From positions 39,243,611-39,307,610 of the forward strand of contig NC_092576.1 of assembly GCF_037975245.1 (NCBI RefSeq): a stretch of DNA of 64,000 nt, in the 5' to 3' direction. Of the stretch, positions 1 to 64,000 are shown piece after piece. The notes below the pieces were generated by a model. The model had not been told where the DNA came from, did no database searches, and worked only from the letters and a program-made list of their open reading frames with translations. A program made the position numbers and the translations under genes. Numbering within the stretch: the first letter of the stretch is position 1; the number at the start of each line of letters is the position of its first letter. Source of the stretch: Apostichopus japonicus. Its lineage: Eukaryota; Echinodermata; Holothuroidea; Aspidochirotida; Stichopodidae.

Positions 1-1578
<1,578 letters not shown>

Positions 1579-1787
1579 TGCAGTTGCTTGAATCTTTGAG
1601 AGTGTTGTACATAGTTTAATATTCCATTAACTTCATGTTTATTCATTTCTCTCCCTTGCTCTGTCTGTATGGTCATCCCCTCTATTGATGTTATGATTGG
1701 TAGAGAGAGACCAGAGGAGAGGATAATGTTCCCATCTTCATCAATCTTACTAAATGAAAAGCCTAGAGTCACCCAGTATATGGGAAT
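1579..1787 (-). CDS. NLR LRR-like exon, module B, copy 2
   Basis: This 209-nt exon (69 codons plus 2 nt; phase 0 in, 2 out) is bounded by CTTTCTTCAG and GTAAGTAT. It encodes IPIYWVTLGFSFSKIDEDGN through YVQHSQRFKQL, paralogous to 8,512-8,723 with a similar intron start next to it. It is the last exon of this gene seen in the window. A phase-2 end with no stop means modules C and D, and possibly more cassettes, should lie left of position 1. Confidence 0.8.
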
Positions 1788-4479
1788 CTGAAGAAAGGAA
1801 AATAATAAATAGAATTATTATCATCCTGTTTGTTAACAGGACAAATACTTGAAATTATAACATTGTAATTAACTGAGGAATATTAACTTTATTATTGTTT
1901 TAAATTCATATAAATCAATTATATTTTGTTTATTTTAATCATGTCTTGTTATTATTTTGTTTATATGATAAATAGTGGTTTGAATTTGTTAAAAAAAAAG
2001 GTAACTTAATTTCTAAAGTTTGTTTAATCTTCGTTTCATTTTATTTTTATTAAGTGATATTTAGTCGGGGTATTAGGAGGCTGCCTTAGTGCGGAACTGG
2101 CGGGAGAGGGCGTGGATATGGTTTACCCTCGTGAATGTAAATGTATCGATTGGTGTCGTATTGGGTAGGAATGGGTGTGGTAGGCGTAAGGAGGGGTGGT
2201 TTAGGGTGGGAGAGCAAGTAGACCGCTTATACATATTAAATGTAATTTGTGTTTTACGGGGAGGTGGAAATCTGAAGAAAGGAAAATAAGAAGTATAATT
2301 AATATAATATCGCTTTATTAGGGTTGAAAGTTTGATACACAATTTCTTTTTAACTAGTATGATTAAATACATTTATTTTGTTATGTTTTTATCTTTAATG
2401 TGGTTTCATGGAGATTTTAATTTCACAATCGGATCCTGCTCATGTTTACTGGGTTTTTTTTTTGTAACTATGTTTTAATATTTTTTTTTTGGGGGGGGGG
2501 AGGGGTGAAAGTTTATATTAGTTTGATGACTGAAAGCAGATTTTTTTTTCAGGACATTTTGCGTTTGATTTTAGAAGAGATAAAAGAGTATCTTAAATTA
2601 TTGTTATTGTTTGTTGTTGAAGAATATCATAGTAACGTGTTAATTATTGTTGTTTACTTTTAAATATGTCTGTGCATTATCTTACAATAGGTGGCGGGGG
2701 GTTGAAGCAATAAGGGATGTAAGCAAAAGATGTAACTCACTTTAATGTAATTATTTGTTTGAAACTAGGGTGTAACTGTATACCTTGTTTACAAACATCT
2801 GTTGTTATTTATTATGTATTGATTTTCACTGAATTTCGTTCATAGAGATATTTCTGTGTTGTTTTATTGCATATATATAACACTAACAGGTTTAGAATCA
2901 TTGCTTGTTGCTGAAGAATATTAAAATACTTAAATGTTTGTTATTTACTTTAGATATATTTGTAAATTGTTGAAGAATAAACATACGCGGGTAACTAATT
3001 GTTGTTGTTGGTTGTTTACTTTTAAATATATTTTTTTAATCTGCTCTGATTTCAAATCAAGGGTGATGAGTCTGGTTAGTAGCGATATTTAAATGTTACT
3101 TGCGTTTGGAGAAGTACAACAACAGATTGTAATATATACTTATTATGTGGTATTGGATAATATTGAAACAATGCGTAAATAAATTGTTGTTGTGTGTTGT
3201 TTACTTGTAAACCTTTTTTTTTTAAATCCTTTCTCCTACAAGTCAAGAAGTGTAAAGGTGAATATTGGTAGCAGCATTTGAGCTTTATTTGAAGCTATTA
3301 TCGTTCATTATGTTTGAAAATGAGGTATGATGTTATCCTTTGTATAAAAACAGTTGTTATTATTTACATTTTATGTGTATATTTACTCCTCAATTTGAAA
3401 AGAAATTATCAAATTCTAGTTATAGTGCAGTGCTATATAATTTGCGTTTGTTTTGAATATACAGAAGTTGACTTGCAAGCGATTTTATAGTCATTTGTTT
3501 ATTAAGCATATTAAAACAATTCGTACATATTTGTTGTTGTTTACTGTTTACTTTGAAGACATAAAGTTACTATTAAGGCAGATGAAGGAAATCTAGTCAT
3601 GACAGCAACTGGTGTGACATATTTTACAGATAGTCATATTAATTGTATAAGAGGAGGGTAGCATTGTATTTGTCTTTTGTTCTGTTTGGAAAAAACTTGA
3701 AATTATTGATTTAATTACAGTGAAGTTTAATTATTAATATTTCTTTAATCTTTTTTCATCATCGTTATCACAGACAGTAGTAGATTCAGGAGATATAATG
3801 TCACGACTAGGTTAAAATACGAGGGAGTAGTAGGTTGGTTAGCTAAATATATTTATATCAGGGTTGGACTGTATGCAGGGTTACTGTTTAGTAAATACAA
3901 GTTGAGTGCTAATTTAAGGTCGGCGGTGGGGAGGGGGGGGTGGGTGTTAGCGATGGGTCTTTGGTGTTGTAAATTTCTAGATGTTCATTTCTTAAAAGTA
4001 TCATTTTATCGAATTGACAAGTAATTTTTTATCATTTAATGATTGAGGAAAATTTCTTTGTGTTTAATCTTACCTAACCAACGCCACTAATTCAGTTACA
4101 GGTTTAAACTGTACCCGGTGACTGGAGGGGTTGGAGTGGAATGATATGTATTGTTGAGGTTTTAGCTAATGTTTATAGGAAGGTAAATAGTTTACTTTTG
4201 AGAGGAAGGTGATTTGTGATATTGACTCATTTCATTGATACAGACAATTAATGGGAGAAACAGGGATAGTAATGAATAGTTGTTTTTATTTTGATATTTG
4301 TTGAATGTTTATGGTGAGACTTGGTTGTATTATCTGTTTACAAATACATTTCAATAATGATCAAAGGTAAACGTATTATACGATGTATTCTTTCTCACAC
4401 TGAGGTGGTCGGGGAAATATTTTGTAATATTATATTCTACAAGTTCCTTACTCACGTGGCCCATTGACGGTGTACTTAC
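1788..4479. other. NLR intron between modules A2 and B2
   Basis: No gene is seen. Near 2,268-2,300 a short stretch (TCTGAAGAAAGGAAAATAA) repeats the intron/exon border at 1,786-1,805 without the exon, which suggests a decayed partial duplication. The rest is T-rich with several short G runs. Confidence 0.45.
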
Positions 4480-4599
4480 GTTATGACTGGAGGCATTCAC
4501 CAGGAGCTCTACGGCTGTCCTCTGTACTGACACATTGTCTTTGCTACTGATGACGACATTTTGTGAACACAACTCTGTAATAGTTTGAACGTCATCAGC
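4480..4599 (-). CDS. NLR LRR-like exon, module A, copy 2
   Basis: This 120-nt exon (40 codons, phase 0 in and out) is bounded by TTTAATAG and GTAAGTAC. It encodes ADDVQTITELCSQNVVISSK through ELLVNASSHN. This matches the end of the NACHT exon (VTELCSKRVIIH through LLQIASSHD), so it is the second copy of the module that opens each LRR cassette. Copy 1 is fused to the NACHT exon, while this copy stands alone as an exon. Confidence 0.78.
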
Positions 4600-5147
4600 C
4601 TATTAAACAAGATACAAATCGTATTAGCAATAAAAATGATAAATGATAAGGTATAGAATGATAATAATTTATAAAATCCCTATGATATGATCAAGTGCCA
4701 CTTTACTAGTCATTAAAATAATAAATAATATGTATATATGATGAATCATATAGTGTGTTATGAGGCACGGTGGTTGCAACCGGTATGGGCGCACTGTACA
4801 ATACATACAGAACGCGTGTAAGGACATAACCCCTTAGATCCGATAAGTCAAAACACTATCATGCCTTATACAGTCGCCTTGTACGGGATGAATAAATTAT
4901 TGCAAGTATAAATGATTGATATTGAATAGTACGTTACTGTCCATGGTTAGACATTAGAGAAAGTATAACAAAAAATAGAAAGGTTATACGTAACTGTTTA
5001 AAGAAAAAATAAAATGCAAAATACTCCTTATTTTTTTACCTCCCCCGTTCACAGAACCTGCCCCCCCCCCTTCCCATGCACACAAACATACGCAAACACA
5101 ACACATCCAGGCAAATTGAATTCAAACAGAACAAAAGTTAAACCAAC

Positions 5148-5203
5148 CTTCTTCCATTTACCGGATTGGAGATCAAGATGACAGGCATTACTCGGCCACA
5201 AAA
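5148..5203 (-). CDS. NLR LRR-like exon, module D
   Basis: This 56-nt exon follows a TTTCCCAG acceptor. It completes the phase-1 codon (G+TT, Val) and encodes LWPSNACHLDLQSGKWKK, then ends in phase 0 at a weaker GTTGGT donor. 'CHLDLQSGKW' resembles an LRR consensus strand. It is supported mainly because it is the only piece found whose phases (1 in, 0 out) connect module C to the module at 4,480-4,599. The donor is non-optimal, so the 3' boundary is less certain than for the neighbours. Confidence 0.62.
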
Positions 5204-5740
5204 CTGGGAAACAGAATAAAAATGAAATCAACAAAATACATCTATTAATATAACCAGAGCTATGTATTTATGACTCTCAATAAATTGAAACTATGCTACC
5301 TAATTTTTGATATAGATATATTATAAAATGTACATTTTTTTTCCTGCAGGATTTTCATTTAGGATCACACTGGCCTACCATCACTATGACATTCGCCGAA
5401 CATTTCCTCACACGAATGAGCTACACTTATCTTACACTTTAAAGATTTGGAATTGTTTCAAATATTCTAAACCAAACATTTTGTATATCATCATTGTTAC
5501 AATAAAACAGAACAATTAGTAACAAATATCAGAATGAAAGAAAGGATCTCGGTACCTGCTGAATGGCAGTAAATATTTATTTACTATTTTAAACTGTTTA
5601 ACCTTGGAAGGATTTCTATGCTTAATCGCCACAGCATAGTAGAGTAGTTTAATACCATTGTGGTATAACAAGTGTTTATTACATTACACAGTCTGTACTG
5701 TCACCAGTATACATTGTATTGTAACATACTGTAGTGTAAG

Positions 5741-6690
5741 ACCCAGTTCACACGTACATTTTTTCGGACATAACGATGTTCCGACCATGGTACGGTTTGC
5801 ATGTGACCGCTCTCTACTATGGTGTGACGAACGTCCGACCATCGTCCACTAAAGATGGTAATTAGCATCGTTAGCCCTGAATTAACCATGGTCCGACCAT
5901 CGTTAGCAGGAAGAACCATGCCTATGACTTCAATTGCGTTGTCTGAGTATTCATGTTAGCGTAAACACTGATCTCGGCCAGAAATACCCGATTTCAATCC
6001 CTTGACATAGCGACGCGTGCCTAGATACATACGATGTAAACAACACAGACCCACACTGTACTGCATACAGCACAATGTACATACACGCGTACGGTTTCTA
6101 CCACAAAACAACACAACAGTCAACACTCCGAGCAATTCGACAAGACAACTCACAATGGCAGCCACTCGCGGTAAAATATGGGAGGAACAAGAAGTCCTGA
6201 CACTAATTGATATATTTTGGGGAAGAAGATACAGAGTTTGGTGAACAACACCGTCAGGAATATGGAGGTGTTTAGTAAGTGTTCGGATATGATGGCGAGA
6301 GGGGGATACGAACGGACGCATACGTAGATATGGACCAAAGTCAACAATTTAAAGAGCTGGTACAAGCGACAAAGGGAATCAATAGGAATCAATGAAAACG
6401 CTACGGCAAATTGAGCTTCCATTGCCTTCAACTACTAATTACAACTAAAAAACCCGCGAAACATGGTCAAATCTGTGACCCTTGACCGACCCAACGCAAC
6501 AGCGCATGGTGGCTTTGCAAGAGCATAATTAACTCAATGATGCATGCGTCTGCGTATAACGATCGTCCGAATATAGTACAAAGTCTTGTGAGTACGTGTG
6601 ACGGCTACCGTAGTTAGTTTAATACGGTCAGACTATAGTTAAGAAACGATGGTCGGAAGATGCAATGTTATACGTGTGGCCGTGTTCTTA
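5741..6690. mobile_element. Harbinger-like non-autonomous element remnant
   Basis: The left end reads AGACCCAGTTCACACGTAC and the right end TACGTGTGGCCGTGTTCT, giving an imperfect terminal inverted repeat built on CACACGTA. Both ends carry several copies of a short motif related to CCGACCATCGT in both orientations. Inside, an ATG at 6,154 opens MAATRGKIWEEQEVLTLIDI. This resembles the Myb/SANT-like DNA-binding protein of Harbinger transposons, and continues after a frameshift as GEEDTEFGEQHRQEYGG before a stop. No transposase is left. Harbinger is my best assignment. A matching TWA target duplication was not seen, so the exact ends are uncertain. Confidence 0.55.
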
Positions 6691-6718
6691 GTCATACCTT
6701 GTACATACATAGCCATAC

Positions 6719-6795
6719 CTTGTACATTCTGTCTTTTTAATTCTTCTGGGATTTTCTCTGGTCTGATAGATGCAGGTAGTGTGCAGTTAACAAAC
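6719..6795 (-). CDS. NLR LRR-like exon, module C
   Basis: This 77-nt exon takes the phase-2 codon from 8,512-8,723 (TG+G gives Trp) and encodes 25 full codons, FVNCTLPASIRPEKIPEE and onward, leaving 1 nt for the next exon. 'KLW-FVNCTLP' looks like an LRR strand followed by its loop. The acceptor is ACCACAG and the donor GTATGG. A second donor 21 nt downstream (GTATGAC, after a direct repeat of GTACAAG) keeps the same phase and would add seven residues. The right end of a Harbinger-like remnant lies a few tens of bases beyond the donor. Confidence 0.72.
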
Positions 6796-6994
6796 CTGTG
6801 GTATAAAAATAAATATATCAAATGATCGTGTGTTTCTCTTTAAATACTAACAAACAGCTGACCTTATTATAGCCAGGTAACCTAATAATAAACACAGAAT
6901 ACATCATTATATTGTATCAACAAAATGCAAATATTTGCAATTGAGATAACAGAGTTCTATTGAATATACCAACGCATAAAATTCAATATTTTAA

Positions 6995-7320
6995 TTACTG
7001 CATTTAAATGCTTGCACGGAATGGCACCTTCTTACCAGTCTGAGTTGATCACACCTCGAGTACCCAAACGCACGCTTCGCCCTAAGCATATTACTCTCGT
7101 TCCACGCAGCACGAATAACAAGAAGCACTATGGCCCCGCTGCTTTTTCTGTCGCTGCACCTGATCTATGGAACCGGCTTCCTACCGAAATTTGCATCATT
7201 ACAGACTTCACCTCATTTAAATCACGCCTAAAAACGCATCTCTTTCATTATAATGTACATCTAATATTTAACGTCTACACACAGACCTACTACGGAATGT
7301 CTATTTTCCTTTCATTATAA
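6995..7320 (+). pseudogene. CR1/L2-like LINE, 3' fragment
   Basis: A 5'-truncated fragment encoding FKCLHGMAPSYQSELI, then YGPAAFSVAAPDLWNRLP, FKSRLKTHLF and a stop. This is the conserved C-terminal tail of the reverse-transcriptase protein of CR1/L2-like LINEs, comparable to the end of the LINE near 23,500-23,760. It has no RT catalytic region. It sits antisense in the NLR intron. Confidence 0.8.
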
Positions 7321-8511
7321 TCTTTACCAACACGCACGCCGTCTACATTCCACCATGTTCATTGTATCCTTTATATATGACCTGTCAATCACATTGTAAT
7401 ACGTCACGTGGCTGAACACCTGCACAGCTAAAGTACATGTATATTCTCACACATCTCTTAGTTATCGTGAATATATCAAACAAATGTACCGCTGAAGGTC
7501 ACCTTGACAATCGGAAAACCTGTACCTCTCTTTTTTAATACAATGCTAGCGAAGAACTAACAATATAGTTTTCTTTAATTTCCTTACTTAAAAGAGAGAA
7601 AATCATCTTGTTTAAAAAATGTTTTTCTTCTACATGTTTTCACACTAAACAGGACTCTCTCCTAGGACATAAATTCCTAAAAAATCCTGACTCCGATGTT
7701 TGGAGTTTCTTGGCGTTTTATTTTAACTGTTCATCAAAGAACAACACATTCAAGAAGTTTTACAATTGAAAACAAATTGTGTGCACGATTTACGCTATGA
7801 CTCACTGATTTTGTTGGCAACCAACTAGTATTTAGTAATGGTTACCATTTTGGAGTCGTAATACGTCGTTGAAATTTCGTTGAATTACTTAGAGTGATTT
7901 TTTTAAGGATTTTTTCTCTTGTTATTGCCTCTAAACGTTGTTGGTAAATAAATTTCAGGAGTTAAAGAAACAACCAGATGTCAATATTTCTCTTATTTTC
8001 ACTTATATTTGGCATAATTTACGCCATTATTTGAATTGAAAATAGGCGTGGTTTGTAATATTATAAATCGCGATATCTGTTTGAAGAATTTACTGCACTC
8101 CACTCAAACGTATCCCCGTTCTATAAATACATTCTCAAATCAGCCTAGCTTACAAAATAATAACAAAAAAAATAAATTCCAAGCATTGTTATACAAGGGC
8201 AATCTCGTATCGCAACAACCTTACTGGAATTCCCACCCCCCCCCCCCGGGCCGCGATACAAATATTTAACAAACTAAAGCGTTATAAACAAGCTTATCTT
8301 ATTGATTGCATTTAGATGACCTTAAACTTCCAATTTACCTGCCAAACCAACCTGTTCCTGTATGACGGCATCTTTGATACTATTTGTTGTCTATTACCTT
8401 TCGTCGGTTCCTTTGATTACAGGATTAAATTATTGAATAATTTCTTAAATCTTTTGTAATTATCACAGACTTTCCTTTCCTCATATTCATTTTATCTTGT
8501 AAGTTACTTAC

Positions 8512-8723
8512 CAAAGTTTCCTGAATTTCTTAGACGGCAGTACATAGTTCAATAATCCTACAATATCTTCCTCAGTAAGTTCTGGTTGGTAGTTCGTGTC
8601 TGCATTCACCAATAACTTCTCCAGTGATGCGAGGCTTGGTAGAGCAATACCAGACCGGAGGATGATGGTATTGTTGTCAACCTTACTAAAGGACCACTGC
8701 AGCCTTAGATCAGATATTGGAAT
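8512..8723 (-). CDS. NLR LRR-like exon, module B, copy 1
   Basis: This 212-nt exon is flanked by CTTCAG acceptor and GTAAGTAAC donor; phase 0 in, phase 2 out. It encodes 70 residues beginning IPISDLRLQWSFSKVD and ending NYVLPSKKFRKL. Spaced Leu segments (LASLEKLLVN, FRKLW) suggest LRR-like beta-strand/turn units. It joins the NACHT exon in frame and is clearly paralogous to the exon at 1,579-1,787, sharing IPI, SFSK, IIL-SG, LP and LNYV. No stop is present. The exact fold is an inference, and a profile search would be needed to call a domain. Confidence 0.82.
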
Positions 8724-11700
8724 CTGAAGAAAGACAAATAAAATAATAAACTGTAGTTTAGCAGCATGACCTCATTGACAGTAAATATTATTGAACACAC
8801 TTACCACTGTAAACAGGGCAATAACCTTTCTTAGAAATTCAAACAAAAGCAATACTAATGCCCCAGTCCCTCTCCAAAATAAAATGAAGAATGATTTTTG
8901 AAAAAAAAAACTGCAAAATGACAACTAAATAAATGAACAAAATGAAAAACACAGTTGAACTCACTACCTATGTGTTGAGTTATCGCGAATTTGGTTCAGA
9001 CTATAAGGAAAACAATATGCTTTCCCCATAAAAATATAGGAATAGCCTCGAGTATAAATTTATACAAGTGATTGCAGATCTCGACTTAAGTCATTTAGGC
9101 TAAGCTATTGTCATCTGCCCTTCAACCCCCCCCCCCCCACATTCCGTCCTACCCGACTAACTCGACAGAACAACACTTGTGCCGGCTGGGTGATAACAAT
9201 ATACATGGCAGTAAAACCTGAAAATACATTCGCTATACCTAACAACTGGTATCAATGATTTGTAGCAAGTAAATTACATCAGTTGCTGGAACATTTTCTT
9301 CATCATAGCTTGGTCTTCAAACACAAACTTATTTGTACCAGTCTTGAAAAATAACATGCTAAGAAATTAATTAGAAAATCGTAAACATTAAACTATCACG
9401 TCGGTACACTCATCGATCATCACACTAGTATAAGCGCGGTTGTAAGGCCTAAATCTACATACAGTAATGTAACCGCAAGAATGTACGTTACCTCACGACA
9501 CATCGTTATTGTTTATAACATTTAAACTGTATTTTCTTTTAATTCTCTGAATCTACTCATTTGTACCACTCTTGCATGATAATTAACATAGTAATGGTAA
9601 GTTAGAAAATATTATGTGAGAGTACCTGACAAGCCAAGTTGCAATTTATATTATTCCCCCTACCCTCCCCTCCCCACCATTCTCGATCGTACTGTTTATA
9701 ACGCCTCAACCTGCATACAGTAAGAACGAACCTCCCCTCCCGACACATGCGGAGTAAACACGACCGACACACGCCGGTGTATACTGTAAAAACAAACGTC
9801 ACGTAAACGCTATTTCATACAATGATTGTGCAACACATTCCACGCCTATAAATCGGTGTACGCAATGTTTGTTGTAGGCTAATTCTAATTCTTTGTCGTG
9901 TCTACTCTAGAGCAGTAGTTCAGCTAGGCCTATTATACATTACGATACAGCATAATCAACCCTACCCCCTCCTCTTCCCCGAACAAACTCTACATAACAA
10001 ACAAGCAATAACTGTCACGGCTTGGAGATATCTATACCTGATATTATTACCCATTCGCTACACCTAACAGCAACAGTTGATATGAATGGTTTATAACATG
10101 TAAACAGTCGTTTGTTTGAATTCTCTTAGGCCTATATCTTTCTGGGTGTACAGTACGAGCCTACACTCATCTGTAACAGTCTTGCATGAGAAAATCGTAA
10201 TAGATAATATTGTGTTGATATTACATAATAGTTGTAAAAATGACATTTTCTATTATTTTTCCCCGTTTCTCGTTCCCTACTCAGACACTAATCGATCATC
10301 ACATTAGCATTAGCATGGTTAATCCGGTCTCAACCTACATACAGTCAACGCAAGAATGATAGTTTCGTCCCAAGACATGCAGAGTAAATACAACCGACAC
10401 ACGCCCGTATGAACCGCTGACAAGCTACCGCCACGTAAACTCTAGTCAGACGCTAGTTTATATGATAAGATTTTGTTTTTTATAACTGTTAAATAAATTA
10501 AATGTATATGATATGTTCTCAAAAATGTTTGTTGTTGGCCCATTCTTTGTCGTGTCTAAAGTACAGTAGTACAGTAGCCAATTGTACAGCTGCAAATGTT
10601 ACAATGTTACAGTATCATAACTGCTACAGTAAATATCTTTGCTAAACGTGAGCGACATTATCGTAATCCATGTACTTCTACCACTCTCAATGTGACCGCA
10701 CAACCAAATACATTATCACTACCAGTACAGGGATAACTCGGCTACCTGAATGTCTGATTGGATTTAGAGCCTAGTGATATGTTACTCGGTCTCTATACGT
10801 ACGGATTAGTGTCGAATTAATGAATATTCTAAAACAGTTATATTCTTTAACACACGCCATTTAAATTAGCATACAACCATGCTTAACGGCAAGTGGTAAA
10901 GTCCTAGCCTATCTTGACAGAAACAAACAAACCTATTACGAGTACTACCGACTACATCTAAGGCCTAACTATCGAGAATTGGCCTACATAATTTGCAGAA
11001 CTGTAATTAAACTTACCTTGAAAGCAACATTGTTTTAGTTGGATTATATCATAAAGCGGTGATAAACGTGTAGGCCTAGACTTGACATATCCTAACTGCG
11101 TATGTCCAAATAAAAGCTCCATTCCCAACACATTGAAACACCGTTATATTGTAATGGTCGATGCGCATGCATTGACGCGGCAGGCTGAATGGCTGACATA
11201 CCAACATCTGCCTTACACAGTTTACAGTATTGTAGTAGTTGTAATGCTTCAATTGAACAGGTGTTATATATAAGCTGTGCATAGTCTACTGAGCGGTGAA
11301 TAGCTAGTTATCGTAACTCGCCCTAGTTTACCTTTTGAGAACAAATTATTTATTAATAATGTAATGTTGCATTAAGATAATGAATGAAAAACGTAACCTA
11401 CGAATGATGCTAACAGGAAGAAACTTGTACGAGAGATGAAAGAAAAATACTGTGTAGCCGATCCGATCAATTCAAACATAAACAACAGTTTTTGGATCGA
11501 TGAACAGTCGATATTAAGTGGGGGCGCACTCCCAAAACTGGTCTTAGAGATTGACCGGAAAATGTTAAACATTCAACATAATGTGTATCACTGTTCGTTT
11601 TCATCTATTTATACCCTCGTTATATATGTCATATATTAGTTCACAGACTCAGATAACAGAAAGAGGTCAATCTTACCATGGTAGCAATTCAATAGAGCAA

Positions 11701-13337
11701 AAACCCTGGAAACTGTGCTTCTTTTTCATTAGATTCATGGCATTAATGAAATAGTACCTCTACTCCTAATTTGACATTTAAAGTGCCCTGTTTTTTAGAG
11801 TGCCATTTCTGTTATGTAAACTGCTTCACTTTTTTAAAAAATATGATTACAGAAACTTCAATGAATAATTGTCCGCGTTAGTGCATCAATAGTTGTCGGA
11901 ACGTTTTTATGTAGTGTGGTTAGCCACAAATCCCACTGAACCTTGAATGTTGTGCACTCCTACCCCCCCCCCATCCCCACCCATGGATGCTTTTGAATCA
12001 CTGGAAGGAAGAGGAAAATGGTTGTATCGGAGTAATGTGTGACTTACCATAACAGGAAAGTCTACTTTAACAGTTGTGTTCGTCAATAATGATTTCAGAA
12101 AGAAATGTAGCACGTGTTTGTATACCGCCCTCCTTAAATGACAAGCTAGCTACGTAACACGAATGACTAAGCATATTACCTGCTTACTACAAATTACTTA
12201 CGATTCTTCCACGAGAGAATACTGAGGTTCACTTACTTATACATTTAGTAAGTTTAATATAGAAATTACAATGAGTAGGAATACAAAAAAAAAAAAAAAA
12301 AAAAATCGGTGAGCATAATACGTAATGGCAACCGTATAACAAAAGTGACAGAAACAAACAAAGGAGACACTACTGTACCAATAGGAAACATACAGAGAGA
12401 AAATAAGCAGCCTGTTATTTTACAATGAGTTTTTAAGCAGTCTTCACCAAAGTTTTCGACATTTGATATGAGAGCAGCAGAGTTTTATCCTGCAGTACGT
12501 ATATAGCGCATGTTGTGCTGAGAGGAGATAAGCCTATTTGAGGGTACATAGGCAGTGTTGAGCTGAAACGAGTACATATTAAGAGTACGTAGTACAATGA
12601 CAATTTAAACGAATATATGATCAAGAGAATTGGAATGGAGTCATATACTGGGTTAAATATAAAAACAACAGCTTGATAGCCATATATGTCAAAGAAAGTG
12701 GGAGTTTTTAAATTGACCAAGAGCAGTAACGAATGATGATGAAACAGTGTTTATGTAAATTAGACGAATGACTCTTTTCTGTCAGACGAATAAAGGTTAA
12801 TTCTAACTGTGTTATTAGGGGCCTATCTATTTTTGAGGCATAATATCAGTATGTGTTTTTTTTTTTCTTTTTTCTTGTAAATATAACAAAGTGCGAGTTA
12901 ATGACACAATTACGGAGACGAAAAAAACAAACAACCTTGCATATATATATTAGGGCAGGCAAGTGGATTATCAATGAATTTAGTGAGACGGGTAACATGT
13001 AATTTAGTCATAAATTACTTATAGTGAAACAGCAAGCAGATTGCATTATATAACATATTTGAGCCGTAAATACTGTAATATGCTAAAAGTGCCAACAGTG
13101 ATCTACGTAATGTATTACAAATCATTATAAGATTTAATTTATATTTATACTACATTATATTGCAATGGTATTATGCATAAGGGAAACTATTACTGCTTTA
13201 TTATGGTGGGGATTGTAGTTAGATTGTAGCTGATATCATAGAACTGAGGAACATAAGATATTTCGTCAAGAATTTAAAAAAAGACAATAATAAATAAAAT
13301 AATAGTTACGAATGTGTATATACTCGATAATACTTAC
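8724..13337. other. long NLR intron with diverged tandem units
   Basis: This is the intron between the NACHT exon and module B1. From about 9,190 to 10,560, diverged copies of a unit of roughly 0.6 kb recur. Shared landmarks are CATTCGCTA-ACCTAACA, CGATCATCACA, CATACAGT-AACGCAAGAA, ACACGCC and TTTGTTGT-GGC-ATTCTTTGTCGTGTCTA. An A run of about 20 lies near 12,287. No reading frame here has coding support. Confidence 0.5.
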
Positions 13338-14860
13338 GTCATGACTTGATGCTATCTGTAGCAGCTGTACGGTAGACCTCTGTAGTAACTTGCTGCCATC
13401 TCTATGGATGATAACCCTCTTAGAACAGAGCTCTGTAACAGTCTTCCTGATCTCCTCAATGTCTCCATTTTGTTCCAAGATGCAGAGTATTGCAAACTTA
13501 TCACAGTCCTTTTTCTTCTTTAAATATTCGATGATGTTACTAGCAGCTGTACGGCTTAGTCCACATGCGAATCGAAAGACATACTGGAGGTCTAATGGAT
13601 CCATCTTACCCAGAGTTTGTTCTAATTCAGCTGAATTCTTCACACTAGCAGCGATATCTGCGACCCTAAATGATGCAAACCACTCACAGAATAGTTTATG
13701 GTAGAAGCTTACTTCAATCTTGGTATTAATGATATCACCAGGAGTTTCTCCATCGGGAATATCGACGACCTTTTCCTCTACTAAAATACCAACACGGATA
13801 TAGTGATCATAAAATGCTTGACCAACTCGTTTACAGAACGCTGCTTTCCCCCACACAATCTGTTGATACTCTCTATTGAGACCTTCGAATGCTATTTTAT
13901 CAAGTTCACCATGTGTAGACTCGAACTCTACTTCATAGGTCATAACGTTACGTTCCGCTGCCTTGTTTCTGGTGTGACTGTGAAAACATTTCATCATGTA
14001 AATGAAAAACTCCGTAACAGACTTAAATTTCTGAAAGTCTTTTCTTTCATCAGTCATGTGAGCGAACGTAACGAAGAATAGAGGAACTTGGCAGAGATCG
14101 TCCAGAATTGGGTTTCCTTTCAAACCTTTCTTGATTTTATCAAAAGACTTTTCATTTTCTTCTCCAGTAATGGCTTTGCGAATGTACTGATCACGAGCAG
14201 TTTCATCAAAACCTTTTAACCTGACTCGTTTGGTTTCTGACTTGTCAAAGTCTTTTGGTAGATACCTGGTCGTCAAGGTTACTTCAAATTTTCGAAACTT
14301 CTCTAATCTGACGATCTGATCTACGTCACTTCCTGTGGTTTGATCTCTCTCAGGATACTCGTCATAGCCATCGAGGAGAACTTTAACTCTATGACAGCCT
14401 TCCAGAATAGCTCTAATGTCAGATTGTTTCACACGGGGCTCGTTTGGTAGTAGAAACATTTTGATCGCTCTGTAAATGGACTTCACGTTACCCAGCTGTC
14501 TCAGTCGTAGAAGAATTAACACATCTGCGTCCGAAAAAGGGGATTCCTTCACACCGTTACACCAGTCAAAGGCTAACTGAAGGGTGAGGGTTGATTTACC
14601 GTACCCTGGTTCACCCTCTATAATTCGACGTACTGATTTAATTCGCGGATCAGTGAAAATATGATTATATGACGCCAAACGTTCCCATGATCCTTCGGTG
14701 GAGAAGGGGGTACGTCTCTCGATGAAACCCTCAATGCTGCCCTCAACAAATACTTTATCTACACAGTAGAGTCTATCTTTGATATAAGGGATCGGTTGAA
14801 CTGCGTCATATCGTTCCTTGTACGTAGACTTCAGCTCTGTGAGAAGGATTTCTTTTTTTT
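13338..14860 (-). CDS. NLR-like receptor, NACHT ATPase exon
   Basis: This 1,523-nt internal exon lies between an acceptor (ATATTCAG, intron side above 14,860) and a GTAAGTATT donor below 13,338. It starts with 2 nt of a codon and ends in phase 0. It encodes about 507 residues of an NLR-type receptor. NACHT domains bind and hydrolyse ATP to switch the receptor into an oligomeric signalling state in the cytosol. Walker A GEPGYGKST is at 14,615-14,589 and Walker B VLLDGYDE at about 14,380-14,355. A winged-helix-like, Cys-containing region follows. The exon ends with ITELC/SSHD-type sequence that recurs at 4,480-4,599. The N-terminal effector domain was not found: the next upstream DNA is a 5.1-kb transposon, so those exons are farther right or missing. 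The NACHT call is secure; ligand and signalling partner are unknown. Confidence 0.9.
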
Positions 14861-16155
14861 CTGAATATAATGAAATTAAAAAGTAAACAATGGAATCATT
14901 GGTAAGGTACGGTATTAAATACTATCAATGCAACAAGATTTCATATGAAAGTGTGATTTATTTTGCAGTTGAAAGACCATCAATCCCCCCCCCCCCACCC
15001 GCCTCCCTCTTTGCCACGTACTCTCTTAATTCGCAAGATTGACTTTTCACTCTTAAAGATTGAATTTTAAATCTTTGGCAGATTGATATTAGGGACCAAT
15101 CGGCTTAGATTGACTTTCAATCTGTCTTAAGATTGAAAAAAAATAGTCTTAACAGATTGAAAGTCAGTGTTTTTTAAGATTAATATATCAATCTAATGGA
15201 TTGGTTTTCTTAATCTAAATTCGATTGACTTTTAAATTTCAATCTAAAACGATTGTAACTATCAGTCAATTAGATTGATAAAAGTCATTCCATACGATTG
15301 ACTCTTCGATCATAAAAACTGACTTTCAATCTGTTATAGATTGAAAAGGTAGAAATCTAATAGATTGACTTTAGAATCTAATTTAGAATGACTATTAGTC
15401 TAAAAATGTTTTTTTTTATTTATATGATTGGGACTGTCAATCAATATGATCATGATTGTCACTCGTTTTGCAGTTTGTCTATGTTTAAGCTTTCAACGTT
15501 AATTTTGTAAACATATATTGAAACAATTGGTTTTGTCACCCAATTAAATTATTCTCAAACAGAAGCTATAACCATAAGAGTATGTCCACTTAGTTTCGCT
15601 TGAGGAAAACACCAGAAACAGAAAAGACAGAATGTACTTTGTAGACGAATTATATTCATTACTGATGCAGTGAAGAAAACAAAACAGGCAGAACATGGGA
15701 AATACTGGAGTTCCATAATTTTAAACATTTTCAGGTGCTAAAGATGAAGGCTAAAATAAAACATAATTAAAACACTGGCATGCATTTACTGATGCAGTGA
15801 TAAACAAAACATGGGAAATACTAGAGTTCCATAAGTTTAATCATTTTCATGTGCTAAAGATGAAGGCTTAATACTGGTGTTCCATAATTCTAAAGTTAAA
15901 GAATGAAGTTTGCAATAACATACTGAAGATTTTATCAGGTGTAAAAGGAAAATTTGAATAATTAGCCTTTCCTATAGATACAATAGGCAAATAAGAACCT
16001 GAATTGGATTAAAAAAACTGAGGCTATGTCCCTTTTGGTTAAAACAAAACAACCTGGTAAGAATACCGAGCTGAACTAAAATTATGCATGCTTGTTTTAA
16101 ATGCTAAATCTTTTATTTATATTTCATCAGTAAACACCATTTTAAGTCAATATCA

Positions 16156-16476
16156 TTACTTGGGTGGTGCTCTTATTGCTGCACCAAGAGCTCGGACCTG
16201 TGGTTTTGCTGTTGCTGGAGGTAGTACTTCATAGTTCATTGCAGCAATAAATTCCCAAAATTGTTGCAAACTTGGAGAGTACTCCACATTAAAAACATAA
16301 TGACACTTAAACAGTCTGTCTAAAGCATCCACCACATGAAGCCCTCCTGAAATTGCAATGCGGTCCAATATTACAAAGAACTGTTTCGGATCTTTTTCTG
16401 CACCAAGGGATAGCAACAATGGCTGCTTGAAACGATCTTCTTTCAACTTTGTTGCTTCTTCAACATCTGTTCCTTT
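16156..16476 (-). CDS. putative terminal exon of a gene inside the 5.1-kb element
   Basis: A 107-codon open segment starts after a good acceptor (GTTATCCACAG) in phase 0 and ends at a TAA. It encodes KGTDVEEATKLKEDRFKQP, then FFVILDRIAI, FKCHYVFNVEY and QQFWEFIAAMN. The spacing of aromatic residues and the clean splice border look like real coding sequence. The pattern recalls C-terminal parts of uncharacterised animal proteins that end 'YxFNIxY...WEFI', but I cannot name the family. The middle exons linking it to 19,578-19,647 were not found, so the gene is probably partial or dead. Confidence 0.55.
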   Translation of the reverse strand, partial: KGTDVEEATKLKEDRFKQPLLLSLGAEKDPKQFFVILDRIAISGGLHVVDALDRLFKCHYVFNVEYSPSLQQFWEFIAAMNYEVLPPATAKPQVRALGAAIRAPPK

Positions 16477-16880
16477 CTGTGGATAACAAGCAGAAAAGAG
16501 TCATAACTGTAACACATGGTAATGCTCTCCTTTTATCCATTTTCTGAAATGAGGATGATTTCTGCAGTTGAGCTAACTCTTTAACGCTTAAGCTTGAAAA
16601 ATATGTTCAACTGCTTTTAAAGCAGCATTTTGCGTTTGGTCGCCGTATTATACTTTTTTGACATGTCCATCAAGTTTTTTACATATATCAATCACAAAAG
16701 AGCCAACTAAGATATTTATAAGATATTTGCAGATAATGAGAAAAGTGTCCACGACAAACTCGATATTTAAAATTAATCGCATACAGTTCCCCCAAACCTA
16801 CTAGTTTGAATTCAACCAATCAGAGATATGCAGGTTTAGTGATGAGCCGTTGCTAAAAATAGATTCAAGACTTTGCGTTG

Positions 16881-16919
16881 GTACAACCAGGGAGTTGTAA
16901 TGGAACTCCCTGGTACAAC
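16881..16919 (+). mobile_element. 25-bp hairpin micro-insertion, copy 1
   Basis: A 25-bp segment (16,888-16,912) begins CAGGGAGTT and ends AACTCCCTG with an asymmetric centre GTAATGG. It is flanked on both sides by the identical 7-mer GTACAAC (16,881-16,887 and 16,913-16,919). It is almost nothing but two inverted ends. It lies inside the 5.1-kb TIR element. Confidence 0.75.
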
Positions 16920-17610
16920 TGCCATATAGACTGTACACAAATCAAGCATGGTGTTGTATTATGGACTGGTCAATGACGTTCGTAGTGTATATTCATATTA
17001 TCGGTGAGGTTTATTGGGATTCCAACGGATAATATCTTGGAGAAAAACACAGTTGAAAGTTGCAAAATTTTCAACTTTTATGCCACCATTTGAAGTAAGA
17101 TTTAAATAGATTGGCTAGTTATGTATGTCGTTATGGCATAGTGGAGTCAGTGAGGTTGAGAAAAATCATAGAAAAGCACGCAAATTGTTTTATTGCACAT
17201 GTAATTATGTATGCACAGTAACCGTAGAAGGTGTACCGTAACAGTGCAATAAATGTACTAGATAGTCTATACTATCCACACTTTTGCCATCTGTGGGCAC
17301 TGTGCTTGATATTATGATATTATGCCGATATGGATTATAATATTGAACTGACAAGAGAAGTCACAAGCCTTTACCAATTTTAATGTGCAGTAAACTTCTT
17401 GCATATAAGTACAACATGATATGTACAAGCATTAAGCATCACTACACACTTAACCCTACTGTCCAGAGAATACACACTTTTTATATATATACTGCACATA
17501 TATACAGTTTCAGTCAAAACCACTATGACCAACCCACAGCTGCTGACCTTGTTCTGTGAACTGCTTGTAGTTCAAGGGTCCCATTAACCTTTGGGCAATA
17601 AGGTGTATCC

Positions 17611-18582
17611 TATGGCGCGAGAAAGCGGAATATATTACGTACAAATATATATCTCTAAAAAAAATATACAATTGAGTGAAATGCGCCCTGCACCACTGAC
17701 GTAACAGTTTACCTGCCTTACAGATTTCAATAGGCACTTGCGGTAGATCGTAGGAAATTTGAGCTGTGCAAATGACTTTCACACGTTCCTTTGCAAGGTT
17801 TGGCAAACTGCTTACGTAACACACCGGCTAACGTTCCAAACTAATAACCTTGAAATGTGAAGAAGTGAGCAGTTACTGTTAAGCCGGCTAGTTACGTACG
17901 GTACAGAAGGCTTCGCTGTCGAACGTACCGTAGTACAATCAGGGAGTTGTTATGGAATAATCCCTGGTACTATCATGTGCAATGTGATATCGCAAACCCA
18001 CTAACTATGAACTGCATTAAGATTCTGAGCAAACATGTGCGTTTTATGAATGGCCAGTGTAAAGAACAGGCTGGTCACTGCTGAAGTTACTGAACATCTC
18101 AGTCAGCACTTACAGAGCTCCGTACTTTGTACAGCATATATATTTTTCGCACAGAATATATTTTTCGTACAGAATATATTTTTCGCACAGAATAGGTCTT
18201 GAATATTAGAGAATATATATATTTTCTTTACACACAATAAAAATATATTTTTGCACAGAATATAATTTCTCCTGTAGAATATATATTTTTTCTGTCTCAG
18301 AATTTATATATTTTGCTAGAGAAAAATATTTTTCTGTCAGAGAATATATGTTTTGGTACTTTGTACAGCATATATATATTTTTCGACCAGAATATGTTTT
18401 TTCGCACAGAATAGAATTTTGTTGTTAGAGAATATATATATTTTCCGTACACACAATAAAAATATATTTTTGCACAGAATATAATTTTTCCTGTAAAATA
18501 CATTTTTTTTTCTGTCTCAGAATTTATATATTTTGTTAGAGAAAAATATTTTTCTGTCAGAGAATATATATGTTTCTTAACA

Positions 18583-18616
<34 letters not shown>

Positions 18617-18655
18617 AAAGAAATATATATTTTTCTCTTAGAGAATATATATTTA

Positions 18656-18701
<46 letters not shown>

Positions 18702-18844
18702 GTTTTTGTGTCAGAGAATATATTTTTTTTTCAGAATATATATAAATATGTCTAAAATGTATTTTTGAAGTAAACCATGTATATATTTTGCAAGTAAAGC
18801 ATATATATTGTTGTACACAATATATTCCGCTTTCTCGCGCCATA
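17611..18844. mobile_element. 1.2-kb TIR element nested in the 5.1-kb element
   Basis: The left end TATGGCGCGAGAAAGCGGAA is matched by its complement at the right end (18,819-18,844). The flanks are the perfect 6-bp duplication GTATCC (17,605-17,610 and 18,845-18,850). The right-hand 700 bp is an array of degenerate units with AGAATATATATTTTT and CACAGAATATA plus pure (AT)n runs. TAT...ATA termini with 6-bp duplications match what I recall for the IS3EU superfamily; no transposase is present. It shares the terminal TATGGC and the 6-bp duplication length with the element at 37,088-39,279. Confidence 0.85.
17933..17973 (+). mobile_element. 27-bp hairpin micro-insertion, copy 2
   Basis: The segment 17,940-17,966 begins CAGGGAGTTGTTATGGAA and ends ATCCCTG, a slightly altered form of the same hairpin. 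The flanking 7-mers are GTACAAT and GTACTAT, which match at 6 of 7 positions. It lies inside the nested 1.2-kb element, so it inserted after that element formed. Confidence 0.65.
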
Positions 18845-19577
18845 GTATCCTCATGAGGGTTTCTCCTAGCTAGTAGTAACTGGAATGTGATTAATGATTT
18901 ATCATTTGATGACTTTTTCTCCTATACAATTCTAGCGTGATATTATACTATTCTAGACTGTCACTGTGTGAAGAATTTTGTACACTCTGCACAAGGGATG
19001 TGGTGGGAAGGTATGAAGGAAACACAGCACTGTAGTGTTTAACAGTTGATTTTAGCACTAGCAAGGGCCAAGGCTAGGTCTAACGTTAGGCCTTGCCTGC
19101 CATAGGCCTAACAAGTTTCAATGTGAATATGGCGATGGTCTTTATCTATCATGCTGCTAGACTACACAACCGAAGTTGAATGAATGTTTCAAATGTATCA
19201 CGATAAAGCCTAGGCCTACTGTAATTGAATTAAACCGCATGCACATACGCATGTGATTTTCTCTGCAGTGCGTTAAACCTCATTTCGCCAAAAGTCACAA
19301 TAGACCCTTGCCTAACTTTAAGTCTAATATAATTAAAGTAGGAAATGCAACAATAAAAGAAAAGGAAAATTGAAGATGGGCAGATACACAAATTAAAGGA
19401 GTAAATGAAAGCGTATAAAACGAGCATTTTGAAATACAGACAATAAGAAAAGCGTAACGTTAAGCCTAACGTTATCATAGGCTTAGTAGATCAGCAACTA
19501 AGCAGACTGAACAGCGAAATGCTAGGCTACATGATCGACAACTAGCTGAAAGGTGTTAAAAAGTCAAAAATACGAAC

Positions 19578-19647
19578 CTTCTAGAATAGTGATTATCTCC
19601 TCCGTGAACTCTTTCTTCGCCAGAAAATTTCTTACGGTTCCTGCCAT
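19578..19647 (-). CDS. putative first exon of the gene inside the 5.1-kb element
   Basis: ATG at 19,647-19,645 opens 23 codons, MAGTVRNFLAKKEFTEEIIT and ILE, followed by 1 nt and a GT (GTTCGT, weak donor). It sits about 480 bp inside the right terminal repeat, where a promoter-proximal first exon of a transposon-borne gene would be expected. The phase (1 out) does not match the terminal exon at 16,156-16,476, so at least one more exon would be needed. Function unknown. Confidence 0.4.
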
Positions 19648-20131
19648 CTTTCTTGAAATGAGAAGGCTTCTTCGAAAGGTTTTAAGAAACTGAACTAAAA
19701 TACACCGCTGTTTTGGCACAATCAGTCAATCAGTACTGTGTACTATCATATACGTTTCATGCAGTGCGTTGTGCAGAGCAGTATATAGAAGACCGGTATA
19801 ATGTATTACGCTGTGTGTACGTACGCGGTGCAGCAGTGGGTATTTGGTTTTGCGAAATCTGATTGGACAATAGGCAGCGTTGGTATTTGTTTTGGCGTAA
19901 TCTGATTGGATAAAAGTCAATCTTTACAAGACTGACTTTTATTTGCACCACGTGACTTGATTCTAGCGTTTTCATTGGATATATCTGTAAATCTAAAAAA
20001 CGATTAAGTCAAGGATAAGACGTATTCAATCTATTAGCTTAGATTTCAGTTCATTTTCAATCAAATAGATTGAAAACTACTGTCAATCTTAGCTACCACT
20101 GACTCTGTCAATCTTACGAATTAAGAGAGTA

Positions 20132-21729
20132 TGAAATTATTAAAGCATATACAATAACTACGGAAATGAGAAAATTGGCAAAACTTGAAAGACTTCAATA
20201 CGAAACTAAGGAAGGCCACTGTTGCATACAAGTTTGTGATATTGATTTAGAATACGATTACATATCAGTAACGTCATTCGTTTTCAATTTGTCTTTTAAA
20301 GTATGATTGCATCAGAGCGAGATTATACGGACCTTCCAAAGTCAGTGCTTGTTGGGTTGATGGCTCAGCTCTTACAGGAGTGGACTGGTTCGATCTGGTC
20401 GGCTGGCGGGAAATATTTCTTGGCAGTCGTCTGATCCGATCCATACTTCCGTTTTTCTAGTCACCCCGGAGTTATTAAAAGATTCTCGCTCGCACGATGT
20501 GCTTATTAGGATGTAAATATAACAGCGGCGTGTACACGCCCCATAGCTTTTGCACACCTTGTGCACTGTGAACTGCCTGTTAACGATGACAAATAAGCAT
20601 GACAACCATATTAGAAGAAAAAAAACACACGTTAACTAAATCCTGAAACCTAGAATAGGGTCTACTCCTTGTACATATATAAAGTACCGTATACATCAAC
20701 CTACCGATATATACATTAGATCCCTGTCATTCGAAGAGGGGGTCGCGAACTTTTGTAAAGTCGCTAAAACATGATATAAGGTCGATAAGGTCGATACAAA
20801 TTTGGAAGTAAACAGTGGAAATATTAAGAGCACACATTTCTTTCACCACTTTGCAAAGTTTGATCCTGCCGCACACCCATTCCCATGGCCACAGCAACAA
20901 GCAACAACGCTTGTAAACTAAACCACTAGATCACATGTAGTTGTGGAATATACAAACGTTGCCCTGTGATATTCAACTTAATCAGTGTGAGGCCGAACTA
21001 TTTAATAAAAGAAATACATTCTGACATATGACTTGCTTGATGTTGACGCGATTTAACTGCAATTATTTACAAAGATTGCTACAACACAAGAGCGACTCGT
21101 TGAATATTCATATAAGGACACGGTTAACATCATCTCAGAGTATACGGTCATATAATTGTGTGTTGATAATTATAGATAAAAAAATGGCTTCATCATCAGT
21201 GTATATAACAAACAGGTGCCGTATCAGCAAAATAAACAACCAAGTCCAACAAAAAAACGAAAATAGCCATCGATGTAGATAATAACATATCACTCGAGAT
21301 TGGTAAAACAAACACTCATTATATTGTATCAGTAGAATAAATTAAACGCGTCAACAGAAACGACGCTTCAACGGTTCAACAGAAACGAAACTACCAAGTG
21401 ATGTGAACAACTTGAAATGCTAACAGATCTACTGATAAAACCACGTGTCAAGTGCGCATGTCTCGTCCTTGTGATCTTCTCACTTGAACATTTTCGTTGC
21501 TATTATATCCATATTCATGGACATGTTACGTCGAAAGTTGAAGACTATGTTGAGTTCAATATGTGATTATCTTCTGAGAACTTGTTATGCATATATAATA
21601 GAGTTTGTAAAATGATTTTAGTCCAATAGGCGAATCTCTAAATCTCCCTGTCCACCTCCTGAAAGCACATAAAGAATACAAACGTTGATGTCCTCTGGTT
21701 GGTCATATCTTTTGATGGGTGTATATGGT
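20132..21729. other. non-genic stretch right of the 5.1-kb element
   Basis: No supported gene. A minus-strand ATG near 20,444 opens a short frame (MDRIRRLPRNISRQ) before a possible GTAAGA donor, but nothing downstream connects to it. A short similarity (GAGCGAGATTATA) recurs near 26,168. Confidence 0.4.
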
Positions 21730-22030
21730 TTGAATTAACTAAGTCACATACATGCTATAGACAGATGCTGCTGAGTTAAGCCCAAGTTGGAATGTGTTCC
21801 CTAATTCTCACACAAACATTATATACTTGATAACAAACAGATTATTATTATAATGTACTTCATATAAAATATGATCCAAGAGCTTAGGAACCAAAACCAA
21901 ACGCCTTCAGTTATCAACCCGTAGCCATAGTGCCCTTATATCGAGACTGTGACTATGTGATCATGATGATGTTACGACAAATGTGTATTGTGAGTCCTTT
22001 GGAAAGGGAATATATCTTAGCTGAAAACGC
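21730..22030 (+). repeat. diverged direct repeat flanking the LINE, left copy
   Basis: The segment contains AAGTCACATACATGCTATAG, CAGATGCTGCTGAG, ATCATGATGATGTTA and AAAGGGAATATAT-TTAGC. The same order of landmarks recurs at about 24,005-24,295. The LINE lies between the copies, so a duplicated non-coding segment was probably split or bordered by the LINE insertion. Confidence 0.55.
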
Positions 22031-22139
22031 CTCTCCGCTATTCAGCCAGAGCAAGGAAGCTAGGTACTGCACACGTATCGGAATAATGCTAACTTCGCGC
22101 AGAAAATTGAATACATCAGGAAAGAACTTGCTCAACATG

Positions 22140-23960
22140 AGGTATACAAGCCAACTCTTACTTATTGTGGTAAAGCTTTTGATCATTTTTTTCAAGTTTC
22201 AGAGGACGATATCAGGAAAATAATTTCACAATCTAAAAATACTCAATGTCGCCTTGATCCTTTTCCAACAAAACTTAAAAAGGATAATATGGATTCTTTT
22301 GTTCCAGTTATTGCTAAAATTGTGAACCTGAGTCTCGCTTCGGGATGCTTCAGTGATCATTGGAAGCATGCTATTGTTTTACCTCTACTTAAAAAACAAG
22401 GTCTTGACCTATCGTATGGAAATTACCGCCCGGTTAGCAATCTCAGTTTTGTGTCCAAAATCTGTGAAAAAGCTGCCTTATCACAATTTTGCGATCATAT
22501 GGAACAAAATAATTTACCGCCTTCGTGTCAATCGGCTTATAGGAAAGACTTCAGTACTGAAACAGCTTTGCTCAAAGTGTGTAATGAAATTTTGTGCAAT
22601 ATGTACAATAACCATGTTACAATGATGGTTATGCTGGATCTTTCTGCAGCTTTTGATACTGTGGACCATGACATTTTGCTGAGTGTTCTTGATCAAAACT
22701 TTGGTACTAAGGGGCTGGCTAAATCATGGTTTGATTGTTATTTAAGACCACGCACACAAATTGTTCAGGTTGGTGAATGCATTTCTACGAAATCCACCGT
22801 CCACCAGGGCGTGCCACAAGGATCTTGTGCTGGCCCTGTTCTCTTTACGGCTTATGCAAGTACTTTATATCATACAATCTCCAGTCACCTTCCCGAGGTC
22901 ATTGGGTATGCAGACGATCACGCCCTGTACCTAAAATTCAAACCAGGTAATTCCGACTCTGAACTTAGTGCTCTAAATGCTATGGAGAGTTGTTTATTGG
23001 ACGTTAAGGCTTGGATGAATATGTGTCGCTTAAAAATGAACGATACCAAAACTGAATTTCTCATCTTTGGTTCACGAACTCAACTTGCAAAACTTGAAAT
23101 TGATTGTATTAACGTGGACTCATCTATCATTAATTGTGTAAATGATGTGAAGTATCTTGGCGTTTATTTGGACAACACCTTATCAATGAAAAAAACATAT
23201 AAATGAAAAATGTAAAATTGCTAGTTTTAACTTGTATAATATTAGAAAATTACGTAAGCATCTATCAACTGATTCTACTCGCACTTTAGTTCAGGCACTT
23301 GTCACATCACACTTTGATTATTGTAACTCTTTGTTTTATGGTCTTCCCAGTTCTTCCCTTAATAAGTTACAGCGTGTACAAAATATGGCTGCCCGTATCA
23401 TCCTAAATTTGAACAAATATGACAGTATATCTTCTGCTTTTAAACTTCTCCACTGGCTTCCGATAAAGGATCGTATCGATTTTAAAATTTTATCACTCAC
23501 TTATAAGGCGCATCACGGAACTGCACCAGCTTATCTGAAGGACCTTCTTAAACCACGATCAGTGAGCTACTCCATACGATCTCATGACAGTTTGATTTTA
23601 ACTACCCCCCGCACTCGCTGCAAGTCCCTTGGTGACCGATCTTTTTGTGTCTGTGCCCCCAAATTGTGGAATGCACTCCCATTTTCTATTCGCAATTCAA
23701 GTACTGTAAGTTCTTTTAAATCCAGTCTTAAGACTTTCATTTTCACACGTGTATATAATTAATCTAGTTTTACTTATTATCTCATTCTTTTTGTATTTAT
23801 CTCTTACTATTGTTTTATCCTATTTTCTGATTTTGTGGCATGGTATTTACTGACTTCATTTTCTCCATCGATATTGGATTTGTTTAGTCTTTTAGGTTTT
23901 TTGTTTAGTCTTTTAAGTTTGTACAGCGCCATAGCTTATGTTTTTACATATATATGTGCG
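22140..23960 (+). pseudogene. CR1/L2-like LINE, RT region, one frameshift
   Basis: A 5'-truncated non-LTR retrotransposon. Readable protein starts before 22,289 (YKPTLTYCGKAFDHFF, then DDIRKIISQSKN). It continues through NYRPVSNLSFVSKICEK, QSAYRKDFSTETALL, LDLSAAFDTVDHDILL, VHQGVPQGSCAGPVLF and the catalytic GYADDHALY to a stop at 23,206. A second frame, 23,232-23,762, carries the C-terminal part (NSLFYGLP, HHGTAPAYL, SFCVCAPKLWNALPF). The break is consistent with one extra A in the A7 run near 23,190; the endonuclease domain is absent. The 3' end near 23,990 is TTAAATTAATTAAA-rich. The RT active site is intact, so it decayed recently, but the copy cannot move by itself. Confidence 0.88.
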
Positions 23961-24004
23961 CTTTAGAAATGTTTAAATAATTAAATTAATTAAACTTATT
24001 AATG

Positions 24005-24295
24005 ACTAGCAACTAAGTCGCATGCAGGTTATACACTCAGATGTTGCTGTATTTAATTCATGTACAGTAAGAGTTTGCAAACGTTCTTGGCAGTAAACAG
24101 ATTAGACGATAATGTGTAGTTTAAGAAAAGTCGCTCAAGATATAACCTGTGCACGAACACCAAACGACTTTACTTATAAACCTTCAGTCCCCTTACATCA
24201 ATATAGTGACCGTGTCATCATGATGATGTTATCTCAAATTTGTATTGCATGTCACTCGCAAAGGGAATATATATTAGCAAAAACGACAGAGTTTA
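24005..24295 (+). repeat. diverged direct repeat flanking the LINE, right copy
   Basis: Matches the left copy at about 21,730-22,030 in the same order: AAGTCGCATGCAGGTTATA, CAGATGTTGCTG, ATCATGATGATGTTA, AAAGGGAATATATATTAGC. There is clear base divergence, so the duplication is old. Confidence 0.55.
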
Positions 24296-27200
24296 TAATA
24301 TTGACCGTAAGTACATGTTTGCCCATGACATGTTGTTATAATAAATATATAATAATAAGCCAGTTCAAAATTGGAATGCACATGTATGCATAATTTTCGT
24401 CTGATCAGCTCGTGGGGGTATACTTTGGCAGATGCAACACAAAAATCAGTACAAATAGTACAATAAGGTAGCAATGATGTCAGGCAACATCAGTTGGTTA
24501 ATTGCTTTGTACACATTAATGTATAGGTTTATGGTAAACTGTGCCTCGTAATGAAAGGCAAGTCTTACTGCATATGACTAAATATGTCAGAATGATTACA
24601 AAATGTCGTTTTGGCTAAGTTTGAACTACATCTGTTAAATTCTTGTATATTGCGAACTAGTTAACGAAAGTCTACAGCAATCAAACTGTATATATATTTC
24701 CTGAAGTTTCGTGAATGATATGATATGTCAGTTAGATAAATAAATAGAACATGTTTTAAATATCAACATCCAGTCACTGATAGTCGTAAGTCATTACGTT
24801 ATTTACTCTACATTTACATAATTTACTTACTAGCCAAGGTCTGGAAGTAGCATCTGCTATTAATTTTATCCTTAGCTGCAAGCCCTAAGATCCATGTGAA
24901 AAGGGCTATCATGAAAACATTAATATTTTATAATGAACATTGCCTCATACCACGGTGAGTTTAGCAGATGATGTAGGTATTGTTGTTACCGCTGTTGTAA
25001 ACATGCAATCCTAACCAATAGTTCAATAAAAGGAATTTATTTATCGTGTATACTGTACTCTATATCCAAAGATAATTTACTATGATAAACTTATAAGTAA
25101 CGTTCTTGTGATTCGTTTTTGCCATCTGTGTGATACATTGATCAGTACAATCCACCTATCAATATAACTCTCTGCTATGTAGTCAGACAAAAGTCTTTTA
25201 CCAAGGTCGACAATAAGCTACCGGCATTTGTGAGATAATCGTCTATGTTAAAAACTACATGCAACAAGCAAATTTAGTATGCAATTTACATTCTGATCTC
25301 CTTGCAAGTTCCACCAATGAGTCAGACAAATGTTAATGTTTCAATAATAACAGACCATTTGTCGTCATTTCTTTTCGTATTTACAGTTGAATGAAAACGA
25401 CGAACATCAAATATGGCAAAGTGACACGCCTTAAGTCGTATTACGGAACGAAAACTCATAACAAGTGGACGGAAGAATGAATTTGAATGCAACAAATGCA
25501 GGTACAGTCAGTACCTTGGTACACAGCTACCACGCTGAGCAGCATACGCCCATTTAACCTTTGAGCTGTATTGGGCAATAGCTGTCGTAAAAAACTCGGA
25601 GCTGGCTCATTGCGACAGTTTTCCCATTGATGTTGCATTGCATCGAGCATGCGTGACTTTTAATTGCCACAACGTGTTCGTTGATGTGTTACCTATGTTG
25701 TTCTCATACGGAGACTGTTTTGAGTTTTGTCAGTCAATTACACAAAACAACAAAACTTACTAGGTGCATACAAAGTTTAATTACATAATGAAATTGAAAT
25801 ATATGAAGAACGAAGAATACATGAACAAGAGGAATCGTTGTTTAACAACTGTGGATGACTCTTCCACACTGCATTATACTGTAAAGAACAATGTTAAGAA
25901 TACTGTATGCGACTGTGCTGTAAGGAACTGTACTGTGGACATTATGTCAATGACGTTAGAACTGCCATGAATTATGAGTAAGGACACTGCACAAGAAACA
26001 TGAAGACAAATTGTTATGGACACTGCTCGTAATGAATCATTACACATATAATGTATAGGCATAAACGCAGTAGTAGCTGCAATGTCTTCACATGAGTCTG
26101 ATATCAAGAAACTTACCGATAGCGTGGAATTCATTCGTCTGTAATATATGTTAATTACGTCCCAGAGGAGCGAGATTATATAACGTTCCTTGAAAAATAA
26201 AATTGCAGTTTATAGCTGCATCCCAACTGATTAAGTCGAATACTCTGCAACTACTGATGGGCACTGGCTGGTACACTAAAGATAGTTAATCTAGTGTATA
26301 TACTTGCAATCTATTCATATTTACTTAATCTCTTAACGATTGTTGATGGGGTTGCTGGCGCAATGTCCAATTATTTTCAAGTATCTTCTTGCGTTTACAT
26401 TGTTAATAAACTTATTGGCATACAATATGCATTAAAATTTGATTTGTTAAGAATGATATATTGCACGCTAGCTTGATAGCCTGGTAATGTGTTAAAGGTC
26501 AATCATATTGTGCTTATATTGTATAACACGACTCAGTACATAAGGTAAGCACATTAACTGAGTGTAACTGAGTTCCCAGATTCTGAAAGTCATTTACAAA
26601 ACGTTTTATAATATTGAAAAAAATAAAGATCAACACACCAGAACAATCACGACTTCATGACTGGTTTCTTCCTTTTGTGACTCATTAGAAGAAGGTGGGA
26701 ATCGAACCCTGGACCTCACATGTCACAGACAGAAGTCCGCACCATTCAAGCACAGTGATTTTACTGGTGCTTAGTATATATGTCAATGAGAGCGTGTTAC
26801 GTATTTGTTCATGATTTCTTTAGTTGTGTTGTATGTTGGCGTAAAGTCACTGTCACGGGGTCTAATTCCAGTAACTTTTCAATACTATCTTTCAGAGCAG
26901 GAACTGCAGATTACACCTATAACACTATCAAATATTGCTACAATTTAGGGACAATACTACATTTATGAAATAAAGAGAGACAGCATAGTAACTTTAAGTG
27001 TAACATTCAGTAGAGTGCGAATCTACTAATATATATTTTATGAAGCTAAGTAATATGGAGATAGATAGTATATAATACAAATTCGTAGTTTCACGTCTAA
27101 GTGTCTCTTACCAGGGATTTATGAGTACACAATTACATTACAGTTAATGGTAAACGTCATCGGGAGAACATTTTTCAAAATGACCATGTGCATTGGCCAG

Positions 27201-27980
27201 CTGAGTTTGACCTTATATTTACATAAATATGTTTTGAAGATTTAAATATGCCTTCGTCATTAACAGAAATGAGTGAAATAAAATAAAATTACTAAAACTG
27301 GGTCCATGTTTAATTTTCTACGAAGAAAAATTGTTAGAATATCACCAGGTGGGTGAGAGGAACACCTAGTACTTTACACAATAAAACAATACTGTATTTA
27401 TACCAATGCATCTTGGTAGCATGGAGTGTACCATAACCCAATCATGGGATACCTACAGCTAAAGTGAGTTTATACATCCTTAACCATTGCTTGTATATTG
27501 AGGAAAAATCACAGTGTGAAATTGCTTTTGGGAGCGGTAGTTTAAGCGTACTGCTAAGAATAAATGTTTCCTGAATCCCATTAAGTATAGGTTACAATAG
27601 ACATATAGGGTTGAGCATGTTGGGAATGTTTTCCAACAAAGTGTTGTTCAAAAAGTTTGTTATAACGTATCGTTAATTGTGGTGATATATGGTTGTGGTC
27701 CGATAAAAACTCCTGCTTATTGTGTGCAAACGGTTGAAAAGGGCGGGGTTGGGGAGTTACACCATGAGGAATGGACTAAATGGTGTGGTGTAAACAGTCC
27801 CGACCGAACAAATCCTCCCCACCCCTCTCCCGTTGGAGGTGGGAGTTTGCCTCTACCACTCATTTTCATTTTGCGCACGTTACTACTTAGAATAACATGT
27901 GTTGCATGCGTGTGATCAAGCCAAGCAATATTGGCGGAATAAGCTATTGGAGAGGCCTTTACAGCTCTGTTAGTCTCGCG
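24296..27980. other. non-genic stretch
   Basis: Only short chance frames and a tRNA-like remnant (26,694-26,757). No splice-bounded coding segment was recognised on either strand. Confidence 0.45.
26694..26757 (-). other. tRNA-like remnant or tRNA-derived SINE head
   Basis: On the minus strand the segment ends AGGTCCAGGGTTCGATTCCC, which contains a perfect B-box (GGTTCGATTCC) with a paired T arm. Upstream, CTTGAATGGTGCGGACTTCT resembles a shortened D arm and anticodon arm. The acceptor stem does not pair and the D arm is incomplete, so this is not a functional tRNA gene. Confidence 0.5.
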
Positions 27981-27981
27981 G

Positions 27982-29760
27982 TCTATATCTACAAATCAAA
28001 GTACATATTTACATTTTGATATTGATTTCAGTAATATATAACTAGATAAACAGATTAACGCGAGTTAGACACGTACTATAAGCATAACAATGAAACTAAG
28101 CGATAAACATGCTTAAGTCAGAGTGCCCTTATAGGTAGCATATACTGTAAGGTTATGTGTGTTGGAAAATTGCAAACAATACAATTTTCACCAACATTTA
28201 CTCCATATGAACATACCAAAGACTAAATTTGTATGTATAGAAACGTCAATCAACGATGGGTTGATTCAGTTATTCAGTAAGTAATATTACTATCTAGCTG
28301 TTCGTACATTTGGTGACTTGTGCGAGTTACATTCTTTCTTAAACATTTAACATCAAGCAGACATTTGTAATAACATTTATTCAAGGAAAGTGTCTAAGTT
28401 ATCTTCTTCTTTTTGGAGGGGGTAGGGTGGTAGGTAGGTTGGGAGGTAGGGTGCAGTAACATGGCAGGGACATCTGAGAGGCGCTCCACACCGGACTTGA
28501 TTCACTTCTGCTTCTGCTTACCAGTAGCATCATATACTTCAAATGGGTAAGGGAAGATAAGCAGGTTAACTAACCATATCCCAGTAATCACAAACTTAGA
28601 TTTAGCAGGTAAGGGCAATGGTAAACCTGCCTCAGGGATCTAAGGGGCTCTTTCTCTCACTTTTGAGAACTTTTGCTGTTTTCAAAAAGACCCTAGATGT
28701 AATGTAGTTCAATATTTAAGATTATTTCCCATTACTACTTGTGTTTGAAAATGTAATTATGGTATCTGCATAACATGTTGCCAAATTTAGTAAGCGACAT
28801 ACAATGTAACAAATGATCAATCTTTATGAAAGGGCTGGACGTCGCCCGTTGACACCATAGATTGCAAACCGGTTAACAACTTTATATATATATATATATC
28901 AGTGTTTTTTTCATAATTCAAGTACAGCCAAAATGTCACGGGTTCTACATCTACAAACCTAAGTTGATATTTACATTTTGACATTGATTGCAGTAATATA
29001 TAATTAGGTAAACACATTAGGGTGAGTTAGACACGTACTATAAGCAGTACAATTAAACTTATATGTAGCATATATATTGTAAAGTTATGTGTGTTGAACA
29101 ATTACAAACACTAAAAGTTTCACAATTATTTACTCCACTTCAACATTATAAAGACTAGATTTTCATTCTTCCTAAGAACATTTTACATAACGCAGACATT
29201 ATCAAAAAAGTTTACTCAAGGAAAGCTTCTAAGTGATCTTTTTTTTGTTGACTGAAGGGGGGGTTGGGGCTGTGAGGTAGGTTGTAGTAACTTGGCAGGA
29301 ACATCTGAGAGGTGCTCCACATCGGACTAGATTCACATCTACTTCTGCTTATCAGTAGCATTACATACTTCAATTGGATAGGGGATAGATAAACAGCTTA
29401 TCTCACCATGTCTCAGTAACCACAAACTAAGTTCATGAGCAGAGACGGGATTTGGTGTTAATCGTGGACCTATGGGCTGTTTCCTTCACTTTTGAGAACT
29501 TTTGTTGTCTTCAGAAAAACCCTAGATGTAGTGTGGTTCGATATTTATAGGTTATTACCCATTACTACTTGTGTGTTTGAAAATGTCATGATGGTATCAT
29601 CATAAAATGTTGCCAGATTTAGTAAGCGACATACAAAGTAGGAAATTATCAATCTTTACGAAAGGCTGGATGTCGTATGTTGACACTCTCATAGATGGCA
29701 ACCGTTTAATAACTTTCTACATATCAGCGTTTCTCTCAAAATTCAAATAAAGACAAAATG
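27982..29760 (+). repeat. diverged tandem duplication, two copies
   Basis: Copy 1 starts near 27,982 and copy 2 near 28,944, a period of about 962 bp. Shared landmarks in order are ATTTACATTTTGA-ATTGATT, GAGTTAGACACGTACTATAA, AACATCTGAGAGG-GCTCCACA, CCCTAGATGTA and TTAGTAAGCGACATACAA. Copy 2 is shorter and diverged. Both are non-coding. Confidence 0.75.
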
Positions 29761-32700
29761 GATAATCTTAAAGGACATTGGCCTATATGGTGTTGTCACA
29801 TTGGTGCAGGTAGTATTAAGCTAGTACTTTAGTGTGTTATGGATTTAAATAAGAATCGATACAATAGGTCGATCTTTCTTAAATCCTGTGTAATGACATA
29901 TAAATCAGTATAAAAGTGTCGCAGAGTTGTTAATATTCTTGTCTTCACCAACCAAATTATCAACACAATCGGATTAAATTCAAGCCTAAAGTCTGGTAAA
30001 AAGTGGGGTGCGGGTAAGTGCCCTTCTTTCAAGCTGTAATCTCGCCATTTATCATGAGCACAGTAGATACGCAATGATATCAAGACTGCAATGGAAAATA
30101 ATTGCATCCGATTTTCAGCCATGGTTAGTGGCTTTACTCTGAAGATGGTATGCACTTATTATGCAGCTGCACGCTTTTTCATGTTGCAAAATGTCTAAAT
30201 ATTTGTATTTATACTTACTAAATGCAGGACATTAATAGTGCTGAGGTTTCTTACCCAGGGTCACATGATGTTGTGCATCACCAGGACAGGAGGGATACTC
30301 ATAATGGTATTGGTGGTGAGTTTTACTGTATGTTAGGGATGATAGTGTAAGTGCTGAGAAGTCTTAGTTGCAACGTCCTTTCGTCAATTCTGTATGGTGC
30401 GATTTGTACACGGACAACTCAAAGAGGTCCAGTAGTGTTATCAAACATTGGTGTTTTGCCGGTCTCCTAGCGGTGAAGAGATTTGCAATGGGATTTATCT
30501 TGTATTCTAAGTATTAAAACAACTATCCAGTGACCTTCATTGACATATTATTTATTTATTTGTTGGATCTTAAAATGAAGGTAACATATGTGAAACCTCT
30601 AGTTAAATTGTGAGTAGCTGTGGATGTAACATGACACGTAGAGAAACACCTAACAAACCACTTGCCGATTTAAAAAAAAAAAAAAAAAAAACATATATGT
30701 TTCCCTTCAGATATGAATCATGACATTTTCAGATTCGATAACAGAAGTTATAAAGAAAATGTACGATAACGAGATTTGAATAATTGTAATATTATATAAT
30801 TAAAGTAAAGGGTACTTTTAAAGTAATTGACAAGATCATTTTCACCATTTTCCAAACTATATCACAAACAGCTAATCAATATTACATACTATGTATTTGT
30901 TAACAAAATCATATATAACATCGCAACTGAAAACCGGGCCGAACCTTTGACGTTGCCCTCTTTCATTCATTCTAAAGGGGCCGGATCAGCCAGCGTTTTG
31001 AACGAAAGCCAATAAAACTATCAGTAAGTATCATCTATATTTCCTAGTAAAATTTGCCCCCACCCCCAACAATGATGCTTGTGGTAAACTATCCAATAGC
31101 AAACATAATGCAAACTAGCTTAGATTATTGCTGCTTTCACAAATAGATGCACAGCAGCCTTTATGCACAAAACCTTTGTATTCTTCACATTTTTAAAGGT
31201 AAAACTCATTAACCTTGAAATTGGAAGGAAAAACTGAAGAATAATTATTCCGTAAAACATCACTTCTACCACCAATCTCCTCACATATCTTACCTCCAGT
31301 CCATCAGACATACATGGGCATATCTACACAAATGACTATCATGATATTCAACCTTGAATGTAGAAAATGATACGATTCCCGTATATTAGGCATCAAGTAG
31401 GATTGGTTTTGGGGGGTAAAATGTTCGTAATCTTCCAGAGTATGTAACTTTGTAACATCATTAGATGCATACTGATATGTTATTTGCATAATATATGTCT
31501 ACTATGAGGAAGAACTGTGTCCTGAAGAGTCCGCCAAAACTATGCTTTCTCTTCCCGTGCAAAATCAATGGGTACATAACCAGTAGTTAATTTATTTTTA
31601 TTCATATTGTCAACTATAGTATTTGGTCATCTCAAATATATGCAACCCAAGTGAACCAATATTACATTACGATTAATCCGAGCTACTATTTGCAAGCAAT
31701 ATAAGTTGCGAGTCTTTTTCAGTCATGAAAATTGCCCTTATAATTACATTCAATACTTTAAACAATATTTTAATATATTTGTTAAGATATAGTCACATTT
31801 ATTTTAATTTGATCTCCTACAGTCCTTTTCCTTATAAATGAACACAATATTTCCTCCTTCTCTTTTCCGTGGTAATAATCACATTAAAGCAACGTTTTAG
31901 TAGCAGGTAAAACGAATAGAAAGACTTGCTGTGTTATACTTCCTCGTATAAAGAGTTCGTTTCTGGAATATTTCATAACAACGTAAAAAAAATGCCATTC
32001 TAGGTTGGTGATTCAGTATACTCTAAACACAGTATTCTACAGAACACTTTAATAGAAACTAACTTGACTCTGTCATACAGCAATGGAGATAAGCAACAGT
32101 TTACCAACCATTTGGTTCTAAATCAATGTGAATAATAAAAAAAAAACATGGAGAGAAAACATTGTAGTCAGAACTAGTATTTTGCTACATCACTATTGAT
32201 CAATAGTGAGATGGTGATATTAGAAGTATCTGTTAGATGGCATAACCATGACCAAACGATCGCTACTAAATTAAATAATTTAGAAGGCCATTGGCTTCAC
32301 ATGACCTCCTTCCACTGGACCTTGAGAGCCTGCAAAATAAGTCTTTCGACAGAAACAAACTAGTTTAAAATTTAAACTTCAAGCAGAATCCTCTCCAGCA
32401 AAAGTAAACCAAAAAAAGAGAGAAAGTTTGTTACTTTTAGAAACATAACTGTTTACTCCAGCCACTAAAAACTTCGATTCTGTACCACTAATTTGTGTAA
32501 CAATTTACCAACATTACAATATGATTAATCCTTACAGACACTTTAAATTACAAAGGTTTTAATAAGTTTGATTTCTTGGAGCATTTATAGTATATCATTA
32601 CTGAAAGTCCGTACAGATGGACTATAACCTCAAAACTGTATGCTGTGTATAACAAAAAGTTTGTTCATCATAATCCTCCTAGGTCAGAGTACACAAGACA

Positions 32701-32921
32701 ACCGGAAAACACACAGTGTAAAACATGTAAAAAAACCACTAGCCATTTATCAAAGCATCCTCTTCCAGCAAACATGTGAGTTAACACAACAAGTGTTCAT
32801 ATAAATCAATCTTTGACACTACTCTTAGATGTCCCTATCATACGTTGAATGCCACACTATTTAGTACTGTTTAATATAGAGCAGAAGTTGCTGCCTCTTC
32901 CTCAAGAACTGTGATCAATTC
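29761..32921. other. non-genic stretch downstream of PKMYT1
   Basis: No supported gene. An A run of about 20 lies at 30,671-30,690 and there are short chance frames only. The left part of the PKMYT1 3' UTR should lie just below 32,922, but no clear polyadenylation signal was fixed. Confidence 0.4.
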
Positions 32922-32951
32922 TCAGTCACTCTCGTCGGCTTCATTGAAATC
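32922..32951 (-). CDS. PKMYT1: PKMYT1 last coding exon
   Basis: After acceptor CTCACTAG, 30 nt encode DFNEADESD and a TGA stop. Phase 0 matches the upstream exon. Confidence 0.82.
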   Translation of the reverse strand, partial: DFNEADESD

Positions 32952-35900
32952 CTAGTGAGCAGAAAATATGGAAAATGTGTAAAAATGCAGGTGGATGATA
33001 AAGCTCTTTAAAGATGAAGATCTTCAATGAGTATTACACTTACATTGTGTACTTTACAGCCGATCGTATCCATGCATTGGATACGGTGAAAGGCTAAATA
33101 CATACAGGGGTACATTGATCATATTTGTACTGAGACTTAGATGTTATGTCATCCAGGGAAGGGTTCTAAGGGTTCTAAAGGATTCTAATGGGTTATAAGG
33201 GAAGGGTTCTAAACATTTGGGAGGATTTTGTGGTTAATGGAGGATGCAAAGATGAAAATGTTGCTACGTTTTATAACTTTTGATACAATGTAGAATTTTT
33301 GCTCATTCAGTTTGGATTTCATTTGTAAAATTATAGAACTACATGAGTAGCAACTTCTTTGTCCTGTTATCTGTGGTTATCCATTAGACTGTTTGATATT
33401 CATAAGAATTATATCAGTATCTCATGTTTCTTTAATACGGAAAAAGTACATGAGCAAGTTATAAAACTGGTACTTTTTAAATTACTTTCACTTGTTCAAC
33501 GTTAAGCTGGAATTTAATAACACAACATAAATATGTTTCATGACAACCATTACAACAGCAACAATAATATTATGCCCAGATTTTATATCTCTGTAATAAT
33601 AGAAATTGTCTAATCACTGGGTTTAACTTACCATGTGTAGACTTCGAGGTCCGATACTACACTGAAAAGAATCATCCCTGCTGTCTTCATCCATGCTAGA
33701 TTCCATAATAGATACCTTAGAAGGTGTACCAACAGGGGACCCAAAAGGGGTCCCTCTAGGGGTACTCTTAGGTGACCTCAATAGACTTACATTTGGGCTA
33801 CCACCAAACCTGAGAGCTCTGCTGAAAAAAAAAACACAAGATTATTGGCTGATAATTTAATTGAAAATATTTTATATCATCATTTATCTTAAATTGTCAA
33901 CCTATTATTTTCAATTTACTTAGGCTCTATTTCATGTATTTCTCTTTTATGTGTAAGGATGTCTAAATTTTTTACTGAGACTAATAAGCAGGCAACAGAT
34001 CAGATTCATGAGGAGCACCTTGCACCTCTGCAACCATACTCTGCCAGGAAATTGGAACTTGTTTAGTCAATGACAGGGCAGTTAGAGTAACTTTGCCAGA
34101 ATTTTAATTAGTTTGTGCTTCCTTAGCATATCAATGTAATTTTAAACTACAGACAAAACAAGAACTCAACAGGTTTGAAATTGTTTCAGTGAGATGGGTT
34201 AACAAAGCGGTCACCAACATGGTGATATTACCTCTGTGGTGATAACCGAGCAATAGGGGAGGAACTCCTTGGAATTGGTTTACCACCTCTTGGTCCAGAT
34301 TTAGGAGTCCTTGGTAGAGGGAACCGAAACCTAATCAACAGAGAAAATCAAATAGTTACCTAATACAATAAATATCCTCATCAAAGTATGAATGATTCAA
34401 AATACCATACAATGGTCTTCACAATTTGAACAGCCAAAATTTAAAATTCTGAAACATTTTAGAAGTATTAAAATTTTACCGAGCTTTAGATAACAGAATT
34501 GATGATCCTTTCGGAGCATCTTCCTCGCTGGAGAAGGAACTGTTGCTAAGGGGAACACCAAAAGAACTGTGAGATTGGTCACTCTCGAAACATTCATCTA
34601 CATAAAAGCCAGAAGAAGAAAACACAATGTTTGAACAAATTCTTGGATGAACACTTCAACAATACTGTCATTCCTAAAATGCGCTCTATTAATGATAGTT
34701 TTCCAATTTCACATCGTAAACACATGTTTTACTCACTCTCTCAACTTACCCGGCAAGAGCACTCAAATGCTACTAGTACAAATGTTGCTAGATGTTGAGT
34801 TCATTATGTGTGTTCTCTACAACCCGTTTTACATATTCTCCTCATTTCCAAACATTGCGCCTCTCCCTCTTTCCTCTTACCCATCCCCCCTCCCTGTTAG
34901 AAAAATAATTTAAAAATAATCACATGAAAAATAAAGCAAATACAAGTTTCTCACCATCGGAGAAACTAAGATCCCAATCTGATGGTCTTCTAATTTGTCT
35001 CTCTGTTTTTATAACTTTCTGTTCCATAGCAGAAGTTTGGAACAACTTTCTCTTCAGCGAGAACAGAGGACTGAAGATCCGATAAAATATGGCCAGAAAG
35101 AAACTCCACAGAACTAAAAGGATGTGAAAACATTTGTTTTTCTGTAAAAAAAAGGGAAAGGAAAAGCATTTCAGAGTAAATGTTGAGCCTCTTTAGCAGC
35201 ACCAAGGGATGATTAATCTTAGATCTCAATTGATTGTTACAAACACAGTTTTCTACATGATGTCATCAGCAACTTAAGCTTCATCTCGTGGTACAATGAT
35301 CCAATCATATTCATAATTTTAACTAATTTAAATGATCTGTGCTGTTACTCACCAACTGCTGCAAAAAGAGCTCACGCCATCTAGATGTGAGCACTCGCTG
35401 GATCTTGGGGATCGTGATGAGTTGGGCCAGGGTAGGACGTTGGGTGTAATCTCGAAGGAGCATAGCAACAACAAAGCTTTTCAACTCTGGAGACACATCT
35501 GGCAAATGATATAGAAAACTTCAGGTCAACATCTGAACAAATGATCTGGATTCCAGAGTTTTCATTTTATAACAAGGAGCTTTAGAAGGCTTACCACATC
35601 AAGATTAAGAGCAATTATGAGAATATTCAAAATTTTTATTATTCTATTATTCAAATTTTCCCAAAGTGCACAACTTTGTGTTACACATTGTAAAATGTGA
35701 TTTCCAGGAAAACCAATATGTACAGTACAGAGAGAGAAAAGGGTAGAAAAAGTTGCTCAAATTGAAACTCCAGTAAACTTTCCAGAAGATACAAATCCCT
35801 TCATACAAACAAGGGAACCTTTGCTTCATGTTAACAATATACCTTATACTGTCTAGTATAGTGCATGAGGTCTAGCCTAACGACCAACACAATGTGAAAA

Positions 35901-38900
35901 ATACAGTAGCTGCTAATAGCCATACAGAGCTTGGGGATGAATGCCCGTCAACCAGTAGGACTAAGAAGTGTCATAGGGAGCCTACAGACTGGAATCCAGA
36001 GGCTAGGTACCAAGCTCTGGACTTGACATTATCCTGGGTAGGTGCCATGGTGTGGGATTTACTTACCCCTGGCTAGGTGCCAAGGTATTTCACCATTTCT
36101 AAGTTGATGCCATCCATCTCCATGTTGCGGAATCTCCAAATCTGTTGCTAGCTCCAAGATAGTCATCCCTAAACTTTTATGTTTTTAAAAGAGAACAAAG
36201 ACCATCAATGTTGATAAATAGGTAAATTTTTGTATTGTTTAGTTTAGTTTAGTAGAAAAAAGGGATCAGGAAGGACACTCAAGTCCCCATCAAGGACCCT
36301 ATAGATGAGAAAAAAAGCTGAAGACACAAACACCCTTTAAGGAACTAATCATCCTAGTACCCCTCCTGTGGACCTTTTCGAGTACCTCTTTATCCTTAGC
36401 AAATAAAGGTTCCAAGTATGCACAGCATACTCCAGATGAGGCCTTACCAACCTCTTATAGCCTAACAACAATGTCCTCTTTCAGAAAACTGAATTTCCTC
36501 TTGATCATACCTAAAATCCTATGACCGCTTTAAGCAGATTCAAGACAATGTTTAGAAGGTTGCAGAGACGAGTCAATGTAGATACCTGGGTCTCTTTCAA
36601 AAAAAGACCTCTTGTAACTCCTCACCATTAAGATTGTAGATATACTTTTGGCTACTGCTACCAACATGCATCACCTTGCATTTATTAATATTAACAAGCA
36701 TTTGCCATCCCTGTGACCAGGAAAGAAGCCTTATTAAAATGCGTTTGAAATTTCTCGGAATCGCTTTTGGAAGAGACCTCAAAATACAGTTTGGTGTCAT
36801 CAGCAAACTTCTTAGCTGTACACAAAATATCTTCGTCAATGTCACTTATATAGGCAACAAACAACAAGGGACCCAAAACAAACCCTTGTGGCACACCACT
36901 AGTAACTTCCTGCCAAGAAGAAGTACAGCCGTTTATTACAACCCTGTTTCCTATTACCAAGACTTTCTCGATCCAAGACAGTAAGTTCCCATGGACACCC
37001 ATACTCTTCGACCTAAGTAAAAGACATTGGTGTGGAACTTTATCACAGGCCTTCTGGAAATCCAGGAACACAACATCTACTGACGTCTATGGCAAGCCAA
37101 TTGCTCAATAAATCGAAAAACATGGATTATCGGTTGAAAAACCATGTTTATCAACCAATAAACCATGTTTTTCAATCGAAAAAACATGTTTATTGACCGA
37201 TAAACATATATTTTTGGTTGATAAACACTGTTTATCTGCTAAAATCCATGTTTTTCGTTGAAAAACATAAATTATCGCTGATAAACATGGTTATTTGGTG
37301 ATAAACATGGTTTTTCAGTCGAAAAACAAGGTTTATCGGCCAAAAACTGTGTTTTCAAGCGATAACATGGTTTATCTGCGTAATCCATGTTTATCGCGTC
37401 AAAACATAGCTACAGTCCCGCACAATCCGCACATGAACAAGTGAGGAATAATAATCGGCTATAAGCAATAGTTGAGTCTATATAGAAGACCTTTAAAGTC
37501 ATAGGATATAGCCATAGAGCATAATAGGAACTCATTTTTACTCTATGGAATAGCCTAACTGCATAATATGAAGGCTTACAATAGTCCAATGGCTAAGCGA
37601 AGTCAAACCTACCGTTGAAATTTCCACAGTGACCTGGAAAGTCTGTGTATGAAATTTTCAACAGAGGGTTGGGAATTTGATACTCTCTCCTCTCTATTCA
37701 ACAAAGGCACCAACGCAGAATTTATCATGAGATACAACCCTGAGCACACCACGAACAGTCTCACACCAGTAACAGGAGCCATTATTTATTGTTCCTAATT
37801 ATGGATAGGGCCGGGACCTAACAAAGTTTGGGTACGGCTCGCCCACATGCTGCTTCGGAACCAAAGATTTATCATATATATACTAACATAACATGTAGAG
37901 TTTTAGAAGTAGTTACTGTAAATTTCCATCAGTCGCCAAATATAACTAGAGCACCAATGGTGCAGAAGCTCATACCTTTTCGAGCTGAAAAATGTAGGGC
38001 CCACAAAACCAATTTTGGGCCCGTGAGGGATACCCCCCCCCCTCCGTTAGCAGAATCCTGGCCACACCACTGGCTATAATTCCTATTTTCCCCTTTAAAT
38101 CCTATTTTACCCACTCTCTCAAACAATACCACTGACCTACCCTATTAAACTTTCTCCCCTCTACCTTAGCAGACATAACAAGCACTCCCTACAAGACATA
38201 ACTTCACAAGCTGACTACATACCTCAGGCTCAAAGACTTCTATGAATCGGCAAGTGCTGATTGGCTATAGGGCTCTCATGCTTAGAGTTCAACAGTTAAT
38301 AACAACTCCCAGTCCTGCTTTAATTCCACTAACAGCCTCTGCAGAGCTTAACCACAAATGTAAACAAACACTGCAGAGACTGGGAGACAAATTAAAGGAG
38401 CTTTGGCAAAAAGTGAAGGCTCATATTTTTTTAAACAATGGGGATTAATTGTAATTAATTAACTTTTGACCAAAAATTTTTAGGCATCACCTTATTCATA
38501 CACAATCCAACAATCATCAGTTCAACTTTGAATATGATCCATCAAAATCTTGAGGAGATTGAGATATTTGAAAATATTACAAAGAATGACCCCCGATGAC
38601 CCCCTAAATGACCTTTGACCTCAATTTTCCGAACACCCCTCGTAACTCTCATCGCGAGGAACATTGTGACCAAGTTTCATTATAATTGGCCATACACTGT
38701 ACGAACAGGAGCAATTTGAAAATATAGGGCCGCGGCCCGGGCCACAAAAGACCCCTAGTTGATCTTTGATCTCAAATTCATGAACACCCTGAAGGTAAAA
38801 CTACCATAGTACTATCGTGACAAATCCTCAACATTGTACCATGGAATCTGTAGGAGAAGAAGCATTTTGCGTATTTCCACAAAATTGCCCATTACGGCCC

Positions 38901-41900
38901 ACAGGTGACCTTTGACCCCAAATTTTGGACCATCTCTGATGGCCCTATACCCAATGGTCCTTGTGTCCAAGTTTCATGAAATTCCATCAAACACTGTGCG
39001 AGTGGGAGCGGTTTTACCAATTGTTGACGGATAGAGTGATAGAGTGATAGACGCCGCACTGTAACAATAGCTCACATCAGCATGCTGGTATGAGCTAAAA
39101 GCATGATTTATTGCCAAAAAACTATTTTTATCGGTTGATAGACAAGGTTTATCGCCGATAAACATGGATTTTTGGCGTAAAACATGGTTTATCGGTCAAA
39201 AACCATGTTTATTGGCAATAAACAGGGTTTATCGTCGATAAACATGGATTTTTACTTACTCAGCATTTGGCTTGCCATAGACGTCTGCCTATTTAGTGAG
39301 TTTGTTACATCTATCATAAAGTCAAGAATATTAGTGAGACAGGACCTTTTTTTGACAAAAGCCATGTTGAGACTCTCTGATCAAAGACTGACTGCTGAAG
39401 TGACTGACCATAGACTTTTTAACAAGAGACTCCATGACCTTACAACAACACTAACGGGCCTATAATTACAGGGCTTAGACTTATCACCCCTCTTGAAAAT
39501 TGGGGTAATATTAGCACATCTCCAGTCCTTAGGAACATAACCTTCATTCATAAATTTACTAAAAACCAATGAGAGTGGAACGCAGAAATGGTGTGCAAAA
39601 GTCTTCAACAAATACAGATGGATTGCATCAGGTCCAGAAGTTTTAGAAACATTTAGAAAAAGCAGCTCCTTTAAGCAATCTCATCCAAAAATAAGACTGT
39701 ATCCAGTTTAGGACCATTAGTTCCTGACAATCAGGAATACTAATCATATCTTCCCTTGTTAAAACTCAGTAACTTACACAACATAGTTGTTCAAAAGATC
39801 TGCAAGATCCTGACTATCAGTAACTATATTATCTAAGAAAAACAACTGCATCTTTACTTTCTGCTTTGAACTGACATAAGAAAAGAAGGCATTTGGATTA
39901 TCCTTAATATTTAAGGCAATGTTATTTTCTGAATGCTTTTTCCTTGCTAGCAGAATTTACGTCCTTGCAAACAACATCAAAAGCTTGTATATCGTGATCA
40001 CTAGTTCCTATTTTTCCTAGATCCGTCAAATCAACAACATTGCTTGGATCAGAACTCAAGACAAGATCCAGGAAGTTATCCCCCTAGTAGAAAAAGTAAC
40101 ATGCTGATGTAAAAAACAAACTCGCACAACATGGAAAATCAAAGTCACCTACTGTATTATAACAACATCACATCTAATTAAATCAAACAGCAAGACATCG
40201 TTATCACCGCTGCCGTTAGGAGAATGGTAAACAACACCAATAGTAATAACATCACTGGACCTCTTGGAGTTGTTTGTGGACAACTCACACCAGAGAGTTA
40301 CAAAACAACCTTGCAACTGAGACTTCTCAACACTTACAATACCATACCTTACATAGAGTAAAAATCCCCCCCCCCCAATACCATTATGAGTACCCCTCCA
40401 GTTCTGACTATACACAACATACCCTGGGTAAGAAACCTCAGCACTATCAATGTCCTCCCTAAACCTAGAGTCTGTGAGACCAAACACATCAGGTTTCAGA
40501 TCCTCAAAAAGAACAGTAAACTCAGCAAAATCTTTACGAATACTTCTAGAATTGGTAAAGACAATCTTCAGCTTATCCCTGAAACTGTACCTTAGCATGC
40601 CTCCTGATAATGTTAGGACTATGACTATCACTTTCCTTGCTTTCAAAACGCCTATAAGCGCCTCCATTACAAACATAATCCTTATCAAGATTTATGCCTG
40701 CTCCCATCACCCCTCAGTTTGTGTAAACATAGCTGTTCAACAGAGTAATTCACCATCCAACCAAACAATGAGGCCCCAGTATTATCTACAGTAAGTGCAA
40801 CCAATCCCTGGCAACCAAATCCCTTCTACCCTGGAAACATGACGACATGTGAAAAAATGTGAAGACAAAGTCAGAACACAAACTACGCAAGAAACCATTC
40901 AAAGTTACCAACTTAAGTTACTGAACCTTGTTGTCAAATCTTGGCAATAGACTACAGATGTTTTGGAACAAGACATTCTTGGCTTGTCATTTTACTCAAC
41001 CAAATAAGATACATTGAACTCTGTCTCATTTCAACCATCCTTGAACCCCTACTTGCCATTAACAATATGTATGAATTAGAGTGCTATTTGCTCTTTGCAT
41101 TAAATACAAAAATGACTGTAACAACTGAGCCAATAAACCATTGACCTTTCCTCATATTAAGCATGAAAATGTTTCCATATATTATTTGTCTTCATAAACT
41201 CACCTGAAGACATCAGCAGCTTTGCTGTACTTCCCTTCCAGTAACTCTGGGGCTAGGTATTTGGCATCCCCCTCTCGAGCATTGATCAGCTCTCCCTGTA
41301 AACATTGAGCATGAAAGAGAAAATTCAGGGTGGTAACAGAACTAGTGTTGGATGAAGTACTTTAGCTTATTGAATCACAAGACTTTGGGTGCCAACAGAA
41401 GCTCATTTCAAACTCTATCCATGTGATGTTTGCCTATGAACACTCAAGTTTACTTAAAGCTGCATGTTTTCGATCAGTGCTCAGACAATTGGAAGGCAGG
41501 TCTGAAATTGTGGCACTCATTCCTGCTACCGGGACTGCCATTTAGCAGCCTGAAGGACTAGACTGTACTTCCACCATGTGACCACTATCTCAAACACGGA
41601 TGGCGATGAAGGCATCACATTCACTGTAACTACAGTATTGCCATGGTAAACACAGTTGTTCGGAAACTCCCAGTTTCCAATACACAAACCAGAAATACCC
41701 AATCCACAGAAGAACCTCTCAACAACAGCGGCAATTGTGAATAGGTTTTCTGTTTTATTTTTGTGAGATTTTTTTGTGAGGTTTTGAAACATGAATCTAG
41801 GAATTGTGGCATGAACACTCACACCCCTACAACATGTAAACCTTTAATATTGACTCAAATAGCAATATTTTGCTCTATGTCAATCTTTGCACACAATCTT

Positions 41901-44900
41901 CAGACACTAAAAAAAATTTTGTTAAAAATGTAACAAGTTTGCTTGTTTTTTCTATTATGTGGAGATGCCATTTGACATGACTAACATGACCTATCTTCCA
42001 TATTTATAACCACTACTTATTATGAAATTAATAGGTTGCCACTGGGAAAGATGGTTTTAATGGTTTAAAGCAGCAATATACTGTTCAAGTTGGTACACAT
42101 TTGCATGATTAGCATTTGTTACCAAGTTTGCTAATTAAGCAGTGCTAACATCAAGTTTATCACTCACAGTCAGCTATACCACAGAGATGATGTGTTATGT
42201 GCTGTTGTGAAGTGATACAAGGTGATGGATGGGGTGGGATATTACGGGATGCTTTTTGATGTGGTGTGATGCAAAGTGATGGATGGGGTGGGATAGGGAT
42301 CTGTTTTGATGTGAAGGAAGTGATGCAAGGTGATGGGTGGGATGTGATGTGATGTGATGTGTATTATACAAGGTGATGGATGGCGAGGGATATGATGAGA
42401 TGCTTTTTCATGTGATATGATGCAAGGCGATGGATGGTGTGGGATTCGGCATGATATAATGCAAAGTGATGTGGCATGATAGATCACATGGGTGTGATAG
42501 GATTGAATGCAATATAATAGTCTGAGATAGAATGTCCTGTCATCCACTTTGAATACCAGAGATGTGATGACACTGGATGTAATGTCATGTAATGATGGTT
42601 GGTGGAAACAAACTTACTGATTTCACACTGACTGTCAACCCAAAGTCTCCCAGTTTACAGAGGCCATCCATGCCAATGAATATATTGTCTGGTTTAACAT
42701 CTAGATGAAGGAGGTCGTTGTCGTGGAGATGCTTTAGTCCCTAAGTAATGTATAAATAATAAAATATGTCATAAGAACTGAATAGAAAAAAAAAAAACAC
42801 TTTTAATGATTATTTTGGATTAGAAATATTAACATTTCTAATAACATTTACATACACAAAGCCACATTCTATTTAAAATGTTCCCTACTTGCCTCCCCTC
42901 CCAGTTGCTTTCAAAATGTAAAACTGCATGTTGTTGACACATTGCATATCTACATATGTAATAAGTATATCAAGTCTAACGATTATTACTGTTTAAATAA
43001 AACGGTAATGAATAACCTAGCCACACTGTATTCCACACTTACTAAACTTGTCACCATGTTAACATTTAGCACAAATCTAGGCACTTAAAAGTCTTGGAAA
43101 AATGAAGATCAAGGAGGATTTGCATTTGAATCAGTCATTCGTAAAAATTCTAAATGCCATGTGCTCCAATTCAATGAGACTTATGTCACCATGGCAACCT
43201 TCTTTTTACAACTTTACAAACATAGTGAAGTGTCAAAAGTATTAGTATTGAAATTAGTCAGTAATAAAAAACCTAACCATGCTGCATTCCACACCTACTA
43301 AACTAATGTAACCATGGTAACCGTTTGCACAAATATAGGAAATTATTAGGTTTGGAATAATGGTTGTCTTCCCAAAACCTGTACTAATTGAAGAACTGCA
43401 TTGTAAATTACTGCATAGTCTGCCTTGGAATTGTGTAGGAAAGCTGGACTTTTTATTATTGTTTAATTTTAAATGTTTATTTGATTTCTTGTGTATTTTG
43501 CAAACCAGTGAAATATGCTCACGTGGAATAAACTGAGGATAGATAATCACTTATTCCAATACATTACATAACTTACTTGTATTAGGTCTCCAAGGTACTT
43601 AAAAGTTAATTCCTCAGGAATATCATGATTTAAATCACAAACTTCTCTCAAGCTGAAATGAAAATAGACATTGGGATGATCACATTAACATCAGCAATGA
43701 ATATTCATGAAGGAAGAACAGATACACTTTGTGCAAGCAAATGAAAACCCATCAGATTCAATATTCAATATACACCATGAAAATGAGACCAGGAGTATGC
43801 CTGCTAGAACTCTGTGCATAATTCATGAGTGGGAGGTGCTCAAGAGATGAACCTCAGGGATACAAATGGAAAGAAAACCAGCATTTTCAGTTTGCCGTTG
43901 CTAAGTTTCTTTGTAACATTTGTTTTAAAACTATGCAAGTTACACACAAGGGATTTTATATTCATTGAAGCAAAATACTATTCAGTGTACAGCTAACTGG
44001 AACAAAGCCCAGATCAAGACAAGGTATTGATTAAGGAGCATGGTTCATAGATTAACCAAGCCATCTAACTGGACTTTCATTGCAGCTAAATATTATTAAG
44101 TGCACAACAAACTGAAATGTAGCCCCAGCCTAGACAAGGTATTAAGGAGCTTGATTCATAGATTAACCACATCCATCAAAGTGAATGCTCATTGTAGCCA
44201 AATATTATTCAGTGTACAACAAACTGAAACACAACCCCATCTACAGTACTGATTTCGCTTAACTCCCGTTGAAAAAAAATCAACGATCGATAAAAAACGT
44301 TGAAAATCGATAAAAAAAGTTGAAAATCGGTTAAAAACGAATAATTTCGTTGACAAGATTTAGACTACTGCGGGCACGGGTTGTCAACGAAGTTTCAACG
44401 AAAATTCCACGAAAGTTATCGCGATCAAAAACCGCAAAGGCTATTCTAGACATATCAAGGTTGTGACTTGCGTTGAATCCTTAGTTTAACTACAGCCGTT
44501 TTCAGACTCTACCAGAAGTTGTAGAGGAATATTACAAATGTTACAAAAGTTTGATTGTACTGTAGATAGAGTAAGTTCTTTACTAGGTGTTTGAAAAATG
44601 ATTTGGCTAGGATAATAAAAACTAGTCTTGATCGATCGTAATAAGCACATTCTACGACTCTTAAGTTATAGGATAGTATTAAACTAAGATAAGTTTAGGT
44701 TAGCTCACCAAGGAACGCAGCGTCAGAAAAACTAGAAATAAAAAAAATATCCACAATGAAACAGTCGTAGCTGGATATCAAAGAGATCTTTATTTCCAAT
44801 AAATTCCTGTGTTACTTGACGTACTACAGTACCGTTTACTACAGAACATCACTCACTAAACAAACTTTTCTGAGAGCGCATTCCGTACAAAAAATCTCCC

Positions 44901-47900
44901 CCAGCTTCAATGCACGCAAAAATAAAAAAAACATCCTGTTATTTTCCCCCTAACCCGTTACTGTAAGTTGCCCGCGAATGCAGATGGACTGCCCTGGTAT
45001 TTAGGTCGCAGCCTGGGTCTGGGCCACCTGCAGTTTGCTGCTAACATGTGTATTCCCTACCCTGGATATCCCCACCACCAAACTTTTTTTGAGAGGCTTA
45101 GTCCAATCATAAACCTGGCTTTGTCAAATTCACGCCTACCATCTGTTAATTAGCATAGTATTTATCTGAACCTTTGGCTGGCTGCCTCTAGAAGCAAACA
45201 TTATTTTACCCCTACTGTTCGTAATGGAATGGATGTTACCTGAAAACCAAATATTCATTCATATTATAAGTAGAACAATCCAGCAGGGATAGAAAGTTTA
45301 TCTTGAATGAACCAATCAGAAGTCGTGCTATTAATAAAACTTGAAACACCTGGCCAGCAAGAGAGTTGCAAACAATTGTATCCATGACTACTAAGAAAAT
45401 AAAGCAGTGACTTGGGGCCCACGTTGGGTAGAAATCTGTGGAAAATGAATATATTTTCATTGCTTATTTGAGTATTGTATATTGGGAAGAGCTGATCAAA
45501 CATTAGTAGGGAGGGCTTTCAACTGGCCTGACGGCTTTCAACTGGCCTGACGGCATGTACATTTAATTTAATGAGAAGGGGGAGTTTTTATGAGTCTCCC
45601 GGTATGCGTCACATGAGAAGTAAATGTTTTTGTTTTTCGGTTTTATCATCGTTTTTCAAGTGGAACAGCTCATAAAATCATATCAAATGAAAATAATACA
45701 TATTTGAATATCCTTCCTTAGTTTTACTAATCAGGAATGTTTAATAAAGCATGCAATGCATCGTTCGAAAAAGGTAATTTTAAAGTAGAATTGAAAATGA
45801 ACGACATAAAACAATATCTGTGAAGCGTGTGGAGCACAACTTTGAATATTCGTTGTGAAAGAAAACATAGCAAACGATGCTTATTGCGTACAGTAAATAA
45901 ATTTCGCGGAACTGGTATAGACAAATTACGTACTGCAGCTTACGTCAGAGAAGCTCATAAATGACACAGGTGGATAGAGCGCATCAAAATTCGGTTTAGG
46001 AAATCCCTATACAGCCGACAAAAGTCGATATCTCCTTCCGTTTTCGAGTTATATGCGATTTTGTGTTTTTGCGATATGGTTTTTAGTATATTTTCATTCA
46101 ATAAGGTCGTTTTTGTGTGTGTTTAAGTAAGGGTGTGACCCAACAGATATTTCGCTAACCGTTTCACCGTATCGCCTGCCGGTCGGTTTAACGTTTAAAC
46201 GCCGTTTCCCGACGCACGGTCACTCGACTTTTAATGAAAATAGGACATAATGAGTACAATAATTAAGGTTTTTTCCCCAGCAGGTAGCAATTCAGGCAAC
46301 AAGACACTCGATCAATGTATGTTAATTACTAATTAGGCCCAATAATATTGCGAACCTTTCGTGTAATAATTGCTGAAAAGAATAACACACATGATCAGTA
46401 TTCGTGGTGTTCAGAAGTTCAGATCACTGAATTTATATCACTCGGCCTTCGGCAACATCGTAACTTTTGAAGAAAAAAACAATATATTTGTCTATCTATC
46501 GCAAGATTTTTAACAAAAACTCGCCTAAATTAGTAAACTTACCCACCTTTCCTGCTTACTTATTAAAAGTCATGTTAAGAAAACAAATTACGCACGCACG
46601 TGTTGTGCGATGGGTTGTAAAAATCAAGTTGAAACTGGTTTGAGCAGCCTCCGATTTCATTTTCTTTCTCTTGTGTCACATACATGATACAGTACCTTAC
46701 ATTAGATACAAAAGTTAATTCAACAACAGCCAAAATTTGTGTCGCAATAGGTTAAGTTTTAATCGCGCTGCGCAGTACCATTCATAATTTGCATATAACA
46801 TCAAAATTTACACTCGGCGTCCAGATGGCGGGAGATGTAACATCATGTTCAATCTGTTGTGTTGTTCCCATGGTGCGATGAACTTGGGCAAAGTTCAATG
46901 ACCTACTTATGTTCTGTGACCAATGTCAGTGGGAATTATGTGTGTAAAATCTCGGGTTTTTCCATGTGTTATATATATAGAAGTTTTACGTAAGCGGAGC
47001 GAATTTTAAGGCGGCTCGTTGATTGTGAGGAAGCACTTATCTAAGCATCAATATTTGTGAAAAATATCGTAAGTTTTTCATTTTCATTCATTTTCTTTTA
47101 TGTTTGCCGCAATCCCGCCCGCAATGCATGCACAGCATAATACCATGTGTGAAAAAAATGGCTGTACACCTGCAGACCTGAGAGAGCAAACTGGCCTTGT
47201 GTTGTTAATGTTATGACGGTACTTTCTAGAACGACCATTTGCGTCTTTTGGGGTCAACATATTTTCACACGGGATTTCAACATGCCATTGATCGATGTAC
47301 ACGGGTGATATATGTCACAAATATTAACTGGGAAAACGAATTGACGACACTATCATGAGCTTATGACTATTGGCCTACTACTTGAGTTATATTGAACACA
47401 TTATTCATGCCTAAAACATCGTTTTTCTGTTTTTTTATAGATAGTTTGCAGTACATTACTAAGTTCTTCACATATTTTTAAATAATTTTCATGTTTAAAA
47501 TGTAAACAAAATAGAAAAAATAAAAAGGGAAAACGCCTTTTTGAAAAATGGAAGCGTCCTCGCAGAATGGGCGGGGCATCTTTATTTTGCTTCAAGTAAC
47601 ATGTTTTCGCTCGGAAACAAAGTTTCATACTTCAACTCTCATAAAAAAACAAATTTACATCTCTTAGAAATAACTATTTTTCGTATTCTGCAAGTAAACC
47701 AAGTTTATATGTCCATTCACTGTTATTTAAATGGTTAAACAGAACTTCAACTTATTTGGAAGGGTGCCTCGTGGTACATAGCTTTGACTGCAACCTCTTT
47801 AAAAGCCTGGCGAAGTTAAGACTTATGTCACTGTGTTTGGGGTTCACAGTCAGAAAACGTCCCCCGTCAGTTTAATTACACGTTTCTTTGAGTGTTACTA

Positions 47901-50900
47901 CTCATATAAGCATGAGAATGCTTTCGAAAATAGTCCCTCTTTCAAACGACTGAACTAAAGTCTAACTGATATTAATAAACGAAGTTTACGCGTTTTCCGA
48001 CGTTTCGTGTAACCACAAATTGACCTTCTATTTCGTTTAAAAAAGAATTTCAACGTACCGTTGAAAATTCCACGAAGGAAATGACTGAGATAACCAATCG
48101 ATAAAATTCGATAAAAAACGATAAAAATCGATAAAAATCGCTGAATTTCGATGAAAAACGAAGAATTTCGGTTATTTTTCTTTCAACGAATTTTAACGGG
48201 AGTTAAGCGAAATCAGTACTGTAGTGCTATATCTAGGCTAACCTAGACAAGGTATCAAGTAAGGAGCTTGATTCATAGATTAACCACGCCTTCAAACTGA
48301 ATAGTCATTGCAACCAAATACTATTCACTGTGCATACATGCTACTGAACCTAGGTTTATGAAGACAATGAAGGCAGACATTCATTAGCAATTCAGACGAA
48401 TAATCACATTAATTCACTAAGGTCCCTTTAAAATGTAATATTAAAAACCTTATCTTTTACCTCATTTGGCAAAGCTCTGCTTGTATGTAGAGATGGCCCC
48501 TTTCTGCCCAGGCTCTATGAAAACCAACACAGTTTATGTGCTTTCTTAGACCTTCATGCTTGTTCACTTCTTCCAACTTTCTCCTCCTAGAAAAGACAAA
48601 AGCAAACAGGAACAGACATCAAATAAAACAGACAGTATTCAGTGATGAAGAAATATACAACAGCTATATTCCACTCCTAGGTAAACCTATTATTTAATTA
48701 AATAAATAAGTTTTTATTTTAGATTTGAAGTAGTTAATGAAGATGTGTTGCCAATATTGAAAGGCAAAGTATTCCAAAGCTTTGGCGCTACAGATGTAAA
48801 GGCTCTGTCGCCGTAAAAAGATGTTTTAGATAAGAGGTCCTGAATTGAGAAGAAGTTTATTCGATGAGCGTAAGTTTACATTGGTAGGGTGAGATATGGA
48901 GAAAGACCGTCACACATTTTTTAAGTTATGAGGAGACTTGAAATGAATATGTTTTTGAACAGGTAACCAGTGTAATTGACGTAAGACATGGGTGATGTGT
49001 GTGTGTGATGTTTGCAACGTGTGACAAGCCCTGCCACAGAGTTTTGAATAAATAATTCCCTGCATAGTCTTCAGTTGCAAAGCACACTATGATGCCAGAT
49101 ACATGTTTATTGTTAAACACTACGTATTTATAAAATAATAATATATATTCACACGATGGAAGATTTCATAACTTTGAAAAATTAATTTACAGTAACTTAA
49201 ACTCAAGAATTAGCAAATCCTGAAACATGATGCCTCTAGAATTCCATTCCAAACTCTTTAATAGTGAGTCAAGTGATAGAACCTCGTTTTGGCCACTTTA
49301 CATTGTAGGCACAATGAAATGTCAATAAATGCCCTTACCAGGGTCAAATATTAGTGCAGTAAACATTCCACTGTGTTATTTTGAATAGTCAGTTAACTAA
49401 ACAAGGTCTGCTGGTACCTTTCCTAAGTCAGAACGATGGAAAACAAAGGCAACAATTGTTATTTTGATGAAACAATTTCGAATGATTAAGATTTGGGATG
49501 ATGTAGCCCCGAGTAAGCTGTATATACAGCTTTTCCAGTGAAAATAACTTTGTTAAAAAGATATTACTTTCAGTTGCTTTTATTCCCAGCAGCATTTTCC
49601 CTTCTTTTTATCTAAAACCTTAATTTTGGGATAAAACTTACTTGTCTCCTTCACCCCTGAACCTTTCTCTTGACCTTTTGACAGCATAGAACCGACCATC
49701 CTCACGACTCTGAACTTTGAATACCTGTCAAGAGAAAGACAAGATGCATTTGGGGTCGAACAGGCAAATCTTTGCTAATAATTAGGCCAGAAATTGAGAA
49801 TCGTTTATCAGGGATGTGCCCACGCTGAGCGGCGCTGGGAGGCACTGGGCAGCCCAGCACTAAAAATTACTGCCCAGCACTGTCTTAAAAATCGTGAATC
49901 CCGCCCAGCACTATTTTCATCTAAAATCCCAAAATTTCTAACAATATATTTAACATAAATTGGGCCTAGCCAATGCCAAAATCATACAGACTATAATGCA
50001 TCAGTTACGCATGCGAGAAAAATTACTGACGGCTCTCAATCGGTCCCTTGTAAAATCTCTTTGAAACAAACTAATAAATTTTACCAGGTAGGCTACATAA
50101 TATATTTCACTAAAAAAAAGTAAAAAATGTAAGTTGTTAGCAAAACTAGTACTTGTGTATGTGCTTAAAAAGCTACACAAGTGCAAGCATTTGGCATCTG
50201 AGCACCTTCAAAAATCGAAACATTTCTCAAAGGGGAGGGGGACACCCCCTCCCCCTTAGAACGTCCCCCAGGACAGCAATCAGTAAACCAAATATTGGGT
50301 AACTGTAGCCTGAAGCCCAGAACATGCTACAGTATAAAGTAAGCTTAATAATTGATAGCAAAAAGGTTTGCAATAAAGGCAAACTGAATCATGACTTTTT
50401 ACTGGCTTAGTGATTCAATTAGCATTGTCAGTGCCTTGAGAAATTAAGTGGCATCTGTGTCACTCACTGAACAGTCCCTGTCTAACTGTAAAGATTGGAA
50501 TATATGAAAAGTTTTAGTGCTTCTTTCAAAACTTAGAATATATTTACACGTTGTAAGTTTTTATAACTCGTTGGGTGGATACTGTTGCCATTATGATATA
50601 TATTGATCAATGCAGTCATCAGATTATGCATATTTATACAATTAATAGATGATTATGTGTGATTCACTGTGTACTGTGAACTGTGTATTGTGCAATGTGT
50701 ACTGTGTATTGTGTATTGTGTAAAAGTGTGTTATGTAGTGTGTAATTCGTAATGTGTACTGGGCACTGTGTAGTGTGTAATGTTAACTGTGCAATGTGTA
50801 CTGGTACTGTTAGTGTGTGTTGTGTATTATGTATTGTGTATTGTTTAATGTGTATTGTATACTGTGTACTGTTTATTGTGTAGGGTGTATTGTGTTCTGT

Positions 50901-53900
50901 GTAGAGTTAAGTGTGTTTTGTGTCTTGTGTAGTGTGTAATGTGTAATGTGTACTGTGCACTGTATATTGTGTACTGTGTACTGTGCACTGCACAGTGTGT
51001 ATTGTTCTCTGGGCACTGTGTGCTGTGCTCTGTGTTCTGTGTAGTGTGTACAGTGTCTACTATATACTGAGGCTACTTTACAGTATGTCTACTGTGTACT
51101 GTACACTGTGTCCATGTGTGTGTATTTTGAAGATGGCGGATATGTAGCAAAAAAGTAAAACGAAAAATAAAAAAAACTCTGTGAGCTTACCTCACCAAAT
51201 GAGCCTTCACCTAGTTTGGATATTAGATCAAAACATTGATCAAAGAAAAGATATCTGCTGTTGACATTGTAGTGAGGGCTTTGAAGCAAACCTGAAGAAA
51301 AGGTCAAGGGTCATAACAATCTCATTGATAATTTTCTGAGCTGTAAGCAGTTATGATATACTTCAACTATGACTAAATGACAATTGTTGTTCTAACACAT
51401 ATCCAACAACTTATTAAATAATGCAACCTAACGGAATGATACCGAGAAACTGTCCAAAATGCGAACAATCTTTTTTTCTTTATGAAGAGCAAACACAGTT
51501 GTTACTGTAAGAATAGACTTAGAGACCTCAGGATTATGAGTTCGGAGTCACTAATTACAAATGAAGTTTCCAAGCATCAACTCAAGGTAGGATACTACAT
51601 AAGGTAACCAGGAGGTGGCTTTTAAAAGTTTGTTCTGGGTCTGATAATCATTTCAAAAGATAATTTAACAAGATTGTCGAAAAAGACAATGTAACTTGAC
51701 CACATAGTAAACTGCTCTGGATTTCCACAACTTTCTATTTCGATGGAGACATCAATCATTAATTTAATCTGGGTGAGACTGGGTTTGATATTCATATCAA
51801 AAGCTATTAAATTTAAGAAGAGAGTCAAAGAGACAATGTAGCTTTAACACATAAATGAACTGCTCTGGATTTGCCGGAATTGTTAACTTTCTATTATGAT
51901 GGAGACATCTATCATTAATTTAATCTGGGTGAGACTGGGTTTAATATTCATATCAAAAGCTATTAAATTTAACAAGGTTGTCAAAAAGACAATGTAACTT
52001 TAACAAATTACAAACTGCTCTGGATTTGCTGGAATGGTTCACTTTCTGTTACCATGGAAACATCAATCATTAAATCAATATCTCCAGTTTCTATGCAGTC
52101 AGTATTAGTTTAATGACACAAAGAAAATATAAAGTTCCCATCAAACCCCATCATAAGGGTACAATATGTCACCATGTGTTTGAATCAAACAGGTCATTGA
52201 GTTTATTCTCAAACAAAATGCAATGTTTTGAGTTTAGTGCATACAGTTTCACTGTAACCTACTTCACTTTATTACTTGTTCCTAGTGTAACCTACTACAC
52301 TATATTACTTGTTCCTAGTGTAACCTACTACACTTTATTACTTGTTCCTAGTGTAACCTACTACACTTTATTACTTGTTCCTAGTGTAACCTACTACACT
52401 TTATCACTTGTTCCTATTGTAACCTGCTACACTATATTACTTGTTCCTAGTGTAACCTACTACACTTTATTACTTGTTCCTAGTGTAACCTACTACAAGT
52501 TATTACTTGTTCCTAGTGTAACCTACTACACTTTATTACTTGTTCCTAGTGTAACCTACTACACTTTATTACTTGTTCCTATTGTAACCTGCTACACTAT
52601 ATTACTTGTTCCTAGTGTAACCTACTACACTTTATTACTTGTTCCTAGTGTAACCTACTACAAGTTATTACTTGTTCCTAGTGTAACCTACTACACCATA
52701 TTACTTCTTCCTACTGTAACATACTACACTACATAACTTGTTCCTAGTGTAACCTACTACACTTTATTACTTGTTCCTAGTGTAAAATGCTACACTATAT
52801 TACTTGTTCCTAGTGTAACCTAGTACACTTTATTACTTGTTCCTAGTGTAACCTACTACAAGTTATTACTTGTTCCTAGTGTAACCTACTACACCATATT
52901 ACTTCTTCCTACTGTAACATACTACACTATATAACTTGTTCCTAGTGTGTAACCTACTAAGGTTCACTATATTACTAGTTCCAAATTGACAGTTCCAGAT
53001 CTGTAATTTCCAATGCTAATCCTATGGAATTTGCTTGAAATTGAGTGATTTTGATAGCTTCAGAATTGCAATATATGTACTCATGGAGCCTCACATTCTT
53101 CAGGACATCCAATTTAATGTTGTGACCGGTGATAGTAAATTCCATGAATTTGGGGAGAAAATTCAATGAAATTCTATTATAAATGGATAGAAATAATTCA
53201 TTCTAGCATTCACGCTCGTGTTCCACTGATTAAAAGGATACACCCAGTCCTGTCTGGGTCATGAAAGGACACCGCCCTCGGTTTAAGCTCCTCATCATGT
53301 GACCTGTTGAAAAAGAGGCGGCTCACAGGCGGTGCGCTCTTGATCGGGGGCCGGGGAGCGGCCTTACCATCATCTGGTGTCCTAGTGGAGAGCTAGAAAA
53401 GAAGCAAGAAGGACCACGCAATAAAGTGACAGTGTTATTGATCATCAACTCTCTACAGTGTCCTCTTTTCAATTGAGATTTTCCATCTTTTACATCATTT
53501 TTGGAAAATTTATCAGAACTGTATGTATTTTTTTTCTTTTTCCAGCTTAACAAATCATACAGAAAGCTTACAAAACAGGTGCCCAGGCAAGCTATTGGAG
53601 AAGCGGAGAAAAACGTGTCTTTTTCTTGGGATAATTTAGTGTTGAAACTTTTGCCTAGCAGTTTGAAGGCACTCAACTTTGTCCCATATAAAATTACTAT
53701 GCTTCTTGTGTACAAACTGCTATACATTTTTTGCATATTTGTTTAGCAATTTGCCCACTTTGCATAATTTTGGGGGTTTTCTTTTTTCCAGTACTACTGT
53801 AGTGCTTAATATTCTTTAATTATCGAACACCAATCATGTTGTGAAGAACTTTTGTAACTAAAATGCAAGATATTAGAATCCTATAGCAATAGTAGATAGT

Positions 53901-54606
53901 AATATTAATATTAATACTAAAATCTGATCATCTGGACGAAAAATAATTAGATTACAAGCTATCCCTTTATGATGCCGGTAATCTGACCTACTTTCGAATG
54001 AGGTGTAACAGAAGTGTTAGACACCACCATCGATACCAGAAAATACACACACACACAGCTTGCTACCGTCGGTAATTAGACACTAGTGTACAGTAAAAAC
54101 ATGCAGCTACGGTCGATACCCACAACACAGTGCACATAGCAGCGATGGACATCTCAGCAGGGAGTTTTTATGGAACTCCCTGATCTCAGATCCAAATAAA
54201 AGATAACAAGAAATCATGTTTCATTATTGTCTGCATTTTGTAGCGACATGAAGAAAACTTCAATTGCAAGCAACTGGAAGTTAACTTTTTCAGAGGGCGG
54301 CACATGGTTTGGGGCGAGTCTTCAATGCCTTTAATTCAGCATACTGTTCATAAACATTGAGAAGGGCCCAACATTACTGGTTGAAAGCTTCTGTGTAGAA
54401 CATGTGTTCTACTGTATGGTTGACATTTCAAAGCATTCTGAATATATATGACCACTGACTAAAAGATAGTCAGAAGCTGCAAATAATTTGTTCTTAAATG
54501 TTACCTTCTTTTGGGAGAAAGAGACCTCTGGAAGAAACTTTGGAGTTGGTCTTGGAGTTGAAAATGATTTATCTGGTACCACAAAACTGTTTTGAAATTG
54601 ATGCAT
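32922..54606 (-). CDS. PKMYT1: PKMYT1 (Myt1) CDK1-inhibitory kinase, 15 coding exons
   Basis: Joining the 15 coding exons listed below gives 1,605 nt (534 residues plus stop) with matching phase at every junction. Myt1 is an ER/Golgi-membrane kinase of the Wee1 family. It phosphorylates CDK1 on Thr14 and Tyr15 and so holds cells before mitosis. Seen in order: a short Pro/Thr-rich N-terminus, P-loop GEGSFGEV (residues 70-77), ATP lysine in YAVKR (K92), catalytic HLDVKPDN (D185, N190), DFG (D203), YLAPE (225-229), a membrane helix after the kinase domain (about 332-347) and a tail rich in SP/TP sites. The HLDVKP loop plus the post-kinase membrane helix separate Myt1 from Wee1. The vertebrate protein is of similar length. 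The exons are spread over 21.7 kb because the introns are full of repeats and transposons. Confidence 0.96.
33632..33821 (-). CDS. PKMYT1: PKMYT1 exon, CDK-site cluster
   Basis: Encodes [20 protein letters not shown], then [16 protein letters not shown] and an acidic part ending GPRSLHM. At least six SP/TP sites lie within about 30 residues, fitting the known mitotic feedback phosphorylation of Myt1. Confidence 0.9.
34232..34330 (-). CDS. PKMYT1: PKMYT1 exon, basic Pro-rich tail
   Basis: Encodes [20 protein letters not shown], then [17 protein letters not shown] and two SP sites are candidate CDK sites, and ARL is a possible cyclin-docking RxL-type element. Confidence 0.87.
34480..34597 (-). 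CDS. PKMYT1: PKMYT1 exon, acidic/Ser-rich tail
   Basis: Encodes [20 protein letters not shown], then [19 protein letters not shown]. Low-complexity regulatory tail; phase 1 in, 2 out, consistent with its neighbours. Confidence 0.88.
34955..35141 (-). CDS. PKMYT1: PKMYT1 exon, membrane anchor
   Basis: Begins KNKC, then the hydrophobic stretch [16 protein letters not shown] followed by basic residues. This is the single membrane helix that tethers Myt1 to the ER/Golgi. The exon ends [12 protein letters not shown]. Confidence 0.93.
35353..35498 (-). CDS. PKMYT1: PKMYT1 exon, kinase C-terminus
   Basis: Encodes [20 protein letters not shown], then [20 protein letters not shown] is the conserved Arg-containing end of the kinase fold. 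Ends in phase 0 at GTGAGT. Confidence 0.95.
36067..36173 (-). CDS. PKMYT1: PKMYT1 exon, helix F-G region
   Basis: Encodes [20 protein letters not shown], then [16 protein letters not shown]. Acceptor ATAAAAG is poor in pyrimidines, but codon phase (2 in, 1 out) and family match are exact. It lies just outside the 3' end of a minus-strand LINE. Confidence 0.93.
37088..39279. mobile_element. 2.2-kb TIR element inserted in the LINE RT
   Basis: The left end TATGGCAAGCCAATTGCTC and the complementary right end (39,258-39,279) are flanked by the 6-bp duplication GACGTC (37,082-37,087 and 39,280-39,285). Joining the flanks with one GACGTC gives an uninterrupted LINE frame ([15 protein letters not shown]), which fixes the ends. 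The first about 320 bp and last about 180 bp are arrays of a partly palindromic unit around CATGGTTTATCG and its complement. The interior (38,580-39,060) has about three monomers of a TGACCTTTGACC / AAGTTTCAT repeat of the kind common in marine invertebrates. No transposase. Termini and duplication length match the element at 17,611-18,844. Confidence 0.92.
38580..39060 (+). repeat. TGACCTTTGACC-type tandem monomers
   Basis: Three diverged monomers of about 130-150 bp, each with GACCTTTGA-CTCAAATT, GAACACCC and CAAGTTTCAT-AAATTCCATC-ACACTGT-CGA, ending GATAGAGTGATAGACGCCGC and TGAGCTAAAA. Internal to the 2.2-kb TIR element. Confidence 0.75.
41204..41295 (-). CDS. PKMYT1: PKMYT1 exon, activation segment
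   Basis: Encodes [20 protein letters not shown], then [10 protein letters not shown]. EGDxxYLAPE is the Wee/Myt1-type activation-loop end. The phase-2 end is completed by the exon at 36,067-36,173, 5 kb away across a LINE. Confidence 0.96.
41950..42600 (+). repeat. degenerate GATG-rich simple repeat in a PKMYT1 intron
   Basis: From about 42,190 to 42,590 the intron repeats GTGATGCAAGGTGATGGATG in degenerate form. It is non-coding; the opposite strand gives an artefactual His/Ser-rich frame. Confidence 0.8.
42618..42740 (-). CDS. PKMYT1: PKMYT1 exon, catalytic loop and DFG
   Basis: Encodes [20 protein letters not shown], then [21 protein letters not shown]. The HLDVKP variant of the HRD loop is characteristic of Myt1, and both catalytic aspartates are present. 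Confidence 0.97.
43000..43340 (+). repeat. short tandem duplication in a PKMYT1 intron
   Basis: TGTATTCCACACTTACTAAACT-GT-ACCATG-TAAC-TTAGCACAAAT near 43,027 recurs near 43,282 with about 20% difference, a period of about 255 bp. Confidence 0.55.
43577..43652 (-). CDS. PKMYT1: PKMYT1 exon, helices D-E
   Basis: Encodes [20 protein letters not shown], then LGDLIQ. It completes the AG-split Ser codon and ends in phase 0 at GTAAGT. Confidence 0.92.
44244..48221. mobile_element. 4.0-kb TIR transposon with TCGATAAAAA-rich ends
   Basis: A perfect 27-bp inverted repeat (44,244-44,270, beginning CAGTACTGATTTCGCTTAAC, and its complement at 48,195-48,221) is flanked by TA on both sides. Both ends carry arrays built from ATCGATAAAAA and GTTGAAAATCG. 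A fragment at 46,604-46,680 resembles a THAP zinc-finger start. A 20-bp direct repeat (GGCTTTCAACTGGCCTGAC) sits near 45,528. No transposase was recognised. It lies inside a PKMYT1 intron. Confidence 0.87.
46604..46680 (+). pseudogene. possible THAP-domain fragment
   Basis: Reads [20 protein letters not shown]. Cys-x3-Cys followed by a spaced FHF resembles the first zinc ligands and FHxFP region of THAP domains, which several transposases carry. No later Cys/His pair was found, so it is at best a remnant or a first exon. Confidence 0.3.
48461..48586 (-). CDS. PKMYT1: PKMYT1 exon, helix C and hinge
   Basis: Encodes [20 protein letters not shown], then [19 protein letters not shown]. The Glu of EEVNKHE is the helix-C candidate, and YIQAELC is the hinge, as in Myt1 proteins. 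Confidence 0.95.
48587..49641. other. PKMYT1 intron with probable interspersed repeat
   Basis: About 48,700-49,090 reads like a decayed interspersed element (AAAGGCTCTGTCGCCGTAAA, CCAGTGTAATTGACGTAAGA). No intact frame or exon of PKMYT1 is seen here. Confidence 0.4.
49642..49724 (-). CDS. PKMYT1: PKMYT1 exon, ATP-binding lysine
   Basis: Encodes [20 protein letters not shown], then RFRGEGD. AVK carries the ATP-anchoring lysine (residue 92). Acceptor TTGACAG, donor GTAAGT, ends in phase 2. Confidence 0.95.
49805..50340. other. candidate short MITE in a PKMYT1 intron
   Basis: CAGGGATGTGCCCACGCTGA at 49,810 starts a GC-richer block with three CCCAGCACT repeats, and a GGGGAGGGGGACACCCCCTC palindrome lies near 50,230. 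The ends were not proven by a target duplication. Confidence 0.35.
50640..51120 (+). repeat. degenerate TGTGTAYTG repeat array
   Basis: About 450 bp of variants of TGTGTACTG / TGTGTATTG with no fixed register. It ends about 70 bp from the donor of the PKMYT1 P-loop exon. Confidence 0.85.
51191..51291 (-). CDS. PKMYT1: PKMYT1 exon, kinase start and P-loop
   Basis: Encodes [20 protein letters not shown], then [13 protein letters not shown], with the glycine-rich loop at its 3' end. The donor GTAAGC directly follows GAG, and the next exon supplies the Val of GEV. Confidence 0.94.
51650..52090 (+). repeat. ~150-bp tandem repeat, three copies
   Basis: Each copy has GTC-AAAAGACAATGTAAC, AAACTGCTCTGGATTT, GGAGACATCAATCATTAATT and GTGAGACTGGGTTT-ATATTC. 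Starts near 51,660, 51,808 and 51,965. Intronic and non-coding. Confidence 0.8.
52250..52980 (+). repeat. 33-bp minisatellite, about 22 copies
   Basis: The unit is GTAACCTACTACACTTTATT followed by ACTTGTTCCTAGT. Because 33 is a multiple of 3 and the unit lacks a stop in one frame, it yields a long artefactual frame repeating [11 protein letters not shown]. Higher-order variation is visible (ACAAGTTATT and ATTGTAACCTGC variants recur in order), pointing to duplication of multi-unit blocks. Confidence 0.96.
53368..53392 (-). CDS. PKMYT1: PKMYT1 25-nt microexon
   Basis: Between TTTTCTAG and GTAAGGCC, 25 nt encode LSTRTPDD plus 1 nt. The phases (0 in, 1 out) are exactly those needed to join the start exon to the P-loop exon, and the residues add another TP site. 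There is no independent evidence beyond splice sites and phase. Confidence 0.72.
53972..54332 (+). repeat. duplicated segment left of the PKMYT1 start exon
   Basis: About 330 bp plus the hairpin insertion. It begins ATGCCGGTAATCTGACCTA and ends GGGGCGAGTCTTCA-TGCCTTT. Same orientation as 54,967-55,294, with which it shares about 85% of bases by eye. Confidence 0.9.
54151..54189 (+). mobile_element. 25-bp hairpin micro-insertion, copy 3
   Basis: The segment 54,158-54,182 (CAGGGAGTTTTTATGG ... AACTCCCTG) is flanked by perfect 7-bp repeats ATCTCAG. The paralogous segment at 54,967-55,294 has the corresponding site (GACACCTCAG-GTCC near 55,145-55,155) with neither the hairpin nor the second 7-mer. 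This supports insertion with target duplication rather than a chance palindrome. Confidence 0.82.
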
Positions 54607-54718
54607 GCCAAATGGTTGCTGGTTTACTTGTATTGTAATGTCACAACAGGTAACAGTTGTTTACTAGCAGTCTCACGAAACACCAGCCATAAGAACCATG
54701 GTTTCCATGAAAAGATAT
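54505..54718 (-). CDS. PKMYT1: PKMYT1 exon with start codon (coding 54,505-54,606)
   Basis: A TTTATCTTGCAG acceptor precedes 54,718, so the exon starts with about 110 nt of 5' UTR. The chosen ATG (54,606-54,604) is the only one in frame with the downstream kinase after an in-frame TAA. It encodes 34 residues, [15 protein letters not shown], then [19 protein letters not shown], with two TP sites, and ends in phase 0 at GTAACA. The UTR holds a 12-codon upstream ORF at 54,708-54,673. Confidence 0.8.
54673..54708 (-). promoter_or_regulatory. upstream ORF in the PKMYT1 5' UTR
   Basis: ATG-GAA-ACC-ATG with a TGA 12 codons later, wholly upstream of the PKMYT1 start. It could lower translation if the inferred acceptor at 54,718 is used. 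Confidence 0.45.
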
Positions 54719-54966
54719 CTGCAAGATAAATGATACGTTTGTTTTAAATAATTTTACAGGCAAAAGTTCTTTATTGGAAACACCTCTAGAGCTCTCATTG
54801 TTGTCAAATATATTTAACCTTGCATCTCAGAGTTAACTTAAATTTTCTTTACTGTGTTGCAGCCTTCAACCCCTTACCGATAGCCAAATGAACGTACCAT
54901 TGAACTCTAACAGAAATAACATTTCTGATTAAAGGGTGTGAAGACTGCGCAAAAGAGAAACATCTA

Positions 54967-55294
54967 ATGCCGGTAATCTGACCTAGTTTCGAATGAGGTG
55001 TAACAGAAGTGTTAGACACCACCATCGATCCCAGAAAATACACACACAGCTTGCTACCGTTAGATACTAGTGTACATTCAGTACAAACAGCTGCGGTCAA
55101 TACCCACAGCACACTGCACAGTGTATAAACGATACAGCCATGGACACCTCAGGTCCAGCTAGAGATAACAAGGTATCACGTTTCATTACTGTCTGAATTT
55201 TGTAGCGACACAAACAAAACGTCACTTGCAAGCAACAGATAGTTAATTTTTTTAGATGGCCGCACTGGGTTTGGGGCGAGTCTTCACTGCCTTT
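54967..55294 (+). repeat. duplicated segment right of the PKMYT1 start exon
   Basis: Second copy of 53,972-54,332, without the hairpin and its 7-bp duplication (328 versus 361 bp, a 33-bp difference). The two copies bracket the PKMYT1 start exon. Confidence 0.9.
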
Positions 55295-56617
55295 TAAGGC
55301 CAGCCAGGTTTGTCATGTTACATTTCTACTAATTTATGGACAACAAAAAAATTCTGTAATATAATCCTAGACACATAATTTCCCATTTAAATACAGAACA
55401 GCCAATTCCCACTAGCATATAATGGCTAATTAGGTTGTACATAATTTGAATGTCTCACAGGCATTCCTATTTCATCACAAAGTATACTGGACTGTACTGT
55501 GTACATGTGTCTAATATGTAAGTATGGCTTAATTGTCAGTTAACATACACTTATATTATAATGCCAACTACGTATAACAAGAAACAATGCTCAACAATCA
55601 CAAAAATATATTCAGAAATATGATGCAATTTGACATGTACTATTTATTCTGATCAATTGAAACTGATTTCATGTAGAAATCGCTTTATTGTATTCATAAC
55701 GAAGGCATTAGGCTTTCCTTTGTGTTTACTGCCGCCAAACCGGAAATGGAGACTTAATGTAAAAACTTCTATCCTACCATTGGACCATTATGCTATAACA
55801 GAAAGCCCTAACCAACTTTGTAACTGCTTTATCATTTCATGTTTCAAAAACTTGTAATATGTAAACTGTATATACTCTACAGATTTATATAGTTATTTAT
55901 ACATATACTGTACTGAGTGCAAAATCTCAGTCTGGTAACAGACCTGATCTCTCAAGTTTGCAGTATATTTGTGCTATAAAGGATGAGTTTTACCGATAAG
56001 TTGTAATCCTTATTTTAATCCAGATACCATAGCTATGCATAAAGTCAATTGGAATTGCCCCAGTAATGTAAATAACACACTGTACTCTCAGCTTGACTGA
56101 GGGTGCAAAAGTTGTCTTGGACTCTTGTCAAGAAACAGGTGTATGTTACTGCCAAAAACGACACCTAGCTTGACCCAAGCCTAGGCTATAGCCTAAAGCT
56201 AGCTCGATAGCATAAGATAGACATGTTGTTTCTCTGTGAGTAGGGAGAAGTAGAAAATTGTTTTTCACAAGAAGGGAAATGGGAACAAACTCACTCTTAT
56301 TTTCCAGGTTTAGTAAACTTTTGGCTTCAATCAGTTGCATAACAGAGTCAGTCAGATTTAAGACTTACATCTTTTAAAAGTTTAACTTTTGTCTAGGCCA
56401 AGGCTACCATTACTCATAAGACCCCTTACACTTCCTGATTAACTAAAGCACAATACGTAATTAAGCCTACCAATTGAAAGCATGTACATAGTAACAGTAA
56501 CATATCTTGTTGGTTGATAAACGTTTCTGAAAAATTGTTGTAGGACTACGGACATAAGCAGAACCGTCAACACTATTTCTTATAAGTAGGCCTAGGCCTG
56601 CAATAAGTTAGTCCCAA

Positions 56618-56829
56618 TATCTCGAAAAGCTTCTCGGCCTTTTGGCTAAGATCATGTGTAGTATCTGTTCCCTTAGGGAATGGTGATACACACCTGACGA
56701 TGATCACACAGTCACAGTCCCGATGCAAGGGGACTGGGGCTGAGAGCGGATCAGTCGTTTGGTAGTTTGGTTTTCGTGCCCAGGTTCTTTCCTGGGTGAC
56801 TTTTTCTTAAAAAGTATCTCGAAAAGCTT
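56618..56829 (+). mobile_element. SINE with a U2 snRNA-derived head
   Basis: The 5' end from 56,629 reads GCTTCTCGGCCTTTTGGCTA, AGATCATGTGTAGTATCTGTTC, i.e. the first about 40 nt of U2 snRNA with one difference. After that the sequence is unrelated: the U2 stem IIa, Sm site and 3' domains are absent, replaced by about 140 nt ending in a small hairpin (CCCAGG ... CCTGGG), a T stretch and TTAAAAAG. It is flanked by a perfect 15-bp direct repeat TATCTCGAAAAGCTT (56,618-56,632 and 56,815-56,829). It is therefore a retroposed element, not a spliceosomal gene. SINEs with U1/U2-derived heads have been described (SINEU). It lies in the inferred PKMYT1 5' intron. Confidence 0.85.
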
Positions 56830-57119
56830 TGGTCAATGGCATAGTAATAATCATAATATCTGATGCTTGTTTCTCACAAAAAGGAATTGCAAAATACCTC
56901 CTTATCTGTGTTGTGTATGGTTCTCTCGTGGTCTATCATTGGAGAACTAAGAATAAAAGCAGACTTAAATCAGGCCTACGTTAACGTGGGCCTAGGCAAA
57001 AATATATCTTTAATTACGTTAAGTTACCTAGGCCTAAGCTAATCTTAATAACACTAACAGAGGTTAAGTAAAACAGTTACTTAGACTAAAGCGTAGCATA
57101 GATTATGCCAATTACTCAC

Positions 57120-57395
57120 CTTCAATCAATGTATGCCTTACTAAGGCCTTCGGCTAGTCCACGAATCAGATCGTTTACTTGGTGAAATCAGCATACATGC
57201 CATGATATTTTGGAGGTGTCTTTAATTTAAATAGGTGGTTGATCGTCAAAATTCGTCATGAAAGGAAACGTAATACATGTCCATACATGTTTGTTGTCTT
57301 AGGCAAGCATACAATAACAATACAATCCCAGGACCCAGAGCCTTCACACGACAGTCATAATGCACACAGCCGTGTCAATATTAGACGTCTCGAAA
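57120..57395 (-). other. candidate PKMYT1 5' untranslated exon
   Basis: A strong donor (TTGATTGAAG before GTGAGTAAT) lies at 57,120 on the minus strand, close to two E2F-type sites and upstream of the start exon. The transcription start and therefore the right border are guesses. Nothing here is coding. Confidence 0.4.
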
Positions 57396-57399
57396 TATT

Positions 57400-57425
57400 G
57401 CGCGAAAGTTTGCAATGGCGGGAAA
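57400..57425 (-). promoter_or_regulatory. paired E2F-type sites
   Basis: On the minus strand TTTCCCGC (57,425-57,418) and TTTCGCGC (57,407-57,400) both fit TTTSSCGC, 10 bp apart. PKMYT1 is a cell-cycle gene, so E2F control is plausible. The sites lie in the interval between divergent PKMYT1 and BET1. Confidence 0.55.
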
Positions 57426-57939
57426 ATATATGTAAAAATTTCTATGCCATAAATATCGTTGATAAACACTAAAATAAAAATATTTTCAAAAGCAAAATAA
57501 TTTTTTAGTGACAATAGGTTTTTAATCATTGGATTAAAGATCGAATGTATCCGAAAATCAATTTTAATATTTTTATTATAAGGATAGAGAACACGTCTGG
57601 GATTTCCCCTATCTAACGTTGCCTACTTGGCCTGTAATAGAAAAAATACTGACGTGTTATAGAATACGTAAACAGCTGTGTGATCAAACTACTAGTACTA
57701 CATATGACTACTATGTATTAGCAATGCATCGGCTAACTGAAGCACTAACACTAACAACAGTGTAGCCTTGGCCCTAGCTGGAACTTTTGACACACAAAAC
57801 ATCTAGATAATATCATACTGAATAAACCCGAGCAGGCCCCTTTGGTTAAGCTTTGCCTTCGCAGTTGATCCATCTTTTCTGAGAAAGAAAACAAGGATCA
57901 CGATCAACTCGAGTGTTAAAACTCGCCGTACCTGTAAAA

Positions 57940-57967
57940 ATGCGTCGTGCTGCTGGTCACACCGGTG
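57940..57967 (+). CDS. BET1: BET1 exon 1 (SNARE N-terminus)
   Basis: ATG at 57,940 opens MRRAAGHTG plus 1 nt, before the donor GTAAGG. BET1 proteins of animals begin MRRA, and the phase-1 end joins exactly to 63,340 (G+CA gives Ala). BET1 is a small C-terminally anchored SNARE that works with membrin, Sec22 and syntaxin 5 in ER-to-Golgi vesicle fusion. Transcription diverges from PKMYT1, with about 0.5-0.8 kb between the inferred 5' ends. Confidence 0.85.
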
Positions 57968-59488
57968 GTAAGGGTACTAACTTAGGCTAGCCTATATTCC
58001 ATTTCTTATGTTAACATTAGTTAGGCTATGCTAGTTAGGCCTATGCCAGTGTGAACTGTTAGTGTTACAGTGTTAGTTCACGTAAAATATGGTTGGTTCA
58101 TGTATAATTATTCACTAATAATCAATAACACGGTTAGGTAAGACAGATGTTGTTCCGTGTACCTTTAATCAAGCCTTGCTAGGGCATTATGTTTTAGCCT
58201 AGCCTACACTAACTTAGTATGTTGCTGCATCGGTTCCACAGAGGAAAAGAATGGTAGGGCTCGTAAATTAAAAGTCATATGTTGGACTTGCAGGATGTGA
58301 GCTATTTTAAGTGCCTAGCAAACTGACAGTCAGGTACCAGACTAACAGTAACACGATTACAAATTGTTTATCTCACTTATCATTGAATTACTATTCTATT
58401 GCACTTCAAATTCTCATGAACCTCCCTGTAATGTTATCGATCCATCTAAATGTAGCCGAGAATCCAAAGAAGATATAAAACACTTCTTCTATGATATACA
58501 GCTGGTGAGGTTAGATATATTTATTAATGATATTCTCTCTAGGAGGACAATTAGGCAATAATTAGAGTAATAGTAAAATAGGCAGAAGCCACATCTATGT
58601 ACAACAGATGCAGTGTCAATATACAGAGGTATCAGTGCACAGAGGGAACACAGAGTATGGCATGTAGATGCGCATACATATCAAATAGGTCATCATATTA
58701 CCCCCCTGCCTCCCTCTGCCTTCCATTTAATTTCCAGCACAATATCATATTGATTTCTTATACCATTATCATCAGAGAAACTTTCATCACATTTTTGACA
58801 GTAGGTAGCCAGTCACAGAGTGCCTATTAATTAGGCAACATAATTTGTGATTTAACTTTAAATTTATGTTTCAGACTTTAAATTGGTCTAGGTGATGGCA
58901 ATTTAAGACTTTCCTCTCTTGCAAGCTATGGTGTTACCTTTAATGTAGATCTGACAAAGAAATTTCAGAGGTAGTTGGTCAAAGTGGCAGATAGAGAAAA
59001 GTAAAAACAAAATAACTTCTTGCCTGGATGCCAAGTAAATATATATGAAGAATGTGTACAGTCCTTGACTGTATACCTGTGTTGTGGTTGCAACAATAAA
59101 AAAGACTTTCTTTTTGTGTTTGCCACGAAATTTTAAACTTTTCAAACCATTCGAAACCTAGAGACACAGTGCTGAGAATGCAATATATCTGAGCATCTAG
59201 AGGTGAATAATATAAAACATAGAAAATCTCACCCCAAGCATTAACCATGACTAGGCTTGGGTAGAGGTAAACTCTCCTTTTGGAGGGGGTGGGGGTAGGG
59301 GTGGGGGGATGGAGTGGGGCTTTCTATTGTTGCCTCAGGGCCATGTTGCTCGTTGCTACGCAACTTGCTGCCTATCAGCGATTAAGCTTTTACTATATAG
59401 TCTATAGTCACATCACAAGGCTCCCTCTCTGTCAATCTGTTAATTCATCATAAATTGTGTTGATCAGTTTTATTTACTGTTTAATTGC
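57968..59488. other. BET1 intron 1, left part
   Basis: No further exon or known element was recognised. A G-rich tract lies at 59,284-59,315. Confidence 0.45.
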
Positions 59489-59626
59489 TACATACTCATG
59501 CGCGTAGCCAAGTGGGGGGGGGGGGGCAAAGGGGGCAGCCGCCCTCCCCCCCTTGAGCATATTTTTTTTAAATTTGTTAATGTTTTTATGATATCGCTAG
59601 TAATTTCAAAAGAGAAAATGCTAAGA

Positions 59627-61366
59627 TAAGCTTGCACGGTTTCGTGAAAACTTAAAACCGGTTTTTCTCTAGCAAAAAACCGAATCTGGCTCAAAAACCG
59701 GTTTTTTTTCCCTCCCGAATTGTATTGAAAACATCCAAATCTCGATCGCTAAGATGCGTATTTTTGAAGCTTTACCAACAGCGGGTTGAAGTCTGTTCAT
59801 TCGCAGTGAAGGGTTAAAAATAAGGAGAATACATTCAAGAAATGTTACTGCCTTCATGACTCTCATTTTATAACCCACGTTAACTAAACTGAAGTAAATA
59901 TGTCGAAAGGAAATGTTAGTGAATTCTTTTCTTTAAGTTTAAACATCACGTAAACGTATCGTTTGTCTTGTGTTTACTGTACTTCACGAAGTTCAAATTC
60001 GTGTTCAGAAAAAAATATCACGGTCATGTTATATTATATTATATGTTATATTTTCGGAGATGAGGGCCGAGCGTAAACCCCATTATGACCAATTGGAGAT
60101 CGTAAAAAAAAACTTTACAATGTGATTGGTCCAATATATTCATTCAGTAGTGGCTGACAAAGTGTTCGAAGGTACCAAATTGCACGAGGCTCTAGCCATG
60201 TTCGCGGGTGGTATCTTGGCGGTAAAATAAATTTCTCTTCAAGGAGTGAAGAGAATTTACCGTCTACACTTTCAAGTACAAGTTGAAAAATATCGCTGGC
60301 GAAAGCGGGATTAGATCGGTAAAGAAAATAAATTGTTAACCTTTAAGTTGGAAACATGTGTTCATCAACGTAAACGAAAAACCAACTGAGAGACGCCTTG
60401 TCTGAAAACTGATAAGAAGAAATGTTTAAAGGAAACTTACAAAGAAAATTAAATCTATTAGCATACAAGAAGAATTGTCCCAACAGCAACATCTGTAATT
60501 TCCACCCATGTATGCAACATTTTTACTCCTTTAATTTTCCTTGCTCAAGCCTGACGCCAGGTGTCTCTTGTGAACAATGGACTGTGATTGTTCTGATGTT
60601 ACTTGTTGCATCTTAGTTGTTAAACTCAGAGCCCCCCCCCCCGTGATTGTTCTAATGTTACTTGTTGCGTCTTAGTTGTTAAACTCAGAGCCCCCCCGTG
60701 ATTGATCTAATGTTACTTGCTGCATCTTAGTTGTTAAACTCAGAGCCCCCCCCCCCTGCGACTGTACATGTCGTATGGTATTGTGGATTGCGCAATGTAC
60801 CTTTCAAGTTTTAACGTTCATTTTTTGAACACGAACTGTGATCATTGTGTTTGAAAAGATTTTCTCCATAACCTCTACTGTTAAATTTAGGTTAAATAAT
60901 AAGAACAACACAAAGAGGACAAACACGTTGGATATAACAATTTATTTTGAACTGCATCTCGTCGTTTTGAGTGTGTACTTCTCACAACTACTAACGTTGG
61001 CCACCAAGGTCAGTTCAATACTACAAGGTCACCTAACTGATGCACGCATATTAGGGCTGCATAGCCTAATGTTAGGCCTAGCTATCCACCCTCAAGCACT
61101 GGTTATGGCGTGTGCCTATCGTAGCTGACAATGTCGTCTATCAGAAAAGCTTTCTCTTGTTGCAATTTACTTTCATATCGCGAAAAGAACAGTAAATAGG
61201 AGAAACCAAAGGCAACAAACTTTGATTTTTTTCCAGTATTTGCAATTCACATTTCGGTTTTTCCGTTTTTTTCGGTTTTTCGGTTTTCTTAAAATAAAAA
61301 ATAGTACCGAAATTCGGTCGGAAAAAACCGGTTTCGGTACTAAAACCGGTTTACCGTGCAAGCCTA
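59627..61366. mobile_element. 1.7-kb element nested in the hAT MITE
   Basis: Ends TAAGCTTGCACGGT and, on the other strand, TAGGCTTGCACGGT are flanked by the 8-bp duplication TGCTAAGA (59,619-59,626 and 61,367-61,374). Ends and duplication size again suggest hAT. Subterminal DNA on both sides repeats AAAACCGGTTTT and TTCGGTTTTT in both orientations. The interior has a three-copy 55-60-bp tandem repeat (60,584-60,760) whose copies differ in C-run length. No transposase. Confidence 0.8.
60584..60760 (+). repeat. three-copy ~58-bp tandem repeat with C runs
   Basis: Units start at 60,584, 60,643 and 60,698 (GTGATTG-TCTAATGTTACTTG, TTAGTTGTTAAACTCAGAG) and end in 7 to 12 C residues. The variable C length suggests slippage. 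Confidence 0.92.
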
Positions 61367-61572
61367 TGCTAAGATGCAACTTTCAAGGCCTGGGAAGTGC
61401 TATTTCCAGCGATCTGGTAGGCATTTTCAGCCAAAATTTTCTTGTGCGCTTTGCGACAACCATGGTGGCGCTATGCTTAGATAGTTTGCAATGCCGTATC
61501 TAGGGCTCTGATAGTTTGCCTATATTTTTGCCCCTCCCTTGGCAAATTCCTGGCTACGCTACTGTACATACT

Positions 61573-62270
61573 GTGTTGTGTCTGTTCATAAATCTAGGAA
61601 TGTAAACTCTGTTAAACAGCTTGAAGTTAGTCCAAGATTATGCGATGATTCATTACGATCTTTGATTAACTAATGAGGATAGGTAGCAGAGTTATATATA
61701 CCCGCTGCTCACAAGTTACGACATAAAGTGGATATCACTAACATAGCTCTTGGAAGTTGATTTTAATTAACATTTCTTGCTATTTTTTGGATATTAAAGC
61801 CCATAGATATACTACCATATGAAGTACAAGAAAATGGAAATTTGCATCTTTCATAATATTGCCTTTAAAATACATTTAGTTATGGTTAATGGTTATTATA
61901 AAATAAATGTAAAAAGTGTGTCTTTTTGAGAAGTCAATATCAAGTTTATTATTTGTAACTAACTCATTAACTCTTGTTTTATTGAGAAGGGGACATATCA
62001 GTTTCACCACTAAATAGAAGTTGTGGCAAAAGTCTTGACCAAATTTAAAAAAAAAAAGGAAGCTCTTTAAGACCTAATGGGTTTCTCATAAGTTCTTGAC
62101 CTTATCCTAGACGATGCTTTATACCAAATCTATAACGAATCTATTTGTTTTCACCATAGATCCCTCACCTAATACCTTATTCCAACATGAATTTTGGTAC
62201 TATATGGTTATAATGTCAGGATACCGTGGACAAGTCATAACATGCTGTATCTCTTTGCTCATCTCAGACT
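61573..62270. other. BET1 intron 1, unremarkable
   Basis: No gene, repeat or element recognised. Confidence 0.4.
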
Positions 62271-62279
62271 ATAAACAGA

Positions 62280-63140
62280 AATAACATTAGTGATGTTGCT
62301 AACATTCCCTCTTCCTATCCCCTCCTTGCAAAGGCTTCCTTTAATCTCCTCCTCCTATTCCCTCATCATATACCCTCCTTGTAAAATGTCTTTTCAACTC
62401 CTCCCCCCCCCTTCCCCATTACCTGGTCCTCTTACCCTAATTACAGTAGTGTTTATACCATATGTAACACCATTCAATGTTTGGGTTAATAACTTGTACA
62501 TATGTAAAAGAATCAAATTTTTGTTGTTATAGTCTCAAATCCCTCACCTCTCTAATACCGGTCCCCAACATTAAACTCTATGGTTATCAGGGAATGATTT
62601 ATTCAGTATCACATTACAAAATATATACCAAATGGTCAACTTGCTATACAAGAGCTAAGATTTACTGTTTAGCAGTGTTGGAGGACAAGTACTACCAGGG
62701 TACATTGCGAGAGACAAAATTCCAGAGTCAACAAAACTCGCTACACACAAATTTGAATGCTAAATTATTCCTTGGTTACAGTATAATGTCAAAATTATAC
62801 AATTGACATTTGTTATTATTCCTCCTTCTGGTCAGATTGAAAGAGGGAACAACTGTACCTTAATGATGCTGCTAATATCCTATTTTGCCATCCACTCTTT
62901 GCAAGCCTTCCATTCATCCCCTTCTCCCAGGCTCATTTCCCATTTCCTCCTTGCAAGTCTTCCTTTAAGCTCCTCCCATTCTCTCTTCCCATTCCCTCCT
63001 TGCAAGTCTTCCTATAAGCTCCTCCCATTCTCCATTCCCATTCCTTCCTTGCAAGTCTACCTTTAAGCTCCTCCCATTCTCCCTTCCCATTTCCTCCTTT
63101 CAAGTCTTCATTTTATCTCCATCACCCATTCCCTTTCTTC
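62280..63140 (+). repeat. C/T-rich repeat in BET1 intron 1
   Basis: Degenerate units with CTCCTCCCATTC, CCTTCCCATT and CCTCCTTGCAAGTCTTCCTT recur. The clearest are four copies of about 58 bp between 62,930 and 63,120. Confidence 0.8.
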
Positions 63141-63215
63141 GTCGTTCCCTCTCCCAACTTGAATAACTTGAGCTACACAGTGTTGTGTTGCACAGCTTGT
63201 TTACACAGCGTGTTA

Positions 63216-63300
63216 CACAACTTGTGTTACACTGTAGTGTAACTTGTGTTACACTGTAGTGTAACTTGTGTTACACTGTAGTGTAACTTGTGTTACACAG
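63216..63300 (+). repeat. 22-bp palindromic tandem repeat next to BET1 exon 2
   Basis: GTTACACTGTAGTGTAAC is a near-perfect palindrome repeated with TTGTG spacers about four times, ending about 40 bp before the exon 2 acceptor. Confidence 0.88.
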
Positions 63301-63339
63301 TGTCTTAATAGCCTTTGTCTCTTTGCCTTTGTATTCCAG

Positions 63340-63434
63340 CATCTCAAAATGGAGGCGGGAGCTACAGTGCCCTGGAGGAAGAAAATGACAGATTAGTGAA
63401 TGACTTAAACCCAAAGGTAGCAGCACTCAAACAT
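63340..63434 (+). CDS. BET1: BET1 exon 2
   Basis: After acceptor TTGTATTCCAG, 95 nt encode ASQNGGGSYSALEEENDRLV, then NDLNPKVAALKH, ending in phase 0 at GTGAGT. GYSA-EEEN-RL is the BET1 signature that leads into the SNARE helix. The remaining SNARE motif and membrane anchor must lie to the right of the window. The 3' half with its donor recurs twice downstream. Confidence 0.93.
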
Positions 63435-63805
63435 GTGAGTAATGTCCATCAAAATGAAGGGTGTGAGGTGGGTTAAGGGGGTGGGATAAGGGGTAGGGGT
63501 GGGGTGTCGTGTAGGGTTGGCCTTGTGACAGATTAGTGAATGACTTAAACCCAAAGGTAGCAGCACTCAAGCATGTGAGTAGTGTCCATCAAATGAAGGG
63601 GGTCAGGTGGGTTAAAGGGAAGTGGGTTGGGTAAGGGGTGGGGTGTGGTGTAGGGTTTGCTTTGTGACCGATTAGTGAATGACTTAAACCCAAAGGTAGC
63701 AGCAATCAAACATGTGAGTAGTGTCCATCAAATGAAGGGGGGTGAGGTTGGTTAAGGGCGTGGGGTAAGGGGTACAGTAGGAGTGGGGTGTGGTGTAGGG
63801 TTTGT
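63387..63805 (+). repeat. ~140-bp tandem repeat containing a BET1 exon end and donor
   Basis: Copies start at 63,387, 63,527 and 63,666. Each contains GATTAGTGAATGACTTAAAC, CCAAAGGTAGCAGCA-TCAA-CATGTGAGT and a G-rich tail (GGTTAAGGG, GGGGTGTGGTGTAGGGTT). Copy 1 is the functional exon end. Copies 2 and 3 lack the exon 5' half and its acceptor. A decayed fourth start (GGGTTGGCCTTGTGATCAAT) appears at 63,964. Confidence 0.93.
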
Positions 63806-64000
63806 AAAAGTTAGCTGTCAAGACTAGATAATAACGATAGAAGAGAGACTCATAGAGGATTGACGTGGATCTTAATCGTGTATATTGAAAATCCGATTTA
63901 CAGAGGCTGTGTAGAACCACAGAGAAAGTATTAAAGAGTTTATTAAGAGTATGATTATGTTACAGGGTTGGCCTTGTGATCAATTGGTTAACATATCAGT

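Follow-up and report, generated by a model that had tools for sequence, protein, structure and literature searches.

Three short hairpins in a 64,000-nucleotide stretch of the Apostichopus japonicus genome (hereafter the window, meaning the whole stretch analysed) were found to belong to a large family of quasi-palindromes dispersed through the genome. The members of this family are very probably footprints left by the excision of a P-element-like transposon, rather than copies of a mobile element of 25 bp, and are referred to below as scars. This reading is preferred over that of a mobile hairpin because the junctions vary from site to site, the retained terminal repeat stops near 17 nt, some joins are one-sided, and some insertions repeat the arm of the hairpin. 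The long stagger, together with 7-bp target duplications like those of Galileo, points to an enzyme of the P type; assignment to the P superfamily is thus likely, and is based on mechanism rather than on linkage to a transposase.

Hairpins in the window

The three hairpins and their flanking 7-mers were recovered at the coordinates given for them in the original prediction, and the paralogous segment that it had described as an empty site (54,967-55,294) does contain the 7-mer once, as ACCTCAG. The features are as follows (TSD, target duplication):

16617..17187, + strand: repeat R1, which carries scar 1 (blastn of the window against the loci examined, 81-99.8% identity)
16881..16919, + strand: scar 1; TSD GTACAAC, 25-bp hairpin at 16888-16912, TSD GTACAAC; within repeat R1
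17933..17973, + strand: scar 2; TSD GTACAAT, 27-bp hairpin at 17940-17966, TSD GTACTAT (six of seven bases matching)
53968..54336, + strand: repeat R2, which carries scar 3; present in copies with the scar and in copies without it
54151..54189, + strand: scar 3; TSD ATCTCAG, 25-bp hairpin at 54158-54182, TSD ATCTCAG; within repeat R2
55146..55152, + strand: unoccupied target with a single ACCTCAG, in a paralogous copy of R2

The left side of scar 2 retains the 17-mer CAGGGAGTTGTTATGGA whole, and comparison of its flanks with the genomic loci examined revealed no long repeat. When the window was searched for diverged copies, nothing above chance emerged beyond the three hairpins. A single weak candidate, at 38,312, did not exceed what ten shuffled controls gave (0-2 candidates each), and a fourth copy that had been proposed at about 45,588-45,611 did not pass the search. 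The window also contains an open frame with a NACHT domain (13269-14921, minus strand), a long open frame of near-identical short repeats that is probably a minisatellite (52074-52733), and two segments (22064-23759 and 36694-37086) whose translations, judged by eye, resemble fragments of non-LTR reverse transcriptases.

A large and length-limited family

Searches of the genome (671.6 Mb in 35 contigs) returned about 1,900 copies with perfect arms, compared with 0 or 1 for reversed-pattern controls. The pattern CAGGGAGTT-N5-9-AACTCCCTG, in which perfect 9-bp arms are separated by 5-9 bases (23-27 bp in total), occurred at 971 sites, and its reverse at none; the 50 hairpins among the matches listed were all 25-27 bp long. 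With 10-34 bases between the arms (28-52 bp), 979 sites were found (reversed control, 1), of which 35 also belong to the class of long hairpins described next, so that the 28-34 bp class amounts to about 944. Only 44 perfect-arm hairpins of 35-64 bp are present genome-wide, 35 of them spanning 35-52 bp and 10 measuring exactly 35 bp, and there are 34 hairpins of 18-22 bp. Among the 100 hairpins listed, lengths ranged from 25 to 34 bp, except for one compound of 50 bp, and 4 of the 50 listed among the 28-52 bp matches reached 34 bp. The long hairpins that were inspected include two scars in tandem (C1:3254298 and C1:7353294) and insertions that repeat the arm (C14:14777365 and C21:17715094). 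A 28-mer allowed three or fewer mismatches matched 1,059 places (reversed control, 0), and the 16-mer CAGGGAGTTGTTATGG was found exactly at 1,977. The hairpin family is real, large, and sharply limited in length. The number of 25-mers does not equal the number of events, since those located in R1 and R2 spread as passengers, and this copying accounts for part of the 25-mer excess.

Target duplications and unoccupied sites

Flanking 7-mers were tallied at 60 sites, distinct by their 30-bp flanks, of which 13 rows belong to R1 and 11 to R2. The two 7-mers were identical at 35 of the 60 sites, agreed at six of seven positions at 12, and at fewer positions at 13. With shuffled flanks, 4.8% reached seven of seven and 4.6% six of seven, and even these control values are inflated by two repeat families. 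Outside R1 and R2, 21 of 36 sites were perfect and 7 matched at six positions (28 of 36 at six or seven), while 8 matched at five or fewer, the 36 being not fully independent in that L069 is related to L071, and L089 to the second hairpin of L002. The 28 duplications outside the two repeats follow the motif NTNNNAN, with T at position 2 in 25 and A at position 6 in 27; the first base is G or C in 23, and the last base is C in 15. An exact 8-bp repeat was observed at one of the 60 sites (L026), a locus that also holds an 84%-identical stretch without the insertion.

Paralogues of R2 that are unoccupied, and that have a single 7-mer, were identified in L033/L034, in L030, and at 55,146 of the window, the closer ones (up to 93% identity) being those of the overlapping loci L033/L034. 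The target duplications and unoccupied paralogues show that insertion occurred at these sites. Paired scars with one 7-bp target copy between them were also seen, at L002:1501-1559 and at L033:1501-1550 (in the latter, 6 bp and a shared base), which suggests that the same target was hit repeatedly by insertion.

Scars as passengers of repeats

R1 is common to 20 of the loci examined, and both R1 and R2 exist in many copies that bear the same scar, a distribution that would be produced by a single excision followed by amplification together with the repeat. The amplification of scars within R1 and R2 speaks against a purely somatic excision. The original prediction had named constant embedding in one larger repeat as a finding that would reduce the hairpin to a part of that repeat. 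Such embedding was found for two of the three window copies (in R1 and R2), but 36 of the 60 distinct sites lie outside both repeats. Seven of the 20 R1 copies (L073, L076, L081, L083, L094, L099, and L107) share a linked change, in which the left target GTACAAC becomes GTTGTAC and the core GGAAC becomes GCAAC, lengthening the palindrome; L088 and L090 are without it. A template switch on the hairpin during replication could make this change in one step.

Anatomy of the junctions

The core of the hairpin, described in the original prediction as an asymmetric TATGG, varies by site, with CAGGGAGTTGTTATGGA usually whole on one side and the opposite side trimmed to varying points. The whole 17-mer was present on one side in 63 of the 100 hairpins among the matches listed (50 with short and 50 with longer spacers). 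In 46 of these 63, the trimmed arm ends where the terminal A may belong to both sides (at position 9 in 23, position 12 in 18, position 11 in 3, and position 14 in 2); such a join looks the same as a blunt one that is shorter by a single base. Blunt or inserted joins account for 15 of the 63, with lengths between 34 and 26. Sharing of the last A along the length of the arm is the pattern expected from one-base microhomology. The two commonest products are 25 and 28 bp long, and their dominance is also compatible with an overhang of 19 nt whose last bases are GGAAC and whose AAC pairs with either GTT of the opposite arm. Two filled overhangs of 17 nt amount to 34 bp (17+17).

The 30 loci read around the 16-mer, some of which overlap or are near-duplicates, comprise 26 two-armed and 4 one-sided scars, and the 17th base in them is A in 26, T in 3, and C in 1. 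The class with T as the 17th base occupies 64 places, and its commonest join with a trimmed right arm is GGTAACAACTCCC (5 places), in which the T is shareable. In the one-sided scars L113 and L114, GTTTCAT is followed by the 16-mer and TTTCAT, and in L116, GTTATAT is followed by the 16-mer and TTATAT. The 16-mer in these three loci runs directly into the second target copy, and its last G can double as the first base of that copy; in L115 it runs into part of the second copy. Other junctions contain short insertions, or insertions that repeat the arm, for example a second CAGGGAGTTGTTATGG directly after the first, and the latter look templated. The retained terminal repeat ends sharply near 17 nt on each side, the exact point being 16 to 19 nt. 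Cores and lengths sort by joining class, and neither these classes nor the one-sided scars reveal the common master copy expected of a MITE.

Search for a parent element

An intact element with these ends was looked for in the 30 loci around the 16-mer, at 30 of the 45 P-transposase matches, and in the listed junction classes, and none was seen. The larger family with the same ends, which the original prediction had suggested as a possible source of transposase, did not appear in these loci and classes either. Among the first 100 listed of the 1,977 exact 16-mers, a set that misses mutated ends, both inward-facing pairs within 20 kb were scars. The 3′ classes of the 16-mer that were read are those continuing with AAC and a third next base other than C (158 places, 100 listed), with T (64, all listed), and with A and then a base other than A (118 places, of which 100 were listed, 48 of these with their sequence). 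No recurrent element interior was seen in these classes, which leave out the bulk class (AAC, then C). Apart from scars and insertions, the places read comprised joins to other sequence, copies carried as passengers, and small groups of duplicates. Among the duplicates, four places on C17, two on C12, and two on C19 proved to be one-sided scars.

The RNase H domain of P transposases (PF21787) was matched 45 times in this genome, some matches being pieces of one gene, and in none of 14 control genomes. The 16-mer was absent, at two or fewer mismatches, from within 1.5 kb of 30 P-transposase loci among the 45 matches. A version with three mismatches in L049, and versions with four in the same place in L045 and L046, were not judged to be ends. 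In L037/L068, the first 11 bases of the end, CAGGGAGTTGT (L068:3615-3625), are located 657 bp before a 447-aa P-transposase frame; one occurrence was found in 100 kb, compared with 0.05 expected. The match stops after these 11 bases, and no inverted partner was found downstream in the 9 kb read. Three of the proteins read have both RNase H and GTP-binding domains by Pfam, and the L065 protein, compared with solved structures (PDB), matched the Drosophila P transposase (3.3e-26). At L066:1332-8347 there is a complete P-type element, 7,016 bp long, with perfect 31-bp terminal repeats (CAGAGCCGTATATAGAGAGAGTTTGGCCAAC, starting with CAGAG), an 8-bp duplication (TTGAATGC), and an uninterrupted transposase-like frame of 781 aa. 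L066 is the only one of four P loci read over 9 kb to have clear ends, and these differ from the ends of the scar family. The parent of the scars may be extinct, very rare, or located in unread sequence.

Proposed origin of the scars

The ends of the hairpin family start with CAGGG and share the CA start of P-superfamily ends, which are of the CANRG type. Excision of the fly P element yields 17-nt 3′ tails, short microhomologies, and templated insertions, as described in excerpts of PMC2895639, and the 17-nt stagger of the P transposase is characterized in passages of two further sources as unusual and typical of that enzyme (PMC7776569, PMC10983969). Galileo, another member of the P superfamily, produces duplications of 7 bp, rarely 8 bp, at a palindromic target with the consensus GTATTAC or GTANTAC, according to excerpts of PMC4168063.

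From the patterns described above we infer an enzyme class, an approximate cut position, an overhang chemistry, and a parent, as follows. A cut-and-paste transposon of the P-superfamily type would insert and duplicate 7 bp of its target, with a palindromic NTNNNAN preference. The transposase would later cut one strand at the element end, with the cut in the second strand placed about 17 nt into the terminal inverted repeat (the data allow 16-19 nt). Each broken chromosome end would then carry a 3′ overhang, one being CAGGGAGTTGTTATGGA and its counterpart probably CAGGGAGTTGTTATGGT. Repair by end joining, often through 1-3 bases of microhomology, would keep one overhang whole and trim the other, and fill-in would give a quasi-palindrome of 25-34 bp between two target copies. 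Some scars would subsequently be multiplied as passengers of other repeats, and many would represent separate inherited chromosome breaks. It is highly improbable that the transposon was systematically removed by a P-type, perhaps domesticated, transposase, in the germ line or by programmed elimination during development of the body, such that the assembly was left with scars and almost no elements.

Alternative explanations

It is very unlikely that the scars derive from a transposon that does not belong to the P superfamily but likewise makes its cut at some distance inside the end. With the parent unseen, its transposase is unseen too, and CAGGG also starts some hAT ends. However, hAT elements make 8-bp duplications, and their excision leaves hairpins of flanking sequence without terminal repeat, whereas here the duplications are of 7 bp (exact at 35 of 60 sites, versus one exact 8-bp repeat) and about 17 nt of the end is kept. 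A long stagger is described as atypical, and is tied to the P transposase, in the passages cited above (PMC7776569, PMC10983969).

That the 25-34 bp hairpin is a mobile miniature element in its own right, mobilized by a transposase acting in trans, is very unlikely. The roughly 1,900 copies, the 7-bp duplications at most examined sites, the unoccupied sites, and the lack of a longer element in the loci and classes read would all agree with such an element, but core and length differ from site to site through trimmed joins, insertions, and one-sided losses, and the retained terminal repeat halts near 17 nt. Moreover, 25 bp that contain two ends leave no space for internal transposase binding sites of the kind described for P elements (in excerpts of PMC7776569). 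The original prediction was correct that the hairpin consists of two terminal repeats and nothing else, and that such ends belonged to a DNA transposon that made 7-bp duplications; the hairpin of 25-27 bp as the mobile unit is not supported, given the variety of the junctions, the limit of about 17 nt, the one-sided joins, and the arm-repeating insertions. A palindromic regulatory or protein-binding motif under selection, or a mere part of larger repeats, as the 24 of 60 distinct sites in the dispersed repeats R1 and R2 might indicate, has next to no chance of being correct, given the 36 sites elsewhere and the duplications and unoccupied paralogues, which denote insertion.

Significance

Read as excision footprints, the roughly two thousand scars constitute a natural record of chromosome-break repair, from which the germ-line repair spectrum (use of microhomology, templated insertions, and one-sided loss) would be measurable without experiment. 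They would also represent a P-type family known so far solely from the places of its former insertion. No comparable genome-wide set of P-type scars, and no mention of the 16-mer CAGGGAGTTGTTATGG as a literal string, was found in the open-licence literature. This family also gives a general warning: a short palindrome flanked by target duplications may be a scar and not a miniature element.

Comparison with known systems

Like MITEs, the hairpins are short, present in many copies, and equipped with inverted ends and target duplications; they differ in having no internal sequence, and in that their lengths and cores follow the joint. Zebrafish Pdre2/THAP9 is a P-type element from outside the insects that likewise has short terminal repeats (13 bp, in the passages of PMC10983969 consulted), but its duplication is of 8 bp and copies of the element persist in the genome. 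The Galileo/1360 branch shares with the present family the 7-bp duplications and a palindromic target of the GTANTAC type that is close to the one found here (excerpts of PMC4168063). Galileo differs in its long, internally repetitive terminal repeats and its 191 copies in D. willistoni, whereas the present family is known by about 16 bp of its end, no element body having been found. The footprints of the Drosophila P element, as described in part in PMC2895639, have the same order of parts: between two target copies lie remnants of both ends, each of at most 17 nt, joined at a short microhomology or through a templated insertion. They differ in their 8-bp duplication, in the sequence of the ends, and in being laboratory-induced, whereas the set described here is large, natural, and inherited. 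This type of scar is known from laboratory flies, and a natural set of this size without a visible parent is unusual.
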